Origin: Syntrophorhabdaceae bacterium | GTDB taxonomy: Bacteria > Desulfobacterota > Syntrophorhabdia > Syntrophorhabdales > Syntrophorhabdaceae | Assembly: GCA_036504895.1 (NCBI GenBank) | Contig: DASXUJ010000095.1 | Coordinates: forward strand, 1-61,865 | Reading direction: 5' to 3' | DNA length: 61,865 bases | Shown here: one piece after another, positions 1 through 61,865 of the stretch | How positions within the stretch are numbered: position 1 is the stretch's first letter | Layout of the letters: each line of letters starts with the position of its first letter | The notes under the pieces: model-generated | The model's database searches: none | Told to the model about the DNA's origin: nothing | The model's input: the letters and a program-made list of their open reading frames with translations, nothing else | Translations under genes and position numbers: made by a program

Positions 1-843
1 CACATCGGAATAGATCTTTTCGTAATCATATTCTATATGAAGGGGATTTTCGAGGCATACGTAGGAGTGAATAAGATTATCGAGGACCATCGCCTTAAGC
101 GGCGTGGTCCGGTCATGGCTTATGGTGTCGATGAGCTTGATGGTGAAATAGTCGCTCTCCGTGTAAAGCTTTACGCCCTGCCGGAGGGGCACCTTGTAGA
201 GGAAATGATGGACGCCCCACATGCCGAAAAAAGCGATGATGACAAAAAGGGCCACGCTCTTCTTCGTTTTAAAGAGGGAGCCGGAGAAGAGGGCAGCCAA
301 AAGCAGGATTATGCCCATGAGGAATATAATCTTTTGGGTTCCCATCCATGAGATGAGAAAAAAGCCTGTAATAAAGGTACCGATGATAGCCCCGAGCGTG
401 GAGAGGGCATATATCTTTCCAATTACATTTCCTGCATTATCGAGATTTTTGAGAGTGAGCCTCACCACTACGGGGCTGATTGTGCCGAGCACGCAGCCGG
501 GAATGAAAAAGATGATGGTGGTGACAAGAAAAATTCGCAGCATGAGAGAGAGGGGGAAACGGTAAGAAGCGACTGCGAAAGTAAGAGGAATTATGGCAAG
601 GGTCAAAATACCCGAAAGAAGTAGAAGCCATCCCAGGGTCTTCCTTTCGGGAAACCGGTCAACGAGTTTCCCGCCTATATAGGCGCCTATGCTGATGCCC
701 GCCAGAATCACGCCGATAATACTCGTCCACGTATAGATCGAAACACCTACGAAGGGGGCCAAGACGCGTCCGGCCACCATCTCTATGACGAGGGTGCAGA
801 AACTTGCCGTAAAGGTGATGATGTAGGCTTCCAAAAGGCTCAT
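1..843 (-). CDS. Fused MFS / spermidine-synthase-like membrane protein (3' part missing)
   Basis: The reading frame is open from ATG at 843 down to base 1 and runs off the window, so only the first 281 residues are seen. It starts MSLLEAYIITFTASFCTLVIEM and has repeated hydrophobic segments with the family-like stretch GRVLAPFVGVSIYTWTS, then GYxxGGKL-type and GxxxGTxSP-type turns typical of the membrane half of fused MFS/spermidine synthase proteins. After about residue 210 the chain turns soluble (YTESDYFTIKL), which would be the beginning of the synthase-like domain. In such proteins the soluble domain resembles aminopropyltransferases, but the true substrate is often unknown. A GGAGG lies about 12 bases upstream of the ATG. 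The gene diverges from the two-component operon to its right. The family call is fairly secure; the catalytic part cannot be judged here. Confidence 0.72.
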   Translation of the reverse strand, partial: MSLLEAYIITFTASFCTLVIEMVAGRVLAPFVGVSIYTWTSIIGVILAGISIGAYIGGKLVDRFPERKTLGWLLLLSGILTLAIIPLTFAVASYRFPLSLMLRIFLVTTIIFFIPGCVLGTISPVVVRLTLKNLDNAGNVIGKIYALSTLGAIIGTFITGFFLISWMGTQKIIFLMGIILLLAALFSGSLFKTKKSVALFVIIAFFGMWGVHHFLYKVPLRQGVKLYTESDYFTIKLIDTISHDRTTPLKAMVLDNLIHSYVCLENPLHIEYDYEKIYSDV

Positions 844-982
844 AGACTCACAGTACCTCCAATTGTAGAATAGCGCGTGGGGGATATCTTCCCGGAACCG
901 GGGCCTTACTCCCGCACATAGAATTTGATCGGCAACCTTTTTATACTTACAGGTTTCATGGGGGTTTGTCAAAGCATTTAAT

Positions 983-1070
983 GGGGCTCACGTCGCCCCC
1001 TCCGATAGCAAAGGCTATCGGAGCCTCCCCCTCTCGCCCGCTGTGCGGGCTAGGCTGACGCGGGAGGACC
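983..1070. repeat. Hairpin repeat, copy 1 (short form)
   Basis: It begins with the block GGGGCTCACGTCGCCCC that recurs at 1152 and 1373. It carries a perfect 10-bp hairpin (CTCCGATAGC at 1000-1009, loop AAAG, GCTATCGGAG at 1014-1023) and a second 6-bp hairpin (GCCCGC 1036-1041, GCGGGC 1045-1050). A degenerate partial block (GGGGCTTGCGTCGCA) lies near 1130. The element is non-coding as far as I can see. Confidence 0.8.
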
Positions 1071-1151
1071 GGTTTCTTTTCCCTTTTTTCGCTTCAACGC
1101 ATACACGCTTTACGGGCGCATTTTATTGGGGCTTGCGTCGCACAACCCATA

Positions 1152-1358
1152 GGGGCTCACGTCGCCCCCTCCACGGGCAGCAGCCCGCGGAGCCTCCCCC
1201 TCTCGCTCGCCGTGCGAGCTACGACACGGGGGACCACTCATAGAGGAATTGCCCTTCATAAGCGCCGCCTGTTCCTTCTAATAGACGAGCAGGCTTCTTT
1301 TCGCCTCTGCAGGTTTTTACTGCCTTGGCTTCGACTAACGACTGGAGACTAGAGACTG
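1152..1358. repeat. Hairpin repeat, copy 2 (long form)
   Basis: It opens with the same 17-base block as copy 1. The first hairpin has different bases but keeps the pairing (CTCCACGGGC / GCCCGCGGAG, one mismatch), and the second is GCTCGC / GCGAGC (1205-1210, 1214-1219). It continues with a unit that includes GCGCCGCCTGTTCCTTCTAA and TTTTTACTGCCTTGGCTTCG and ends with AGAGACTG. That tail is repeated nearly base for base in copy 3. Confidence 0.85.
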
Positions 1359-1372
1359 CCCTTTCTATTCTA

Positions 1373-1539
1373 GGGGCTCACGTCGCCCCCTCTCGCTCGC
1401 GTGCGAGCTACACCACGAGGGACCACTCTATGGGGAATGCCCTTCATAAGCGCCGCCTGTTCCTTCTAATAGACGAGCAGGCTTCTTTTCGCCTCTGCAG
1501 GTTTTTACTGCCTTGGCTTCGACTAGAGACTAGAGACTG
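1373..1539. repeat. Hairpin repeat, copy 3 (direct repeat of copy 2, first hairpin deleted)
   Basis: This is a direct repeat of 1152-1358, but the first hairpin segment is missing, so the opening block runs straight into TCTCGCTCGC. The second hairpin GCTCGC / GCGAGC (1395-1400, 1403-1408) and the downstream unit up to AGAGACTG are retained. With copies 1 and 2 it fills most of the 744-base gap between the flanking genes, where I see no credible protein. Confidence 0.85.
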
Positions 1540-1581
1540 TTCCTCGAGTTGTTATTGCGGGATTTTTTGTTTTAGTTAATA

Positions 1582-1587
1582 TATAAT
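1582..1587 (+). promoter_or_regulatory. -10 hexamer TATAAT abutting the response-regulator start
   Basis: A perfect TATAAT sits just ahead of ATGGCGATGAAA. With normal spacing transcription would begin at about 1594, the second ATG, giving a leaderless message. No convincing -35 hexamer or Shine-Dalgarno sequence is visible, so this is a weak prediction. Confidence 0.35.
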
Positions 1588-1593
1588 ATGGCG

Positions 1594-2268
1594 ATGAAAG
1601 TGCTTGTTATCGAGGATGAGGTCAAGGTCGCGAGTTTTGTGAGCAGGGGCCTTGAGGAAGAAGGGTATGATGTCGATGTGGCCTATGACGGGCTTAAGGG
1701 ACTCGAGGCCCTTAAGGGGGCTTCCTATGATATCGTGCTCCTCGATCTGATGATACCCGAAATCGACGGGCTCGAGGTGCTTCGGCGGATGCGCTCGTGG
1801 GGGTCCATTACTCCCGTTCTCATCATCACGGCGAAAACCGCCAAAGAAGACGTGGTAAAGGGGCTTGATACGGGAAGTGACGATTATCTTACCAAACCCT
1901 TTTCCTTCGATGAGCTCCTCGCGAGAATAAGGGCCCTCCTTAGACGGAGCAAACAGGCGGAATCACGGCTGCTCGAATATGGGCATGTGATCCTGGATCC
2001 CTATAACCGCAGGTTAAGTGTCGATTCCAAAGAGATCGAGCTCACGGAGAAAGAGTTTCTCATTATGGAGTTTATGCTCAAGAATGTGGAAAGGCCGCTC
2101 ACGAGGAACGAGATTGCCGAATATGTATGGCAAAGCAAGGGGGAATCGACGAATATCGTCGACGTATATGTCAACTTTCTCAGAAAAAAGCTCGATTCCG
2201 TCTCCGCAAGAAGGTATATCCATACGGTAAGGGGCACCGGCTACATTCTTAGAGAAGGTGATGAATAA
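1594..2268 (+). CDS. OmpR/PhoB-family response regulator
   Basis: Two-domain DNA-binding response regulator of 224 residues from the ATG at 1594; an in-frame ATG two codons upstream is possible. The receiver domain occupies about residues 1-115, with the acidic pair E7/D8, phospho-acceptor D51 (in VLLDLMIPEIDG), T79 and K101 (LTKPF). A winged-helix output domain follows at about 125-222, ending RGTGYIL, the usual C-terminal signature. It overlaps the downstream histidine kinase by 11 bases, and degP follows, so the three probably form an envelope-stress operon comparable to CpxR-CpxA-DegP. The exact stimulus is unknown. A TATAAT hexamer abuts the start and no ribosome binding site is seen, suggesting leaderless expression. 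Confidence 0.9.
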   Translation: MKVLVIEDEVKVASFVSRGLEEEGYDVDVAYDGLKGLEALKGASYDIVLLDLMIPEIDGLEVLRRMRSWGSITPVLIITAKTAKEDVVKGLDTGSDDYLTKPFSFDELLARIRALLRRSKQAESRLLEYGHVILDPYNRRLSVDSKEIELTEKEFLIMEFMLKNVERPLTRNEIAEYVWQSKGESTNIVDVYVNFLRKKLDSVSARRYIHTVRGTGYILREGDE

Positions 2269-3661
2269 ATTTAACCTCCCCATAAAATGGAAACTGACGC
2301 TCTGGTATGGAGCCATACTTGCGCTCATTCTCGTGGTCTTCTCGTCGGGAGTTTATATCTATTTTCAGAATGGACTTCAGAAGAGCATCGATGCCAAAAT
2401 AACATCCATAGCCCAGGTTTTGTCTTCATCTATGACAGAATCCCATACCCAGAGTGTCTTCGGAAATTTTGAGCGGTACCTCGAGAACGTGCTGGGGAGA
2501 AGGCCCAAGGGGAAGCTGGTGCAGATCATCGATACTTCCGGTAAAATAGGGGCGAAGATGAATGATATCGAGACGGATTCGGTGCCTGCCAGCTTTGAAA
2601 ATTTGCAGAAGGCTTTAAAAGGGGAAATCGCATACGAGACGATCGGCGAGAGGCGTCCGCGGCTCAGAATGATTACCTTCCCCATCGTCGAAAACAAGAA
2701 GGTGACGAGCATTATCCAGGTCGGCACCTCCCTGGAAGACTTCGACGAGACGATGACGAAGCTTCTTCTCATTCTTGTGGTGGGTATCCCCACCTCTTTA
2801 TGCGCCACCATTCTGGTTGGATATTTTCTCGCTAAAAAGGCATTGAAGCCGGTCGATCAGATAAGAAAGGCGGCGGTAAAGATTTCGTCCACCAATCTCG
2901 ATGAGAGGATAGATGTCAAAGGAAGGAAAGACGAGCTGTCGCGGCTTGCGGAAACTTTTAACGCCATGATCGCGAGGCTGAAGGAATCCTTCAGCAGGAT
3001 CAATCAATTCAGCCTCGATGTCTCTCATGAGCTTAAGACCCCGCTCACGATCCTGAAAGGTGAAACCGAAGTCGCATTGCGGAAGGACAGGGAAACAGAG
3101 GACTACAAGAACCTTCTGAAGAGCAGCCTCGAGGAGGTTGACCGGATGTCCAAGATCATAGACGATCTCCTTTTCCTCTCAAAGGCGGATCCCAAAGATG
3201 TGCGCCTCAATCTCGAAGACGTTTCGCTCAGAGACCTCATAATCGAAGTGTGCAGCGATATGCAGATTTTTGCCGATAAAAAGGGTATAGAGCTTTCCGT
3301 GGGCGAGCTGGGTGAGGCAAAGGTGAGGGGCGACGAGCTGAAGCTCAGGAGAATGTTCCTTAATATCGTGGAGAATGGGATAAAATATACCCAGCCCGGT
3401 GGTCAGGTGGCGGTCTCGTCTTTTGCGAACGGCGGCTATGTGCGGGTAAATGTGAAGGATAATGGCCCGGGGATCGGAGAAGAGGATTTGAGGTATGTGT
3501 TCGACAGATTCTATCAAGCGGACAGGTCGAGAAGGAGGGAAGGCGGCACAGGCTTGGGTTTATCCATCAGCAAGTGGATAGCGGAAGCTCATAAGGGCTC
3601 GATCCAAGTCGAAAGCCAGGTCCGGAACGGGAGCCTGTTTTCCATAAAATTGCCTATTTAA
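2258..3661 (+). CDS. HAMP-containing sensor histidine kinase
   Basis: Inner-membrane sensor kinase of 467 residues, the partner of the overlapping OmpR-type regulator. An N-terminal membrane helix (about 12-33) is followed by a periplasmic sensing region of about 130 residues without a recognisable fold, and a second helix (LLLILVVGIPTSLCATILVG, about 168-190). A HAMP segment (about 190-245) precedes the HisKA domain, with the phospho-acceptor His near residue 258 in DVSHELKTPL. The HATPase domain has an N box (NIVENGIKYT), G1 (DNGPGIG) and G2 (GTGLGLSIS). Start may be 2258 or the adjacent ATG at 2261. The gene ends 12 bases before degP, supporting a role in sensing envelope damage; that role is inference. 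Confidence 0.92.
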   Translation: MMNKFNLPIKWKLTLWYGAILALILVVFSSGVYIYFQNGLQKSIDAKITSIAQVLSSSMTESHTQSVFGNFERYLENVLGRRPKGKLVQIIDTSGKIGAKMNDIETDSVPASFENLQKALKGEIAYETIGERRPRLRMITFPIVENKKVTSIIQVGTSLEDFDETMTKLLLILVVGIPTSLCATILVGYFLAKKALKPVDQIRKAAVKISSTNLDERIDVKGRKDELSRLAETFNAMIARLKESFSRINQFSLDVSHELKTPLTILKGETEVALRKDRETEDYKNLLKSSLEEVDRMSKIIDDLLFLSKADPKDVRLNLEDVSLRDLIIEVCSDMQIFADKKGIELSVGELGEAKVRGDELKLRRMFLNIVENGIKYTQPGGQVAVSSFANGGYVRVNVKDNGPGIGEEDLRYVFDRFYQADRSRRREGGTGLGLSISKWIAEAHKGSIQVESQVRNGSLFSIKLPI

Positions 3662-3673
3662 GCGGAGGGAATC

Positions 3674-5137
3674 ATGAGAAACAAACGATGGCAAGTGACT
3701 GTTGTTGCGCTCTTGTGTATGGCGCTCGTTTTTGTGTACGTAAGGGGCAAGGTTGTCTCCAAAGAGACGTCCTTTGACGCGAGCAGGTTGCCGGTCAGGA
3801 CCGTGGCTTATGACAAGGGACTGCCCAGCTTCGGTCCTCTCGTGAAACAGGTCAGGTCTGCCATCGTCAATATCAGCACCACCACGGTCAGGAAAGGACC
3901 TAATCTCGGCCCGGGGGCCGGCGGGCCCCAGGGGGGCTTCAGGGATTTCTTCGGGGAAGATTTCTTCGAGAAATTTTTTGGAGATATGCCACAAAAAGAG
4001 TCTAAGCAACGAAGTCTCGGATCGGGCTTCATTATCGACAGGGAAGGGTATATCCTTACCAATAATCACGTGGTCGAGCGGGCCCAGAGCATAAAAGTAA
4101 AACTCACCGACGGAAAAGAGTATGACGCCACCGTAATAGGGAAAGATCCCAAAACCGATATCGCACTCATAAAAATAACTGCCAAGCAGGTCTTTCCCGT
4201 TGCACCCTTCGGCGATTCCGATAAATTGGACGTGGGGGATTGGGTTGTTGCAATCGGCAATCCCTTCGGCCTTGAGCACACCGTCACTCAGGGTATTGTG
4301 AGCGCGAAGGGCAGGATCATCGGCGCGGGCCCTTACGATGAATTCATTCAAACCGACGCGTCGATCAATCCCGGGAACAGCGGCGGCCCCCTGTTCAATC
4401 TTGCCGGCGAGGTGGTGGGAATAAACACCGCCATCTTCTCGGGAGGACAGGGCATAGGATTTGCGATACCGATCAACGTGGTCAAGGAGCTCCTGCCCCA
4501 GCTTAAGAGTAAGGGAAAGGTGGTACGGGGTTGGATCGGCGTGGTGATACAGAAAGTAACGCCTGAGATTGCAAAAAGCTTCGGTCTCAAGGAGACGGAA
4601 GGGGCGCTCGTGGCCGATGTATCCGAACAGGGTCCCGCTGATAAGGCGGGAATTAAAAGGGGTGATGTGATCGTATCCTATAACGGAAAACCGATAAAGG
4701 AGATGGAGCAGTTACCGCGACTTGTAGGCGCCACGGAAATCGGCAAGAAGGTAAAGATAGGCATTTTGCGGGACGGGAAGCAGATGGATGTGGATTTAGT
4801 GATCGGAGAGATGAAGGAGGAGGGTGTCCTTACATCGAAAAAACCGGAGGTAGATAAAGATTTCTTCGGCCTCGTGGTTCAGAATATCAATCCTGATATT
4901 GCAAAGCATCTGAACCTGAAGGATAAGAGAGGCGTCATAGTAACGGACGTTCAACCCGGGAGCGCCGCCCAGAATGCAGATATACGGTCGGGAGACGTAA
5001 TAAAGGAGATCGCGAGAAAGCCTGTCCGAAACCTGACTGATTTTAAGGAGGCCATGAAGAAAGCGAACATCAAGGAAGGGATCGTGCTGCTCATCACCAG
5101 GGAGAATGCGACCTTCTATGCGGTCATGAGAGATTAG
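3674..5137 (+). CDS. degP: Periplasmic Do-type serine protease/chaperone DegP (MucD-like)
   Basis: HtrA-family protease of 487 residues that degrades or refolds damaged envelope proteins. An N-terminal hydrophobic segment (VTVVALLCMALVFVYV) is a signal or membrane anchor. The trypsin-like domain has the triad H132 (LTNNHVV), D162 (KTDIALIK) and S236 (NPGNSGGPLF). A Gly/Phe-rich loop before the catalytic domain (GFRDFFGEDFFEKFFG) matches the LA-type loop of DegP. Two PDZ domains follow, about 280-370 and 395-485, containing GADVS-like and GVIVTDVQPGSAA peptide-binding strands. It is third in the two-component operon, 12 bases after the kinase, and is followed by a strong terminator at 5156. 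Length and domain order are normal for the family. Confidence 0.95.
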   Translation: MRNKRWQVTVVALLCMALVFVYVRGKVVSKETSFDASRLPVRTVAYDKGLPSFGPLVKQVRSAIVNISTTTVRKGPNLGPGAGGPQGGFRDFFGEDFFEKFFGDMPQKESKQRSLGSGFIIDREGYILTNNHVVERAQSIKVKLTDGKEYDATVIGKDPKTDIALIKITAKQVFPVAPFGDSDKLDVGDWVVAIGNPFGLEHTVTQGIVSAKGRIIGAGPYDEFIQTDASINPGNSGGPLFNLAGEVVGINTAIFSGGQGIGFAIPINVVKELLPQLKSKGKVVRGWIGVVIQKVTPEIAKSFGLKETEGALVADVSEQGPADKAGIKRGDVIVSYNGKPIKEMEQLPRLVGATEIGKKVKIGILRDGKQMDVDLVIGEMKEEGVLTSKKPEVDKDFFGLVVQNINPDIAKHLNLKDKRGVIVTDVQPGSAAQNADIRSGDVIKEIARKPVRNLTDFKEAMKKANIKEGIVLLITRENATFYAVMRD

Positions 5138-5155
5138 GCTGAAAATGACGGATTC

Positions 5156-5199
5156 AGAGGGCCGGCTTCCCTTCGGGGCGCCGGCCCTCTGTTTCTTTT
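5156..5199 (+). terminator. Rho-independent terminator after degP
   Basis: A perfect 11-bp stem (AGAGGGCCGGC at 5156-5166 with GCCGGCCCTCT at 5180-5190) closes a loop containing TTCG and is followed by TTTCTTTT. It ends the two-component/degP operon. Confidence 0.9.
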
Positions 5200-5220
5200 C
5201 TCCGAAAGTGACGATGGTCA

Positions 5221-5248
5221 TTGTATCATCTATCGGAAAAAGTATAAA
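5221..5248 (+). promoter_or_regulatory. Candidate sigma70 promoter for the GspF-like gene
   Basis: TTGTAT (5221-5226), 16-base spacer and TATAAA (5243-5248) would start transcription near 5255, about 33 bases before the ATG. Matches are moderate and no test of significance was possible. Confidence 0.45.
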
Positions 5249-5287
5249 AATAGAGTGACATGATATGAAGGAAAACAGGCGGCCTGC

Positions 5288-6496
5288 ATGACCTTATTTG
5301 AATGGGAAGGGAAAACTTTAAAGGGTGAGACGCGAACCGGCGTTTCCGGATCTCCGTCACATGCGGCCCTCAGGGCAGAGCTCAGAAAAGACGGGATTAT
5401 ACTCGTCAAATGGAACGAGAGGAAAGATGCGTCCAAATCCCGGGCGAAGGGGAAAAAGAAGAAAGTAAAGACCCTGAGTGTCGTTCTCTTTACCCGTCAG
5501 CTCGCTACCATGATTACCTCCGGCCTCCCCCTGGTCCAGTCCCTCGATATCCTTTCAAGCCAGATAGAGGATAAAAACCTCAAAATAATCGTCGAGGAGA
5601 TAAAAGAGAAGATCGAGGGGGGATCCAGTTTCGCCGACGCCCTTAGGGACTATCCCCAATGTTTTGACGCTCTTTATGTAAATCTGGTGGTAGCGGGCGA
5701 GGAGGGCGGCACGCTGGACACGGTCCTTATCCGTCTCGCCTCCTATATGGAGAAGACGGAGAAGCTCAAAAAGAAGGTCAAGTCGGCGATGATCTATCCT
5801 ATAAGCATAATCGTGGTTGCCATCGGCGTAGTAATGGTCCTCCTGATCTTTGTGATACCCGTTTTTGAGACGATGTTCAAAGACATGGGAGCTACCCTGC
5901 CCGCGCCCACCGCGTTTGTGGTTGCCTTGAGCAGAATGGTCAAATCGACGATCCACATCCTGGCAGGCGTGGTAGTCGGGCTCTATTTCCTGTTCAGGAG
6001 ATATTATCGGACGGAGAAAGGAAGAAGGCAAATAGACAGACTGATACTTAAGATGCCCCTTTTTGGCACTTTGGCCGTAAAAGCCTCGGTGGCGCGGGTG
6101 ACCAGGACTCTTTCCACCCTCCTCTCAAGTGGCGTGGCCATACTCGACAGTCTCACGATCGTGGCGAGGGTGGCAGGCAACAGGATTGTGGAGGACGCCC
6201 TCGTCACCGCAAGACTTCGGATCAGCGAGGGGAAAAGCATGTCGGAGCCTTTGGAGCAAAGCGGGGTATTCCCGCCCATGGTCGTCCAGATGGTCCAGGT
6301 AGGCGAGTCGACAGGCGCACTCGATAACATGCTCAATAAAGTGGCCGATTTCTATGAGGAAGATGTAGATACGATGGTAACAAATCTCACGGCCCTTATG
6401 GAGCCCATGATCATGCTCTTCCTGGGCGTGGTGCTCGGGGGGCTTATTATCGCCATGTACCTGCCCATCTTCAAGCTCGGGACCGTGGTAGGATAG
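5288..6496 (+). CDS. Type II secretion / type IV pilus inner-membrane protein F (GspF/PilC family)
   Basis: Polytopic inner-membrane platform protein of 402 residues, the family usual length. In type II secretion and type IV pilus machines this protein sits at the base of the pseudopilus and contacts the assembly ATPase. The N-terminus FEWEGKTLKGETRTG matches the family start. Two tandem T2SSF cytoplasmic domains (about 65-190 and 270-390) carry conserved motifs such as FTRQLATMITSGLPLVQSL and VARVTRTLSTLLSSGVAIL, each followed by a hydrophobic segment. No other secretion or pilus gene is next to it: degP is upstream and the minus-strand bioB operon converges on it. It could serve either system; the sequence alone does not decide. 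Confidence 0.9.
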   Translation: MTLFEWEGKTLKGETRTGVSGSPSHAALRAELRKDGIILVKWNERKDASKSRAKGKKKKVKTLSVVLFTRQLATMITSGLPLVQSLDILSSQIEDKNLKIIVEEIKEKIEGGSSFADALRDYPQCFDALYVNLVVAGEEGGTLDTVLIRLASYMEKTEKLKKKVKSAMIYPISIIVVAIGVVMVLLIFVIPVFETMFKDMGATLPAPTAFVVALSRMVKSTIHILAGVVVGLYFLFRRYYRTEKGRRQIDRLILKMPLFGTLAVKASVARVTRTLSTLLSSGVAILDSLTIVARVAGNRIVEDALVTARLRISEGKSMSEPLEQSGVFPPMVVQMVQVGESTGALDNMLNKVADFYEEDVDTMVTNLTALMEPMIMLFLGVVLGGLIIAMYLPIFKLGTVVG

Positions 6497-6529
6497 GCGG
6501 ACAAAAGGCGGTCCGTCGCGCCGGGGCCC

Positions 6530-7507
6530 TTAAGGGAGCGAGGGCGTGAGGCCCAGGTCGCGTATCATTTCAAGGTCGGCAACAGTGCCTCTGCCCTCGG
6601 TAGTAAGGTAATTTCCCGTCATGAAAGAGTTGCATCCCGCGATTATTCCCAAGGGCAGGAGCTGTCTCAGGTTTCTCTCCTTGCCTCCGCACAGTTTGAT
6701 ATCCTTCTTCGGGAGAATGAACCGGTAAAGGGAAACGGTCAAAAGGACCTCCAGCGGGGTCAGGGACGCGGCATCCATCAGGGGCGTTCCCGGAATGGGG
6801 CTCAGGATGTTGATCGGCACCGAATCGACGTCGAGCTCCCTGAGGGTCATGGCCATCTCTATTCTCTGTTCCATTGTCTCGCCGAGTCCTATGATCCCCC
6901 CGGAGCAGACGGTCAGTCCCGCGTCTTTAGCGGCCGTCACGCTTCCCGTGTCCTCATCGTATTCATGGGTGGAACAGATATGGGGGAAGAAGCTCCGCGA
7001 AGTCTCCAGATTATGATGATATCTGTAGAGCCCGGCGTCCTTGAGGCCCCGTGCCATTTCCCGGTCGAGAAGCCCTAAAGATGCGCAGGGCTTGATGCCT
7101 ATATGATTCAGACGTTCGATGGCTTCATAAATTGTATCCCATTCCTCTTTTGCGATCACGGAAGTGCCGCTCGTGACGATGCCGAAGAAATGAGCGCCTG
7201 CCTCGTGGGCCGCGCGCCCTTTTGCAAATATCTCATCGGCGCTTACCAGGGGATAGACGGGCGCATCGGTCTCGTAATGGGCCGACTGGGCACAAAACCT
7301 GCAGTTTTCCGGGCAGACGCCTGATTTTGCGTTTATAATGGCGCAAAGGCTGATCTTCTGTCCTTTGTAAAATTCCCTCAACTCGGAAGCATAGGCCATG
7401 AGGAGGAAGGGATTCTCCATGCCCTTTCCATATAATGCCATTACGTCGGACGTGTCGATTTCTCCCCGTAGGGCCTTCTCTTTCAGCGCTTCAATCTCTT
7501 GTTTCAT
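6530..7507 (-). CDS. bioB: Biotin synthase
   Basis: Radical-SAM enzyme that inserts sulfur into dethiobiotin, the last step of biotin synthesis. The SAM-cluster motif is GVCPENCRFCAQS (C-x3-C-x2-C). Further family motifs are present (CSGGIIGLGET, IPGTPL, CGGKERNLR, NSFMTGNYLTT). I choose ATG 7507 because GGAG lies 6 bases before it; an in-frame ATG at 7522 lacks a ribosome binding site. From 7507 the protein has 325 residues, normal for BioB. It is the last gene of the long minus-strand operon and overlaps the end of trmFO by 17 bases, so the two are probably translationally coupled. No other biotin gene is in the window. Confidence 0.95.
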   Translation of the reverse strand: MKQEIEALKEKALRGEIDTSDVMALYGKGMENPFLLMAYASELREFYKGQKISLCAIINAKSGVCPENCRFCAQSAHYETDAPVYPLVSADEIFAKGRAAHEAGAHFFGIVTSGTSVIAKEEWDTIYEAIERLNHIGIKPCASLGLLDREMARGLKDAGLYRYHHNLETSRSFFPHICSTHEYDEDTGSVTAAKDAGLTVCSGGIIGLGETMEQRIEMAMTLRELDVDSVPINILSPIPGTPLMDAASLTPLEVLLTVSLYRFILPKKDIKLCGGKERNLRQLLPLGIIAGCNSFMTGNYLTTEGRGTVADLEMIRDLGLTPSLP

Positions 7508-8813
7508 CCTGATCTCCATCATCGGGACGCGGGGCGACCCGTTTCTCCATCCAGAAGCCTATCGAATCCAGGGCCTGCCGGATTATTCTCTCCTTTTCCT
7601 TCTTGTTATACTCGGGCATAAGGCCGAAATTTACATTCATGGGCTGAAAATGTTTTCTCTCCGTAGTGATATAGCGCACGAGACCGCCGATGCAGGTGTC
7701 CGGCCCGGGGGGCTCGAAAGGGATGCCCCTTATGAAATTACAGGCCGAGATACCCGCGAGAAGTCCCATGGCGGTTGATTCCATATACCCTTCCACGCCG
7801 GTGATCTGGCCGGCAAAAAAGAGATTCGGCATGGCTGCGAGACTGAGACCGCGCGTAAGTGCCGATGGGGAGTTGATATAGGTATTACGGTGTACGCTGC
7901 CGTGACGCAAAAAAGAGGCGCGGGCAAGACCGGGAATCATCCGGAACACCCGCTCCTGCTCTCCGTATGTCAGCTTTGTCTGGAACCCCACCATGTTGTA
8001 CATGCTTCCGGCGGCGTCTTCCCTTCTTAGCTGGACAACGGCATAGGGTCTCCTGCCGGTATCGGGATGAGATAGCCCCACCGGCTTCATGGGGCCGTAG
8101 GCAAGGGTTTTCCTCCCCCTTTCAGCCATGACCTCAATGGGGAGACAGCCCTCAAAGTAAGGCGTCTTCTCGAAATCTCTCATGCTTACCCGCTCGGCTC
8201 CTATAAGGGCATCGATAAACGCATCGTATTCTGTCTGGGTGAGGGGACAGTTGAGGTAGTCGTCTGTGTGGTCCATATAGCGGGAGCCGAAGAACGCCTT
8301 CTCCATATCTACCGTCTCGCTGTCGATGATAGGGGATATGGCGTCGAAAAAAGAAAGGTTTTCCGCACCCGTGAGGGCGCCGATCCTCTCCGCGAGACTA
8401 TCGCTCGTGAGCGGGCCTGTGGCGATTATCGCTACTCCGGAAGGGATCTCCGTCACTTCACCCCGGATCACATCGATCAGGGGGTTGGCCTCTATCTCCC
8501 GTGTTATCAGCCCCGAAAACTCGCCCCTGTCCACCACAAGGGCCTTACCGCCCGGAATGGCTGCCCGATCGGCCGCACTCAGAATAATGGAGCCGAGGAG
8601 ACGCAGCTCCTCTTTCAGGAGGCCGTGAGCGTTCGAGAGGTCTTTCGATTTCAGTGAATTACTGCATACAAGCTCCGAAAGAAGTGAGGTCCTATGGGCA
8701 GGCGTGGAGGTATGGGGTCTCATCTCGCACAGGGTTACCCTGAGTCCCTGGCGGGCTATCTGAAAGGCGGCTTCAACCCCTGCAAGGCCGCCTCCGATTA
8801 CTTTGATTTCCAT
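7491..8813 (-). CDS. trmFO: Methylenetetrahydrofolate-tRNA-(uracil54-C5) methyltransferase
   Basis: FAD- and folate-dependent enzyme that makes ribothymidine at position 54 of tRNA, replacing SAM-dependent TrmA. The N-terminal dinucleotide-binding motif IGGGLAGVEAA is clear, followed by CEMRP and ELVCSNSLKS, both typical of TrmFO. The C-terminal part contains AGQITGVEGYMESTAMGLLAG, another family hallmark. I choose ATG 8813 (MEIKVIGGG, 440 residues), because GGAAGG lies 7 bases upstream and an upstream in-frame ATG at 8885 would add 24 residues of unlikely sequence inside topA. It overlaps the end of topA by 16 bases. The topA-trmFO neighbourhood is common in bacteria using this pathway. Confidence 0.95.
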   Translation of the reverse strand: MEIKVIGGGLAGVEAAFQIARQGLRVTLCEMRPHTSTPAHRTSLLSELVCSNSLKSKDLSNAHGLLKEELRLLGSIILSAADRAAIPGGKALVVDRGEFSGLITREIEANPLIDVIRGEVTEIPSGVAIIATGPLTSDSLAERIGALTGAENLSFFDAISPIIDSETVDMEKAFFGSRYMDHTDDYLNCPLTQTEYDAFIDALIGAERVSMRDFEKTPYFEGCLPIEVMAERGRKTLAYGPMKPVGLSHPDTGRRPYAVVQLRREDAAGSMYNMVGFQTKLTYGEQERVFRMIPGLARASFLRHGSVHRNTYINSPSALTRGLSLAAMPNLFFAGQITGVEGYMESTAMGLLAGISACNFIRGIPFEPPGPDTCIGGLVRYITTERKHFQPMNVNFGLMPEYNKKEKERIIRQALDSIGFWMEKRVAPRPDDGDQDETRD

Positions 8814-11032
8814 CCGCAGCCCTTCCGCAGGCATGAGAGCATCTTTCTGTGGAGAAAGAGCGTCGGCGCCCCGCATTCGGGGCACGGACCCTCCGCAGGC
8901 TCCGCATTAGTTGCAAAGGAGCAATCGGGGTACCGCGAGCATGCCGTGAACTTCTTCTTTATCTTCGATACTTTTTCGACAAGCTTGCCGGTGCATTCTT
9001 CGTTGGGGCAGGCAAAGCCGAGAGAATAGGGCTCTGTGTGCTTACAGTCGGGATAATTGCTGCACGCGAGAAAGCGGCCGAATCTGCCGGTCTTTTCGAC
9101 GAGATTGCCGCCGCACTCGCTGCACGTGCCTTTTACTTCCTGCTCTACTACGTGAATAGCCCCGGAGCTGTCTACTTTCACATTTTTTTTATTCTTGCAT
9201 GCGGGTTTTCCGCTGCATATAAGGTATTCCCCGTTCTTGCCCCACCTGAGCAGCATGTTCTTGCCGCACTGCTCGCAAAGTATGTCTGTCTCCTTCTCCT
9301 CTTTCTTGAGACTTTTCATGCCTTCCTGCGCCAGGAGCAGCTCCTTCTGGAGAGTGGCGTAAAATTTTTCGAGGGAAGAGACCCAATTCGCTTTTCCGCC
9401 TTCAATCTGATCCAGTTTCTCTTCGAGTTTTGCGGTAAAGTCGACATCCACTATGGTGGGGAAGAAGCCCTTCATGAGACCGTTTACCGTGATGCCAAGG
9501 GGCGTGGGTATGAGTTTGCCTTTATCTCTTTTCGCGTACGAGCGATCCTGGACCGTGGTGATGATGGTAGCATACGTCGACGGTCTGCCGATTCCCCTTG
9601 TCTCGAGTGTCTTAATGAGAGACGCCTCCGTATATCTGGGAGGGGGCATAGTAAAGCGCTGATTGAGCACGGTATCGGCGAGGGTGAGCGGGGTGCCTGA
9701 TTTCATATCGGGCAGATAGGCAGTCTGCTCTGCCTTTTCACCATCCTCACCCGGAGCCGTGACTGCCTCTTCTTCGTATATTCTCGTAAAGCCGTCGAAG
9801 AGGACGTGGGAGCCCCGTGCGACAAAGATATACTCACCTGCTTTGATGTCCACAACCTTGGTTTTCAGCCTTTTCTGCGCCATTTGAGAGGCGATGAACC
9901 TCTTCCATATAAGGTCGTAGAGAGCGAAGAGGTCTTTGTCCAGGAAAGGCCTCACCTTCTCCGGCGTGATGTGAACTTCGGCGGGACGTATCGCTTCATG
10001 GGCGTCCTGGGCCGATTTCTTATTCTTGAAAAGGTGAGGCGCCTTCGGAAGGTATTCTTTCCCGAAAGTGCCGCCGATAAGCTCCCGGGCGCCTTTTACC
10101 GCCTCATCGGAAACGCGCACGGAATCGGTCCTCATGTAGGTGATAAGACCCGTAAGACCTTCTTCGCCCCCCATATCCACTCCCTCATAAAGCTTCTGAG
10201 CGAGCATCATGGTTCTCTTGGGTGAGAATTTCAGTTTCCTTGACGCCTCCTGCTGAAGCCTGCTGGTAATAAAAGCGGGCTGGGGCAAAACATTCTTTTC
10301 TTTTATCTGAATATTTGAAATGACGAAATTATTATTCTTTATTGCTTTCTTTATCGCCTCGGCCTCGCCTTTGGAGGCGACCCTGATCTTTGCGTCACCT
10401 TTCTTTTCCAGAATCGCTTTAAAGCGCTCTCCTGAGGGAAGCTCGAGTTCTGCCTCGATGACCCAGTATTCTTCTTTTACAAAGCTCTCTATCTCTTCTT
10501 CCCGGTCGCAGATCAGCCTCAATGCCACCGACTGCACGCGACCTGCCGAAAGTCCATAGCTGACCCTTTCCCAGAGAAGAGGGCTTATCTTGTACCCGAC
10601 CAGCCGGTCAAGAATCCTTCTCGTTTTTTGTGCATCGTATTTTGATGCATCCAGAGCAGTAGGATTCTTCAGGGCATCGAGCACCCCTTTTTTCGTAATT
10701 TCATGGAAGAGGACTCGCTGCACGTTCTTCTTTTTTCCTACCAGCTCTGCTACGTGAAATGCGATCGCTTCACCTTCGCGATCAGGGTCGGACCCGATGT
10801 AGATAGTATCCGCAAGGTTGCCGGCTTTTTTGATCTCGTCAACGGCCTTGTTTTTGCCCTTAACCAGAACGAAATGGGGATTAAACCCTTTTTCGACATC
10901 CACCCCCATGGCGCTCTTGGGAAGGTCCTTGATATGACCGTAGGTTGCCTTTATGGTGAAATCCTTACCCAGAAATTTTGAAAGCGTTTTCATCTTTGTT
11001 GGTGACTCGACGATCAAAAGCGACTTACCCAT
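8798..11032 (-). CDS. topA: DNA topoisomerase I (type IA)
   Basis: Relaxes negative supercoils by transient cleavage of one strand. It has 744 residues. The Toprim domain carries IVESPTKMKTL and the acidic pair in GSDPDREGEAIAFH; the catalytic Tyr is Y299 in LITYMRTDS. GIGRPSTYATI is the other conserved type IA motif. The C-terminus holds four zinc-ribbon units with paired cysteines (CEQCG...C, CSECGGN...C, CPNEEC...C, CPECG...C) from about residue 585 to the end, which help DNA binding and RNA-polymerase contact in this family. It sits between dprA (44 bases upstream) and trmFO (overlapping) in the operon. Nothing is unusual in length or motifs. Confidence 0.96.
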   Translation of the reverse strand: MGKSLLIVESPTKMKTLSKFLGKDFTIKATYGHIKDLPKSAMGVDVEKGFNPHFVLVKGKNKAVDEIKKAGNLADTIYIGSDPDREGEAIAFHVAELVGKKKNVQRVLFHEITKKGVLDALKNPTALDASKYDAQKTRRILDRLVGYKISPLLWERVSYGLSAGRVQSVALRLICDREEEIESFVKEEYWVIEAELELPSGERFKAILEKKGDAKIRVASKGEAEAIKKAIKNNNFVISNIQIKEKNVLPQPAFITSRLQQEASRKLKFSPKRTMMLAQKLYEGVDMGGEEGLTGLITYMRTDSVRVSDEAVKGARELIGGTFGKEYLPKAPHLFKNKKSAQDAHEAIRPAEVHITPEKVRPFLDKDLFALYDLIWKRFIASQMAQKRLKTKVVDIKAGEYIFVARGSHVLFDGFTRIYEEEAVTAPGEDGEKAEQTAYLPDMKSGTPLTLADTVLNQRFTMPPPRYTEASLIKTLETRGIGRPSTYATIITTVQDRSYAKRDKGKLIPTPLGITVNGLMKGFFPTIVDVDFTAKLEEKLDQIEGGKANWVSSLEKFYATLQKELLLAQEGMKSLKKEEKETDILCEQCGKNMLLRWGKNGEYLICSGKPACKNKKNVKVDSSGAIHVVEQEVKGTCSECGGNLVEKTGRFGRFLACSNYPDCKHTEPYSLGFACPNEECTGKLVEKVSKIKKKFTACSRYPDCSFATNAEPAEGPCPECGAPTLFLHRKMLSCLRKGCGWKSK

Positions 11033-11076
11033 TTATATCCTGCCTCCCGGGGCATCCTTTACTTTGCAAGGGACGA

Positions 11077-12132
11077 TCATTTCTTGATATAAAAGCCCCC
11101 GGCGACCTCTCGCACCGCTTCCTTCATCTCGAGCAAGGTGAGAATCGCCATCACATCTTTTGCGCCCATATTGCTTTTTTCTATCACTTCATCGACATGG
11201 ATCTTCCCGTGGCCGACAATTGAATAAATATAACCTTCCCTCTCACTCATATCAATCGGTAGTTTGTTCCCGATCCGAATCTCCGGAAAGCATTCGGAGA
11301 TTATGTCCTCGATCGTGTCCACGAGCCTTGCGCCTTGTTTGATCAGGGCATTCGTCCCTTTGCTTCCGTCGCTGAATATGCTTCCCGGGACTGCCATTAC
11401 GCTTTTCCCGTACTCAATTCCGAGCCGCGCGGTGATGAGGGAGCCGCTCTTTTCGGTGGCTTCTATTACGAGGATGCCCTTGGCAAGGCCCGCGATGATC
11501 CTGTTTCTCTCGGGAAAATGCCCTGACAAGGGCCTCTCTCCGAGGCCGTATTCGGTAAATACCGCGCCCTCTTCGCCTATTTGCCGTAAAAGGCGGCCAT
11601 GCTCGGAGGGATATACAATGTCGAGTCCGCATCCCAGAATGGCGAGGGTCTTTCCCCTGCCGGCGAGCGCTCCCCTGTGAGCGGCGCCGTCTATGCCGCG
11701 CGCGAGGCCGCTCACGATAGTGATGCCGACGCTTGAGAGGGTGTCGGCTATTTTTTCCGCGAGGCGCATGCCCTCCTCTGTAGCTCGTCTCGAACCGACG
11801 ATCGCGAGGGCGGGGCTATCCGTCCTCAGAGGACCCTTTTTAAAAAGGACCAGGGGAGGGTCGGGAATGGCCTTAAGCGCGGCCGGATAGAGGTCATCCC
11901 TTATGGTGAGCGCTTCCGCCCCCATATCGCCCAGTTGTGCCAGCTCCTCATCGATGGCTTTCCATCCTTCGAAAGATGCGATTTCCCTGGTCAATATGGG
12001 ATCGCCGGCCGGCACGCGCCCTTCAAAAACCGGCGCGATTAAGGAAACCTCCTCAAGAAGGCGCCTCTTTCTTGCCATTCCAAGGCCCTTGAGCCTCGAG
12101 AAGGCGATCAGGGCGCGCAGTTCTTCCATCAT
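11077..12132 (-). CDS. dprA: DNA-processing protein DprA (Smf)
   Basis: Binds incoming single-stranded DNA and loads RecA in natural transformation; present also in many bacteria not known to be competent. The 351-residue protein has an N-terminal helical region, a Rossmann-like core with IVGSRRATEEG, VSGLARGIDGAAH, GCGLDIVYPSEH and RNRIIAGLA, and a C-terminal winged-helix-like segment (about 290-350). Tandem ATGs at 12132 and 12129 follow AAGGAAGGG and either could be used. It lies 7 bases after the DUF218-like gene and upstream of topA; dprA-topA pairing is common across bacteria. Whether this organism is competent cannot be judged here. Confidence 0.94.
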   Translation of the reverse strand: MMEELRALIAFSRLKGLGMARKRRLLEEVSLIAPVFEGRVPAGDPILTREIASFEGWKAIDEELAQLGDMGAEALTIRDDLYPAALKAIPDPPLVLFKKGPLRTDSPALAIVGSRRATEEGMRLAEKIADTLSSVGITIVSGLARGIDGAAHRGALAGRGKTLAILGCGLDIVYPSEHGRLLRQIGEEGAVFTEYGLGERPLSGHFPERNRIIAGLAKGILVIEATEKSGSLITARLGIEYGKSVMAVPGSIFSDGSKGTNALIKQGARLVDTIEDIISECFPEIRIGNKLPIDMSEREGYIYSIVGHGKIHVDEVIEKSNMGAKDVMAILTLLEMKEAVREVAGGFYIKK

Positions 12133-12139
12133 CCCTTCC

Positions 12140-12844
12140 TTATTTCTGTACTGTGCACACTATATTCCTGCGAGGAGTCCAATTCGCCCCCTCTCCTTCG
12201 GCCCCTGTCGCATCCTTTTCGCTTCCGTGTTGGAATTTCTCAACGGAAAGGGGAGCGAGGATAAAGAGCTCGTTGAGCAGCAGGAGTCTGGAAGGACCGT
12301 TCTTCCACCACCCGTCCTTTTTGAAATAGGAGACGTTGACGGGCCTGATCAGATAGGTTGTTTTTCCGGTCCCCGAATTGCCGTAGAGCATGTGGTACCT
12401 TCTCGATGCATATTCGGGAACGAGGATGATCACCTTCTTTGCGCCCATGGCGGTAAACTGTTTTCTTATCTTATAAGCCTTCTTTAACCCCTCTCCGTCA
12501 GTCTCCATCTTTCTTACGAGGCCCTCTTTTATCCCCCTGGCCTTTGCCATTTTTTGAACAGGGTCGAGGATGCTCCCACCCAGTACGGTATCGTTCTCCA
12601 CATAAATGAATCGTCCGTTGCCCGCCCAGAACTCCCTGAAGGCGTCCGCGTAAGCCTCGCCGTTCTTATCCTCTTCGAATCGCGGAACGAATAGAATGTC
12701 CGAGGGAGATAACTTGTCCTCGTATCTGAACTGGTTTCCGAGAAACTTAAGGCTGATGGGATGAGCGCTCAGCCCCGCGCCTATCAAAACACAGATGAGA
12801 ACGAAGATGAGGCAGCCGCAACCCACCTTTCCATCCTGTTTCAT
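12140..12844 (-). CDS. Membrane-anchored DUF218/YdcF-like protein (tentative)
   Basis: A 234-residue protein with one N-terminal hydrophobic segment (CGCLIFVLICVLIGAGLSA) and a soluble domain. The order of motifs resembles the DUF218 (SanA/ElyC/YdcF) fold: a strand SDILFVPRFEED, an alternating alpha/beta middle with an acidic EGLVRKMETDGEGLKKAY stretch, and a late strand VIILVPEYASRRYHML similar to the YHxxRA motif. The usual GG after the first strand is absent, so the match is imperfect. After about residue 155 comes GNSGTGKTTYL, which looks like a P-loop but lacks the rest of an ATPase. Function is unknown; neighbours (ATGA overlap with the RDD gene) suggest co-translation only. Confidence 0.5.
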   Translation of the reverse strand: MKQDGKVGCGCLIFVLICVLIGAGLSAHPISLKFLGNQFRYEDKLSPSDILFVPRFEEDKNGEAYADAFREFWAGNGRFIYVENDTVLGGSILDPVQKMAKARGIKEGLVRKMETDGEGLKKAYKIRKQFTAMGAKKVIILVPEYASRRYHMLYGNSGTGKTTYLIRPVNVSYFKKDGWWKNGPSRLLLLNELFILAPLSVEKFQHGSEKDATGAEGEGANWTPRRNIVCTVQK

Positions 12845-13347
12845 AATGCCTCCTCCGGCTTTTGGCCCGGGATTTCATCTTCCGGGAACGGACCGCCCTC
12901 TGTCTCCGTTTTCTCAACCCGTATCACTTCAGTGCCGGCTATAAGATCATGAAGGGTCCTTCCATAGAAAAAGAGGGCCATAATGAATCCGATGAAGCAG
13001 GGCAGGGCAGAGAGACCGTAGGCGACAGTTCTCACAAGAGATCTTACAAAACCTGGTGCCTTACCCTTTTGTCTTCCTTCTGCGCACACTACCTTTATAT
13101 TCATGATGGCTTTCCCGAAAGTCATCCCCTCTCTCGTGGTGAGGAAGGTAAAATAAAAAAGGAAGATCAGGCAAATAAAAAGGGAAGAAAGCAAGAGAAT
13201 ACAAGAAAGATTTATGAATGTCAATCTGCCGGATCCGAGGCGGTATCCCGCCAGGGCCGCCAGGCACACGCTCACCCAGGTGCTGAAAAGTAGGGCAAGA
13301 TCGATGATGAAGGCGATGCACCGGGAAGACAGGGGTGCCTTATTCAT
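12841..13347 (-). CDS. RDD-family integral membrane protein
   Basis: A 168-residue membrane protein starting MNKAPLSSRCIAFIIDLALL, where the R and D of the RDD family are visible (SRCIAFIID). The remaining family marks, a TFGKAIMNIKVV segment and GRTLHDLIAGTEVI at the C-terminus, are clear. Hydrophobic segments lie at about 10-30, 40-70 and 115-135. ATG 13347 is chosen because it overlaps the rsmE stop as ATGA; an extended frame to 13458 would run inside rsmE with no membrane-protein character. Family members have been linked to ion or small-molecule transport, but no function is secure for most of them. Confidence 0.85.
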   Translation of the reverse strand: MNKAPLSSRCIAFIIDLALLFSTWVSVCLAALAGYRLGSGRLTFINLSCILLLSSLFICLIFLFYFTFLTTREGMTFGKAIMNIKVVCAEGRQKGKAPGFVRSLVRTVAYGLSALPCFIGFIMALFFYGRTLHDLIAGTEVIRVEKTETEGGPFPEDEIPGQKPEEAL

Positions 13348-14081
13348 TTCAGGAGATACTCGTAGAGGATGATGGAAAGTACTACAAGCGGGGCGGTTTC
13401 GGACCTGAAGATGTGCTCCCCTAAACTGCAGGGGGCGAAGCCCTTGCCCTTTAGCCACTCTATCTCCGACTCTTCAATGCCGCCTTCGGGGCCCGTAACG
13501 ATGAATATATCCCCTTCTTTCCTGGCGCCCATTATATTCTTTAAAGTCTGCTCCTTTTCTTTTTCATAAAACACCCATCGGTTACTCACGTCGTCGACGT
13601 AAGGAAGGATTTCCTGGAGCGGCATAGGATCGGTTATTTCGGGGACCGAGCTTCTCCCCGACTGTCGGGATGCCTCTCTCGCAATCCTTCGCCACCTCCC
13701 GTACTTCTCCCGTGTTCCGCTATCCGCCTTGACGACAGTCCTTGCGAAGAGGGCCGGAATGACTCGGTCCACCCCCAACTCGGTAGCCTTCTCGATGAGC
13801 CAATCCATGCGGGCGCCCTTTATAGGGCTGGCGCAAAGAGTCACCCTGTCCCGGCTTACCTCCTGCTTGAGCTCGGTGCTCAAAATATCAAGGACCACTT
13901 CCCTGCCTTTGACGGTCCGGATACTGCAATGGTAGAACCGGCCTTCCCGGTCGATAAGGTCTAACCGCTCTCCCGGGTTTTTTCTGAGGACCGTTACGAT
14001 ATATTTGGTCAAAGGGCCCCGCAGACGGGCAAGGCCGTCTTCGATCTCCAGAGTATCGACGACTATCCTTTTTACTTCCAT
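13344..14081 (-). CDS. rsmE: 16S rRNA (uracil1498-N3)-methyltransferase
   Basis: SPOUT-class methyltransferase for U1498 of 16S rRNA. The 245-residue protein has an N-terminal PUA-like domain (about 1-70) and a C-terminal knotted SAM-binding domain with KGARMDWLIEKATELGV, IVTGPEGGIEESEI and SLGEHIFRSETAPL, all diagnostic. It overlaps the preceding YhaM-like gene by one base (TAATG) and the next RDD gene by four (ATGA), so it belongs to the same operon. Confidence 0.95.
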   Translation of the reverse strand: MEVKRIVVDTLEIEDGLARLRGPLTKYIVTVLRKNPGERLDLIDREGRFYHCSIRTVKGREVVLDILSTELKQEVSRDRVTLCASPIKGARMDWLIEKATELGVDRVIPALFARTVVKADSGTREKYGRWRRIAREASRQSGRSSVPEITDPMPLQEILPYVDDVSNRWVFYEKEKEQTLKNIMGARKEGDIFIVTGPEGGIEESEIEWLKGKGFAPCSLGEHIFRSETAPLVVLSIILYEYLLK

Positions 14082-15043
14082 TATTTACTGCCTGAAAGCC
14101 TGTAGAAATAAGATTCGTAAAGCCTGTGATAGGCCGACCAGCGCTCGTCCTCCATATTGGATTTCATATGCTCTTTTACGCCCATTACTTTCGCGTCGAG
14201 ATCATCGAGGTAATGGACGATAAGGGCCTCAACACACATCGGTTTCTTCGGAGAGCCCCACTCTTCGACGCCATGGTGGCTGACGATGATGTGGGACAGA
14301 ATATCGGCGATGTCCCGGGGGAAATCTTCGACCTCGGCGATCAGCTCTTTGAGCATCATCACTCCGATGGTAATGTGGCCCAAGAGCCGTCCCTTATCGG
14401 AATATCCGAACCCCCCCTTCAACTCCAGCTCTTCGATCTTGCCTATGTCGTGAAGGAGGCATCCTGCCACCGCCACATCCCCGTTTCCCCCGAGCACGGC
14501 TGCCGCCAATTTTGCCATTTTCGCCATGGAGACGGAATGTTCGAGAAGGCCGCCCATGGCCACATGGTGTACCCCCACGGAGGCAGGAAAGAGGAAGAAT
14601 TTATTAAACCACTCTTTTCTCGTTTCAAGGGCCGCAAAGAGCCGTCCGAGATGGGGGTCCTCTATTTCGGCCACAAATTGTCTATAGTCATTCCTGACGT
14701 GCTCGTCGCCGTCTCCGTTCTCAGGATAATAGTCTCTCATCTCCTCGAGAGAGAGCTCTTTTTCGACCTTTCTGATATCGGTAATGGTGAGCTGGCACTT
14801 CTCCTGATAGAGGCGGGATTTTGCCTTTATGCGAACCAGATCATTTCTTTGAAAGAGGCTGCTCAACTCGTCGACCCGATCCCATATCTTCCCCTCAATG
14901 GTACCCGTCTTATCCCGAAGGGTAACGCTCATATAACGCGCGTTGTTCCTGCCGGAGAAGATCCCTTTCTTGACCGCCACAAAAAAATCGTTAACGTCGA
15001 TGTATTCTCCTGTAATATCCGATATGTATAACGTTTTGTTCAT
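14081..15043 (-). CDS. OB-fold / HD-domain nuclease (YhaM family 3'-5' exoribonuclease)
   Basis: A 320-residue protein with an N-terminal OB-fold nucleic-acid-binding domain (about 10-95; MSVTLRDKTGTIEGKIWD is the typical tRNA_anti-like strand pattern) and a C-terminal HD domain with GLLEHSVSMAKMA, CLLHDIGKIEEL and SHHG metal ligands. This is the architecture of Bacillus YhaM, a 3'-5' exoribonuclease acting in RNA turnover. The substrate here is not shown by sequence. It overlaps thiL by 4 bases and rsmE by one. In an operon of tRNA/rRNA modification and DNA genes, an RNA-processing role fits. Confidence 0.85.
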   Translation of the reverse strand: MNKTLYISDITGEYIDVNDFFVAVKKGIFSGRNNARYMSVTLRDKTGTIEGKIWDRVDELSSLFQRNDLVRIKAKSRLYQEKCQLTITDIRKVEKELSLEEMRDYYPENGDGDEHVRNDYRQFVAEIEDPHLGRLFAALETRKEWFNKFFLFPASVGVHHVAMGGLLEHSVSMAKMAKLAAAVLGGNGDVAVAGCLLHDIGKIEELELKGGFGYSDKGRLLGHITIGVMMLKELIAEVEDFPRDIADILSHIIVSHHGVEEWGSPKKPMCVEALIVHYLDDLDAKVMGVKEHMKSNMEDERWSAYHRLYESYFYRLSGSK

Positions 15044-16005
15044 CCATTATCTCCGAAATGCTGATAGCCTTTTGATGTAATGGGAACCATAACCCCCTGG
15101 TTAAGAAGTTTGACGCCCTTTCCCCGGATTACCCTGCCGATCACGGAGAGAGGCACTCCCCGGCCGCGAAGTCCCTCGACCTCGGGAAGCTTTGAAGGCG
15201 GGAAGGTGAAGAGAAATTGATAATCTTCCCCGCCGGAAAGGGCGAAGCTCTCTTTTCCGTTCCGCACCAGTTCCCGTGGGATCGGTATGTGCTCGAAGTC
15301 AAGACGCGCCCCTTTCCCGCTCTCCCTCATCATTCGTTCGAGATCGATAATCAGACCGTCGCTCACATCCATCATCCCCGAGGGGATCTCGCGGTCCATC
15401 AGCTCCTTCCACACAATATAGGGAGGCTTGGGGTTGACGTACCGGTCTATAAACCTGCTCTTTTTCCGGCCCGTCGGGCCGTTCATCAGGAGGTGGAGTC
15501 CGTAGGCGCTTTCGCCGAGGAAACCTGTTACGCCGATATAGTCCCCTTCCGAGGCGCCTTCTCTTCCGAGGTAACGATCGCTTTTCAATTTTCCTATCAT
15601 GGATACATCAATAAAGAAATCCGATCTTGTGGCGGAGGTGTCCCCTCCCAGGAGGGTTACATTGAACTCCTTCGCCGCCTGGCTCATGCCGGAGTAAAGG
15701 CTGCGGATTTCCGGGAAAGACATTCCCTGCGGTATGCCTATAGTGACGAGGAAATAAAGGGGCAGGGCGCCCATGGAAAGAATATCGGATATATTTACGT
15801 AGAGCGCTTTCTTCCCGACCTGCCTTGCATTCATGAAGGCGAATTCAAAATGGATGTGCTCGACCACCGTATCCTGGACGAAGACATAGCTGCCATGGGC
15901 CATTTCGACCACCGCGCCGTCGTCTCCGATGCCCCGTATAACCTCTTTTCTGCTTTTTTCGAATTTCTTCAGTCTTTTTATTAATTCGTTTTCAGGAATT
16001 TCCAT
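15040..16005 (-). CDS. thiL: Thiamine-monophosphate kinase
   Basis: Phosphorylates thiamine monophosphate to the active cofactor thiamine diphosphate. The 321-residue protein shows the N-terminal metal site RGIGDDGAVVE, DTVVEHIHFEF, the NISDILSMGA segment, LLGGDTSATRSDFFIDV and the late SGGEDYQFLFTFP, all conserved in ThiL. First gene of the minus-strand operon; the gap upstream is shared with the divergent GntR regulator and contains a good -35/-10 pair. The start ATG has no Shine-Dalgarno sequence. Confidence 0.95.
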   Translation of the reverse strand: MEIPENELIKRLKKFEKSRKEVIRGIGDDGAVVEMAHGSYVFVQDTVVEHIHFEFAFMNARQVGKKALYVNISDILSMGALPLYFLVTIGIPQGMSFPEIRSLYSGMSQAAKEFNVTLLGGDTSATRSDFFIDVSMIGKLKSDRYLGREGASEGDYIGVTGFLGESAYGLHLLMNGPTGRKKSRFIDRYVNPKPPYIVWKELMDREIPSGMMDVSDGLIIDLERMMRESGKGARLDFEHIPIPRELVRNGKESFALSGGEDYQFLFTFPPSKLPEVEGLRGRGVPLSVIGRVIRGKGVKLLNQGVMVPITSKGYQHFGDNG

Positions 16006-16016
16006 AATTGAGAAAG

Positions 16017-16045
16017 ATAATAACAGTTAAACCGGCGATTTTCAA
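16017..16045 (-). promoter_or_regulatory. Promoter of the thiL-bioB operon
   Basis: Read on the minus strand: TTGAAA (16045-16040), a 17-base spacer, then TATTAT (16022-16017). The -10 ends 11 bases before the thiL ATG, so the predicted leader is only about 4 bases and contains no ribosome binding site. Confidence 0.65.
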
Positions 16046-16166
16046 GGTAGATTAAAGGCAAATCCCCCTCCTGTGGCGCAGCCTTTTCAGGAGTCCCGGC
16101 CCCGGCAATCCTGTGGTCGTCTTTTATAGCCCAGGGCCGAACCCGCGGGTGCACCGAAGGCCGATA

Positions 16167-16199
16167 TATTTCATGAAATATGAAGTATATTTCACGAAA
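16167..16199. promoter_or_regulatory. Tandem operator-like palindromes upstream of the GntR gene
   Basis: A perfect 14-bp palindrome TATTTCATGAAATA (16167-16180) is followed by a near copy TATTTCACGAAA (16188-16199). Starts are 21 bases apart, two helical turns, and the pair ends 4 bases before the -35 of the GntR promoter. This arrangement suits two dimers of a GntR/FCD regulator on one face of DNA. Confidence 0.6.
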
Positions 16200-16203
16200 G
16201 AAC

Positions 16204-16231
16204 TTGACAAGGCACGCTGTTTTGATAAAAT
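16204..16231 (+). promoter_or_regulatory. Promoter of the GntR-ABC transporter operon
   Basis: Perfect TTGACA (16204-16209), 16-base spacer, TAAAAT (16226-16231). The ATG at 16238 lies where transcription should start, so the message is predicted to be leaderless; no ribosome binding site is visible. Confidence 0.65.
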
Positions 16232-16237
16232 TAATAT

Positions 16238-16954
16238 ATGATGCAGACTAAAGTGAGCAAAGAAAGGTTGAGCAATCAGATATATGCCATACTCAAAGAT
16301 ATGATCGCCAACCAGCGGTTTGGACCAGGAATGCGTATCAATGTGGAGCAGATCGCCAAAGAGGTAGGTGCGAGCCGTACCCCTGTGTGGGAGGCGGTCC
16401 ATCGGCTCATACAGGAGGGGTTACTCGAAAATATCCCGAACAGGGGTGTTTTTATGGCATCTCTCACGCCCACTATGGCCATCGAGCTTTATACCGTGAG
16501 AGAGGTGCTCGAGGGTCTGGCGGCGAGGCTGGCTATATCTCATGCGGATGAAAAGCTCGTAAAAAAAATGAAAAAATGCATCGACGATCAGCGGAAGGTA
16601 GTGGAGAAAGAAGACGTTATAGGCTATTCCCGCCTGGATTATGATTTTCATGCCCTTGTCTATGAAGCGAGCGGAAATAAAATACTGCAGGAGATGCTGC
16701 AGGCGGTAAAGAACAAGATGAGGCCGATCGCCATGCATATCAGCCCTGTGATCTCCAGTCTCTACGACGATCACGTAAGGATTGTGGACGCCTTCGAGCT
16801 GAAGGACCAGGAAAAGGCGGAGGCGGCCTTTCGGAATCATAACCGTAAAATGGTAGAGCAGATCAGAGAGAGCACGGAGACCGATGACTGGAAAGAAGTG
16901 GTCGGAGAAAGATCGAACGGCAGGAAAGAGGATTCCGGTACCAAAACAAAATGA
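16238..16954 (+). CDS. GntR-family transcriptional regulator, FCD subgroup
   Basis: A 238-residue regulator. The N-terminal winged helix (about 10-78) contains the family motif INVEQIAKEVGASRTPVWEAVHRL and a wing GLLENIPNRGVF. The C-terminal all-helical FCD domain (about 85-215) has YTVREVLEGLAARLA, a DYDFHALVYEASGN segment with the Asp and His expected to bind a metal or organic-acid ligand, and HVRIVDAFELKD. It is the first gene of the transporter operon (12 bases before the binding protein) and lies just downstream of two palindromes, so it probably regulates itself and the uptake genes in response to their substrate. That link is inferred from position. Tandem ATGs at 16238 and 16241 leave a one-codon uncertainty. 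Confidence 0.92.
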   Translation: MMQTKVSKERLSNQIYAILKDMIANQRFGPGMRINVEQIAKEVGASRTPVWEAVHRLIQEGLLENIPNRGVFMASLTPTMAIELYTVREVLEGLAARLAISHADEKLVKKMKKCIDDQRKVVEKEDVIGYSRLDYDFHALVYEASGNKILQEMLQAVKNKMRPIAMHISPVISSLYDDHVRIVDAFELKDQEKAEAAFRNHNRKMVEQIRESTETDDWKEVVGERSNGRKEDSGTKTK

Positions 16955-16966
16955 GGAGGTATTGCG

Positions 16967-18226
16967 ATGGGTACGAAGATGAAGCTAATGGCAGTTTTTT
17001 CCTTGATCTGTTTTATGGCCGCCGGCGGTATATTCGCCGGCGGTGTATTCGCGGCGCCGCCCGATAAGATAAGGGTAGGCCTGATGTTCGGCCTCACCGG
17101 CGCGGCTTCTCCTATCGGGCCCCTTCAGCTCGACGGAGCGAAGCTTGCGGTAAAAGAGGTCAATGCAGCGGGGGGCGTGAAGATGGGAGGAAAAAAGGTG
17201 CCCATCGAGATTTTTGTAAAAGATGACGAGTCGAAGCCCGATATTGCTATCCGCCGATTCAGAGAGCTGATCGACGAGAGTAAGGTAAACGTCATTGTGG
17301 GTCAGACCTTCGCTCCCATATCAGCCGCTCTCAACAAGGAAGTGAAGAAGACCCCGATCGCCTATTTTCCCGTGAATGTCGTGGCCGCCACCATGTTTGA
17401 AAAGAACGAGATGGCGGAGACCACCTTTGCGGTGCATGGCAGCGCTTACTCCGCAGGGTATGCAGGAGCATCGTATATTGTTGATAAACTGGGATACAAG
17501 AATATTATCTTCTTCGGTCCCGCCTACGCCTTCGGCCGCGATCAGTGGGCAGGGGCGAAGGCAGCATTCGAGAAGCGGGGCATTAAGGTCGACTATGTAG
17601 AATCGCCCGTGGGGACCAGTGATTACACCTCTTATCTTCTGAAGATCGGCGAAAAAAAACCCGACATCGTCATGCTCGCCCACTGGGGGGTTGATGCGAT
17701 CAACGTGCTGAAACAGACCTATGAGACCGGTCTCAAGAAGAAAACGAAGATATGGTTCGACTGGATGACCAACGCCTTCGGAAGCGGCGTGCCGCCCGAG
17801 GCGCTGGAAGGCGTCTATTCGCTCATGTCCTGGTACTACGATATGAAGGGTTTTCCCGATGCCGCCATCGTAAAAACTTCGGATGCCTTTGCAAAGAAAT
17901 TCGAAAAAGAATACAAGTATCCGCCTGACCCTTATTCGGCAATGGCCTATGAAGGCGTTATGGAAGCGGTACGCGCCATGGAGCTTGCCCAGTCGACTGA
18001 CGGAAAAGCGATGGCGAAGGCTCTGATGGCAAACCCGAAGTTCGATTCCATGAAGGGACAGGGCATGTGGAGGGCCGACCACCAGCCTATATTTAAATAT
18101 GGCGCCTATGTAGTGGTAGGAAAGGGCGCGAAAGAGAGAAAGGATAAGAAGTGGGACCTTGTAAAGGTGATCGGAGCCTATACGGGTGAAGATTACCTCC
18201 CGACCCTGTCTTCCCTGGGATACTGA
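16967..18226 (+). CDS. ABC transporter periplasmic substrate-binding protein (branched-chain amino acid / amide type)
   Basis: A 419-residue secreted protein with a cleavable signal peptide (MAVFSLICFMAAGGIFAGGVFA) and a type I periplasmic-binding fold. The mature start PDKIRVGLMFGLTGAASPIGP, the GAKLAVKEVNAAGG segment and VIVGQTFAPISAALN are typical of the LivJ/AmiC/urea-binding group (Peripla_BP_6). A strong AGGAGG precedes the ATG. The ligand cannot be told from sequence; the adjacent isochorismatase-type hydrolase suggests an amide or carbamoyl compound. A hairpin follows the gene, a common feature after abundantly made binding proteins. Confidence 0.9.
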   Translation: MGTKMKLMAVFSLICFMAAGGIFAGGVFAAPPDKIRVGLMFGLTGAASPIGPLQLDGAKLAVKEVNAAGGVKMGGKKVPIEIFVKDDESKPDIAIRRFRELIDESKVNVIVGQTFAPISAALNKEVKKTPIAYFPVNVVAATMFEKNEMAETTFAVHGSAYSAGYAGASYIVDKLGYKNIIFFGPAYAFGRDQWAGAKAAFEKRGIKVDYVESPVGTSDYTSYLLKIGEKKPDIVMLAHWGVDAINVLKQTYETGLKKKTKIWFDWMTNAFGSGVPPEALEGVYSLMSWYYDMKGFPDAAIVKTSDAFAKKFEKEYKYPPDPYSAMAYEGVMEAVRAMELAQSTDGKAMAKALMANPKFDSMKGQGMWRADHQPIFKYGAYVVVGKGAKERKDKKWDLVKVIGAYTGEDYLPTLSSLGY

Positions 18227-18235
18227 TGGTGAAAA

Positions 18236-18260
18236 GGGGCGCCCTTTCCGAGGGCGTCCC
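18236..18260 (+). other. Intercistronic hairpin after the binding-protein gene
   Basis: GGGGCGCCCT / AGGGCGTCCC with a five-base loop forms a 10-bp stem with one G-U pair. No T-tract follows, so it is more likely an mRNA-stabilising or partial-attenuation element than a full terminator. Confidence 0.55.
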
Positions 18261-18283
18261 TTACGATCCTTCAATGAGGAGTT

Positions 18284-19063
18284 ATGAAAGAACAGAATTT
18301 CATTGAGACTAAAGGAGTTACGATCCGGTTCAACGGATTGGCCGCGGTTGACGGCGTCGATTTCACCATGAGGGAAGGTGAGGCGGTGGGCGTTATCGGT
18401 CCCAACGGGGCCGGCAAGACCACGTTCTTTAACCTTCTTACCGGACTTTTTCCGCCTACCGAGGGGAGCATCTTCTTTGACGGAAAGGAGATCACCAAAG
18501 TTCCGCCTCACAAGAGAGTCATGATGGGACTGGTAAGGACTTTTCAGCTTGTCTCCGTCTTCGACTCGCTGAAAGTGATGGATAATCTCATTCTCGCGTC
18601 CATAAGGTTCAGAAAGGACCATGGATCGAAGAGGAGGTTTTTCTTTGCCGATGCCCATCAGCCCGAGGTAATGGATAGCTGTGTTCAGGCCCTTCACACG
18701 ATGGGAATTGAGGGCAAGGCCGACCTCATGACTTCCGAGCTTTCTTACGGAGACAAACGGAAGCTGGAAATTGCGGTGGCCCTGTCTCTTAATCCGAGGG
18801 TGCTCCTTCTGGACGAGCCCTTCGCGGGGTTAAGCGATTCCGAAATAGGAGAGGTCCTGCGCATTATAGAGAAGGTGAAGTCCCGGTTCTCCCTCATCCT
18901 CATCGAGCATAAAATATCCAGGATCGTCGATCTCGTGGAGAGGTTGTGCGTCATGCACGAGGGCAAGCTGATCGCCCAGGGCATCCCCAATGAGGTGCTT
19001 TGCAATACTCTGGTGCGGGAAGTTTACTGGGGCAAAGAGGAGGGCTTGGTATGCTCAGTGTAA
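18284..19063 (+). CDS. livG: ABC transporter ATP-binding protein, LivG type
   Basis: A 259-residue cytoplasmic ATPase of the branched-chain/amide transporter. Walker A is GPNGAGKTT, the signature is ELSYGDKRKLEIA (LSYGD in place of LSGGQ, as is usual for LivG), Walker B is VLLLDEPFAGL and the switch His lies in LILIEHK. It pairs with the overlapping LivF-type ATPase. The symbol refers to the family; the transported compound need not be leucine, isoleucine or valine. Confidence 0.93.
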   Translation: MKEQNFIETKGVTIRFNGLAAVDGVDFTMREGEAVGVIGPNGAGKTTFFNLLTGLFPPTEGSIFFDGKEITKVPPHKRVMMGLVRTFQLVSVFDSLKVMDNLILASIRFRKDHGSKRRFFFADAHQPEVMDSCVQALHTMGIEGKADLMTSELSYGDKRKLEIAVALSLNPRVLLLDEPFAGLSDSEIGEVLRIIEKVKSRFSLILIEHKISRIVDLVERLCVMHEGKLIAQGIPNEVLCNTLVREVYWGKEEGLVCSV

Positions 19064-19740
19064 AAAATCTGGATGTTGCGTACGGGCACGCGAAGGTCCT
19101 CCACGGCATCACCCTCCGTGTCGAGAACGGCGAAATGGCTTTTGTGGCGGGCAGGAACGGGGCGGGAAAGACCACGCTCCTTAAATCGGTGGCCGGTTTT
19201 CTGAAACCCTCTTCCGGTTCCATCTTTTTTGAGGAGAAAGAGATCACCGGTCTTGCCCCTGAAAAAATAGCATTAATGGGAATACGATATGTTTTTCAGG
19301 ATAAGAGGGTATTCTCGCAGCTTACGGTAAAGGAGAACCTCGAGCTTGCGGCCTATCCCACCCGTGAGAAAATAGCGGATGCCATCGCCAAGGTGGTCAG
19401 CATCTATCCCAAGATCGAGAAATACCTGAATGCGAGAGCAGGGAGCTTGAGCGGGGGCCAAAGGCAGATTTTACTCATCGGGCGCGCCCTTGTGGGAAAT
19501 CCCAGGCTGCTTCTTATCGACGAGCCCACCGAGGGCCTTGCCGCCGGGACCATTAATGATATCCTCAATGTCCTTTCCCTGATGAAAGGAAAGGTATCGA
19601 TGGTGATCGTGGAGCAGAATCTCTCTGTAGTCGGTATGCTTGCCGACAAAGTCTATGTGATGAAAGAAGGCAAAGTGGTGACGGAACTCACGGAAAAAGG
19701 GGAAATAAACAATAAAAGCCAGTTGGAACAATACCTGTAA
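19051..19740 (+). CDS. livF: ABC transporter ATP-binding protein, LivF type
   Basis: A 229-residue ATPase. Walker A is GRNGAGKTT, signature GSLSGGQRQILLIG, Walker B LLLIDEPTEGL, and the switch region VIVEQN. I choose ATG 19051 (MLSVKNLDVAYG) because GGAGG lies 8 bases before it and an in-frame ATG at 19000 would put 17 extra residues inside livG. It overlaps livG by 13 bases, implying coupled translation of the two ATPases in equal amounts. Confidence 0.93.
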   Translation: MLSVKNLDVAYGHAKVLHGITLRVENGEMAFVAGRNGAGKTTLLKSVAGFLKPSSGSIFFEEKEITGLAPEKIALMGIRYVFQDKRVFSQLTVKENLELAAYPTREKIADAIAKVVSIYPKIEKYLNARAGSLSGGQRQILLIGRALVGNPRLLLIDEPTEGLAAGTINDILNVLSLMKGKVSMVIVEQNLSVVGMLADKVYVMKEGKVVTELTEKGEINNKSQLEQYL

Positions 19741-19751
19741 GGAGGACAATT

Positions 19752-20414
19752 ATGAGCGCACCAAAAATTGAGGCATCAAAGACCGCCATCGTTTTGATCG
19801 AGCCGCAATACGATTTTCTGAAACCGGGCGGTTCAATGTACCAGTTTATCGCGCAGCAGCTTGAGAAACGGAACGTGATCCCCAATCTCGTCGACCTCAT
19901 CGACAGGGCGAGGGGCAAGGTCAAGAAGATCATCTACGTGCCCTTCGAGGCATTCGAGCCGGGTTTTCCCGAGATAGATCCTCACGGTCCGGGAATGGGA
20001 GGTTTGAGGGGCCTCGAAATAGACATGCCCACCGGCTGGGAGATCGAAGGCAAACCGGTCAGCGGCGCCTGGGTGGCGGGAACACTGGGCCCGGAGATCA
20101 TCCCGGAGCTCACGCCCAAGAAGGGAGACCTGATCGTGAGAGGCAAGAAAACCCTTGACGCGTTCTGGTCCACGGCCCTCGACTATACTTTGAGGGTCAA
20201 TATGATCGAATATGTCGCCATCGTCGGATTTCACACCAACTGGTGTGTCGAATCGACCGCGAGATCGGCGTATGACAAGGGCTACAGGGTAATTGTGGTC
20301 GGCGACTGTACGGGGACTGACACGGATATGGAACAGGATTATGCCGAGAAATATATATTCCCGAAAATCGGCCATGTAATGAACCACGAGGATTTCCTGA
20401 AGAGCCTCATATAA
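19752..20414 (+). CDS. Isochorismatase-family cysteine hydrolase
   Basis: A 220-residue cytoplasmic hydrolase of the nicotinamidase/N-carbamoylsarcosine/biuret amidohydrolase superfamily. The catalytic triad is visible: D21 in VLIEPQYDF, Lys132 or Lys133 in RGKKTLDAFWST, and C165 in HTNWCVESTAR; the residue after the conserved W-C is also typical. These enzymes cleave C-N bonds of amides, ureas or carbamoyl groups through a thioester. The gene sits between the ATPase and permease genes of the transporter with its own AAGGAGG, so it probably acts on the imported compound. Substrate is unknown; the GGLRGLEIDMPTGWEIEGKP insert near residue 80-100 is longer than in nicotinamidase and argues against that function. 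Confidence 0.88.
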   Translation: MSAPKIEASKTAIVLIEPQYDFLKPGGSMYQFIAQQLEKRNVIPNLVDLIDRARGKVKKIIYVPFEAFEPGFPEIDPHGPGMGGLRGLEIDMPTGWEIEGKPVSGAWVAGTLGPEIIPELTPKKGDLIVRGKKTLDAFWSTALDYTLRVNMIEYVAIVGFHTNWCVESTARSAYDKGYRVIVVGDCTGTDTDMEQDYAEKYIFPKIGHVMNHEDFLKSLI

Positions 20415-20520
20415 GTGTTTTAAATATCGGAGCGGATCGGAAGGATCCTTATCAGGCAGTAATCCTGGATTCGGGCCTTCCGTGCCCCCGGCACCCGCGG
20501 AGTCTTAAGAGGAGGACAGT

Positions 20521-21510
20521 TTGAGCGCGAGCAGTCCCTACGGAAAAAAGAATTCATATATTGCAACCGGTCCGAGAAGCGTCATGGATATCGCGATAAT
20601 CGCCGCGGCCTTCATCGTTCTGGTCCCCGTGCTGGGGATAAACAGGACCACCGATTTCATAATCTTCTGTATTTTCGTCCTCGGATATAATCTCCTTTAT
20701 GGCTACATGGGCCGCCTTTCCTTCGGTCATATGCTCTATCTGGGCACGGGGGCATACGCACTTACCCTCTTTACGGAGCATGTTTCGAAGAACCCGATCC
20801 TCGCAATTCTCGCCGGTATTTGTGCCGGAGCGTTAATAGGCATAATCCTCGGACCTATCATCGTACGGACCTCGGGCGCCTGTTTTGCCCTTATCAACCT
20901 GGCATTCGACCAGGTCGGATATTTTCTCGTTATCGTCGCCTTCTCAAAATATACCGGGGGCGAGGACGGTATGTCAGCCTACTTCGGAAAGCTACCGCTT
21001 CTCGATTTCGGTAAAAAACCGGTCATATTCGGATTCGTCCTCTTCTGCCTTCTTCTTACCTATTATTTGCTGAAGAAGTTTACTTCCTCGCCCTACGGCG
21101 TATTGATCAAGTCCATAAAGGAGAATGAGACGAGGGTAAAATTCCTGGGCTACAACACTTTTGCGTATAAGTGGGCAACTTTCATAATATCTACTTCCAT
21201 ATCCGCCTTTGCAGGGGCGCTTTCAATTCTCAATTACGGCTACGTGACGCCCAGTTTCATCGATCCCTCAAGGGCCGTGGAAGTCATATTCGCAGCCCTC
21301 ATCGGAGGGGCGGGAAGTCTCTATGGCTCCATAATCGGTGGAGTCGTATATATGGCCATAAGCAATTATCTCGCCTCCTATATACCGAGATGGGAAATGT
21401 TTCTCGGTTTTGCCCTTCTTATCAGCGTCTTCAGGTTCAGGTCGGGCATCTGGGGGTTTATAGTCGAAAGAATAGAGAAAAGACACAACCCGTCAGCGAG
21501 GCAATCATGA
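20521..21510 (+). CDS. livM: ABC transporter permease, LivM type
   Basis: A 329-residue integral membrane permease. Family landmarks are FCIFVLGYNLLYGYMGRLSFGH, a SFAFLIN-like ACFALINLAFDQ segment, RVKFLGYNTFAYKW and the AALIGGAGSLYGSIIGG loop. The start is TTG at 20521 with GGAGG five bases upstream; the next Met would remove the first 21 residues. It overlaps the next permease gene by ATGA. A 106-base gap separates it from the hydrolase, the only long gap inside the operon. Confidence 0.92.
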   Translation: MSASSPYGKKNSYIATGPRSVMDIAIIAAAFIVLVPVLGINRTTDFIIFCIFVLGYNLLYGYMGRLSFGHMLYLGTGAYALTLFTEHVSKNPILAILAGICAGALIGIILGPIIVRTSGACFALINLAFDQVGYFLVIVAFSKYTGGEDGMSAYFGKLPLLDFGKKPVIFGFVLFCLLLTYYLLKKFTSSPYGVLIKSIKENETRVKFLGYNTFAYKWATFIISTSISAFAGALSILNYGYVTPSFIDPSRAVEVIFAALIGGAGSLYGSIIGGVVYMAISNYLASYIPRWEMFLGFALLISVFRFRSGIWGFIVERIEKRHNPSARQS

Positions 21511-22340
21511 TAAATACCATCGCATATGGATTGACTATCGGCGCGATACTCTACATTATCAGCATAGGGCTCTCCCTTACCTTCGGCACGATGAGGATCG
21601 TGAACTTCGCTCACGGTTTCGTCTATACGGCAGGGGCCTATCTGCTCGTCACCTCCCTTCCTCTCGTGAGAGACAACTTCATCCTCGGTGCGGTACTGGC
21701 TGTAGCCGCCGTGATTCCCATCAGCTATGTGATCGAGAGATTCGTAATCAGGAAGCTCTATGGCGTGTCGATAGACTATGCGATTATCGCCACCTATGCG
21801 GTGGTGCTCATAGGCATCGACCTTATCAAGTGGATATGGGGTGCGGCGCCCATACCCCTTTCCGATCCGGTGGGTATCGACGTCTCTCTGGGGGGAGTGA
21901 CCCTTCCCCTGTACCGTTTGATCATCATCATGCTTTCCCTGATCATCTTCCTCTCTCTTTCGCTCTTCTTCAAAAAAACGATGGTGGGTAAGATCGTGGT
22001 GGCCTCCCTGGAAGACAAGGACGCCGCACGAAGTCTGGGGATTAGCGTCGACAAGTATTTCTCCTATGTCTTTATCATAGGGAGCTGCCTTGCCGCCCTG
22101 GGCGGCGTCCTGTACGCTCCCATTACCTCGGTTCACCCCTATATGGGAATGATGGTGCTTCTCATAAGCTTTGCCGTAGTACTCGTGGGGGGTCTCGGAA
22201 ATGTGAAGGGCACTTTCGTCTCCGCCTTCGTCCTCGGAATGATCATGGCAATCACGGGGCGGTTTTGGGGGCCTGCCGCAGAGACTATGGTTTTTGTGGT
22301 TATGGGCATAGTACTCATTTTTAAACCGATCGACGTGTGA
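21507..22340 (+). CDS. livH: ABC transporter permease, LivH type
   Basis: A 277-residue integral membrane permease completing the transporter. It begins MINTIAYGLTIGAILYIISIGL and has the conserved LTFGTMRIVNFAHG block, KDAARSLGISVDKYFS and the VVLVGGLGNVKGTF loop. ATG 21507 forms an ATGA overlap with livM. Order here (binding protein, two ATPases, hydrolase, M then H permease) differs from the common H-M-G-F order. Confidence 0.93.
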   Translation: MINTIAYGLTIGAILYIISIGLSLTFGTMRIVNFAHGFVYTAGAYLLVTSLPLVRDNFILGAVLAVAAVIPISYVIERFVIRKLYGVSIDYAIIATYAVVLIGIDLIKWIWGAAPIPLSDPVGIDVSLGGVTLPLYRLIIIMLSLIIFLSLSLFFKKTMVGKIVVASLEDKDAARSLGISVDKYFSYVFIIGSCLAALGGVLYAPITSVHPYMGMMVLLISFAVVLVGGLGNVKGTFVSAFVLGMIMAITGRFWGPAAETMVFVVMGIVLIFKPIDV

Positions 22341-22368
22341 GACAGGAGGACAGGGGAGCTGCCATTTC

Positions 22369-23703
22369 ATGAATCCGCAAAGCTTGTTGCGACAGATATT
22401 CGAAAGCGCCCTCCAGGCTGTTGACCCTTACGAAACCGTAAAGGTCCATGGAGACGTCATTTTATCCCAAATGAGGAGGGGGAAATACGGCAGACTGAAG
22501 ATCGTCAGTTTCGGCAAAGCCGCTTATCTGATGGCAAAGGCCCTTCAGGATCAGGCATCCGATCTGATCGGTTCCGGCATAGTAATCACAAAATACGGTC
22601 ATGCCCAGACTGAGCGTCTCGGAGCGGTTATGGTGAGGGAGGCGGGCCATCCTCTTCCTGATTTAAAGGGATATGAGGCAACGAAGGAGGCAGTACATAT
22701 TGTGGGCGAGGGTGATAGCCCCGCACTTATCGCCTGCCTCATTTCAGGCGGAGGCTCGGCCCTCCTGGTCGCTCCCTACGGAGAGATAACTCTCGCGGAG
22801 AAACAGAAGGCAACCAGCCTTCTCCTGAGGGGCGGGGCAGATATTACCGAGGTAAATACGGTTCGGAAACACATTTCCCTGGTTAAGGGAGGGCGGCTTG
22901 CAGGCCTCGCCTCTCCAAGCAGGGTGATCTCCCTTATCCTCTCCGACGTAATAGGGGACAGGCTCGACGTAATCGCCTCGGGCCCCACTGCACCGGACAA
23001 CACCACCTATTCAGATGCCCTTGCGGTGATTGCCAAATATGGTCTGGGCAGTGAAATGCCTCCCGGCGTGCTCGACGTCCTGAAGCGAGGGGCAGGCCAC
23101 GCATTGCCGGAGACGCCGAAGGGAGGGGATCCGATCTTTGCCAAAGTAGAAAATATAATAATAGGGAACAATAAGATGGCTGCCGCCGCCGCAAAAAGGA
23201 AGGCCGAATCCCTGGGTTTGGCTACTACGGTCATCTCCACTGAAGTCCGGGGCGAAGCAAAACTCCTGGGGCGGACCCTTGCGGAGAGGGCAAAGAAAAG
23301 TTTGGAGGCAATGCGGCAGACGCGGTGCAGGGCCCGAAAAGGCATTTGTCTCATTTCCGGGGGAGAGCCTACCGTGACGGTGACCGGAAACGGGCAAGGG
23401 GGGCGGAATACGGAGCTTGCCCTGGCCTTCGCGAGAGAGATCGAAGGAGTGAAAGGCATTACCTTTCTTTCGGCAGCCACGGATGGGACAGACGGACCGA
23501 CGGACGCGGCAGGGGCGATGGTGGACGGCAACACCACATCTATCGCGAGAAGGACGGGGACAGACCCCCTGGAGCACCTGAACAACAATGATTCTTATAA
23601 TTTCTTCCGAAAGGCAGGCGGGCTTTTCATGACCGGCCCGACAGGCACCAATGTCATGGACCTTCACATGGCGATTATCGAATCACCGGTTGATAAGGGC
23701 TGA
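22369..23703 (+). CDS. Glycerate 2-kinase, MOFRL family
   Basis: A 444-residue kinase of the GckA type that makes 2-phosphoglycerate from D-glycerate with ATP. The N-terminal DUF4147 domain (about 8-240) has VSFGKAAYLMAKAL, GGGSALLVAPYGE, ITEVNTVRKHISLVKGGRLA and SDVIGDRLDVIASGPTAPD. The C-terminal MOFRL domain (about 320-440) has LISGGEPTVTVTGNGQGGRNTE and SAATDGTDGPTDAAGA. It follows the livH gene by 28 bases and probably ends the operon. A kinase feeding glycerate into glycolysis suggests that the imported compound yields a C2 or C3 acid, but this is inference from position. Confidence 0.9.
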   Translation: MNPQSLLRQIFESALQAVDPYETVKVHGDVILSQMRRGKYGRLKIVSFGKAAYLMAKALQDQASDLIGSGIVITKYGHAQTERLGAVMVREAGHPLPDLKGYEATKEAVHIVGEGDSPALIACLISGGGSALLVAPYGEITLAEKQKATSLLLRGGADITEVNTVRKHISLVKGGRLAGLASPSRVISLILSDVIGDRLDVIASGPTAPDNTTYSDALAVIAKYGLGSEMPPGVLDVLKRGAGHALPETPKGGDPIFAKVENIIIGNNKMAAAAAKRKAESLGLATTVISTEVRGEAKLLGRTLAERAKKSLEAMRQTRCRARKGICLISGGEPTVTVTGNGQGGRNTELALAFAREIEGVKGITFLSAATDGTDGPTDAAGAMVDGNTTSIARRTGTDPLEHLNNNDSYNFFRKAGGLFMTGPTGTNVMDLHMAIIESPVDKG

Positions 23704-23747
23704 TCGCCACCCCGGGGACCGAGCTTTATCCTGTTACCCTTATCCGG

Positions 23748-23753
23748 TATTAT
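23748..23753 (+). promoter_or_regulatory. -10 hexamer TATTAT close to the methyltransferase start
   Basis: TATTAT ends 8 bases before ATG 23762; transcription would start at or within two bases of the start codon. No ribosome binding site and only a weak -35 (TTTATC, 17-base spacing) are seen. Confidence 0.35.
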
Positions 23754-23761
23754 ATTAGAAC

Positions 23762-24331
23762 ATGATCCCCTTCAATCGCCTGGGCTTCCTTTTCAAAATT
23801 TTTGGAATCATGATCTATCCCGGGGAGGCCAGGGTCCGCCTGAGCACGATCGGCCGCCGACTGGCGCTGCGGGCGCGCGTACTCGATCTCGGCGGCGGGA
23901 CAGGGGTATTGGCTGATCTTATCCACAGGGTAAGGCAGGACCTCCGCTGCGTTGCAGCGGACCCTGCGCTAGGGATGCTTGAAAAAGGCTCTCCCCATAT
24001 ACTTAAGGCGGCGGGCCTGGCGGAGAGCCTGCCTTTTAAGGAAAATATTTTCGAAGCCGTGCTCATAGGCGATGCCCTCCATCACTTCGATGACCCCTTC
24101 AAAGCAATACTGGAGGTGATGCGGGTCCTGAAGTCCGATGGCATACTTTTCATATTCGACATGGACCCGGAGACTTTTGCGGGAAGGATCATTTACCGTG
24201 TGGAGAAGCTCATGAGAGAGCCCGCGCGGTTTCGTCCGCCCGAAGAGCTGAGTAAGATCCTTACCGATTACGGATTCCGGGTGAGAACGGAAAGGTATGA
24301 CTGGAGGTACTCCATAACCGCAGAGCTATAG
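23762..24331 (+). CDS. Class I SAM-dependent methyltransferase (UbiE-like)
   Basis: A 189-residue protein with the Rossmann-like SAM fold: motif I is RVLDLGGGTGVLADL, followed by an acidic strand end CVAADPALGMLEKG, motif II/III AESLPFKENIFEAVLIGDALHHFDDP and LKSDGILFIFDMDP. The pattern matches methyltransferase domain 11 and UbiE-type enzymes, but there is no basis for assigning a quinone or other substrate. It is shorter than UbiE (about 250 residues). It stands 58 bases after the glycerate kinase and appears to have its own promoter; whether it belongs to the transport operon is open. Confidence 0.8.
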   Translation: MIPFNRLGFLFKIFGIMIYPGEARVRLSTIGRRLALRARVLDLGGGTGVLADLIHRVRQDLRCVAADPALGMLEKGSPHILKAAGLAESLPFKENIFEAVLIGDALHHFDDPFKAILEVMRVLKSDGILFIFDMDPETFAGRIIYRVEKLMREPARFRPPEELSKILTDYGFRVRTERYDWRYSITAEL

Positions 24332-24492
24332 CCGGCTCCCTTCGGTCCAAATCGTCTATTTCCAGCTTTTAATTACAATCCCGCAAAACCAAACATCAGA
24401 ACGAGGGCAGGAGAGAGGAGGGCTGCCGCAAATGCGCGTCTCACGGGTCATCTTGAATGCCTCAGGGTTTCCGAAATACCGTTTTCAGCTCA

Positions 24493-25149
24493 TTAGTCCG
24501 GACAGGAGGCGCCTTTCGAAGCCCATTCCGTCATATATTTTACGAATGTGGTATGAGCCATGGGGACGGGGTCGCGTCCCTCTCCGGGGCTCCATCCCCA
24601 AAGGACGATCGGCGTATTGAGGTGCTCGACAATCTCCATGGGGTTCCTGTTGCCGTTTTTCGCGGGGTCCCTCATCTGAACGCAGAGATCGTGGGCGGTC
24701 TTCTTCTCGAACACCATGGGCGTGTCCTCGGGAGGCAGCTCCCATCCCGGAGCCCCGGGCGGCATATGCAAACCGGGAAGGTTTTTCGTCTGGTGGCAGC
24801 TCCCGCACTGCATCGGGTTCTTGCCCATGCCCGACGGCCCGCGTTTCACCAGCATGTCGTGAGGTCGGCCCTCGTTGCCCTGGAGAGGGGCATCGCCGAG
24901 AGGGTGGCAGTTGACGCACCGGGGGTTCATAAATACGGGGTATGCGGCGAGGAAGGCTTTGGCGGAGGCCGCGGAATCCGGCATCGTCTCGGCATAGACG
25001 GGGCTTACATCCGGGACCTGTGCTATCAAGGTTCCCGTCACCCATGAATCCAGGGTCCACATCAAAACGGCCGTTATAGCCATGGAGGAGACTACGATAG
25101 CTGCGAATATCCCTCTGATCATCTTTAGCCTTTCTCCGGTATTATTCAC
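24493..25149 (-). CDS. Diheme c-type cytochrome subunit of a periplasmic Mo-hydroxylase
   Basis: A 218-residue exported protein with an N-terminal hydrophobic segment ([18 protein letters not shown]) and two heme-binding motifs, CVNCH and CGSCH, each with nearby Met residues that could be distal ligands. The start is GTG 25149, preceded by AAGGAGG at four bases. It is the third gene of the operon after the FeS and Mo subunits, 33 bases downstream, and is probably the electron acceptor passing electrons from the hydroxylase to the respiratory chain. Such a cytochrome is a frequent companion of isoquinoline 1-oxidoreductase-type enzymes. Confidence 0.82.
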
Positions 25150-25182
25150 GATACCTCCTTCCCAAAATCCTTCAGAGCGTAG

Positions 25183-27342
25183 CTATACCTTCTTGAGGTC
25201 TATTGCGGCGATAGGCAGTCGCCTCACCCGCTTTCCCGTCGCGGCAAAAATGGCGTTGGCTACTGCGGGAGCGATAGGCGGCGTGCCGGGTTCCCCCACG
25301 CCGCTGGGGTTTTCCGTGCTCGGGACGATGTGTACCTCCACGACAGGCATCTCATTCATGCGCAGGACCGGATAGTCGTGGAAATTGCTTTGCTCGACGC
25401 GCCCGTTTTTGAATGTAATCGCCCCGTGGAGGGCCGCGGAGAGTCCGAAGACTACCGCTGATTCCAACTGGGCTTCTATGGTCAGGGGATTGACGGCCCG
25501 GCCGCAGTCAATGGCGCATACTACCCGGTGGACCCGGGGCGTGCCGTCGGAATTCACCGAGACCTCGGCCACCTGGGCCACAAAACTGCCGAAAGATTCG
25601 TGCATTGCGATGCCGCGACCGCGACCCTCGGCCAGCCTGGAGCCCCATCCCGCCTTTTCAGCCGCAAGGTCCAGCACCCCTCGATGGCGGGGGTGACGGG
25701 AGAGGAGGGTGCGACGGAATTGGTAGGGGTCCCTGCCAGCCTTATGGGCAACTTCATCGATAAATCCCTCCACCACGAAGGCAGTATGGGAGTGGCCCAC
25801 CGAGCGCCACCATTGCACGGGAATTCCCGGCTTGGGGCTGTGAAGGTCGACGAGGAGGTTCGGGATTTCGTAAGGGATCTCCTTTGCCCCTTCGACGGAG
25901 GCGTCGTCAACCCCGTTCTTGATCATTTTTTCCGCGAAGGGTGTGCCTTCCATGATCGATTGGCCTGCGATCGTATGATGCCATGCAACCAGGTTTCCTT
26001 TTCCGTCGAGCTGCGCCCTCAGCCGGTCATACCACATGGGGCGGTAATAGCCGCCTTTCATGTCATCTTCCCGGGTCCAGATTACCTTTACCGGTTTTCC
26101 CGCGGCCTTGGCGACCCGCACGGCCTCGCCTACAAAATCGGAGTAGGGGTTGCCCCTGCGGCCGAAGCCGCCGCCCAGGTACTGGGTATGGACCTTGACT
26201 GCTTCGGGTTTTAAACCGGAAATTTTCGCGGCTGTATCCCGGTCGCCAGTCTGCATTTGCGTGCCGGTCCAAATGTCGCATGTCTGCTGTTTAAGATCCA
26301 CAAGACAGTTCAGGGGCTCCATTGGCGCATGGGCGAGATAGGGAACCTCATACTCGGCCGCGAGCTGGAGGCCCTTGTCAGCGAAGGCCTTTTCAGGGTT
26401 TCCCTCCCTCCTTGCCTCCATACCTGATTTCTGCACAAGCTGACTGTACTGGGCGCTCATTCCCAGGGTGGAGAGCCCGGCATTCGGCCCCTCGTCCCAT
26501 GTGATCTCAAGAAGGTCTCGCCCCAGTTTGGCCGACCAAAAGCTTTCCCCTACCACCGCGACTCCGGAATCGACCTGAAAAACCCCTTTCACCCCGGGGA
26601 CAGCCCGGGATCGCACGTCCCTAAAATTCCGAACCTTTGCCCCGAATACGGGAGGACGGGCCACCAATGCCACGAGCATACCCTCGGCCCTCGAATCGAT
26701 TCCGAATATGGCTTTTCCCTTCACTTTTGGCGGGCTGTCAATGCGGGGGGTCGGCTTTCCTATAAGGGTGAAAGCCGAAGGGTCTTTAAGTTTCAGTTTT
26801 TGGGGTACAGGCAGGAACGCTGCCTTCGCGGACAATTCGCCATAGGTCAACTTTTTCCCGCTCTCGTGATAGATCACCCCTTTTTCGGCCCGGCAGGTGC
26901 TCCGATTCACTCCCCAGGTGAGGGCAGCGGCGCTGAGAAGCATTTCCCTCCCTGCGGCGCCGACTTTGCGCATCCTGTCCCATTCCGTGGAGACGGACGT
27001 ACTGCCTCCGGTGACCTGGGAACCGAAAACCGTATGGTTATATATGGGGGCCACGCCGGAAGCCTCGATGCGGACCTTATTCCAGTCACATTCCAGTTCT
27101 TCCGCCATAATCATGGGCAAAGAGGTATAGACCCCCTGTCCCATTTCCGATTTATTGAGTATCATGGTGACCGTTCCCTCCCGGTCGATACGAAGAAAAG
27201 CGCCCGGTGTGTAAGGGGCATCCCCGGGACCTGCGGCCCGGCCCGTCTTCACCGGAAAATAAATAAACCCGAGGAGCAGGCCCCCGCCCGCGAGGGTGGT
27301 CGAAAGAAACTGACGTCGGCTGAGGTTGACGATGTCTCTCAT
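25183..27342 (-). CDS. Molybdopterin-binding subunit of a xanthine-dehydrogenase-family enzyme (IorB-like)
   Basis: Large catalytic subunit of 719 residues. A Tat signal is plain at the N-terminus ([20 protein letters not shown]), so the folded cofactor-loaded complex is sent to the periplasm. The aldehyde oxidase/xanthine dehydrogenase fold is shown by [19 protein letters not shown], the Mo-site loops [17 protein letters not shown] and [22 protein letters not shown], and the catalytic Glu in [10 protein letters not shown] near the C-terminus. This single-chain form with a Tat signal matches isoquinoline 1-oxidoreductase beta and related aldehyde dehydrogenases. It starts at the FeS-subunit stop (TAATG overlap). 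The substrate could be an N-heterocycle or an aldehyde; sequence alone does not say. Confidence 0.88.
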
Positions 27343-27809
27343 TATTGTCCCCCCTCAGCCATCATTCCCGCCGCCCGATGGATCGCGCGTCGGATACGCT
27401 GATAGGTGCCGCAACGACAAATATTTCCCGACATGGCTTCATCGATATCCTTGTCGGTGGGCTTGGGATTCTCCTTGAGAAGGGCTGCGGCCGACATGAT
27501 TTGCCCGGAATGGCAGTACCCGCATTGAGGTACATCCTCCGCGACCCACGCCCGCTGTACCGGGTGAGAGCCTTCCGGAGAAAGTCCTTCGATGGTCACG
27601 ATGTCCTTGCCCACGATGGCTTCGACAGGGGTGACGCAGGAACGCACCGCTTCGCCGTTTATATGTACCGTGCAGGCCCCGCACAGGGCCATGCCGCACC
27701 CATATTTTGTCCCGGTCAGGCCGATATTTTCGCGGATCACCCACAGGAGCGGAGTATCGGGCGGGACATCCACGTCATACTTTCTCCCGTTTACTTTGAG
27801 TGTAATCAT
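27342..27809 (-). CDS. [2Fe-2S]-binding subunit of the Mo-hydroxylase (IorA-like)
   Basis: Small electron-transfer subunit of 155 residues. The N-terminal plant-ferredoxin-type cluster ligands lie in [21 protein letters not shown], and the C-terminal helical-bundle cluster in [10 protein letters not shown] and [13 protein letters not shown] 27809 ([15 protein letters not shown]) follows GGGAGG by five bases; an in-frame ATG at 27869 would add 20 residues without such a site. The subunit has no Tat signal and would be exported together with the Tat-carrying partner. First gene of the operon; no gene for an XdhC-type cofactor-insertion protein is next to it. Confidence 0.92.
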
Positions 27810-27902
27810 AGGTACCTCCCGGTATATCGCGCCATCCGGTCCGGCACCCGGGAGCCCCCGGAATTGCACCGGAACGTCTTGAAGTGCCTTCTTTACGAAA
27901 GG

Positions 27903-27931
27903 AATCTAACCACCCCGGCAGGATTTGTCGA
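27903..27931 (-). promoter_or_regulatory. Possible promoter of the Mo-hydroxylase operon
   Basis: On the minus strand TCGACA, 17-base spacer, TAGATT lies about 95 bases before the FeS-subunit start. The -10 match is poor, so this is a suggestion only. The rest of 27810-28092 shows nothing else I can name. Confidence 0.3.
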
Positions 27932-28092
27932 GAGAAGAACAGGTCGCTCTGAAATGTGAGAGAATGGTTTTCAGAAGAAGGGGCGCTGCTTCCGGAATCA
28001 CGAAAGCACAGAACAACTCAATTTAGATTGTGAAGAAAGGCATACCGTTTCTTGATGAGCCCTCCGCCGATACTTCCTTTAAATACGGGAGC

Positions 28093-28650
28093 CTACCCGG
28101 TCTCCGCCCGGAATATGAATCTCAAGGCAATGAGGCAGAAACCAATGAAGACACTGTACCCTCCCAAGACCAAGCTAAAGAGCCGCATCCCCGGAAGGAG
28201 GTAGGCCAATAACCCTCCGAACGCGACGGCGACAACGCCGGTCAGGGCTATGGTCCGCCTTCCGGCATCCCCAAGAAAACCCAGGGCGAGAACCTGCAGT
28301 ATCCCGGTGACCATAAATCTGGCGATGATAAAGTAGGGAAGAAAAATACTGCCCGTATGAGCTATTATGCCACTAAAGGCGACAGGGCCCAGAAGGGTCA
28401 ATATGCTTGCGCATATGGACGCTCCGCCCTCGGCAGTGAAAATCCAGCTTCCCCGATCCTTTCGGAAGAAGCTGAAGATCAATGCAAGAAGACCGTCGGT
28501 AAAGGCATAAAAGAAAAAACATATCGCCAGAGAACTTTGGTCTGATATGGCCCACCCAAGAACAGCACAGCCGAACAAGAGAGAGGCGGCGCCCCGGGAC
28601 GGGAGAAACCAATTGAAGAGATTACCACTCTTGCCTGTCTTTGGTACCAT
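28093..28650 (-). CDS. HdeD-family (DUF308) membrane protein
   Basis: A 185-residue protein made almost entirely of hydrophobic helices separated by short loops (GAASLLFGCAVLGWAI, ICFFFYAFTDGLLALIFSF, SICASILTLLGPVAFSGI, YFIIARFMVTGILQVLALGF). The spacing of six helices and the repeated DUF308-type pattern match HdeD, an inner-membrane protein linked to acid resistance in enteric bacteria. Start 28650 is preferred because AAGGAGA stands 6 bases upstream; an ATG at 28656 would be too close to it. It is monocistronic or pairs with the lipoprotein gene 74 bases upstream. A stress role is inferred from family and setting. Confidence 0.78.
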   Translation of the reverse strand: MVPKTGKSGNLFNWFLPSRGAASLLFGCAVLGWAISDQSSLAICFFFYAFTDGLLALIFSFFRKDRGSWIFTAEGGASICASILTLLGPVAFSGIIAHTGSIFLPYFIIARFMVTGILQVLALGFLGDAGRRTIALTGVVAVAFGGLLAYLLPGMRLFSLVLGGYSVFIGFCLIALRFIFRAETG

Positions 28651-28724
28651 GGCCATTCTCCTTTCTATTTTTTTAACCTGCGCACAAGGACAAATCTCTT
28701 CCGCCTTTTTCTCGCATTTGGTGC

Positions 28725-29837
28725 CTAACCGATCGGGATTGTCACGATGGGCGCACCTTCTTTCTCACCCGTTTCCGTGAGGGTAAAGATGAACATCAAA
28801 AAAGAGAACATGCCCTTGGACATCAAATCTTTGTCGTCGATCCAGAACCAGTGCGCGCGGTAAGGAATGGCTACGAACGCATCATCCGGTTTTTTTAATG
28901 AGCTATGTATCCTTACAAGAGGCACCACAGGAGTGCCTTCCGGGGTCACATCCTTGAGAGTGGGGCTGACCCGCTTCTCCGCCACGTGGACCTCCGGGAC
29001 ATCAACGGAAGATGCGAGGTCAATCATGATCTGCAGCATGGATCGGCTCATGATGGCGATCTCCTGGTTGTTCGATGCAATCGCCCCGTAGACTATTCTT
29101 AGCTCCACCGCATCGGGGTCCAGCCCCAAGGCGGCCCTGATGGCTTCAACATCTTCCTCGACTGCCCTGGTCAGTTTTCTACGAAAAACCATCACCGCGC
29201 CCTCCTTTTCACCAACTCTCTGAACGCGAAGTCCGATGTCTCCGGAAGTCTGAACCCGCTTCATTCTTTGAAGAAGGGGATAAAATGTCGGGTCCGCGGG
29301 GCGAGACTGGGCCATCCTGCCGAAACGGTTTTGAACGCCGTTTATCGACTGTACACAGAGCCGGAATACAAGATCGATGGGGTAGCCTGCTTGAACGAGA
29401 CTCAGAATGGCGGTGGGTGGAATGGGAGCCATAACGCTCCTGGCAAATTTCGCACCTGTCACAGGGTTATAGGTGATGGTCGGGCGATCGATGAATCTCC
29501 CGACTCCCGAGAGGCCAAGGGTATTCGCATTGGACGTTTGAGTGAGGGGGGTCTGCCATGTCGCGGACGCGCTCGCGACCGTCTCAAGCTGATACTGGGC
29601 AATTACGGAGGCAACATCCAGAAAAACGGGCGCATCGCCGTAACGCCCCTTCACGATATTGAAAAGCATCTGGGTTTTCCAGGAGTCGGATATGGCAGTC
29701 GTATAATCGAACCGGTCACGGCCCATCGAGCCGGGACCGATGGCGGCACAATCCGTCAGGATGAAAAGTGCCGCCAAGACAAAGACTGCCTGGAGTCCTT
29801 TCCCTCTTTTCTTCGCCCATTCAATCCTATTCCCCAC
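28725..29837 (-). CDS. Predicted lipoprotein of unknown function
   Basis: A 370-residue protein with a positively charged N-terminus, hydrophobic segment (AVFVLAALFILT) and Cys30 in a lipobox-like LTDC; Asp at the -1 position is unusual, where Gly, Ala or Ser is expected. The mature protein has a Ser/Thr/Asn-rich early part (ATWQTPLTQTSNANTLG) and a mixed alpha/beta remainder with no motif I recognise. Paired charged segments (VQRVGEKEGAVMVFRRKLTR) and a repeat-free composition give no further clue. It starts with GTG at 29837 and is divergent from the tandem-GAF kinase across a 460-base gap that carries a palindrome. I do not know its function. Confidence 0.65.
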   Translation of the reverse strand: MGNRIEWAKKRGKGLQAVFVLAALFILTDCAAIGPGSMGRDRFDYTTAISDSWKTQMLFNIVKGRYGDAPVFLDVASVIAQYQLETVASASATWQTPLTQTSNANTLGLSGVGRFIDRPTITYNPVTGAKFARSVMAPIPPTAILSLVQAGYPIDLVFRLCVQSINGVQNRFGRMAQSRPADPTFYPLLQRMKRVQTSGDIGLRVQRVGEKEGAVMVFRRKLTRAVEEDVEAIRAALGLDPDAVELRIVYGAIASNNQEIAIMSRSMLQIMIDLASSVDVPEVHVAEKRVSPTLKDVTPEGTPVVPLVRIHSSLKKPDDAFVAIPYRAHWFWIDDKDLMSKGMFSFLMFIFTLTETGEKEGAPIVTIPIG

Positions 29838-30297
29838 TGTCTTTCAAACCCTTTCGCCCGGTCGCTCAATCCTCACCGCCTCTTATTGGAACTCACAGGG
29901 GCCGTGCACGATGCCAGGTGCGCATTCTCACTATTTCTCACCTGAATGTCCGCTGAGCCGGCACTCTCTTTTTTGCCCAGGCCTTATTCATTTCCCGCGC
30001 TTCTTCAAAAATACCGCTCTTCTTCGTGCTATGTACAATAAATGGCTGAGGGTGGGGCATCTGTCTATAGGACTTTGGTCCTATTTTCCCGGTGCCGGTC
30101 GAAAGCATTCTTTGTGCAGCGGGCCGCTTTGGCCGCTATTGACATCAAGGCGATGGAACACGATATTACCTCTAGTAGCAGGAAGAATCAACGCCGACGC
30201 TATCTCACCAGTATCCTCACTGTCTACCTGCTGATCGCCGCATCATTTTGAGACTCCCATTCTTTTTGCGGGATGCCGCAGGAGGCGGATCGAGAGG
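29838..30297. other. Divergent intergenic region without a gene
   Basis: The 460 bases between the lipoprotein and the sensor-kinase genes hold short open frames on both strands, but none has a ribosome binding site or protein-like composition. The only clear feature is the palindrome at 30067-30084. Promoters for both flanking genes are expected here, though I could not assign them. Confidence 0.6.
30067..30084. promoter_or_regulatory. DosR-box-like palindrome, site 1
   Basis: ATAGGAC-TTTG-GTCCTAT is an inverted repeat with perfect 7-base arms. Its core GGACTTTGGTCC differs by one base from GGACTWWAGTCC, the core of the mycobacterial DosR/DevR box. It lies midway between two divergent genes, about 215 bases from the kinase start. 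Confidence 0.55.
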
Positions 30298-30300
30298 GTG

Positions 30301-33216
30301 ATGGAAGAACGACTCAGGTTCGAGCAATTATTATTGGAACTCTCAATTCGATTCGTGGACGTGTCTCCGGGGCGGGTAGATTCGGAGATCGAGCGTGCAC
30401 TGCGGCGCGTACTCGAACTATTTGCGGTCGACCGTTGCGGTTTCATGCGCGTTTCGCCGGATGATCCCTCGTGGCAAATCATCTATTCGGCCGTTGCGGA
30501 GGGAATAACCCCCCCGCCAATCCGCACCTATTTCCCTGTATCCTGGTTCCCGTGGACCTACAAAGCAACTGTGGAGAACCGAGAGCCCACAACGTTTACC
30601 ACGTTCGAAGACCTTCCGCAGGAGGCGGGGACGGATAAGGAAACTTACAAGAGATGGGGCATTCGGTCAGGCATGAATATACCCATAAGCCTTGACGGGC
30701 ACCTCGATTATGTCATGGGCATTCACGCGGTCCGGGCCGAAAGAGTATGGCCTGCCGAGTATGTGCCGCGGTTAGGCCTGGTGGGGAAGATATTCGTGAA
30801 CGCACTCGAACGGGCCCGGGACAGGGCGGAGCTGGAGCAGCGTGTGCGGTTCGAGACGCTGCTGGCTGACCTTTCAGGAGGCTTTGTGAATTTTCCCTGC
30901 GATCTTGTAGACGATGAGATCAATAGCGCACTCAAGAGCATTTGTGAGCACCTTGACCTCGACTCTGCCATCCTCTGGCAACGGACGGCGGGTAACCCGA
31001 GTTGTTGCACCATAACCCACCTCTATCGTCCCCTGGGAGGTCCGCCTCTTCCCGAACGCCTTGACGTGCAGGACATGTTTCCCTGGTGTCCGGAACAACT
31101 GACGGCGGGCCGGGCGATTGCCATTTCCGCCGGGAAAACACCGCCCGAGGCCGACCGAGATCGTGAGGAGTGGCGCCGTTACGGGGTCAAGTCGAGTTTG
31201 ACCCTTCCCTTGTCGGCAGGGGGAGAACCGTTTATCGGTGCACTCAGTTTCAACATGATGCGTGATGCGCATTCGTGGCCGGATGCGTTCGTGAAACGAT
31301 TGCAGCTTGTGACCCAGATCATCGGTAACGCCCTGGGCCGGAAGCGGTCCGAACGAGCCTTGCGCGAGAGTGAAGAACGTCTGAGCCTGATCGCGGCATC
31401 TGCAGGGGTGGGGCTGTGGGTTTTGCAGGCCGATACCGGCCGCCTGGCCACCGAGAAAGCTCGGGAATTGTTCGGCTTTGCTCCAGAGCAGGACGTCGAC
31501 CTGGAGAGGATTTTAGCCCTTTGCCGCCCCGATGACCGGGGTAAGGTTCGCCGGATCGTGCGACAATCTCTGGAGGCAAGGAAAGGCTACCTTAATGAAT
31601 ACCGCGTCGTCAATCCCGACGGCACCATACGTTGGATGTCCTCCCGCGGGCGCGGGTACTTAAGCCCTTCGGGGATACCGGAACGTCTGATGGGGGCGAC
31701 CATGGAGGTCACGGAACACAAACTGGCCGAAATGGCCGCGGCGGAGGCCCAGTCTACGATCGCAGCGCTCGTGGAAAGCACCGATGATTTGATCTGGTCC
31801 GTAGACGCGGAGCGGTTTGGTCTTCTCACCTTCAATTCGGCCCTGAGGGACTATTTTCTCAATAGCATAGGCCTGGAGCTGACGTCGGGCATGAGTCCCA
31901 CGGATATGGTGAGGGGGTCGTTCACCCCGTCCGTTGCCGAAAGATGGCGTCAATTTTACCTTCGTGCGCTCAGGGAGGGGCCTTATACGGAGGAATATAC
32001 GGTCTGCGCACGCACAAAGATCCTCCTTCTCTCTTTCAACCTGTTGAAACGGTCCGGAGAGGTCTTCGGCATCTCGGTCTTCGGCAGGGACATCACCGAG
32101 CGCAAGCAGATGGTGGAACGGATCCAATTTGCGGCGAAAGAATGGCAGACTACCTTCGATTCCATTCCGGATGGGGTGATGATCCTTGACCGGGAATACA
32201 GAATTGTCAACATGAATGCCGCGACGATTGCCTTTTTGAAACTTCCTCCAGAGCGGATTCGGGACCAAAGTTGCCACGTCTTGGTGCACGGGACGGACGA
32301 GCCGCCCGCGACATGCCCCTTTCGGGTAGCGGTGAAAAAGGGACGGCGCGAGGGGGTAGAACTCTGGGACGAAAAAAGGCACGCGTGGCTCGACGTCTCG
32401 GTAACCCCGATCCTTGATGAAGAAGGGGAGGTAACACGCGTTATCCATACGGTGAAAGACATTACCGAGCGTAGGAGGATTGAGACCGAGGTGTTCGGCC
32501 AACGGCGAGAAATGTTGCGCATGGACCGGCTGCTTCGTATGGGCGAATTGACTGCTTCCCTGGCCCACGAACTGAACCAGCCCCTCACGTCAATCCTTAG
32601 TAATGCCAGGGCCGCTGTCCGGTTTCTGGAGGCAGGTACGCTCGACACTGGTGAATTGAAGGATATATTACGTGACATCGCGGATGATGATAGCAGGGCG
32701 GGTGCTATTATACGAAGCCTCAGATCAATGGTAAAGTTGGATGAAGGAGAACCGGAGTTGGTTCCGATCAATCGAATACTGGATGAAACCGTCTCTCTCC
32801 TCAACAGCGAGGCTATAATGAGGAACATAAGGGTGGAGACCGATTTCACCGATCCCTTACCCTCGGTCAAGGTGGACAAAGTGCAGATACAACAGGTGCT
32901 GATCAACCTGATGACGAACGCACTTGAGTCCATGCCGCAGGGTTCGCAGGACAACAGAAAAATAGTGGTAGAAACGCGGGCAATCGATGGCCCTGCGGTG
33001 GAGGTGGCCGTCCGCGACTTCGGCGTCGGCATTGACGCCCGGGAGCTCCAGAAGATATTTGATCCGTTCTTTACTACAAAGCGTCATGGATTGGGAATAG
33101 GACTTTCACTCTGTCGGACCATCGTTGAAGCCCATGGAGGTCACATCAGGGCGAAGAATAATCCGGATGGAGGCGCCACATTCTGTTTCGATCTTCCGGC
33201 AGGAGGAAAACGGTGA
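30301..33216 (+). CDS. Tandem-GAF, multi-PAS sensor histidine kinase
   Basis: A soluble, cytoplasmic-looking kinase of 971 residues with no membrane helix. Two GAF-like domains (about 1-180 and 185-350) share the same opening (RFEQLLLELS, RFETLLADLS) and ending, so they probably arose by duplication. Three PAS domains follow (about 360-480, 485-610, 615-730); each ends in a linker of the EVTEHK, DITERK or DITERR type. The HisKA domain has His756 in SLAHELNQPLTSIL, and the HATPase domain has NLMTNALES, DFGVGI and GLGIGLSL, the FixL/DctB class. The third PAS holds a C-x-H...PP-x-x-CP motif that may be redox- or metal-sensitive. It overlaps the FixJ-type regulator (TGATG), its likely partner. 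GTG 30298 directly before the ATG is an alternative start. Confidence 0.9.
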   Translation: MEERLRFEQLLLELSIRFVDVSPGRVDSEIERALRRVLELFAVDRCGFMRVSPDDPSWQIIYSAVAEGITPPPIRTYFPVSWFPWTYKATVENREPTTFTTFEDLPQEAGTDKETYKRWGIRSGMNIPISLDGHLDYVMGIHAVRAERVWPAEYVPRLGLVGKIFVNALERARDRAELEQRVRFETLLADLSGGFVNFPCDLVDDEINSALKSICEHLDLDSAILWQRTAGNPSCCTITHLYRPLGGPPLPERLDVQDMFPWCPEQLTAGRAIAISAGKTPPEADRDREEWRRYGVKSSLTLPLSAGGEPFIGALSFNMMRDAHSWPDAFVKRLQLVTQIIGNALGRKRSERALRESEERLSLIAASAGVGLWVLQADTGRLATEKARELFGFAPEQDVDLERILALCRPDDRGKVRRIVRQSLEARKGYLNEYRVVNPDGTIRWMSSRGRGYLSPSGIPERLMGATMEVTEHKLAEMAAAEAQSTIAALVESTDDLIWSVDAERFGLLTFNSALRDYFLNSIGLELTSGMSPTDMVRGSFTPSVAERWRQFYLRALREGPYTEEYTVCARTKILLLSFNLLKRSGEVFGISVFGRDITERKQMVERIQFAAKEWQTTFDSIPDGVMILDREYRIVNMNAATIAFLKLPPERIRDQSCHVLVHGTDEPPATCPFRVAVKKGRREGVELWDEKRHAWLDVSVTPILDEEGEVTRVIHTVKDITERRRIETEVFGQRREMLRMDRLLRMGELTASLAHELNQPLTSILSNARAAVRFLEAGTLDTGELKDILRDIADDDSRAGAIIRSLRSMVKLDEGEPELVPINRILDETVSLLNSEAIMRNIRVETDFTDPLPSVKVDKVQIQQVLINLMTNALESMPQGSQDNRKIVVETRAIDGPAVEVAVRDFGVGIDARELQKIFDPFFTTKRHGLGIGLSLCRTIVEAHGGHIRAKNNPDGGATFCFDLPAGGKR

Positions 33217-33848
33217 TGGAGGAGGAAAAACCGGTAATCTTCGTGATTGATGACAATCCTTCCGTCCGCACGAGCCTTTCCAGGCTTCTGCTCTCCATGG
33301 GATTTTTCGTGGAAACCTTCGCTTCTGCCGGCGAGTTCATGGAAAGAGGCGAGTTCGACAGAGGGGGCTGCATTGTTCTCGATGTAAGGATGCCGGGCTT
33401 GAGCGGGTTGGATCTGCAGGATGTGCTCGCGGGGGCTGATTATTCCATGCCCATAGTGTTCATTACCGGGCACGGCGACATTTCCACCAGTGTCAGGGCA
33501 ATGAAAAAGGGCGCAGTCGATTTCCTTACCAAGCCCTTTGATGATGAGGACCTCTTGGAAGCCGTAAAGAGTGCCCTTGAAAAAAATAAAAAGGTAAGGC
33601 AAAAACAAGCCGAGATGCGTGAAATCCGGGATCGGATGGAACAGCTTACCCCGAGACAACAGGAAATACTCCGTTACGTCATTACCGGCATGCTGAACAA
33701 GCAGATCGCCTACAAGTTGAACATTTCAGAAAAAACCGTCAAAGTTCACCGGGGCAATGTCATGGAGAAACTCGGCGTCGGCTCCATTGCGGATCTGGTC
33801 CGACTGGCCGGAAAAGCCGGTATCGAGCCGCCCACCCAATCCTTATAG
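33216..33848 (+). CDS. FixJ-family response regulator with LuxR-type DNA-binding domain
   Basis: A 210-residue regulator. The receiver domain (about 1-120) has the acidic pair in FVIDDNP, D56 in IVLDVRMPG, and K in FLTKPF. A charged linker leads to a LuxR/FixJ helix-turn-helix (about 142-200) with LTPRQQEILRYVITGMLNKQIA and NISEKTVKVHRGNVMEKLGV. The ATG overlaps the kinase stop as TGATG. It is the natural output of the tandem-GAF kinase. The two GGACTWWAGTCC-like palindromes at 30067 and 33976 flank the pair, and DosR also has a LuxR-type domain, so this protein is the best candidate to bind them; that is inference. Confidence 0.93.
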   Translation: MEEEKPVIFVIDDNPSVRTSLSRLLLSMGFFVETFASAGEFMERGEFDRGGCIVLDVRMPGLSGLDLQDVLAGADYSMPIVFITGHGDISTSVRAMKKGAVDFLTKPFDDEDLLEAVKSALEKNKKVRQKQAEMREIRDRMEQLTPRQQEILRYVITGMLNKQIAYKLNISEKTVKVHRGNVMEKLGVGSIADLVRLAGKAGIEPPTQSL

Positions 33849-33975
33849 ATCGACCACCTTTTCTTCTTCAAAATTCCTGACCTTTTCGGCGGTTCCAATC
33901 TTATCCGCCCCGTCAACGTCAGCCCGGAATATACAGTCCACCCCGAGTGTAAAGTACGTAACGGAGACATGCCTG

Positions 33976-33991
33976 TAGGACTAAAGTCCAA
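33976..33991. promoter_or_regulatory. DosR-box-like palindrome, site 2
   Basis: TAGGACTAAAGTCCAA contains GGACT-AA-AGTCC (33978-33989), an exact match to the 12-base DosR-box core GGACTWWAGTCC. It lies about 90 bases before the stand-alone receiver gene. The rest of 33849-34078 shows no gene. Confidence 0.6.
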
Positions 33992-34078
33992 TAGAAACCA
34001 TTACCTGTCTTAATTAATATCAGATTAACAGAACCGGCGGCACCATTGTTATCAACCAGCAAAGGCGAGCGAGGGTCG

Positions 34079-34474
34079 ATGATAAAAGAGCAAAGTATTG
34101 TTTATGTGATTGACGACGACCCATCGGTCCGAAGAGGATTTGAGAGGCTCCTTAGGTCCGCCGGTCTCACTGTGGAAACTTATTCTTCGGTCGATGACTT
34201 TTTCAAGGGGTCGAGAAATGACGAAAACGCGTGCATTCTCATGGACGTCAGGTTGTCCGGCGCGACCGGATTCGACCTCCAGCAGGGATTGGCGGAGCGT
34301 GGGAAACAGATACCTGTGATTGTGGTTTCTGCGAGCGATGATGCGCTCCTTCGCGAGCGTGCGCGGGAACTGGGCGCAGTAAGTTTCTTCCGAAAGCCGA
34401 TCGATGACCAGGCGCTCCTGGATGCCATCTGGTGGGCCATTTCAGGGGCCAAGGAGGGCAGCCTGAAACGATAA
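34079..34474 (+). CDS. Single-domain response regulator (receiver only)
   Basis: A 131-residue protein that consists of one receiver domain and has no output domain. The acidic triplet D12-D14 (VIDDDPS), phospho-acceptor D56 (ILMDVRLSGATG), conserved Ser (VVSASDD) and Lys (FFRKPID) are all present, so it should be phosphorylatable. The usual Pro after the acceptor loop is replaced (RLSGA instead of RMPGM). ATG 34079 is taken because it starts the conserved fold; a frame open to 34046 would add 11 residues without a better site. It probably shares the tandem-GAF kinase and could act as phosphate sink, competitor or partner of another protein. Confidence 0.88.
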   Translation: MIKEQSIVYVIDDDPSVRRGFERLLRSAGLTVETYSSVDDFFKGSRNDENACILMDVRLSGATGFDLQQGLAERGKQIPVIVVSASDDALLRERARELGAVSFFRKPIDDQALLDAIWWAISGAKEGSLKR

Positions 34475-34829
34475 TGGCAGCTATTACCAATGAGTTACTG
34501 AAAGGCAATAAATCCGGGCGGGGGGGTGAAGACCTGCACGGAAGATATATTGAGTGAAGGGCCGGAAAAAAGGTCCTGGATGGGTAACCTGAGAATGGTG
34601 TCTCGCGAAGCTTGGAGAAAGGCACAATCGGAAACGGAGATGGGGAAGGGCCCCACAAAATCGGTAGTGAATATGGAGAAGAAGACTTGCCGGATGGCGG
34701 TAGCCTGCCTGAACAACAGATTGACCGTCAACCACCCCTTCCCTTAAACGATGAATGAGAACAAACGCGAGGAGCACCGCGGCAAACAGAAGGACAGACG
34801 AGCAGGTAATAAATAGAACTGGAGGATAT
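34475..34829. other. Intergenic region without a recognisable gene
   Basis: The 355 bases contain short open frames on both strands, none with both a ribosome binding site and plausible protein composition. No further DosR-like palindrome is present. The promoter of the DUF3313 gene is expected here but not identified. Confidence 0.5.
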
Positions 34830-35498
34830 ATGAAAAGAACAGTACAGATTACATTGGCAGTGGTGATGGGGTTTGCTCTTTTAGTCTCCGCAGGTTACGG
34901 AGCTGAACCGAAATATTCCGGATTTCTCGGAGACGACTACAAGTATCTGCAGCCGGGACCTGAGGGCGGAGCGAAGATGCGGTGGCTGAAACCAGGCGTG
35001 GACTTTTCCAAGTATAAGAAACTGATGATCGACAGCGTCGTATTCTACTTTGCCGACGACTCGGACTATAAGGGCATAGACCCCCAGTTCATGAAGGAGA
35101 TGGCGGACAAGTTCAACCAGGTCTTCGTCGACACCATGAAAGATGCCTACCCCATAGTCGCCGAACCGGGCCCCGATGTGGCGAGACTCCGTTTCGCGAT
35201 CACCCGTATCAAACAGAGCAGGCCGGTGCTGAGCGGCGTCACGTCCGTTGTCCCTGTGGGATTGGCCGTGAGCCTCGTGAAAAGGGGAACGGTCGGCTCC
35301 TGGACGGGTTCGGGCGCCACCAGTGCGGAGGTTATGGTCCTCGACTCCATGACCAATGACGTGATCGCCCTTGCAGCAGACGACAGGAGCGCGGGATTCA
35401 CCGAGAGGTTCAGCAAATGGGGCTCCACTGAAGAGGCCTTCAAATTCTGGGCGGAAAGGGTGAAAGTGTTTATGGATGAAACCCGTACCATAAAATGA
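34830..35498 (+). CDS. DUF3313-family exported protein
   Basis: A 222-residue protein with a classical signal peptide (MKRTVQITLAVVMGFALLVSAGYGAEP). The mature chain begins PKYSGFLGDDYKYLQPGPEGG, followed by LKPGVDFSKYKKLMIDSVVFYF and GPDVARLRFAITRIKQSRP, the pattern of DUF3313, a family of periplasmic or lipid-modified proteins of unknown function. There is no Cys for lipidation in this copy. GGAGG precedes ATG 34830 by four bases, which excludes upstream in-frame starts. It is 16 bases before the AI-2E-family gene, and the two are probably co-transcribed. Confidence 0.78.
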   Translation: MKRTVQITLAVVMGFALLVSAGYGAEPKYSGFLGDDYKYLQPGPEGGAKMRWLKPGVDFSKYKKLMIDSVVFYFADDSDYKGIDPQFMKEMADKFNQVFVDTMKDAYPIVAEPGPDVARLRFAITRIKQSRPVLSGVTSVVPVGLAVSLVKRGTVGSWTGSGATSAEVMVLDSMTNDVIALAADDRSAGFTERFSKWGSTEEAFKFWAERVKVFMDETRTIK

Positions 35499-35514
35499 TC
35501 TCCTTTCCGAGACC

Positions 35515-36588
35515 GTGAATATGACACCAGCCGCAACATCCCGGGACATTACAGGCACCACCCTGGCGGTGCTCTGGATTGGAGCCCTTATCCTCGCGGT
35601 CTTTTGGATCGTGAACCCTTTCCTGGTGCCGACTGTGTGGGCCGGCATGGTGGTGGTAGCGACCTGGCCGGTCCTTCTACAGCTGGAGAAGCTCCTATGG
35701 GGCAGGCGCGGACTCGCTGCCGTCGCCATGACTGCGATGTTGGCGCTTATCTTCTTGCTGCCCTTATTGGCGGCCGTCAGTATTGTAGTGGGAAATTTGG
35801 ATAGGATCGGGGATTGGACAAAGTCCGTAAGCACCTTCGTCATACCCCAGCCGCCCAGCCGACTGGCGAGCCTGCCGGTCGTGGGGCACAGGCTTTCGGA
35901 GGTATGGCGGGAGATTGCAGCGGCCGGGACCGCAGGGCTCTCCGCAAGGGTGGCGCCACATGCCGGAAAGATAGTGACCTGGTTCTTTAACCAGGCAGGA
36001 AATCTGGGAAAGATGTCTTTCGAGATCCTTCTGACCTTGATTATCTCAGGGATTCTCTATTGTACCGGAGATAGTGCCGCCAGGGGCGTGCTTCGTTTCG
36101 CGCGTAGGCTCGCGGGGCCCCGCGGTGAGGAGGCGGCGGTTCTTGCGGCCCGGTCGGTCAGGAGTGTGGCTCTCGGGGTGGTCGTGACCGCGATAGTCCA
36201 GTCCACCCTCGGCGGCATCGGTCTCGTGGTATCGGGTGTGCCGGTCCCGGTCTTGCTGACGGTAATCATGTCCATGCTCTGCCTCGCCCAGCTGGGGCCC
36301 GCCCTTGTGCTCATCCCCTCGACGATCTGGCTTTTTTGGAGTGACCACACGGCCTGGGGGATCTTCATGTGTGTCTGGACGGTGTTTGTGGGCACCATCG
36401 ACAATTTCCTGCGTCCCGTGCTTATCAGGAAAGGCGCCGACCTGCCGCTCCTTCTTATCTTTGCCGGAGTCCTGGGAGGCATTATGGCACTCGGTATAAT
36501 CGGCATATTCATCGGCCCCGTGGTCCTTGCAGTCACGTATACACTTCTCGTGACATGGATAAAGGAAGGAGAGGGGGGCGCCACATAA
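35515..36588 (+). CDS. AI-2E-family transporter/permease (copy 1)
   Basis: A 357-residue polytopic inner-membrane protein of the PerM/YdiK (AI-2E transporter) family. Hydrophobic segments near residues 15-60, 70-95 and a later cluster (VALGVVVTAIVQSTLGGIGLVVSG, LVLIPSTIWLFW, LLLIFAGVLGGIMALGIIGIFIGP) are in the usual order, and the conserved late motif GGIMALGIIGIFIGPV is clear. Family members have been linked to autoinducer export, Na+/H+ exchange or other transport; the label does not prove quorum sensing. Start is GTG 35515 or ATG 35521, with no clear ribosome binding site. It overlaps the antiporter gene by one base, suggesting a joint role in ion or pH homeostasis. Confidence 0.85.
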   Translation: MNMTPAATSRDITGTTLAVLWIGALILAVFWIVNPFLVPTVWAGMVVVATWPVLLQLEKLLWGRRGLAAVAMTAMLALIFLLPLLAAVSIVVGNLDRIGDWTKSVSTFVIPQPPSRLASLPVVGHRLSEVWREIAAAGTAGLSARVAPHAGKIVTWFFNQAGNLGKMSFEILLTLIISGILYCTGDSAARGVLRFARRLAGPRGEEAAVLAARSVRSVALGVVVTAIVQSTLGGIGLVVSGVPVPVLLTVIMSMLCLAQLGPALVLIPSTIWLFWSDHTAWGIFMCVWTVFVGTIDNFLRPVLIRKGADLPLLLIFAGVLGGIMALGIIGIFIGPVVLAVTYTLLVTWIKEGEGGAT

Positions 36589-37805
36589 TGCGGGAGTATC
36601 CGATCTTTATTTTCGCGGCTCTCCTCACTCTCGCATACGGGTTTTTTTCCCGCTTGACGGAACGCTCCCCTGTATCGGCGGCGATGGTGTTCGTTTCCGT
36701 CGGAATACTTGCGAGTCCCCTGGGCTTCGATTTCATGGAACTGGGAATGAAATCGACCCCGGTGCGCGTGTTTGCCGAAGTGACCCTTGTGCTCGTCCTT
36801 TTCACCGATGCGTCACTCATAGAAGTAAAAAGCCTCGTTTCCTCAAAGAGCCTGCCCTTCCGGTTACTTTTTGTCGGGCTCCCCCTCACGATGGTTCTCG
36901 GTGTGCTGTTGGCTGTGCCCCTATTCAAAGACCTGGGTTTGTGGTCAGTGGCCCTTATGGCGTTTATCCTTTCTCCCACGGACGCGGCTTTGGGCCAGCC
37001 GGTGGTGAAAAGCCCGTTTGTCCCGAAGAACATAAGGGAAGCAATCAACGTGGAGAGCGGATTGAATGACGGCATAGCCCTGCCCCCTATCCTGGCCTGC
37101 ATCGCAGCCCTGTCCGTTGAGACGCCTGAGCATACGGGTGCACTGTACTGGACGGAATTCGTCCTGATGCAGTTCATCTTCGGCCCCGTTTTAGGCGGCC
37201 TTGTGGGTTGGGTCGGCGGCACGCTGGTGGATAAGGCATCAAAGGCCGGATGGATGGATACGACGTTCCAGCGGTTGGCCGGGTATTCCCTCGCGATCCT
37301 CGCCTTTGCCCTGGCCGAGCAATTTCACGGAAACGGCTTTATCGCCGCATTTTTCGGAGGGCTTATGCTGGGAGGGCATACGCAGGAGGTATGTGAGCGG
37401 ATGGAGGAGTTTGGAGAAGCAGAAGGCCAGCAGCTTGCCCTTCTTATTTTTCTCATCTTCGGCTTGGCCGCAGTCCCCCAGGCAATAAAGTACTGGGATG
37501 GCAGGGCGTGGCTCTATGCCTTTTTGAGCCTCACCATTATCCGCATGGTTCCGGTAGCGGTGGCCCTCACGGGGACAAAGCTGAAGCGATTCCCTGTCCT
37601 CTTTATCGGCTGGTTCGGCCCGAGAGGCATTGCCTCGGTCCTTTATCTTCTCGTAGTAGTCAATGAGCTGGGCGTGAAGGGTTACGAACGTATTCTGTCG
37701 GTCGTTATCCTCACTATTATGTTGAGCATTTTTCTTCACGGGATAACCGCGGCACCGCTCGCCCGCCTTTACACCAGGTTCACCGGGGACCGGACAGCCG
37801 CGTAG
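36588..37805 (+). CDS. CPA1-family Na+(K+)/H+ antiporter
   Basis: A 405-residue integral membrane cation/proton antiporter. Around twelve hydrophobic segments are seen. The ion-binding region of the family is present: FILSPTDAALGQPVV and INVESGLNDGIALPP, where the N-D pair is catalytic in NhaP-type exchangers; FGPRGIASVLYLLVV is the other hallmark. It starts at ATG 36588 (MREYPIFIF), overlapping the AI-2E-family stop as TAATG; frames open further upstream are inside that gene. Together they would control internal pH or sodium. Which cation is exchanged is not evident. Confidence 0.88.
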   Translation: MREYPIFIFAALLTLAYGFFSRLTERSPVSAAMVFVSVGILASPLGFDFMELGMKSTPVRVFAEVTLVLVLFTDASLIEVKSLVSSKSLPFRLLFVGLPLTMVLGVLLAVPLFKDLGLWSVALMAFILSPTDAALGQPVVKSPFVPKNIREAINVESGLNDGIALPPILACIAALSVETPEHTGALYWTEFVLMQFIFGPVLGGLVGWVGGTLVDKASKAGWMDTTFQRLAGYSLAILAFALAEQFHGNGFIAAFFGGLMLGGHTQEVCERMEEFGEAEGQQLALLIFLIFGLAAVPQAIKYWDGRAWLYAFLSLTIIRMVPVAVALTGTKLKRFPVLFIGWFGPRGIASVLYLLVVVNELGVKGYERILSVVILTIMLSIFLHGITAAPLARLYTRFTGDRTAA

Positions 37806-37851
37806 CCGGATCACAGAACGACGGTTTTTGAAGTCAATTGACGAAATTTAG

Positions 37852-38928
<1,077 letters not shown>

Positions 38929-38935
38929 AAGTGCC

Positions 38936-38970
38936 CGTCACCCGATCCTTCGGGCTAGGCCCGGGTGACG
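38936..38970 (+). other. Intercistronic hairpin between gap and fba
   Basis: CGTCACCCG (38936-38944) and CGGGTGACG (38962-38970) form a perfect 9-bp stem. No T-tract follows, so a processing, stabilising or partial-attenuation role is more likely than termination. Confidence 0.55.
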
Positions 38971-38997
38971 TTAACTGTAAAAAGGAAGGAGGACAAA

Positions 38998-40023
38998 ATG
39001 CCGGTAGCAGATTATAAGATTTATTGCGAGATGCTCGACAGAGCAAGGAACAACCGTTTTGCCTATCCCGCCATCAACGTGACATCCCTCACCACTGCCA
39101 ACGCGGTGCTGCGGGGCCTTGCCGAAAGCAGGAGTGACGGCATCATCCAGGTAACCACGGGAGGCGCCGCGTTTGCATCGGGCTCTTCCGTCAAGGATAT
39201 GGCCCTCGGCGCGATCTCCATCGCCGAGCACATCCACCGCGTTGCGGATAGATACCCCGTGTACGTCGCGCTCCACACGGACCATTGCACGGCGGAGAAC
39301 CTGGAGAAGTTCGTCATGCCCCTGCTGGAGGAAACCGAGAGGCGGCGCAGGGAGGGTAAACCGAACCTCTTCAACAGTCACATGTTCGACGGGAGTACTC
39401 TTCCCCTTAAGGAAAACCTCGACATTGCAGAGAAGTTGCTCGAACGATGCGTCAAGAGCGACCTGATCCTCGAAATCGAGACAGGGGCGGTCGGGGGGGA
39501 GGAAGACGGCATGAAGGCGAGCGCTGCCGCGAAGCTCTATACGACCCCGGAGGACACCCTTGAAGTCGCACGGCGTCTGAACGCCATCGGCGGCGCCCGC
39601 TATCTCCTCGCGGCAACCTTCGGAAACGTCCACGGCGTCTATGCACCCGGTCACGTTCAACTGAGGCCTTCCATTCTGAGGGATTGTCAGGAGGCGGTAG
39701 TGAAGCAGTATGGCGAGCAGGCCCGTTTCCACCTCGTATTTCACGGGGGCTCGGGATCATCCGCAGAGGAGATTCACGAGGCAATCGACTACGGTGTGGT
39801 GAAGATGAATATAGATACGGACACGCAGTACGCCTTTACCCGCGCCATCACCGATCACCTGTTCAGGAACTACAGCGGTGCCCTCAAGGTAGACGGCGAA
39901 GTGGGGAACAAAAAAGTCTACGACCCCCGCATCTATATGACCCTCGCGGAAGCGGCAATGGCGAAACGGGTCAGTGAGGCGGTAACCCAACTCAGGGGTA
40001 CGGGCATGACGATGGCGAAGTGA
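38998..40023 (+). CDS. fba: Class II fructose-bisphosphate aldolase
   Basis: Zinc-dependent aldolase of 341 residues that interconverts fructose 1,6-bisphosphate with two triose phosphates. Visible family features are PAINVTSLTTANAVL, the zinc ligand region VALHTDHC, an acidic EIETGAVGGEEDG loop, ATFGNVHGVYAPGHV and VFHGGSGSSAEEI with the second and third His ligands, then VVKMNIDTDTQYAF. This is the longer class IIA form. ATG 38998 follows AAGGAGGACAAA; an upstream frame start at 38965 lacks such a site. It sits between gap and pfk in the same orientation. Confidence 0.95.
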   Translation: MPVADYKIYCEMLDRARNNRFAYPAINVTSLTTANAVLRGLAESRSDGIIQVTTGGAAFASGSSVKDMALGAISIAEHIHRVADRYPVYVALHTDHCTAENLEKFVMPLLEETERRRREGKPNLFNSHMFDGSTLPLKENLDIAEKLLERCVKSDLILEIETGAVGGEEDGMKASAAAKLYTTPEDTLEVARRLNAIGGARYLLAATFGNVHGVYAPGHVQLRPSILRDCQEAVVKQYGEQARFHLVFHGGSGSSAEEIHEAIDYGVVKMNIDTDTQYAFTRAITDHLFRNYSGALKVDGEVGNKKVYDPRIYMTLAEAAMAKRVSEAVTQLRGTGMTMAK

Positions 40024-40049
40024 TTTTTAGTGAAGATAGGGGAGGATCT

Positions 40050-41342
40050 ATGGTAGGCGCTGATCTTGATTTTACCATAAGCCGGCTTGGCGAAGGCACC
40101 GTTCCCTCGCCGATGAAGGGTGCACACTTTACCCGGGACGATGAACGAGTGCTCTACCATACACGCCTTGCCGACATCCGGGCATGGATCGACGCCCGGA
40201 CAAACCCTCCGGCGATTGAGGCGGCCGGGCCGAGAGAGCATATTTATTTTGAGCCTTCCCGGCTGGCGTGCGGGATCGTGACCTGCGGCGGAATATGTCC
40301 CGGCCTTAACGATGTAATACGGGCGGTCGTCTTAAGCCTGTACTACCACTACGGCGTCAGCAAGGTGTACGGTTTCCGTTTCGGGTACGAGGGCCTGGTG
40401 CAAAGGTACGGTCATGCCCCACTTGAACTGACCCCTCAGACGGTCGCACAAATCCACCAGATGGGCGGGACAATCCTGGGCTCGTCCCGGGGACCCCAAG
40501 ATCCTGCGGAGATGGTGAGGACCCTCGAGGACCTCAAAATAGGTATCCTTTTTGCAATCGGCGGGGACGGAACCCTCCGCGGGGCCGGGAAGATCGGTGA
40601 GGAGGCGGCACGACGGGGACTCGCCATCAGCGTCATCGGCATTCCGAAGACGATCGATAACGATATATCCTATATCCAGAACACCTTCGGGTTCGAGACG
40701 GCGGTTACCGAGGCCCGGCGGGCCACATACGCTGCCCACAATGAAGCGGAGGCAGCGGTGAATGGTATCGGACTGGTGAAGCTGATGGGTCGCGATTCCG
40801 GCTTCATTACCGCGTTTTCGGCCCTCGTCGACAACAACGTGAACTACTGCCTGGTCCCTGAAGTGCCCTTCACCCTGGATGGATTCCTTAGGGAGTTGAA
40901 AGCGCGGCTTGACCGCAGGGGTCACGCGGTGATCGTAGTCGCGGAAGGGGCAGGTCAGGACCTGATGGAAAAATCGGGGGAACGCGACGCATCAGGAAAC
41001 GTCAAATACGGTGATATCGGCATTTTTCTCAGGGATGCCGTCAAGAAATACTTTCAGCAGGAAGGTATGGAGATAAACCTTAAATATATTGACCCGAGCT
41101 ACACCATAAGAAGCACGCCCGCTAACCCCCATGACTCTGCTTTTTGCCTCCTCTTCGGACACAACGCGGTACATGCAGGGATGAGCGGCCGGACCAATAT
41201 GGTGGTGAGTTTCTGGAGTCATCAGTTCACCCATATCCCCATATCTCTTGCCGTATCGCACCGTAAAAAGATAGATCCCGAGGGAATGCTCTGGAGCAGC
41301 GTTATCGCATCGACCGGACAGCCGAGGGACCTGTGTAAATAA
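40050..41342 (+). CDS. pfk: 6-phosphofructokinase (plant-like, probably ATP-dependent)
   Basis: A 430-residue phosphofructokinase, longer than the 320-residue E. coli form. N-terminal extension of about 70 residues precedes the nucleotide loop GIVTCGGICPGLNDVIRA, typical of plant-like enzymes. FAIGGDGTLRGA has Gly at the position that separates ATP users from pyrophosphate users (Asp there), while PKTIDNDI carries the Lys common to the pyrophosphate-using and plant-like groups. The substrate loop MGRDSGFI is also clear. I therefore expect an ATP-dependent enzyme of the plant-like/long group. ATG 40050 follows GGGGAGG; an upstream in-frame start at 40020 lies inside fba. Confidence 0.9.
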   Translation: MVGADLDFTISRLGEGTVPSPMKGAHFTRDDERVLYHTRLADIRAWIDARTNPPAIEAAGPREHIYFEPSRLACGIVTCGGICPGLNDVIRAVVLSLYYHYGVSKVYGFRFGYEGLVQRYGHAPLELTPQTVAQIHQMGGTILGSSRGPQDPAEMVRTLEDLKIGILFAIGGDGTLRGAGKIGEEAARRGLAISVIGIPKTIDNDISYIQNTFGFETAVTEARRATYAAHNEAEAAVNGIGLVKLMGRDSGFITAFSALVDNNVNYCLVPEVPFTLDGFLRELKARLDRRGHAVIVVAEGAGQDLMEKSGERDASGNVKYGDIGIFLRDAVKKYFQQEGMEINLKYIDPSYTIRSTPANPHDSAFCLLFGHNAVHAGMSGRTNMVVSFWSHQFTHIPISLAVSHRKKIDPEGMLWSSVIASTGQPRDLCK

Positions 41343-41345
41343 CGG

Positions 41346-41388
41346 CAAAATACGACGGGTCCGCGGGTATGGGACCCTTCGTATTTTG
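41346..41388 (+). terminator. Strong stem-loop between pfk and gapN (attenuator-like)
   Basis: CAAAATACG (41346-41354) pairs with CGTATTTTG (41380-41388), and an inner GGGTCC/GGACCC stem adds 6 pairs. The T-rich 3' arm follows a G/C-rich inner stem, as in an intrinsic terminator on either strand. Since gapN follows in the same direction only 22 bases later, partial termination or processing is likely. Confidence 0.6.
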
Positions 41389-41409
41389 ACGGACAGAAGG
41401 AGATGAGAA

Positions 41410-43032
41410 ATGACAGATCGAGCTTTTGGAACAATAATCCCCGAAGATGAGAAAATACCGGAGCCTTTTCGTATTACTTCCCCCCTGGAGCAGCGCCAAT
41501 ACCTCTGTGACGGCGTAATAAAAGAATGGGGGGGCCCTCGACAGGACGTGCTGTCACCCCTTTGCGAAGCTATGGGCGACTCCCTTCAGCGGAAGCGGAT
41601 CGGGAGCTACCCCTTGCTCCACGAGGAGGAGGCCCTGGAGGCTCTTGACGCGGCCTGCCGGGCATACGACCACGGACGCGGGATATGGCCGACCATGTCC
41701 ACCGAGGAACGGGTAAAGCACCTGGAAGAATTTGCGTACCGGATGAAGGAAAGGCGGGAGGATGTGGTAAAGCTGCTCATGTGGGAGATCGGAAAGACCC
41801 TGCCCGATTCCCAGAAGGAGTTCGACCGGACCATAGACTACATCAGCGAAACGATCGATGCCTTGAAAAACCTGGACCGTGTGTCCTCGCGGTTTGTCAT
41901 CGAACAGGGCATCATCGGGCAGATCCGCCGCGCGCCCCTCGGGGTGGTCCTTTGCGTCGGGCCTTTCAACTATCCCCTCAATGAAACTTTCACGACCCTG
42001 ATCCCCGCACTTATCATGGGCAATGTGGTCATCTTTAAACCGCCTAAAATGGGGGTGCTCCTTCACCGGCCGCTTCTGGAGGCATTCCGGGACTCCTTCC
42101 CTAAAGGGGTGATCAACACCGTGTACGGGGAGGGCCATGAGGTCCTGGGCCCCCTGATGAGATCGGGGAGAATAGATGTGCTTGCGTTCATAGGGACCAG
42201 TCAGGCAGCAGACATCCTAAGGAAGCAACACCCGAAACCCCACCGGCTTCGCTGCGTGCTCGGACTCGAGGCCAAGAATGCGGGAATAGTCCTCAAAGAT
42301 GCGGACCTCGATCACGCGGTGGAGGAATGCGTCCTGGGGGCCTTGTCTTTTAACGGCCAGCGGTGTACGGCGCTCAAGATACTTTTCGTTCATGAAGATA
42401 TCATCGACCCCTTTATCGCAAAATTCAACACAGAGGTGGGTAGGCTCAAGGCGGGCATGCCATGGGAAGGAGGAGTCCGGATTACGCCGCTGCCGGAGCC
42501 GGATAAGACCAAATACCTTGGGGAATTGATTGAGGACGCGTGCGCCAGGGGCGCCCGGGTGGTTAATCCGGGCGGCGGTGTGGTGGTGGGGACCTATATG
42601 TCCCCCGCGGTGGTATACCCGGTCACGGCCGGCATGAGGTTGTACTCGGAAGAACAATTCGGCCCGGTTGTTCCTATTTCGAAATTCCGGGATATCGAAG
42701 AGCCCATGCAGTATATCATTCAGTCCCCTTACGGACAACAGGTGAGCCTCTTCGGGACAGACCCGGAGCTTATGGCACAGCTCATAGATCCTCTGGTCAA
42801 CCAGGTATGCAGGGTCAACATCAACAGCCAGTGCCAGCGATTTCCCGACACATTCCCTTTTACCGGGAGAAAGGACTCGGCAGAGGGTACCCTCTCCGTT
42901 TCAGACGCACTGAGGGTCTTCACTATCAGGACCCTTGTTGCCGCCAAACAAACCGATGAAAACAGAAAGATCATCAAATCGATCGTTACGGAGCGGCGCT
43001 CGGGCTTTCTTTCCACCGACTTCATTCTGTGA
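41410..43032 (+). CDS. gapN: Non-phosphorylating, NADP-type glyceraldehyde-3-phosphate dehydrogenase
   Basis: A 540-residue aldehyde-dehydrogenase-superfamily enzyme that oxidises glyceraldehyde 3-phosphate directly to 3-phosphoglycerate without making ATP. The cofactor region is GPFNYPLNETFTTLIPALIMGN and IFKPPKMG, the catalytic Glu is in GLEAKNAGIV and the catalytic Cys in FNGQRCTALK. The SQCQRFPDTFPFTGRKDSAEG stretch near the end, which reads the phosphate-binding region, is typical of GapN rather than general aldehyde dehydrogenases. NADP use is inferred from the family. It has an N-terminal extension of about 40 residues. In this cluster it offers a bypass of gap plus phosphoglycerate kinase, yielding NADPH. 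Confidence 0.9.
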   Translation: MTDRAFGTIIPEDEKIPEPFRITSPLEQRQYLCDGVIKEWGGPRQDVLSPLCEAMGDSLQRKRIGSYPLLHEEEALEALDAACRAYDHGRGIWPTMSTEERVKHLEEFAYRMKERREDVVKLLMWEIGKTLPDSQKEFDRTIDYISETIDALKNLDRVSSRFVIEQGIIGQIRRAPLGVVLCVGPFNYPLNETFTTLIPALIMGNVVIFKPPKMGVLLHRPLLEAFRDSFPKGVINTVYGEGHEVLGPLMRSGRIDVLAFIGTSQAADILRKQHPKPHRLRCVLGLEAKNAGIVLKDADLDHAVEECVLGALSFNGQRCTALKILFVHEDIIDPFIAKFNTEVGRLKAGMPWEGGVRITPLPEPDKTKYLGELIEDACARGARVVNPGGGVVVGTYMSPAVVYPVTAGMRLYSEEQFGPVVPISKFRDIEEPMQYIIQSPYGQQVSLFGTDPELMAQLIDPLVNQVCRVNINSQCQRFPDTFPFTGRKDSAEGTLSVSDALRVFTIRTLVAAKQTDENRKIIKSIVTERRSGFLSTDFIL

Positions 43033-43070
43033 CCGGGATGGGAAACAGTTATCGGGAGACATGGTTTTAG

Positions 43071-43751
43071 ATGATGCGAAATCCGATCTGGTTCTGGACG
43101 AAAGAGCACAGCCTCAGCGCCCTTCTCGCGATTCTGATCGTTCATTTCTTCATTTTTGTTCCCGCAGCGGGAAAGGGCATGCTCGTCAGGCTTGCCGCCG
43201 ACCTGGCCCTGTCGACATTTCTCCTGGCTGGACTTCTGTCGATGGCCCCCGGGAAGCTATTCATGATCCCCTTTTCCGCCTTCGTGGTCCTGGGCGCGGT
43301 TACCCACTTTGCGAGATTTCTCTTCGGTGTCCAGGACCTGGTTGGATGGGACTTCACATTTTCGACCCTTGGGCTGGCCGGAGTGCTCGTAATCACTCTT
43401 AAAATGGTGTACCAGGCCGGTCCGATAACGAAGCATCGGATCCTGGGGGCCATTGCCGCGCACCTCATGATCGCCGGCCTCTTCGGTAAAGTATATGCCA
43501 TGATCAACTACCTCATACCGGGAGCCTTTGACGCGAGTCACGAGTTCAGCCGGTTCAGCGTGGAAGGCACGGAAGATTTCCTCTATTTCAGTGTGGTTGC
43601 TCTGACCACCATGGGTTTCGGCGATATCACCCCTGTTGCCCCCATCGCCCGCTCCTTTGTAATGATTGAGGGACTCGTCGGACAGCTTTATCCGGCCGTC
43701 TTCATTGCGAGGCTCGTATCGCTCAGCCTTGCGGTGAAGGAGGGAAAGTGA
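43071..43751 (+). CDS. Two-TM-type potassium channel family protein
   Basis: A 226-residue membrane protein with several hydrophobic segments (LLAILIVHFFIFV, LALSTFLLAGLLSM, FSAFVVLGAVTHFARFLF, and more) and, near residue 180, a pore-helix/filter stretch FLYFSVVALTTMGFGDITPV. The filter reads TMGFGD where most K+ channels have TVGYGD; GFGD variants exist and still conduct K+. A final membrane helix follows. It has no cytoplasmic gating domain such as RCK or cyclic-nucleotide binding. It lies between gapN and glgP in the same orientation, 38 bases after gapN. How a channel fits the sugar cluster is unknown; potassium is a cofactor for pyruvate kinase, which is one possible link. Confidence 0.8.
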   Translation: MMRNPIWFWTKEHSLSALLAILIVHFFIFVPAAGKGMLVRLAADLALSTFLLAGLLSMAPGKLFMIPFSAFVVLGAVTHFARFLFGVQDLVGWDFTFSTLGLAGVLVITLKMVYQAGPITKHRILGAIAAHLMIAGLFGKVYAMINYLIPGAFDASHEFSRFSVEGTEDFLYFSVVALTTMGFGDITPVAPIARSFVMIEGLVGQLYPAVFIARLVSLSLAVKEGK

Positions 43752-43756
43752 TTCAA

Positions 43757-43773
43757 CCCCCCGCCATGGGGGG
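43757..43773 (+). other. Short G/C hairpin before glgP
   Basis: CCCCCC-GCCAT-GGGGGG forms a perfect 6-bp stem just ahead of the glgP ribosome binding site. It may affect translation or messenger stability; no T-tract is present. Confidence 0.4.
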
Positions 43774-43797
43774 AACCCGATTTTGAAAGGATACGAC

Positions 43798-46335
43798 ATG
43801 GAGAATAAAAGAAGAAGTGCGAACAAAAGCGAAAGGAGTGCCGGGAACCCGTCTTCGGTCCCGACCGGGCCTGAAGATCTGGAGAGACTGATGGCTGGGT
43901 ATGGATGCGGGCCCGTTCAGTTCACGGCAAAAGACGGGTTGTACGAACGCCACCTTATCTTTGATAACGTGGTCGACCCGTCATCGGTGGGAATACGGGA
44001 GCGTTTTGAGGCGGCGGCCCGCTCGGTTCGCGATATCCTCTCCCAGCGTTGGATACGCACGGAGGAGACTTATAGGCGCGAAAACCCGAAAAGGATCTAC
44101 TACATGTCCATGGAGTTTCTCATGGGCCGGGCCTTTGAGAATAACCTGACGAACCTGCTGCTCATGCCCTATGTCAGGGAATTCGCAGCCGAGAAGAAGC
44201 TCGACTGGAATGACCTGGTTGCGCAGGAACCGGATGCGGGTCTCGGAAACGGAGGACTGGGGCGACTTGCCGCATGTTTTCTCGATTCCATGGCGACAAT
44301 GGAGCTTCCCGGCATGGGTTACGGCCTCCGTTATGAGTACGGCATATTCACGCAGGCGATCAGGGACGGCTGGCAGGAGGAATATCCCGACAATTGGCTC
44401 CGTCGCCCGGACCCGTGGGAAGTTGCCCGTCCGGAAGAGACCGTGGAAATAAGGCTCAACACCTTCTTTGAATTGCACAGGGGAAGCCTGCGGGCAGTTC
44501 CGGGACGTGCATCCACCCTGCTCGGCATCCCCTTTGACCGCCCCGTGGTGGGCTATGGGGGAAAGACGATCAATACCCTGCGGCTCTGGGCGGCTGCGGC
44601 TCCCGATTTTTTTGATTTCCAGGCGTTCAGTGGCGGAGATTTCGTGGGGGCCCTGGCCCAGACGCTCGCAAGCGAATCTCTTACCCGGGTACTTTACCCC
44701 GACGATACCACAAGTATGGGGAAAGGGCTGCGGTTTGTGCAGGAATATTTTCTCGTGGCATGCTCGCTCCAGGACCTCCTGAGACGTTTTCGGGCGGGTA
44801 ACGCAGACTGGAGCGCCCTGCCCGAGAAGGCTGCCATCCAGCTTAACGACACCCATCCCGCATTGGCAGTGCCCGAATTGATGCGAATCCTCCTGGATGA
44901 AGCTCACCTGGGATGGGACGAAGGGTGGGACATTACCAGGCGGACCCTGGCCTACACGAACCACACGTTACTACCCGAGGCCCTCGAGAAGTGGCCGCTT
45001 GTGTGGTTCGAAATAGTGCAGCCCCGCCTCCTCGAAATCATTCTGGAGATCAACCGGCGTTTCCTTGACAAGGTCCGGAGCCGTTTTCCGGGCCGGGAAG
45101 ACCGCGTGCGGGGCGCGAGCATCATCGAGGAGGGGCCGGAAAAAGAAGTCCGCATGGCCAACCTCGCCATCGTAGGCACCCACAGCACCAACGGCGTTGC
45201 CGCAATTCATTCTCAACTCCTGCGCACCCGGACGGTGAAAGACCTGGCCGAGATATTCCCGGAACGATTCAGTAACAAGACCAACGGCGTCACGCCCAGG
45301 CGGTGGCTGCTCCTCGCGAACCCTTTTCTTTCGGCAGCGATCACGAAGGCCATCGGTGCCGACTGGATCACCGATCTCAGTGAGCTGGCTAAACTGAAAC
45401 CCCTCGCCGACGATCTGAACTTCCGAAACGCCTTTCTCCAAGCCAAACGTGATCAGAAGTCGGCCTTCGTCGACTGGCTCACGGCGACGAGCGGCAGGAT
45501 TGCGGACCCCGACACCATCTTCGATTGCCAGGTGAAGCGCATTCACGAGTACAAACGGCAACTGCTGAACGCGCTCCGTATTATTGTCCTCTACAACCGC
45601 CTGAGGGAGAATCGGAAAATCGAGATGGCCCCCCGTACCTTCTTCTTCGCAGGCAAGGCGGCCCCCGCTTACCACCTCGCCAAGCTCGTCATAAAGTTCA
45701 TCAACAATCTCGCGGAGACCATTGACGGCGACCCGGCAGCGGCCGGCCGGCTCAAGGTCCTTTTCCTCCCGGACTACTCCGTCTCATTGGCAGAGCGGCT
45801 CATCCCCGCCTGCGACGTCTCCAATCAGATATCAACCGCAGGCTACGAAGCCAGCGGCACGAGCAACATGAAATTCATGATGAATGGGGCCCTTACCATT
45901 GGCACCAGGGACGGCGCCACGATCGAGATGGCTGAAGAGGCAGGGGAGGAGAATTTCTTTCTTTTCGGCCTCACCGCGGAGCAGGTAACCGGAAGCCGGG
46001 ATTGGTACAACCCTTACTGGCACTATGAGAATGAACCGGAGACCCGTGCGGCCATCGACTTGATCGCCTCGGGCCACTTCAGCCGTCATGATCCGGGTAT
46101 CTTTACCCCCTTGATCGACGTACTGCTGCCCTGGGGGGACCGATATATGCATCTTGCCGACCTGGGAGCCTATCTGGACGCAGACGAGCGCATGTGTGAG
46201 TTGTATGAAGACCGGAATGGCTGGGCGCGAAAAGCGATACTCAACGTGGCCGGTTCGGGAAAGTTCTCGAGTGACCGTACCATCGCAGAATATGCGGCCC
46301 ATATCTGGAACGTTAAATCGTGCCCGGTGCGATGA
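43798..46335 (+). CDS. glgP: Glycogen/alpha-glucan phosphorylase
   Basis: Releases glucose 1-phosphate from storage polysaccharide. The protein has 845 residues from ATG 43798 (MENKRRS), which follows GAAAGGA by six bases; a TTG at 43783 is an alternative. Family landmarks include YMSMEFLMGRAFENNL, ACFLDSMATMELPGMGYGLRYEYGIF, QLNDTHPALAVPELMRIL, NKTNGVTPRRWL and KRIHEYKRQLLNAL; the pyridoxal-phosphate Lys lies in ASGTSNMKFMMNG. No glycogen synthase or branching enzyme is in the window. In this cluster it would feed glucose 1-phosphate towards pfk, fba, gap/gapN and pyk. Confidence 0.96.
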   Translation: MENKRRSANKSERSAGNPSSVPTGPEDLERLMAGYGCGPVQFTAKDGLYERHLIFDNVVDPSSVGIRERFEAAARSVRDILSQRWIRTEETYRRENPKRIYYMSMEFLMGRAFENNLTNLLLMPYVREFAAEKKLDWNDLVAQEPDAGLGNGGLGRLAACFLDSMATMELPGMGYGLRYEYGIFTQAIRDGWQEEYPDNWLRRPDPWEVARPEETVEIRLNTFFELHRGSLRAVPGRASTLLGIPFDRPVVGYGGKTINTLRLWAAAAPDFFDFQAFSGGDFVGALAQTLASESLTRVLYPDDTTSMGKGLRFVQEYFLVACSLQDLLRRFRAGNADWSALPEKAAIQLNDTHPALAVPELMRILLDEAHLGWDEGWDITRRTLAYTNHTLLPEALEKWPLVWFEIVQPRLLEIILEINRRFLDKVRSRFPGREDRVRGASIIEEGPEKEVRMANLAIVGTHSTNGVAAIHSQLLRTRTVKDLAEIFPERFSNKTNGVTPRRWLLLANPFLSAAITKAIGADWITDLSELAKLKPLADDLNFRNAFLQAKRDQKSAFVDWLTATSGRIADPDTIFDCQVKRIHEYKRQLLNALRIIVLYNRLRENRKIEMAPRTFFFAGKAAPAYHLAKLVIKFINNLAETIDGDPAAAGRLKVLFLPDYSVSLAERLIPACDVSNQISTAGYEASGTSNMKFMMNGALTIGTRDGATIEMAEEAGEENFFLFGLTAEQVTGSRDWYNPYWHYENEPETRAAIDLIASGHFSRHDPGIFTPLIDVLLPWGDRYMHLADLGAYLDADERMCELYEDRNGWARKAILNVAGSGKFSSDRTIAEYAAHIWNVKSCPVR

Positions 46336-46366
46336 ACGAGGCGCGTATAAGAAAGGATGGGAAATA

Positions 46367-47797
46367 ATGAATCTTCCTCGCAATAAAACAAAGATCGTAT
46401 GTACCATCGGACCGGCGTCCGGTTCTCCGGAGATGCTTGAGCGGATGATCCGGGCGGGCATGAACGTGGCCCGCCTCAACTTCTCTCACGGAGAGTTCGA
46501 AAGCCACAGGCAGACCATCGAGAGACTCCGCTTCGCTGCGAAAGGGGCGGGCAGGAATATCACCATTATGGCGGACATGCCCGGACCGAAGATGCGGATC
46601 GGTCAGATTGAAAACGAGCCGGTCTACCTTCCGCAGGAGGGGACCTTCACCCTTACCGCCAGGGACGTGACAGGCAATGAATCCCTGGCATCCGTGACAT
46701 TCAAAAAGCTACCCGCCGTGGTAAAGCCGGGGAACACTCTTTTTCTCAACGACGGACTTATCCAGCTCGAGGTTCAAGAAGTTCAGGGGGCGGACGTTCA
46801 TTGCAAGGTTCTCGTGGGGGGCGAGCTGAGATCCAGGAAAGGTCTCAACCTTCCCGGCATCGACCTCGGCATCAGCGCATTTACGGATCGGGACCGGGAG
46901 TGCCTCAAGTTTGCCATAGAGAGCGGGGTCGATGCAATCAGCCAGTCCTTCGTGGAGTCGCGGGATGATATTCTCGCGGTCCGAGAGGCGGCGAAGGAAT
47001 CGGGCCGCATACCCTTCATTATTGCAAAGATAGAGCGTACCCGCGCTCTTGAGCGTATCGACGAAATCCTGGAAGTCGCGGACGGGATCATGATTGCCCG
47101 GGGGGACCTCGGCGTCGAGATCCCCATCGAGCGTATCGCCATGGTGCAGAAACAACTTACGCGGCAGGCTAATATAGTGGGGAAGCCGGTCATTACCGCG
47201 ACCCAGATGCTCGAGTCTATGACGGACAATCGCCGTCCCACGCGGGCCGAGGCCACGGACGTGGCAAACGCCATTCTTGACGGGACCGATTGCGTCATGC
47301 TTTCCGAAGAATCCGCCATGGGTAAATATCCTGTCGAAGCGGTGGAAATGCTCGGCCGGATTGCCCGGGAAACCGAGCCTTCCCGTTCCGGCCTCAGTAT
47401 GCGGGAGGCCCTGAGGGCGATTGGGTTGGGCAAAGAGGCGGATAAGGGCGATCTTATTTCTGTCTCCATGCAGAGTATTGTCGAGAGAATGCCTGTTGCC
47501 GCAATTTTCATACCCACTCATACGGGTGCTACGGCGCGCAGGATCGGGAGGTTCAGGCTGCCCGTATGGATCGCCGCAGCATCCCGCGCGGAACCCGTGT
47601 GCAGCGCCCTCAATTTCTCCTACGGCATTTTCCCCATCCACGAGCCGGGCGACATCGAGGATTGGAGTGACTACGCGAGATCCTGGACAAGAAGCCAGAC
47701 CATCGAAGGAGATATGGTGATCGTGATCGAGGGGCCTTCGCGCCTGCATCCGGAAGGGAATCACAAGATGGAGATTGTAGACCTTAAAAAAAGTTAA
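46367..47797 (+). CDS. pyk: Pyruvate kinase
   Basis: Makes pyruvate and ATP from phosphoenolpyruvate. The 476-residue protein starts MNLPRNKTKIVCTIGPASGSP, with RLNFSHGEFESH, PGPKMRIG and the catalytic region FIIAKIERTRALE, RGDLGVEIPIERI, TATQMLESMTDNRRPTRAEATDVANAI and CVMLSEESAMGKYPVEAVEML. A C-terminal regulatory domain of normal length follows. ATG 46367 is selected for its GAAAGGA-type ribosome binding site and conserved N-terminus; upstream frames overlap glgP. It is the last gene of the sugar-catabolism cluster, 31 bases after glgP. Confidence 0.95.
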   Translation: MNLPRNKTKIVCTIGPASGSPEMLERMIRAGMNVARLNFSHGEFESHRQTIERLRFAAKGAGRNITIMADMPGPKMRIGQIENEPVYLPQEGTFTLTARDVTGNESLASVTFKKLPAVVKPGNTLFLNDGLIQLEVQEVQGADVHCKVLVGGELRSRKGLNLPGIDLGISAFTDRDRECLKFAIESGVDAISQSFVESRDDILAVREAAKESGRIPFIIAKIERTRALERIDEILEVADGIMIARGDLGVEIPIERIAMVQKQLTRQANIVGKPVITATQMLESMTDNRRPTRAEATDVANAILDGTDCVMLSEESAMGKYPVEAVEMLGRIARETEPSRSGLSMREALRAIGLGKEADKGDLISVSMQSIVERMPVAAIFIPTHTGATARRIGRFRLPVWIAAASRAEPVCSALNFSYGIFPIHEPGDIEDWSDYARSWTRSQTIEGDMVIVIEGPSRLHPEGNHKMEIVDLKKS

Positions 47798-47845
47798 AAA
47801 AGCCCGGGAGGCGATTTTGTTTTTATTTCGCAAGGAGGTAATCTT

Positions 47846-49093
47846 ATGGGCCGATTAAATCTATCAGGGCTGCGTCTTTTTGTGAGGATACCTTTGCTCG
47901 GCCTGATCATTGCACTTATGGCTGCGACCATTGCGGGGGGTTGCAAGAAAGAGACCAAATCCCAGGCACGCCCTCCGGCCCCGGTAACGGTGATGACCAT
48001 CTCGCCCAGGGACACACCCGTCACCCTCGAGTTCGTGGGACAGACGCAGAGTTCCCACCAGGTGGAGATCAGGGCGCGGGTAAACGGATTTCTGGAAAAG
48101 CGGCTCTACAAGGAAGGGACCCTGGTGAAGGCCGGAACGGTTATGTTCACCATGGACGCCAAGCCATTCCAGGCGCAGCTCGATGCCGCGCGAGGCGTGC
48201 TCGCCCAGCAGCGCGCCCGATTGACAACCGCCCGGGCGAACCTCGCACGGGTCAAGCCCCTTACCGAGCAGGATGCCCTGTCCCAAAAAGACCTCGATGA
48301 TGCCACGGGTCAGGAGCAGTCTTCGGCGGCGGCAGTGGAAACGGCAGGCGCGGAGGTGGAGCAGGCAAGGCTTAATCTGAGCTACACCACGATCAGCACT
48401 CCTGTAACCGGGCTTTCAAGTTATGCGCGGGTTCAGGGCGGCGCTTACGTGAATCAGGCGAACAGCCTTCTTACCTACGTGGCCCAGACCGACCCGATGT
48501 GGGTGAACTTCAGCCTCTCGGAGAACGATCTGCTCAAGTACCGGGGCGAGCAGAAAAGCGGTCTTCTGCGTCTGCCCAAAGACCAGGCATTCATCGTGGA
48601 GGTCGTGCTCGCCGACGGTACCATATTTCCGAAGAAAGGCACCATCACCTTTGCCGACGCTGAATTTAACCCCCAAACGGGCACCTTCCTCATCCGAAGC
48701 ACGATCCCGAATCCCGATGACCGGCTCCGGCCGGGACAGTTTGTCAGGGCACGCATCCTCGGCGCGATCCGCCCAAACGCGGTTGTAGTGCCTCAAAGGG
48801 CGGTCCAGCAAGGGGCGAAAGGGCACTTCGTCTGGGTGGTCTCTAAAGAAGAGAAGGCCGAACCCCGACCCATAGTGGTCGGTGACTGGGTTGGGAACGA
48901 CGTGTTCGTTAATGAAGGGCTTCGTACCGGCGACAGGATCGTCGTCGACGGCGGACTCACCCTTGGTCCGGGCGCGACCGTTGCCGTTAAACCTTATGTT
49001 CCGAACGCCAAAGGAGCACCGGCACCCGCACCGGCTAAAACGGAAGCGACGAGCCCTGACAAAGGTGAAGGCAAGAACCGGGGGAGGAACTGA
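47846..49093 (+). CDS. RND efflux periplasmic adaptor lipoprotein (AcrA/MexA-like)
   Basis: A 415-residue membrane-fusion protein that links the inner-membrane pump to the outer-membrane channel. The signal ends in IAGGC with lipidated Cys33. After it come the barrel-type start VTVMTISPRDTPVTLEFVGQT, a lipoyl-like domain (VEIRARVNGFLEKRLYKEGTLVKAG), a long alpha-helical hairpin with heptads (RARLTTARANLARVKPLTEQDALSQKDLDDA) and the barrel/membrane-proximal domains. The C-terminal tail is Ala/Pro/Lys-rich. It precedes the RND transporter by 3 bases. This is the pump type that expels hydrophobic drugs and solvents; the substrates are unknown. Confidence 0.93.
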   Translation: MGRLNLSGLRLFVRIPLLGLIIALMAATIAGGCKKETKSQARPPAPVTVMTISPRDTPVTLEFVGQTQSSHQVEIRARVNGFLEKRLYKEGTLVKAGTVMFTMDAKPFQAQLDAARGVLAQQRARLTTARANLARVKPLTEQDALSQKDLDDATGQEQSSAAAVETAGAEVEQARLNLSYTTISTPVTGLSSYARVQGGAYVNQANSLLTYVAQTDPMWVNFSLSENDLLKYRGEQKSGLLRLPKDQAFIVEVVLADGTIFPKKGTITFADAEFNPQTGTFLIRSTIPNPDDRLRPGQFVRARILGAIRPNAVVVPQRAVQQGAKGHFVWVVSKEEKAEPRPIVVGDWVGNDVFVNEGLRTGDRIVVDGGLTLGPGATVAVKPYVPNAKGAPAPAPAKTEATSPDKGEGKNRGRN

Positions 49094-49096
49094 GCC

Positions 49097-52000
49097 ATGT
49101 TCTCCAGGTTCTTTATAGAGCGGCCCATTTTCGCCACCGTAATCTCAATTATCATCGTGATCGCGGGTCTGGTGGCGATGAGGGCCCTGCCCGTCGCCAT
49201 GTACCCCTCCATCACGCCCATTCAGGTCCAGGTGACGACCACCTATCCGGGGGCCGATTCAAAAACCGTCGGCGACTCCGTGGCATCGCCTATCGAGGCC
49301 CAGATCAACGGCGTCGACAACATGCTCTACATGACATCCACGAGCTCCAATACGGGGCAGATGACCATAACGGTCTTCTTCACCCTCGACACCGACCCGG
49401 ATATTGCCCAGGTTCAGGTGCAGAACAGAGTAAACCTGGCCATGCCTCAACTCCCCCAGGCAGTGGCACAGTACGGTGTCTCGGTCCAGAAAAAGTCCTC
49501 CACCCCCCTCATGATTATCTCCGTATACAACAAGGACGGCCGGTACAGTGCGGAGTATGTGACCAACTACACGAACATCTATGTGCTCGATGCGATCAAG
49601 CGGATAAACGGCGCGGGGCAGGCACAGATCTTCGGCGTGCCGGACCAGGCTATGCGCATATGGATGAACCCCGACCACATGGCCTCTCTCGGGATCACTA
49701 CCACGGATATCCAGACTGCCGTAGCGAACCAGAATGCCCTCTTTGGGGCCGGACAGGTTGGACAGGAGCCGAATGACGAAAAGGTGCAATTAACCTTCCC
49801 GGTAATTACCCAGGCCCCCTTTGTGAAACCTTCCGAGTATGGGGAGATCATCCTCCGGGCAAACCCGGACGGCAGCGCAATCGTCCGCGTGAAAGACGTT
49901 GCCCGCACCGAAATGGGAAGGCGGCAGTACATCGACGACAACAAGCTGAACGGCGCCCCGGCGACTCCGATCATCGTCTATCAGCAACCCGGGGCGAATG
50001 GCCTCGAAGTCTCCAAAGCTGTCAGAAAAACAATGGAAGATATGAAGAAAGCGATGCCTGACGGTATCGAATACGTCATTGCCCTGGATACCACCGATTT
50101 TGTGAGGCTTTCTATCGAGGAGGTGATTCATACCCTCTTCGAGGCGATCCTGCTGGTGATCCTGGTGGTCTATCTCTTTCTCCAGAGCTTTCGCTCCACG
50201 ATCATCTGCATTGTGGCCATCTTCGTCTCCCTCATAGGCACTTTCTGCGGGATGCTCGCCCTGGGCTTCTCCATCAACCTCTTGACCCTTTTCGGGATTG
50301 TGCTTGCCATAGGAATGGTAGTTGACGATGCCATCGTGGTGGTGGAGAACGTGGAGCGGATCATGGTCAAAAGCCATCTCCGCGCGAGAGAGGCGACCAT
50401 AAAGGCCATGGAGGAGATCGGCGCGTCGCTTATCGCGGTGGTGCTTGTGATGGCCTCCGTGTTTATCCCTGCTGCCTTTCTTCCCGGCACTACCGGGCAG
50501 CTTTACAAGCAGTTCGCCATCACCATCGTGATTTCCGTGGCCCTCTCCGGATTCGTGGCGCTCACCCTGACTCCGGCTATGTGTGGAATCATGCTGAAAC
50601 ATACCGTGCCTCCCAAGAAGGGTGTTCTCGGCTGGTTCTTCAGGTTTTTTGCCTGGTTCAACAGGGGTTTCGACCGTTTTACCCTGGGTTTCGGCGATGC
50701 CGTCGTGCTCATGATAAAAAGAATGGGGATTGCCTTTGTTCTCCTGGGCGTCATGGTCATGGTCCTTCTCTATCTGTTCCGCACGATCCCGACGGCTTTC
50801 GTGCCGAACGAGGACCAGGGTTACGTCATGGCTCAGATCGTTATGCCTGATGCGGCCAGCCTGAAGAGGACATCGGAGACCGCGCGACAGGTAGACGCAC
50901 TTTTTGCCAAGAATCCCGCGGTGGATAACAGGACCGTGGTAAACGGGTACAGCCTTCTCGATGCCCAGTACAAACCTAACGTGTCGACTTTCTTCGTGAC
51001 CCTGAAGGATTTTAAGGACCGCTATTCCTCGAAGGAACGGGCGCGCAAGGAGAGTTCCGACGCGGTGCTCGGTGCGGTACGGAAAGAAGCACGCCTGATC
51101 GAGACAGGATCCACCATTCCCATTGCGCCCCCGGCAATTCCGGGCATAGGCACTACCGGAGGTTTCGAATTCTGGGTCCAGGACAAAGAAGCGGGGGACC
51201 CTGCGCGCCTTTACGAGATTACCGAGCAGTTCCTTGCCAAGGCGCGAACGAGGCCCGAGCTTGCCGGCCTCAATACAACCTTCCGGGCTGCTTCACAACA
51301 ATTAAAGGCCGAGGTGGACCGTTCAAAAACCGTCCTTCTCAACGTGCCGATCGTCGACGTATACAACGCGCTCCAGGCACAGTTCGGCTCAATACAGATC
51401 AGCCAATTCAACCAGTACAGCAGGGTCTGGAATGTGGTGCTCCAATCTGACGCCCCCTATCGGAAGACCCCGATGGACGTGACAAAACTCTATACGCGGT
51501 CTGCGACGGGCCAGATGGTTCCCTTGTCTGCGGTCATACGAACGAGCTACGTCACGGGACCCGACCTCGTGCCCCACTTCAACGGGTTCCCGGCCGCCTA
51601 TGTAACGGGCAACGCTGCTGCCGGCTACAGCTCCGGGGACGCGCTCAAGGCCATGGAGGAAGTGGCCAAAGAGGTACTCCCTTCGGGATACGGGTACGCC
51701 TGGTCCGGAATGGCGTACGAAGAAAAAAAATCGGGCGGGACGTCGTCCAGCGCCTTTATTTTCGGTCTCATCATCGTCTTTCTCGTCCTTGCCGCCCAGT
51801 TCGAATCATGGACGCTGCCGGGCTCGGTCATGACGGCGGTGCCTTTCGGGATCCTCGGCGCCCTGATCTTCAACTGGCTGCGGGGTCTCAATAACGACGT
51901 TTATTTCCAAATCGGCCTCCTGGTCCTCATAGGTCTCGGGGCAAAGAACGCGGTCCTCCGGGTGACCTTCGCCACAGAATTGAGAAAGCAGGGACTGTCG

Positions 52001-52324
52001 ATCATGGATGCCACAATCAAAGCCGGCGAGGAGCGGCTGAGGCCCATTATCATGACCTCCCTGGCTTTCATATTCGGGGTCTTGCCTCTCGCTATCGCGA
52101 CAGGCGCGGGCGCGAACGCCCGCCACTCTATCGGCACAGGCATTATGGGCGGCATGATCGGGGAGGCGACCCTGGCCATGCTCTACGTGCCGCTCTTCTA
52201 TTACCTTTTCGATAAGCTGAGCGAGCGGACCGCAAGAAAGAAGGCCGCTGCGGCCAATGGAGATAAAGGCCCCGGTATCGGCGATCCGGCTCCTCTGCCG
52301 CCCGGCACAAAAGGGAGCGAGTGA
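49097..52324 (+). CDS. RND multidrug efflux permease (AcrB/MexB-like, HAE-1)
   Basis: A 1075-residue inner-membrane proton-driven pump. It starts MFSRFFIERPIFATVISIIIV and has two halves, each with a large periplasmic loop and a cluster of membrane helices. The HAE-1 motif GIVLAIGMVVDDAIVVVENVER includes the two Asp of the proton relay, and FVPNEDQGYVMA opens the second half. The C-terminus has a Lys/Pro/Gly-rich tail (about 1040-1075). Length and motif order are typical for the family. The overlapping operon order adaptor-pump-channel indicates a complete tripartite system. Confidence 0.95.
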   Translation: MFSRFFIERPIFATVISIIIVIAGLVAMRALPVAMYPSITPIQVQVTTTYPGADSKTVGDSVASPIEAQINGVDNMLYMTSTSSNTGQMTITVFFTLDTDPDIAQVQVQNRVNLAMPQLPQAVAQYGVSVQKKSSTPLMIISVYNKDGRYSAEYVTNYTNIYVLDAIKRINGAGQAQIFGVPDQAMRIWMNPDHMASLGITTTDIQTAVANQNALFGAGQVGQEPNDEKVQLTFPVITQAPFVKPSEYGEIILRANPDGSAIVRVKDVARTEMGRRQYIDDNKLNGAPATPIIVYQQPGANGLEVSKAVRKTMEDMKKAMPDGIEYVIALDTTDFVRLSIEEVIHTLFEAILLVILVVYLFLQSFRSTIICIVAIFVSLIGTFCGMLALGFSINLLTLFGIVLAIGMVVDDAIVVVENVERIMVKSHLRAREATIKAMEEIGASLIAVVLVMASVFIPAAFLPGTTGQLYKQFAITIVISVALSGFVALTLTPAMCGIMLKHTVPPKKGVLGWFFRFFAWFNRGFDRFTLGFGDAVVLMIKRMGIAFVLLGVMVMVLLYLFRTIPTAFVPNEDQGYVMAQIVMPDAASLKRTSETARQVDALFAKNPAVDNRTVVNGYSLLDAQYKPNVSTFFVTLKDFKDRYSSKERARKESSDAVLGAVRKEARLIETGSTIPIAPPAIPGIGTTGGFEFWVQDKEAGDPARLYEITEQFLAKARTRPELAGLNTTFRAASQQLKAEVDRSKTVLLNVPIVDVYNALQAQFGSIQISQFNQYSRVWNVVLQSDAPYRKTPMDVTKLYTRSATGQMVPLSAVIRTSYVTGPDLVPHFNGFPAAYVTGNAAAGYSSGDALKAMEEVAKEVLPSGYGYAWSGMAYEEKKSGGTSSSAFIFGLIIVFLVLAAQFESWTLPGSVMTAVPFGILGALIFNWLRGLNNDVYFQIGLLVLIGLGAKNAVLRVTFATELRKQGLSIMDATIKAGEERLRPIIMTSLAFIFGVLPLAIATGAGANARHSIGTGIMGGMIGEATLAMLYVPLFYYLFDKLSERTARKKAAAANGDKGPGIGDPAPLPPGTKGSE

Positions 52325-52325
52325 G

Positions 52326-53744
52326 ATGAAGCGGATTCCGATCCTCATTATAATTATCCTTTGTGCGGCCGGCTGCGCCGTGGGTCCGGATTATAAGCGT
52401 CCCGACATCGATGTTCCTCAGTCCTACAGGTACGAGCCGGGGCAGGCGGCCGAGACGGCCAACACCCAGTGGTGGAAACACTTCAACGACCCGGTACTCG
52501 ACCTGCTTATCGCGGAAGCTCTCGCCCACAACAGGGACGTGAAGATTGCCGTTGCCAACATTGAGGCGGCCCAGGGTATCCTTATGACTACCCGTTCGGC
52601 CCTTTTCCCCCAGGTAGACTATACGGGAAGCGCCCTTCGCCAGCGCCTCTCGCGGAATGCCCCGATTCCTGAGCCGGAGAAGAACCCGTTTACGAACCTG
52701 CAGGTTTTCGCGGGCGCGAGCTGGGAAATAGACCTCTGGGGGCGCATCCGGCGCCTGAGTGAGGCGGCGAAGGCTAACCTGCTCGCCACGGAAGAGGCCC
52801 GGCGAGGAGTTATTCTTTCTCTTGTAGCCGAGGTATCGTCTTCTTATGTTCAGCTGCGCGCCCTCGACGAGCAGCTGGAGATTTCGAAGCGCACCCTCGC
52901 AACATACGGCGACTCCGTAAGGATATTCGAGCTTCAGCAAAAGTACGGGCAAGTTTCGAAGATAACCGTGGAGCAGGCGCGATCGCAATACGAAACTGCG
53001 GCGGTGCAGATCCCGCAGATCGAGACCCAGATAGCGCTGACAGAGAACGCCCTCTCGATCCTGCTCGGACGAAACCCGGGCCCCATCGCGCGGGGCAAGG
53101 TCCTTGGCGACCTTTTAAGTCCTGCAATACCCGCAGGGCTCCCGTCCCAGCTCCTCGAGAGGCGTCCCGATATCCTCCAGGCCGAGCAGAACCTCATTGC
53201 AGCCAACGCGCAGATAGGGGCAGCAAGGGCACTCTACTTCCCGTCGATCTCTCTTACGGGCGCCTTAGGTGTTTTGAGCACCGACACATGGAACCTTTTT
53301 CGGGGGCCGAGCACTATCTGGAACTACGGCGGCTCCATTACAGGCCCCATCTTTACCGCCGGCAACATTGCCGGACAGGTGGCGACCGTGACGGCGGGCC
53401 AGAAGGCGGCCCTTGAATCCTACGTGCAGACGATCCAGAAAGCCTTTGCCGACGTGGAGAATGCCCTGGTATCCCGTCAGAAGCTGGGAGAGCAGTCCAT
53501 GGCTGAAGAGAGGCGGGTGGCCGCATACAGGGAGTATGCCCGCCTTGCCCGACTCAAGTATGTCGGAGGCTACACATCGTACCTTGAAGTGCTCTATTCG
53601 GAGACCCAGCTTTTTCCGGCGGAGTTGAGCCTGGTGCAGGCCCGGGCAAGCACCCTCATAGCCGTTTCGAACATCTACAAGGCCATGGGGGGCGGCTGGG
53701 TCACTGCGGCGGATGAAATGACGGAACCTTCCGGCAAGGACTAG
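52326..53744 (+). CDS. Outer-membrane efflux channel lipoprotein (OprM/NodT family)
   Basis: A 472-residue TolC-like channel subunit. The signal peptide ends in ILCAAGC with lipidated Cys17, followed by AVGPDYKRPDIDVP, the classic OprM start. Paired long helices with RDVKIAVANIEAAQG and LVAEVSSSYVQLRALDEQLEISK repeat in the second half (ERRPDILQAEQNLIAANAQIGAARA, AFADVENALVSRQKLGEQ), consistent with the pseudo-repeated barrel. ATG 52326 is used because it begins the signal peptide; a longer frame from 52257 lies inside the permease. It completes the efflux operon and overlaps nothing. Confidence 0.93.
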   Translation: MKRIPILIIIILCAAGCAVGPDYKRPDIDVPQSYRYEPGQAAETANTQWWKHFNDPVLDLLIAEALAHNRDVKIAVANIEAAQGILMTTRSALFPQVDYTGSALRQRLSRNAPIPEPEKNPFTNLQVFAGASWEIDLWGRIRRLSEAAKANLLATEEARRGVILSLVAEVSSSYVQLRALDEQLEISKRTLATYGDSVRIFELQQKYGQVSKITVEQARSQYETAAVQIPQIETQIALTENALSILLGRNPGPIARGKVLGDLLSPAIPAGLPSQLLERRPDILQAEQNLIAANAQIGAARALYFPSISLTGALGVLSTDTWNLFRGPSTIWNYGGSITGPIFTAGNIAGQVATVTAGQKAALESYVQTIQKAFADVENALVSRQKLGEQSMAEERRVAAYREYARLARLKYVGGYTSYLEVLYSETQLFPAELSLVQARASTLIAVSNIYKAMGGGWVTAADEMTEPSGKD

Positions 53745-53807
53745 AGATGTTGCTTCCGGGACCATGGCCCGGGGTGTGAGGCAGAACCACCATGGAAGGG
53801 AGGCGAC

Positions 53808-54977
53808 GTGGTGAAAACCAAAGAAATAGAAACCGACGGTCTGAATAGCGGGTCCGCGGGGCTCACCTTCTCCGATATTCCGCAAGGAACCCTCGTCATC
53901 GGGCTGACCGGTGTCTGGACAACGGAAACGTCCCAACCTCCCCTTGAAGACGTGGAGAGCCGGGTGAGCGCGGTTCCATCGGCCACAAAAGTTATTTTCG
54001 ATACCAGGTCGCTCACCGACTGGGACAGCAGCTTCCTCACCTTCCTTCTGGGCGTGAGGGAAATATGCGAGCGCAAGGGCATCGCTGTTGAAACGGACGG
54101 CCTTCCCGAAGGCGCGCGGCGACTTCTGAAACTCGCCCTCGCCGTGCCTGAAAGGGTCGGCGCAAAGAAGGGGGCAGGGAAAGAGCCGATCATGTCGAGG
54201 ATCGGCGGCTCAACCCTTAAGTTCGTTGCAGGTCTGGGCGAAGTGATGGATTTCCTGGGTGATGCGGGTGTTTCAGTGGTTCGCCTGCTCATGGGCAGGG
54301 CCACTCTACGGTGGTCCGATATCCTGCTGTTCCTCCAGGAAAGCGGATCGCAGGCATTGCCCATAGTATCCCTGATCAGCCTTCTCGTGGGACTTATCCT
54401 CGCCTTTGTGGGCGCCATACAGCTTCAGACCTTCGGCGCCCAGATCTACGTGGCAGATCTCGTAGGCATTGCCATGGTGCGGGTAATGGGCGCCATCATG
54501 ACGGGGATTATCATGGCGGGACGAACGGGCGCAGCTTATGCCGCCCAGCTCGGAACCATGCAGGTAAACGAGGAGATTGACGCTATGAAGACCCTGGGCG
54601 TAACTCCTATGGAATTCCTTGTCCTGCCCAGAATGCTGGCCCTCACTGTAATGATGCCTCTCCTCTGTATCTATTCGGATATCATGGGTATTCTCGGGGG
54701 CATGATAGTCGGCGTCGCCATGCTTGACCTCAACCCCATCGTCTACCTCAATCAGACGAAGGCGGCGTTGAACCTCACCAACGTATGGATCGGCCTCTTT
54801 CATGGCGCCGTGTTCGGAGTCCTGGTAGCCCTCTCTGGCTGCCTGAGAGGCATGCAGTGCGAACGGAGCGCATCGGCGGTCGGGTATGCGGCCACTTCGG
54901 CTGTGGTGACTGGCATTGTAAGCATTATAGTCGCCACTGCGATCATCACGATTGTGTGTAATGTACTCGGGTTCTGA
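53808..54977 (+). CDS. mlaE: STAS-MlaE fusion: lipid ABC transporter permease
   Basis: A 389-residue protein. Residues about 15-125 form a STAS (MlaB-like) domain with the strand TLVIGLTGVWTTETSQ and the conserved Ser in TDWDSSFLTFLLGVREI. Residues about 150-389 form the MlaE permease with GSQALPIVSLISLLVGLILAF, VGIAMVRVMGAIMTGIIMAGRTGAAYAAQLGTMQVNEEIDA and the MKTLGVTPMEFLVLPRMLAL coupling loop. Fusion of MlaB and MlaE is known in some bacteria; here it removes the need for a separate mlaB gene. The start is GTG 53808 after GGGAGG. It overlaps the mlaF region in operon fashion. The transporter is expected to move phospholipids between membranes. Confidence 0.92.
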   Translation: MVKTKEIETDGLNSGSAGLTFSDIPQGTLVIGLTGVWTTETSQPPLEDVESRVSAVPSATKVIFDTRSLTDWDSSFLTFLLGVREICERKGIAVETDGLPEGARRLLKLALAVPERVGAKKGAGKEPIMSRIGGSTLKFVAGLGEVMDFLGDAGVSVVRLLMGRATLRWSDILLFLQESGSQALPIVSLISLLVGLILAFVGAIQLQTFGAQIYVADLVGIAMVRVMGAIMTGIIMAGRTGAAYAAQLGTMQVNEEIDAMKTLGVTPMEFLVLPRMLALTVMMPLLCIYSDIMGILGGMIVGVAMLDLNPIVYLNQTKAALNLTNVWIGLFHGAVFGVLVALSGCLRGMQCERSASAVGYAATSAVVTGIVSIIVATAIITIVCNVLGF

Positions 54978-54987
54978 GGAAAAACCA

Positions 54988-55776
54988 ATGGACGAAAGGG
55001 CGGTAATTGAAGTAAAGGGCCTCAACATGGGCTACGGGAGTTTTATTCTTATGCGGGACCTCAATTTCACGATCAACCGCGGAGATATATTCATCATCAT
55101 GGGGGGCAGCGGGTGCGGCAAGAGCACGCTCCTCAAGATACTCGTGGGGCTGAAAGAGCCTTCTGCCGGGCAGGTCCTTTATGGCGGCGTGGACTTCTGG
55201 AAGATGGACCCCCCCGAGCGCCAGCAGTTCATGAAGCGTTTCGGAATACTCTACCAGAGCGGCGCGTTGTGGAGCTCCATGACCCTGGCGGAAAATGTGG
55301 CCCTCCCTCTGGAGTTGTATACGACCCTTCGGCCTCCCCAGATTCGCAAAATCGTTTCCCTTAAAATGGCCCTCGTGGGCCTTGCAGGTTTCGAGGATTT
55401 CTATCCCTCGGAGATCAGCGGCGGTATGAAAAAAAGGGCGGGATTGGCCCGGGCTATGGCGCTCGATCCCGATATCCTGTTTTTTGACGAGCCCTCCGCC
55501 GGCCTAGACCCGGTAAGCGCAAGGCTCCTCGATGACCTTATCCTGGAGCTTCGGGACAGCCTCGGGGCCACGGTGGTAATTGTGACCCATGAACTGGCAA
55601 GCATCTTTGCCATCGGGAACAACTCGGTGTTCCTCGATGTTGAATCGAGGACCATGACGGCCCACGGTGATCCGAAGCGGCTCCTCGCCGAATCTACCGA
55701 CCGCAGGGTACGGAATTTTCTCACCAGGGGAGAAGTCGATAACCCCACAATAAATCGAGAGGTTAAAACCTTATGA
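54988..55776 (+). CDS. mlaF: Lipid ABC transporter ATP-binding protein MlaF
   Basis: A 262-residue cytoplasmic ATPase. Walker A is GGSGCGKST, signature EISGGMKKRAGLARAMAL, Walker B ILFFDEPSAGLDP and the switch His is in VIVTHEL. The start ATG 54988 (MDERAVIEVKG) follows GAGGAAAA by seven bases; the frame opens earlier at 54952 inside mlaE. Its final bases overlap mlaD as ATGA. It powers the MlaE permease. The VGLKEPSAGQVLYGGVDFWKMDPPERQQF segment is typical of the MlaF group. Confidence 0.93.
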   Translation: MDERAVIEVKGLNMGYGSFILMRDLNFTINRGDIFIIMGGSGCGKSTLLKILVGLKEPSAGQVLYGGVDFWKMDPPERQQFMKRFGILYQSGALWSSMTLAENVALPLELYTTLRPPQIRKIVSLKMALVGLAGFEDFYPSEISGGMKKRAGLARAMALDPDILFFDEPSAGLDPVSARLLDDLILELRDSLGATVVIVTHELASIFAIGNNSVFLDVESRTMTAHGDPKRLLAESTDRRVRNFLTRGEVDNPTINREVKTL

Positions 55777-56771
55777 GCACACAGGTAAACAAGACGGTTG
55801 TCGGCATCTTCATGGTAAGCGCCATCGCCCTCCTCGTGGCGGCGGTTTTCATCCTCGGTTCCGGAAAGTTTTTCAAACACTTGCCCAAGTATGTGATGTT
55901 CTTCAAGGGTTCGGTGGCAGGGCTCTCCGTGGGCTCGCCCGTACTCTTTCGGGGCGTGAAAGTGGGAGAGGTAAAAGAGATCAAACTGAGTTTTAATCCC
56001 AAGGACCTGTCCGCCAATATTCCCGTTATTGTGGAACTGGGGCAAGCCAGCGTAGAAATAGAAGGACAAACCACCAGTGAGCCGATTGGAACGCAAAAGG
56101 GCATGATCCAAAAACTGGTCGATAAGGGATTTCGCGGCCAGCTGGCAATGCAGAGCTTCGTGACGGGCCAAATGATGATAACCCTCGATCTTTACCCGGG
56201 CAGTCCGGCCGTATTCGTAGGGACTGAACCCGGATATACGGAGATCCCCACCATACCGACTCCTATCCAGGAGTTGACGCGTAAACTTGAGAAGCTTCCC
56301 ATCGAGGATATTTTCAAGGAGACACAGCAAGCAATGACGGCCATTTCCAAAATAGTCAATTCACCGGAACTGGCAGCAATGCTCCGGTCTATCAGTGAAG
56401 GGGTAAACGAGACAAGGACCCTGGTGAAGAATGTTGACCGCCAGGTTGGGCCCGCGGGGACGAACGTCAACGAGGCGGTCCGGGAGGTCAAAAAACTGGC
56501 ATCACGAATAGAGGGCGACATCGGACCCCTTATCGCGAGCGTGACAAAAGCCGCCGACGAGGCAGGGATCGCCCTGAAGAGGTCCCACACGGTATTGGGC
56601 AATGCGGAGGGGGTTATGGCAGGCGATTCACCCATGGGATACCGGTTGATGAAGACTCTCGAAGAGTTCGAGGGTGCGGCAAGATCCATGAGAACCCTGG
56701 CTGATACTCTGGACCAGCATCCCGAAATGCTTATCTATGGAAAGAAAGGTACCAAGGAGGCGGCGAGATGA
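55773..56771 (+). CDS. mlaD: MCE-domain protein MlaD
   Basis: A 332-residue protein with an N-terminal membrane anchor (VVGIFMVSAIALLVAAVFIL) and one MCE domain (about 38-118; VMFFKGSVAGLSVGSPVLFRGVKVGEV) that forms the periplasmic substrate-binding hexamer in this family. A long C-terminal region (about 160-320) is helical and charged, with repeated segments LTRKLEKLPIEDIFKE and ADEAGIALKRSHTVLGNAEGV, longer than E. coli MlaD (183 residues). ATGA overlap with mlaF and with the following lipoprotein gene fixes it in the operon. Confidence 0.92.
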   Translation: MSTQVNKTVVGIFMVSAIALLVAAVFILGSGKFFKHLPKYVMFFKGSVAGLSVGSPVLFRGVKVGEVKEIKLSFNPKDLSANIPVIVELGQASVEIEGQTTSEPIGTQKGMIQKLVDKGFRGQLAMQSFVTGQMMITLDLYPGSPAVFVGTEPGYTEIPTIPTPIQELTRKLEKLPIEDIFKETQQAMTAISKIVNSPELAAMLRSISEGVNETRTLVKNVDRQVGPAGTNVNEAVREVKKLASRIEGDIGPLIASVTKAADEAGIALKRSHTVLGNAEGVMAGDSPMGYRLMKTLEEFEGAARSMRTLADTLDQHPEMLIYGKKGTKEAAR

Positions 56772-57385
56772 AAAACTTCCTGTTCATGTCAGGATTAGCA
56801 TGTGTCGTGCTGTCGGTGATCACGGGGTGTGCAAATTCCCCTGCCACGAGATTCTATGTGCTTAGTTCACCGCCCGATATCAGGGAAATGGCGGGCAAGA
56901 CAAGTGACAACTGCCCGACCATAGGCATTGGCCCTATAGTGGTGCCGCCATACCTGACAAAATCCCAGATTGCGACCACCCCTTCGGAAAACGAGATCAG
57001 TTACGCCCCCTTCGACCAGTGGGCGCAACCCCTGCCGGGCAACCTCTCTCACGTCCTTGCCGAAAATATTTCGAAATTTGCCTGCAGTAAAGCAATATAC
57101 CAATTCCCATGGATCGGCGCCCGGGAGCCGGACTACCGTGTTCGCGTGGAGATCGTCAGCATGACCGGCATACTGGAATCAAAGGCATCCATAGAAGCTT
57201 GGTGGACAATCTCGGAGACCCAGGAAAAAAAGGTGATCCTATCGAGCAGAAGACGCTACATCGAACCCGTTCACGGCCGGGACTACCAGGCCCTGGTTCA
57301 GGCATATAGCAGAATACTGGCAGCACTGAGCAGGGATGTGGCAATGGCGATTCCGGGCCCCCGAATCCCTCGGCCGGGACCCTAA
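56768..57385 (+). CDS. ABC-type transport auxiliary lipoprotein (PqiC-like)
   Basis: A 205-residue lipoprotein whose signal ends in VITGC with lipidated Cys21, followed by ANSPATRFYVLSSPPD, the family opening. The domain (about 45-195) has VPPYLTKSQIATTPSENEISYAPFDQWAQPLPGNLSHVL, the pattern of DUF330/PqiC proteins that assist MCE-type lipid transport at the outer membrane. ATGA overlap with mlaD and operon position strengthen this. No MlaA or MlaC homologue is present in the window. It is the last gene of the set. Confidence 0.85.
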   Translation: MKNFLFMSGLACVVLSVITGCANSPATRFYVLSSPPDIREMAGKTSDNCPTIGIGPIVVPPYLTKSQIATTPSENEISYAPFDQWAQPLPGNLSHVLAENISKFACSKAIYQFPWIGAREPDYRVRVEIVSMTGILESKASIEAWWTISETQEKKVILSSRRRYIEPVHGRDYQALVQAYSRILAALSRDVAMAIPGPRIPRPGP

Positions 57386-57474
57386 AAACGTGGTCGTCTC
57401 CAGGATAGCAAAGCGAACGGCGGGGCCATGCCCGAAAAGAGCGGAACTTCAGTCTTTCATTTTCACCTTGTCTT

Positions 57475-58590
57475 TCACTTACCCCGTGTATCACCCTTCG
57501 AGTCCGGTTTTTGGTGAGGGAGAACCGGCTTTCCCCTTTTTATCTCGCTTTTGGGGGCGGCCTTCTTCTCGTCGGGGCCGTGGTCTGAATTCAAATCGGT
57601 CAGGGATGCAGGGATCTCAATCCTGGTCAAAATAGGAAAATGGTCCGAAGGATAACACTTTTTCCAGCGCAATTGAATGATCTTGACATCATGGACCTTG
57701 AAGATAGAAGGGACGAAAATATAATCGAGCCGGAAACGGAACAGGAACCTGCGGAACCCGTGGAAGGTCACCACATTTCGCCGTTTCGGGTACCTTTGCC
57801 GGAAAGTGTCCAGCAAAGGGACGGGATTTAAACTCCCTCCTCTTGCCTTCATATTCAGATGGACTTTGCCTTTCAGGTATTTGATGGGCGCGCTCCTCTC
57901 CCTGGCGTTAAAATCACCCATAAGCACAAAAGGGTCCTGAAATGCACGTTCTTGTATGCGTTGGGCTAAAAAAACCACACTCTTTTTTCTCGATCGCTGG
58001 GAGATGTGGTTAAGATGGGTGTTGTAGAAATAGAAACCCTGTCCTGATTCCTTTTCTATGAGACGAACCCAGGTGCAGGTTCGGGGCAGGATATTTCCCC
58101 ACCCTTTCGAACCCGGGACATCGGGGGTATCCGATAACCAAAACGTGCCTTCCTCGAACAGGGAAAACCGGGTCTCGTTGAAAAAGATGGCAGTGTGCAT
58201 TCCTTCGCTGCCCCCCAGACCGCCGCTGCCCACCATTGCGTAACCGGGAAGCATCCTCCGGAGTGCGGCGATTTGAAAGTCCATTGCCTCCTGGAGACCC
58301 AATACATCCGGGCGATAGAGGTCCAATATTTGATGTACGAGGTTCCGGCGAAAAATCCAGTGATTATTCCGGTCCTTCGCAGTCCCCCGTCGGATATTGA
58401 AGCTCATGATATTCAGACTGAGGCCGGTATCGGACCCAGGATCGGGCTCACAACCTGTAGGGCCGGTTTCACCATTTTCCCGCGTATTATAGCCCAATAA
58501 CCACACGACGGGCTTGTAAATTGGAAGAATGCTTTTTCCCGCCAGTCCGAGTCTCTTCATATCGTTTTTTGCCCCATCCTTTTCGCTCAC
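57475..58590 (-). CDS. Endonuclease/exonuclease/phosphatase (EEP) family hydrolase
   Basis: A 371-residue metal-dependent phosphoesterase. EEP motifs are in order: IMSFNIRRG, DVLGLQEA (metal Glu), TTHLNH-like FYNTHLNHIS, VLMGDFNARER (catalytic Asp-Asn) and YPSDHFPI (Asp-His). The C-terminal 45 residues are Lys/Pro/Asp-rich and probably disordered. The start is GTG 58590; an internal ATG at 58560 is an alternative and neither has a convincing ribosome binding site. There is no clear signal peptide. Family members include AP endonucleases, sphingomyelinases and phosphodiesterases; the substrate is unknown. It converges with the Mla operon. Confidence 0.8.
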   Translation of the reverse strand: MSEKDGAKNDMKRLGLAGKSILPIYKPVVWLLGYNTRENGETGPTGCEPDPGSDTGLSLNIMSFNIRRGTAKDRNNHWIFRRNLVHQILDLYRPDVLGLQEAMDFQIAALRRMLPGYAMVGSGGLGGSEGMHTAIFFNETRFSLFEEGTFWLSDTPDVPGSKGWGNILPRTCTWVRLIEKESGQGFYFYNTHLNHISQRSRKKSVVFLAQRIQERAFQDPFVLMGDFNARERSAPIKYLKGKVHLNMKARGGSLNPVPLLDTFRQRYPKRRNVVTFHGFRRFLFRFRLDYIFVPSIFKVHDVKIIQLRWKKCYPSDHFPILTRIEIPASLTDLNSDHGPDEKKAAPKSEIKRGKPVLPHQKPDSKGDTRGK

Positions 58591-58794
58591 CGATCAGCAT
58601 CCGATCTCATACCGGTGTGCCTGAATATAATCACAATTACTAAATATCTCCCGCGGTCATGATCAACGGCAGGGAAGAGACGCCATCGAAAAGCTATCAG
58701 CCCGGGATTGTTATCCGACATTGTGGAAAGGAAATGATAAATGAGGAGCCTCTTCCGAAACCATGGGGAACAGGCGGATTTGTCAATTTTCCTC

Positions 58795-58823
58795 TTGCGC
58801 GCGTCCATTGTCTGTGTTATAAA
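58795..58823 (+). promoter_or_regulatory. Promoter of the tRNA-Lys gene
   Basis: TTGCGC (58795-58800), 17-base spacer, TATAAA (58818-58823). Transcription would start near 58830, four bases before the mature tRNA 5' end. Confidence 0.6.
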
Positions 58824-58833
58824 AACTCATCTT

Positions 58834-58907
58834 GGGCCGTTAGCTCAGTCCGGTAGAGCAGTTGACTCTTAATCAATTGGTCGGAGGTTCGAATCCTCCA
58901 CGGCCCA
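58834..58907 (+). tRNA. tRNA-Lys(CUU)
   Basis: A complete 74-base cloverleaf. The acceptor GGGCCGT pairs with ACGGCCC, discriminator A58907; D arm GCTC-AGTCCGGTA-GAGC, anticodon loop CTCTTAA between TTGA and TCAA with anticodon CTT, and T arm CGGAGGTTCGAATCCTCC. The anticodon reads AAG codons as lysine. The terminal CCA is not encoded (ATA follows). It stands alone with its own promoter. Confidence 0.97.
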
Positions 58908-59063
58908 TATATACCAACTCTTCTATCCCAACATCTAATAATCTTTCATTCCCGCATAAATGACATAATATCATCTCCATCGGAAGCCGGCGGTGGAGTC
59001 GTTGATATGGACGATTTGTTTATCGGGTCATGAACCGGATAACTGGTTTATTCGCTTTAAGAG

Positions 59064-59105
59064 AACGGGGTAAGTGTTCAGAAGATCCTGAAGACTTACC
59101 CCGTT
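59064..59105 (-). terminator. Terminator hairpin downstream of the stress-protein gene
   Basis: AACGGGGTAAGT (59064-59075) and ACTTACCCCGTT (59094-59105) form a perfect 12-bp stem, with a second TTCAG/CTGAA stem inside the loop. It begins 8 bases after the minus-strand stop at 59113, followed by TTCTCTT on that strand. It could also stop the tRNA transcript from the other side. Confidence 0.75.
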
Positions 59106-59112
59106 TCCTGTC

Positions 59113-59832
59113 TTAATCACCAAGAGAGGGATCTTTGATGGGTGAAGCAAAGGTATCGGTGCTTCTTCGACCGACACGCTCTCCGGGCGGTGTATGTAAG
59201 GTGTCCGCGGGCGGTCTGTCCAGGGGCTCTCCGGTGACCGGACGAGTGGGCTCATTACGGCTTTGCGCCTCACGAGGCTTATCCGGCCGTGGTTTGTCGC
59301 TTTTGTCATAATCCGCACCGGCTTCACTCTTATATCCTATGTCTTCAGCCCCTGTTTTCTGCAATATTTCCTTACCCCTGTTTTTCCAATCCCTATCGTC
59401 TGCATGGACAGAGAGGAGGATACCTCCTTGTTTGATCCGCCCTTCATAGCGATTGGCTTCATATTCGGGTATGCCCATCCCGATCAGCGCCCCCGCTATC
59501 CCGCCGGCCACACCTCCGGCGCCGGCTCCCGCAAGGGCTCCCATTATGGGGCCTGCCGCAATGAAAGGCCCAAGGCCTGGGATGGCTAATAGACCGATCC
59601 CTACAAGCCACCCTAAAGCGCCTCCGATGACCGCCCCGGTGCCCGCGCCCGTCGCTGCCCCTTCAGGGGCCTTCGTCTCTTTTTCGATCGCAAATTCCTT
59701 GGTACCCCCGCTTTCGGGAAAGAGCACCGAGATATCCTCGGAACGGAAACCTGCATTTTTCAGTGCTTCGACTGCCCGCTCAACCATCTCACGGGTTTTA
59801 TAAATTCCATAGACTGCGATATTCTTAGCCAT
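59113..59832 (-). CDS. General stress protein 17M-like, with glycine-zipper segment
   Basis: A 239-residue protein. The N-terminal half (about 1-45) begins AKNIAVYGIYKTREMVERAVEAL, the opening of the general-stress-protein 17M-like domain. The middle (about 65-120) is a very Gly/Ala-rich pair of hydrophobic segments with GxxxG spacing (GTGAVIGGALGWLVGIGLLAIPGLG, GALAGAGAGGVAGGIAGALIG), predicted to insert in a membrane. The C-terminal 80 residues are charged and Pro-rich, likely disordered (KSDKPRPDKPREAQSRNEPTR). Function is unknown, but homologues are induced by general stress. Followed by a strong terminator; divergent from nothing, as the BON gene lies upstream on the same strand. Confidence 0.72.
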   Translation of the reverse strand: MAKNIAVYGIYKTREMVERAVEALKNAGFRSEDISVLFPESGGTKEFAIEKETKAPEGAATGAGTGAVIGGALGWLVGIGLLAIPGLGPFIAAGPIMGALAGAGAGGVAGGIAGALIGMGIPEYEANRYEGRIKQGGILLSVHADDRDWKNRGKEILQKTGAEDIGYKSEAGADYDKSDKPRPDKPREAQSRNEPTRPVTGEPLDRPPADTLHTPPGERVGRRSTDTFASPIKDPSLGD

Positions 59833-59852
59833 GCGTTTTACCTCCTTTATTT

Positions 59853-60245
59853 TTACTTTCCTTTCTTTTTAGGGGCGATATCAATCTCGCTCTTCACGTT
59901 TTCATTTCCCGCTATCTGGGCCGCTTTCTCCTCGACACTCTTTTTTTCGTCCTCTGATCTGACGGGTCCTTTTAATGTGACTTTTCCTTCGGTAGTAATG
60001 ATCTTCACATTACGTGCGTATGTTGACATTGATTTGTCGCTCGTGATCGCCCGACGGATCTTCTGGGTAATCTCGAGGTCCTGTTTCGATTGACCCTGTT
60101 TTTCCGCAGTAAGCTCTTCCTGCGATCGGTCCCTTTTATTGGTTCCCGTATTATCGGCAGGCTGAGCAAAACATGCCACGTAGCTACTTGCCAGAAATGT
60201 GACGGATACGAATAATACCGCAAGGAATATGTTTTTTCTGACCAT
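59853..60245 (-). CDS. BON-domain periplasmic protein
   Basis: A 130-residue exported protein with a signal peptide (NIFLAVLFVSVTFLASSYVACFA) and a single BON domain (about 60-125; LEITQKIRRAITSDKSMSTYARNVKIITTEGKVTLKGPVRSEDEK) of the OsmY type that binds phospholipids or helps envelope stability. ATG 60245 follows GGAGG with nine bases; a frame open to 60329 adds 28 residues that are not signal-like. A low-complexity TAEKQGQSKQ linker precedes the domain. It is 20 bases before the stress protein and probably in the same operon, consistent with osmotic or envelope-stress functions. Confidence 0.85.
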   Translation of the reverse strand: MVRKNIFLAVLFVSVTFLASSYVACFAQPADNTGTNKRDRSQEELTAEKQGQSKQDLEITQKIRRAITSDKSMSTYARNVKIITTEGKVTLKGPVRSEDEKKSVEEKAAQIAGNENVKSEIDIAPKKKGK

Positions 60246-60557
60246 GATGCATCTCCTCCCTCTTTTTGGGATGACAGCTTTATACTTATAATTGTTTACC
60301 GGCTGTTCCCCGCCGTTTTTTAATCTCAACCGAACAGGAAACGCGCAACGGTTCGGCTCGCCATACTTGACTGCCTTTGTAAAAGCTATTACCCCTTTCT
60401 TTTAATGTCTGTCGCAATATCGACAATTCTCCTGAGGCACGTCGGCGTACAGGCTTCCTTTTTTTAATGACATTCAGGCACTGCGGGTGGGCGTGGATAA
60501 GTCGGGTGTTATCGCACCGACGAGACGAAATGGTCCATAATTGATTGGGTAATCAAA
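60246..60557. other. Intergenic region without a gene
   Basis: The 312 bases hold no convincing open frame. A 6-bp hairpin TTGATT/AATCAA (60541-60556) overlaps the end of the downstream-orientated AI-2E-family gene, without a T-tract. Promoters for the BON gene are expected on the minus strand and were not resolved. Confidence 0.5.
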
Positions 60558-61622
60558 CTAATCGGCTCGAGAGCTTTGAACTACGGACGTTTTCACTTCT
60601 TCATGGGACCCGAGAAGGACGGAATACCGTGTGGTTTCTTCACTGCTTTCGAGCGCTATTTTGAGAAGATTGGTCAGGGGCACGGAGAGAATCATTCCGA
60701 TCGGCCCTAAAACCCATCCCCAAAAAACGAGAGAGATGAAAACGACCAGGGTCGATAAATTCAGTCCTTTGCCGGTTATTTTGGGCTCTATAATATTACC
60801 GATTACTATATGGACCGTGATAAAAGCGAGAATGGTGAGCAGGGCATGCCCCACCCCCAATTGGACCAGTGCGAGAAGGGCGGCAGGTAAGGCGGAAATG
60901 ACGGCACCGATATTGGGTACAAAATTGAGCACAAATGCGAGTGTTCCCCATAATACGGGATAATCCACTCCGAGAATCAGGAGCCACAGCCAGATCACCA
61001 GGCCGGTTGCGGCGCTGACGATAGTCTTGATGATAAGGTACCGTCTGGCGCTCAGGGCAAACTTCTCGATTGCATGCATGGATCTGTCGGGGTTCTTCAA
61101 AAGCACCCTCAATTTTTGGGGAAAATATTCAGCTTCTAAAAGGATAAAGACGACGGTAAGCAATATAAGGAACCCGTTCGTAAGGACACTGCTCAAAGCG
61201 GAGAATATGCCCCCCGCGAAGCTCATCACCCATCCCGGCTGAACACGGGGCAGGTCTTTCGCGGAAATATGGATGCCCTTTGTGCGGAGCCAGCTTATCA
61301 GATTCGTGAGATGGTCCGACAATTGCTCCTGGTAGCCGGGAAGGGAACTCAGGAACTGATTCAGTGAAGGGCCGATCAACGCGCCGAACGCCAGACCCAG
61401 GAAAAGAATAACAAGAAGTATGATGATAACGGCAATTACTCTGGGCACACCTTTGCGCTGCATCCAGAAGAGGGGCGAAATACAGACGACTGCGATGAAC
61501 AGTGCTACAAAAAGGGGAACCAGAAGCGAACTGGCTGCTTTCATCCCCGCTATCACAATCACCAGGCTTGCCAGGATCACCGCAACCGGTACTTTCACGG
61601 TGGCTTTGGCATCTGTATCCAT
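60558..61622 (-). CDS. AI-2E-family transporter/permease (copy 2)
   Basis: A 354-residue polytopic membrane protein of the same family as the one at 35515, but not closely similar in sequence. It starts MDTDAKATVKVPVAVILAS. Hydrophobic segments include LASLVIVIAGMKAASSLLVPLFVALFIAVVC, VIAVIIILLVILFLGLAFGALIGP, LILLTVVFILL and a C-terminal cluster (LVVFISLVFWGWVLGPIGMILSVPL) with the typical family end. ATG 61622 is chosen because GGAGA lies seven bases upstream; an earlier ATG at 61655 lacks one. As for the first copy, the substrate is unknown. Confidence 0.88.
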   Translation of the reverse strand: MDTDAKATVKVPVAVILASLVIVIAGMKAASSLLVPLFVALFIAVVCISPLFWMQRKGVPRVIAVIIILLVILFLGLAFGALIGPSLNQFLSSLPGYQEQLSDHLTNLISWLRTKGIHISAKDLPRVQPGWVMSFAGGIFSALSSVLTNGFLILLTVVFILLEAEYFPQKLRVLLKNPDRSMHAIEKFALSARRYLIIKTIVSAATGLVIWLWLLILGVDYPVLWGTLAFVLNFVPNIGAVISALPAALLALVQLGVGHALLTILAFITVHIVIGNIIEPKITGKGLNLSTLVVFISLVFWGWVLGPIGMILSVPLTNLLKIALESSEETTRYSVLLGSHEEVKTSVVQSSRAD

Positions 61623-61642
61623 TGATGTCTCCTGATCTGTTT

Positions 61643-61678
61643 CATCCCGCTTCAAAATGTCTGACTACAGACGGGATG
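61643..61678 (-). other. Two-part hairpin in the leader of the AI-2E-family gene
   Basis: CATCCC/GGGATG outer pairs enclose an inner GTCTG/CAGAC hairpin with a 10-base bulge on one side. It lies between the stop of the upstream beta-barrel gene and the AI-2E-family start, about 20 bases before its ATG. Function is open: partial terminator or leader structure. Confidence 0.4.
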
Positions 61679-61718
61679 CGCCCACACAGGACGGTCATAT
61701 CTCCTCACACACTGAAGG

Positions 61719-61865
61719 TCAAAAAGCCCAACCCATGCTGATTGTGTAAGCATTCACCGATTCATTCGGGCTTGATGTACCCCCGTTGGAATAATGCCTG
61801 AAACGGTTCTCCATATAAATATTGTTCCATTGGTATCCTATACCCCCTTGAAGAATGCCGAGGAA
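61719..61865 (-). CDS. Outer-membrane beta-barrel protein, C-terminal end (5' part missing)
   Basis: The frame is open from the right window edge and ends in TGA at 61719, giving the last 48 residues. They alternate polar and hydrophobic residues (QWNNIYMENRFRHYSNGG, SVNAYTISMGWAF) and end in Phe after an aromatic-rich strand, which is the assembly signal of outer-membrane barrels. The family cannot be named. It is co-directional with the AI-2E-family gene 96 bases downstream, with the hairpin at 61643 between them. Confidence 0.6.
   Translation of the reverse strand, partial: FLGILQGGIGYQWNNIYMENRFRHYSNGGTSSPNESVNAYTISMGWAF

Follow-up and report, generated by a model that had tools for sequence, protein, structure and literature searches.

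A dispersed three-hairpin repeat of Syntrophorhabdales and other bacterial genomes, probably a REP-like mobile element read on a single strand

A spacer in the window (the whole 61,865-nucleotide stretch of Syntrophorhabdaceae contig DASXUJ010000095.1 that was analysed) lies between a leftward gene (start 843) and a rightward response-regulator gene (start 1588) and contains three repeat copies in the same orientation. They raise the question of what kind of element keeps its hairpins paired while the paired bases change. An earlier note had described a shared opening block, a first hairpin that differs in its bases between two copies but retains 10 or 9 pairs, a matched change in the second hairpin and an exact loss of the first hairpin in the third copy. 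All four descriptions hold on closer inspection.

The opening block A, GGGGCTCACGTCGCCCC, is identical in the three copies and always stands on the plus strand (at 983, 1152 and 1373); with up to 3 mismatches it matches the window three times, against a mean of 0.32 in shuffled sequence, where one of 100 shuffles reached three. Read on the plus strand, copy 1 (975-1052, with ends taken from the drop in conservation and from the empty site discussed below) consists of a near-invariant hairpin A of the form GGGGC-loop-GCCCC (983-999), a 10-bp hairpin B of variable sequence (1000-1023) and a 6-bp hairpin D (1036-1050). In all three copies the strand that carries the wobble pairs, here called F, is the minus strand. 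Copy 2 (1144-1221) has A at 1152-1168, B at 1169-1192 and D at 1205-1219, and its minus-strand foot is GTAG. Stem B is CTCCGATAGC/GCTATCGGAG with 10 pairs in copy 1 and CTCCACGGGC/GCCCGCGGAG with 9 pairs and one A.C in copy 2, and stem D changes from GCCCGC/GCGGGC in copy 1 to GCTCGC/GCGAGC in the other, a C/G to T/A change matched on both arms. In copy 3 (1365-1410) A (1373-1389) is fused to D (1395-1408), B having been removed by a 31-bp deletion bounded by two CCCCCTC direct repeats, which can be read directly on either side of B in copy 2 (1165-1171 and 1196-1202). As the deletion spans from CCCCCTC to CCCCCTC, the exactness of the loss is the expected outcome of slippage. Copies 1 and 2 fold better than shuffled sequence (z -4.2 and -3.6), while copy 3 does not (z -0.9). 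Copies 2 and 3 form a tandem duplication, with 106-nt tails (1245-1350 and 1433-1538) that are 95% identical. This tail repeat, with GCCGCCTGTTCCTTCTAATAG...GGCGGGCTTTTT, is terminator-like on the plus strand and common to several other copies of the genome (for example L003 and L009). On the 5' side of copy 2 lies a half module, GGGGCTTGCGTCGCACA (1127-1143, plus strand), an A-like block with a different 3' end that is frequent upstream of copies in the same genome.

The window copies belong to a family dispersed through their 4.35-Mb genome (138 contigs). Block A occurs there at 97 places with up to two mismatches (44 exact), against three for a reversed-pattern control, and a covariance model (R1) built from 23 copies gave 93 matches at E<=0.1, of which 42 are on the plus strand; they are spread over 65 separate sites and 42 contigs. 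The possibility, raised beforehand, that the genome holds no further copies is thereby removed. In the unit of about 78 bases, hairpin A hardly varies, hairpin B in the middle stays paired although its sequence is almost unconstrained, and hairpin D is the third. The modules occur in the orders A-B-D, A-B-C-D and A-C-B-D, where C is an additional palindrome, and B is recurrently deleted. Adjacent copies less than 500 bp apart are arranged head-to-tail in 28 of 28 cases in this genome and in 13 of 15 in genome G043, and tandem duplication of the flank (at least 18 of 24 matches) was seen at 33 of 245 copies versus 4 of 245 control positions. At locus L063 of genome G002 (1501-1767) two tandem copies carry the B stem-loop exactly inverted between them (loop AGA versus TCT). 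In several Syntrophorhabdales copies (L052, L183, L187, L193, L198, L213 and L420) a CACCCGCAAGCGGGTACCCGG-type palindrome replaces or interrupts arms of A, B or D.

The pairing was assessed on the 23 copies, aligned by MAFFT without structural information. Among 482 cells, 95.6% are paired, compared with 86.2% for shuffled and 37-45% for slid versions, and 46 cells are changed on both sides, where shuffles give 13.2 (none of 500 reached 46) and slid controls 1-6. The number of pairs showing a double change is a weaker signal (7 versus 5.1; 21 of 500 shuffles), and further pair types show no excess (16 versus 16.8; 415 of 500). Stem A is invariant in this alignment and consequently silent on covariation. 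The suggestion that pairing is under selection is thus supported by the doubly changed cells, and arms that differ without pairing, named beforehand as the contrary outcome, are not what the further copies display.

The imperfect pairs indicate which strand matters. On the plus strand the non-Watson-Crick cells of B comprise 80 A.C and 14 G.T over three genome sets, in counts of distinct stems rather than of independent events: 23:6 in the own genome (48 distinct stems), 36:6 in relatives (57, one non-hairpin set aside) and 21:2 in distant genomes (49, ten set aside). These stems were extracted by regular expression, independently of the model's pairing; model-based pairing gives 32:9 and 42:10. 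One stem position contributes 40 of the 80 A.C cells, and without it the ratio is 40:12. An A.C on the plus strand is a G.U or G.T on the minus strand, and F is therefore the strand whose fold is maintained. Equal numbers of A.C and G.T would be expected of a cruciform or of neutral hairpin-templated repair, and the asymmetry accordingly favours a single-strand structure, of RNA or single-stranded DNA; a mutational strand bias is an unlikely cause of an asymmetry this large. Of the earlier proposal of RNA or a cruciform, the selected pairing stands, while the cruciform is at odds with strand-asymmetric wobble pairs in all three genome sets.

The ends of the element are well defined. Conservation rises abruptly at CWATTAnn, the 8 nt that precede GGGG, and stops at GCTR past D, as seen from 66 A ends of the own genome, 71 of relatives, 69 of G043 and 86 of distant genomes; the consensus begins CWATTAnnGGGGCTYRCGTCGCCCCCTC... 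On F the family ends are 5'-YAGC ... GCCCCnnTAATWG-3', and each copy reads 5'-YAGC, hairpin D, a purine linker, hairpin B, hairpin A, TAATWG-3'. At locus L130 of genome G018 the insert, TAGC...CCCCAGTGATTGA, is flanked by GAGTTAAA and AGGGAGGG; genome G009, 98% identical around this locus, has no insert and reads GAGTTAAAGGGAGGG, i.e. GAGTTAAA|GGGAGGG. Two copies, one damaged and one full, make up the insert, and the ambiguity of its junction is at most one A. The comparison shows a recent insertion without target duplication, its ends fixed by the G009 empty site and in agreement with the conservation drop in all four sets. This is the one fully clean empty site found. No clean empty site came from a joined-flank search at five further loci; at one site from this search, hairpin B is interrupted by another palindrome. 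The pair L139 and L327 looks like an insertion and was not used, because its flank has diverged too far. Another intergenic repeat family, R2, which contains GAGGCGAGGAAGCTTGGTC...CCGAACGCGAGC, is likewise dispersed and present in dozens of copies per genome, with loci in G018, G009, G010 and G019 (e.g., L129, L136, L329-L335), and the three-hairpin element sometimes lies inside it, always at the same place. Apparent empty sites within R2 were not counted, as they could be deletions.

Copy positions turn over fast. Taking six G018 copies, one of them without an ortholog row, and eleven other genomes, an intact core was present in only one of 27 orthologous upstream regions, of which one other has a D-like remnant and some may be non-syntenic. 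Mean identity between copies is 0.79-0.83 within five genomes versus 0.73-0.81 between genomes, the exception being G025 with 0.88 (5 copies compared). With identity within genomes close to that between them, a common constraint on the copies seems likelier than fresh bursts.

The distribution is wide and patchy. A survey of 40 genomes, the own among them, gave matches at E<=1e-3 in 24. All 4 genomes of family f2 and 20 of the 25 in the own family are positive, and none of the 3 in f3 or of the 8 from the rest of the phylum; genomes free of the element include G003, G013, G015, G026, G028 and G030. At most 109 candidates were scored per genome, and the copy counts are lower bounds. An even draw over the phylum gave matches at E<=1e-6 in 3 of 99 genomes, namely the own, its family member G005 and, from another family, G077. 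G077 has exactly one copy (96 bits; L436, 9826-9915), which is full, lies between genes named by eye as acyl-CoA dehydrogenase and electron-transfer flavoprotein, with F in the sense of both, and is likely a recent horizontal arrival. The GTDB collection has at least 120 stretches with the 20-base pattern GGGGCTYRCGTCGCCCCCTC, and the record titles among the matches listed include Nitrospirae, Troglogloeales, Syntrophorhabdales/Syntrophorhabdus, "Syntrophus", Deltaproteobacteria, Bdellovibrionales, an Acidobacteria MAG and others. Seventeen of these genomes, picked because they contain this pattern, hold from 3 to at least 128 copies (G044 128, G043 126, G040 71, G041 50), with 20 in a Bdellovibrionales MAG and only 3 in the 7.6 Mb of the Acidobacteria MAG, where they may represent contamination. 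The element was not found in IMG/VR viral contigs, plasmids or phages, Rfam gave no match at E<=1 in window positions 800-1700, and six 15-mers of block A had no match in an open-access library of papers, in which topic searches likewise gave no paper on this family.

Copies lie mostly between genes. By the calls of a home-made hexamer gene finder, 2 of 93 are within predicted genes in the own genome, while the other two sets have 8 of 88 and 10 of 93. With contig-edge and duplicate rows dropped (35, 19 and 22 rows) and each spacer counted once per orientation, two same-way flanking genes run with F rather than against it in ratios of 23:9, 31:8 and 37:9. Replication was considered in G043 only, because GC skew follows the genes in the own genome; in G043 the skew is of the replication type and common to both gene strands. 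There F is on lagging-strand polarity in 68 of 97 copies and on leading-strand polarity in 29 (p=9e-5; 11 of 108 rows dropped as duplicates or edges), and among the 43 copies between same-way genes an effect of replication (p=0.013) stands beside an effect of gene direction (p=0.013). The bias may result from insertion or from retention, the more stable hairpin being preferentially lost when it is on the lagging-strand template. Within predicted genes of G043, F is antisense in 19 of 24 copies, perhaps because F brings stop codons.

We consider it rather probable that these repeats are a short (about 78 bp), non-autonomous, mobile palindromic family, REP-like in behaviour, of which the single F strand is recognised by a factor acting in trans. 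This reading is supported by the 93 dispersed copies, the paired B, the wobble asymmetry, the empty site, the single occupied region among 27, the agreeing ends, the constrained identity, the lone G077 copy, the flank tandem duplication and the replication bias in G043. The recognised strand would be nascent lagging-strand DNA or RNA, identified by its fold together with the A and end sequences. Copies that lose A or their pairing would stop moving and then vanish, a loss that would freeze the sequence while the sites change; tandem growth and module loss would arise by slippage at the hairpins, and a copy within an mRNA may also serve as an intercistronic hairpin. Against mobility stand the fact that the only clean empty site holds a composite and the lack of a mobiliser in the searched genomes.

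Those searches covered several enzyme classes, in draft genomes, so that absence of an enzyme is not proof. The own genome has seven Y1_Tnp matches (L031-L037), mostly long (about 314-348 aa where complete), and the element core was absent from the searched flanks of all 36 Y1_Tnp loci (7 own, 29 relatives); Y1_Tnp had no match in G005 (99% complete, 73 copies), G025 (60 copies) or G027. We therefore reject the link to a TnpA-REP (RAYT) transposase that the earlier note had proposed to look for. RVT_1 had no match in three element-rich genomes (the own genome G000, G018 and G002), so that the reverse transcriptase expected of a retro-mobile RNA element was not found there. IS110 at E<=0.001 had no match in G012 (29 copies), G017 (8) or G027 (13), and in the own genome is represented by two adjacent pieces only, one containing a stop. 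Among 750 neighbouring proteins no gene or transposase recurs beyond common housekeeping families. A MITE of a DDE transposon was likewise rejected, as the element ends CWATTA... and ...GCTR do not form an inverted repeat and the empty site, with at most 1 nt of ambiguity, has no target-site duplication. The trans-acting factor would thus be something other than a RAYT/IS200 or IS110 transposase or a reverse transcriptase encoded by these genomes.

An alternative explanation is a cis-acting RNA element selected site by site, whereby F-strand hairpins in intercistronic or 5' untranslated mRNA set stability, processing or translation and mobility is secondary. The co-direction of F with its flanking genes would follow from this, as would the G.U wobble on F, the position of the A end at a median of 23-38 nt before the start codon of the same-sense gene (distant genomes and relatives) and the closeness of the purine-rich linker to the ribosome-binding site. 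However, selection at individual sites is difficult to reconcile with only one occupied region in 27, the neighbours are varied housekeeping genes of no common pathway, 33 copies in the three sets lie between convergent genes and others precede a promoter-like sequence, as at an rpmH-like gene (-35 box identified by eye), and the orientation bias in G043 follows replication too; we regard this explanation as rather unlikely. Less likely still is that no selection acts and that the arms remain complementary through inversion, copying from one copy to another and hairpin-templated repair, as at any quasi-palindrome. G-C to C-G switches are indeed frequent and mismatched intermediates few, the tandem copies of L063 differ by inversion of the B loop, and B is deleted recurrently. 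Such processes nonetheless predict strand-symmetric leftover mismatches instead of 80:14, the loops stay A-rich on the plus strand, which implies that inversion is rare, and block A is near-invariant across phyla.

Membership of the true GTAG REP/BIME family, moved by RAYT transposases, is suggested by the extragenic position, the high copy number, the Y1_Tnp matches of the own genome and a GTAG before hairpin D on F in 30 of 89 own copies. This foot is found in only 2 of 73 copies of relatives and 0 of 64 of G043 and in none of the distant-genome feet listed, nnAG alone being general across sets; with head-to-tail neighbours, no Y1 locus carrying the element, and G005 and G025 rich in copies but devoid of Y1_Tnp, this origin is largely refuted and very improbable. 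We give almost no weight to an attC-like recombination site of an integron-type tyrosine recombinase: a single-strand hairpin with conserved ends, variable terminal structure and one functional strand is shared, but the attC boxes, of consensus RYYYAAC/GTTRRRY, are missing from the element consensus, and the copies are dispersed singly between genes rather than forming a cassette array.

If the element is indeed a mobile, REP-like repeat, a broader interpretation is possible, which we advance tentatively and hold to be doubtful as it stands: that it represents a new class of mobile hairpin DNA across phyla without a recognisable transposase, in which the single-strand fold and not the stem sequence is the signal, and orientation is set by the replication fork and transcription, for example if a host replication or repair factor joined F-strand DNA or RNA into gaps on the lagging strand. 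Repeats without a dedicated transposase, such as the CGTC REPs, are an open problem; the sharp ends, the empty site, the hundreds of copies in many genomes and the strand information make the question of what moves a REP without RAYT testable. The family also adds an unannotated, high-copy, structure-constrained element to Syntrophorhabdales and to groundwater genomes titled Nitrospirae.

Compared with known repeats, the element is closest to REP-like sequences. GTAG REPs, SMAG and REPINs are described in PMC3733652 as short extragenic palindromes of high copy number with complementary stem changes, G.T pairs and mosaic clusters, for which transcription and an RNA function were suggested. The element shares the extragenic palindrome, the stem changes, the mosaic clusters and the G.T pairs, and its wobble is in this respect REP-like behaviour (PMC3733652). 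It differs from them in its length of about 78 bp, its three hairpins, its same-orientation tandem neighbours in place of HH/TT dimers, the rarity of an unpaired GTAG foot outside the own genome, the lack of a RAYT gene and a core sequence common to several phyla. The earlier assignment to a REP/BIME-like small non-autonomous element consequently stands for the dispersed, extragenic, high-copy and paired character, and falls for GTAG/RAYT membership. With BIMEs and BOX-like repeats it has in common modules (A, B, C, D) that are present, absent or reordered in mosaics, but without alternating orientation. The hairpins, one active strand and replication-tied orientation recall IS200/IS605 ends and other HUH single-strand systems (PMC6006769), while no Y1 enzyme is linked to the element and the G043 bias places F on nascent lagging polarity. 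CGTC REPs (Di Nocera et al. 2013), in the description given in PMC3733652, have CGTC at the foot of an 8-9 bp stem starting AT, and a CCA tail. The element resembles them in having CGTC in block A, in its occurrence in several phyla and in the absence of a dedicated transposase among Y1, RT, IS110 or neighbouring genes, but its CGTC lies in the loop of hairpin A, and its consensus has neither that foot and AT stem nor the CCA tail, nor does it form HH dimers. It thus behaves like a REP, yet lacks the defining features that were tested for either of the tagged REP superfamilies, and is best described as a three-hairpin, transposase-less, multi-phylum, REP-like and probably mobile repeat.
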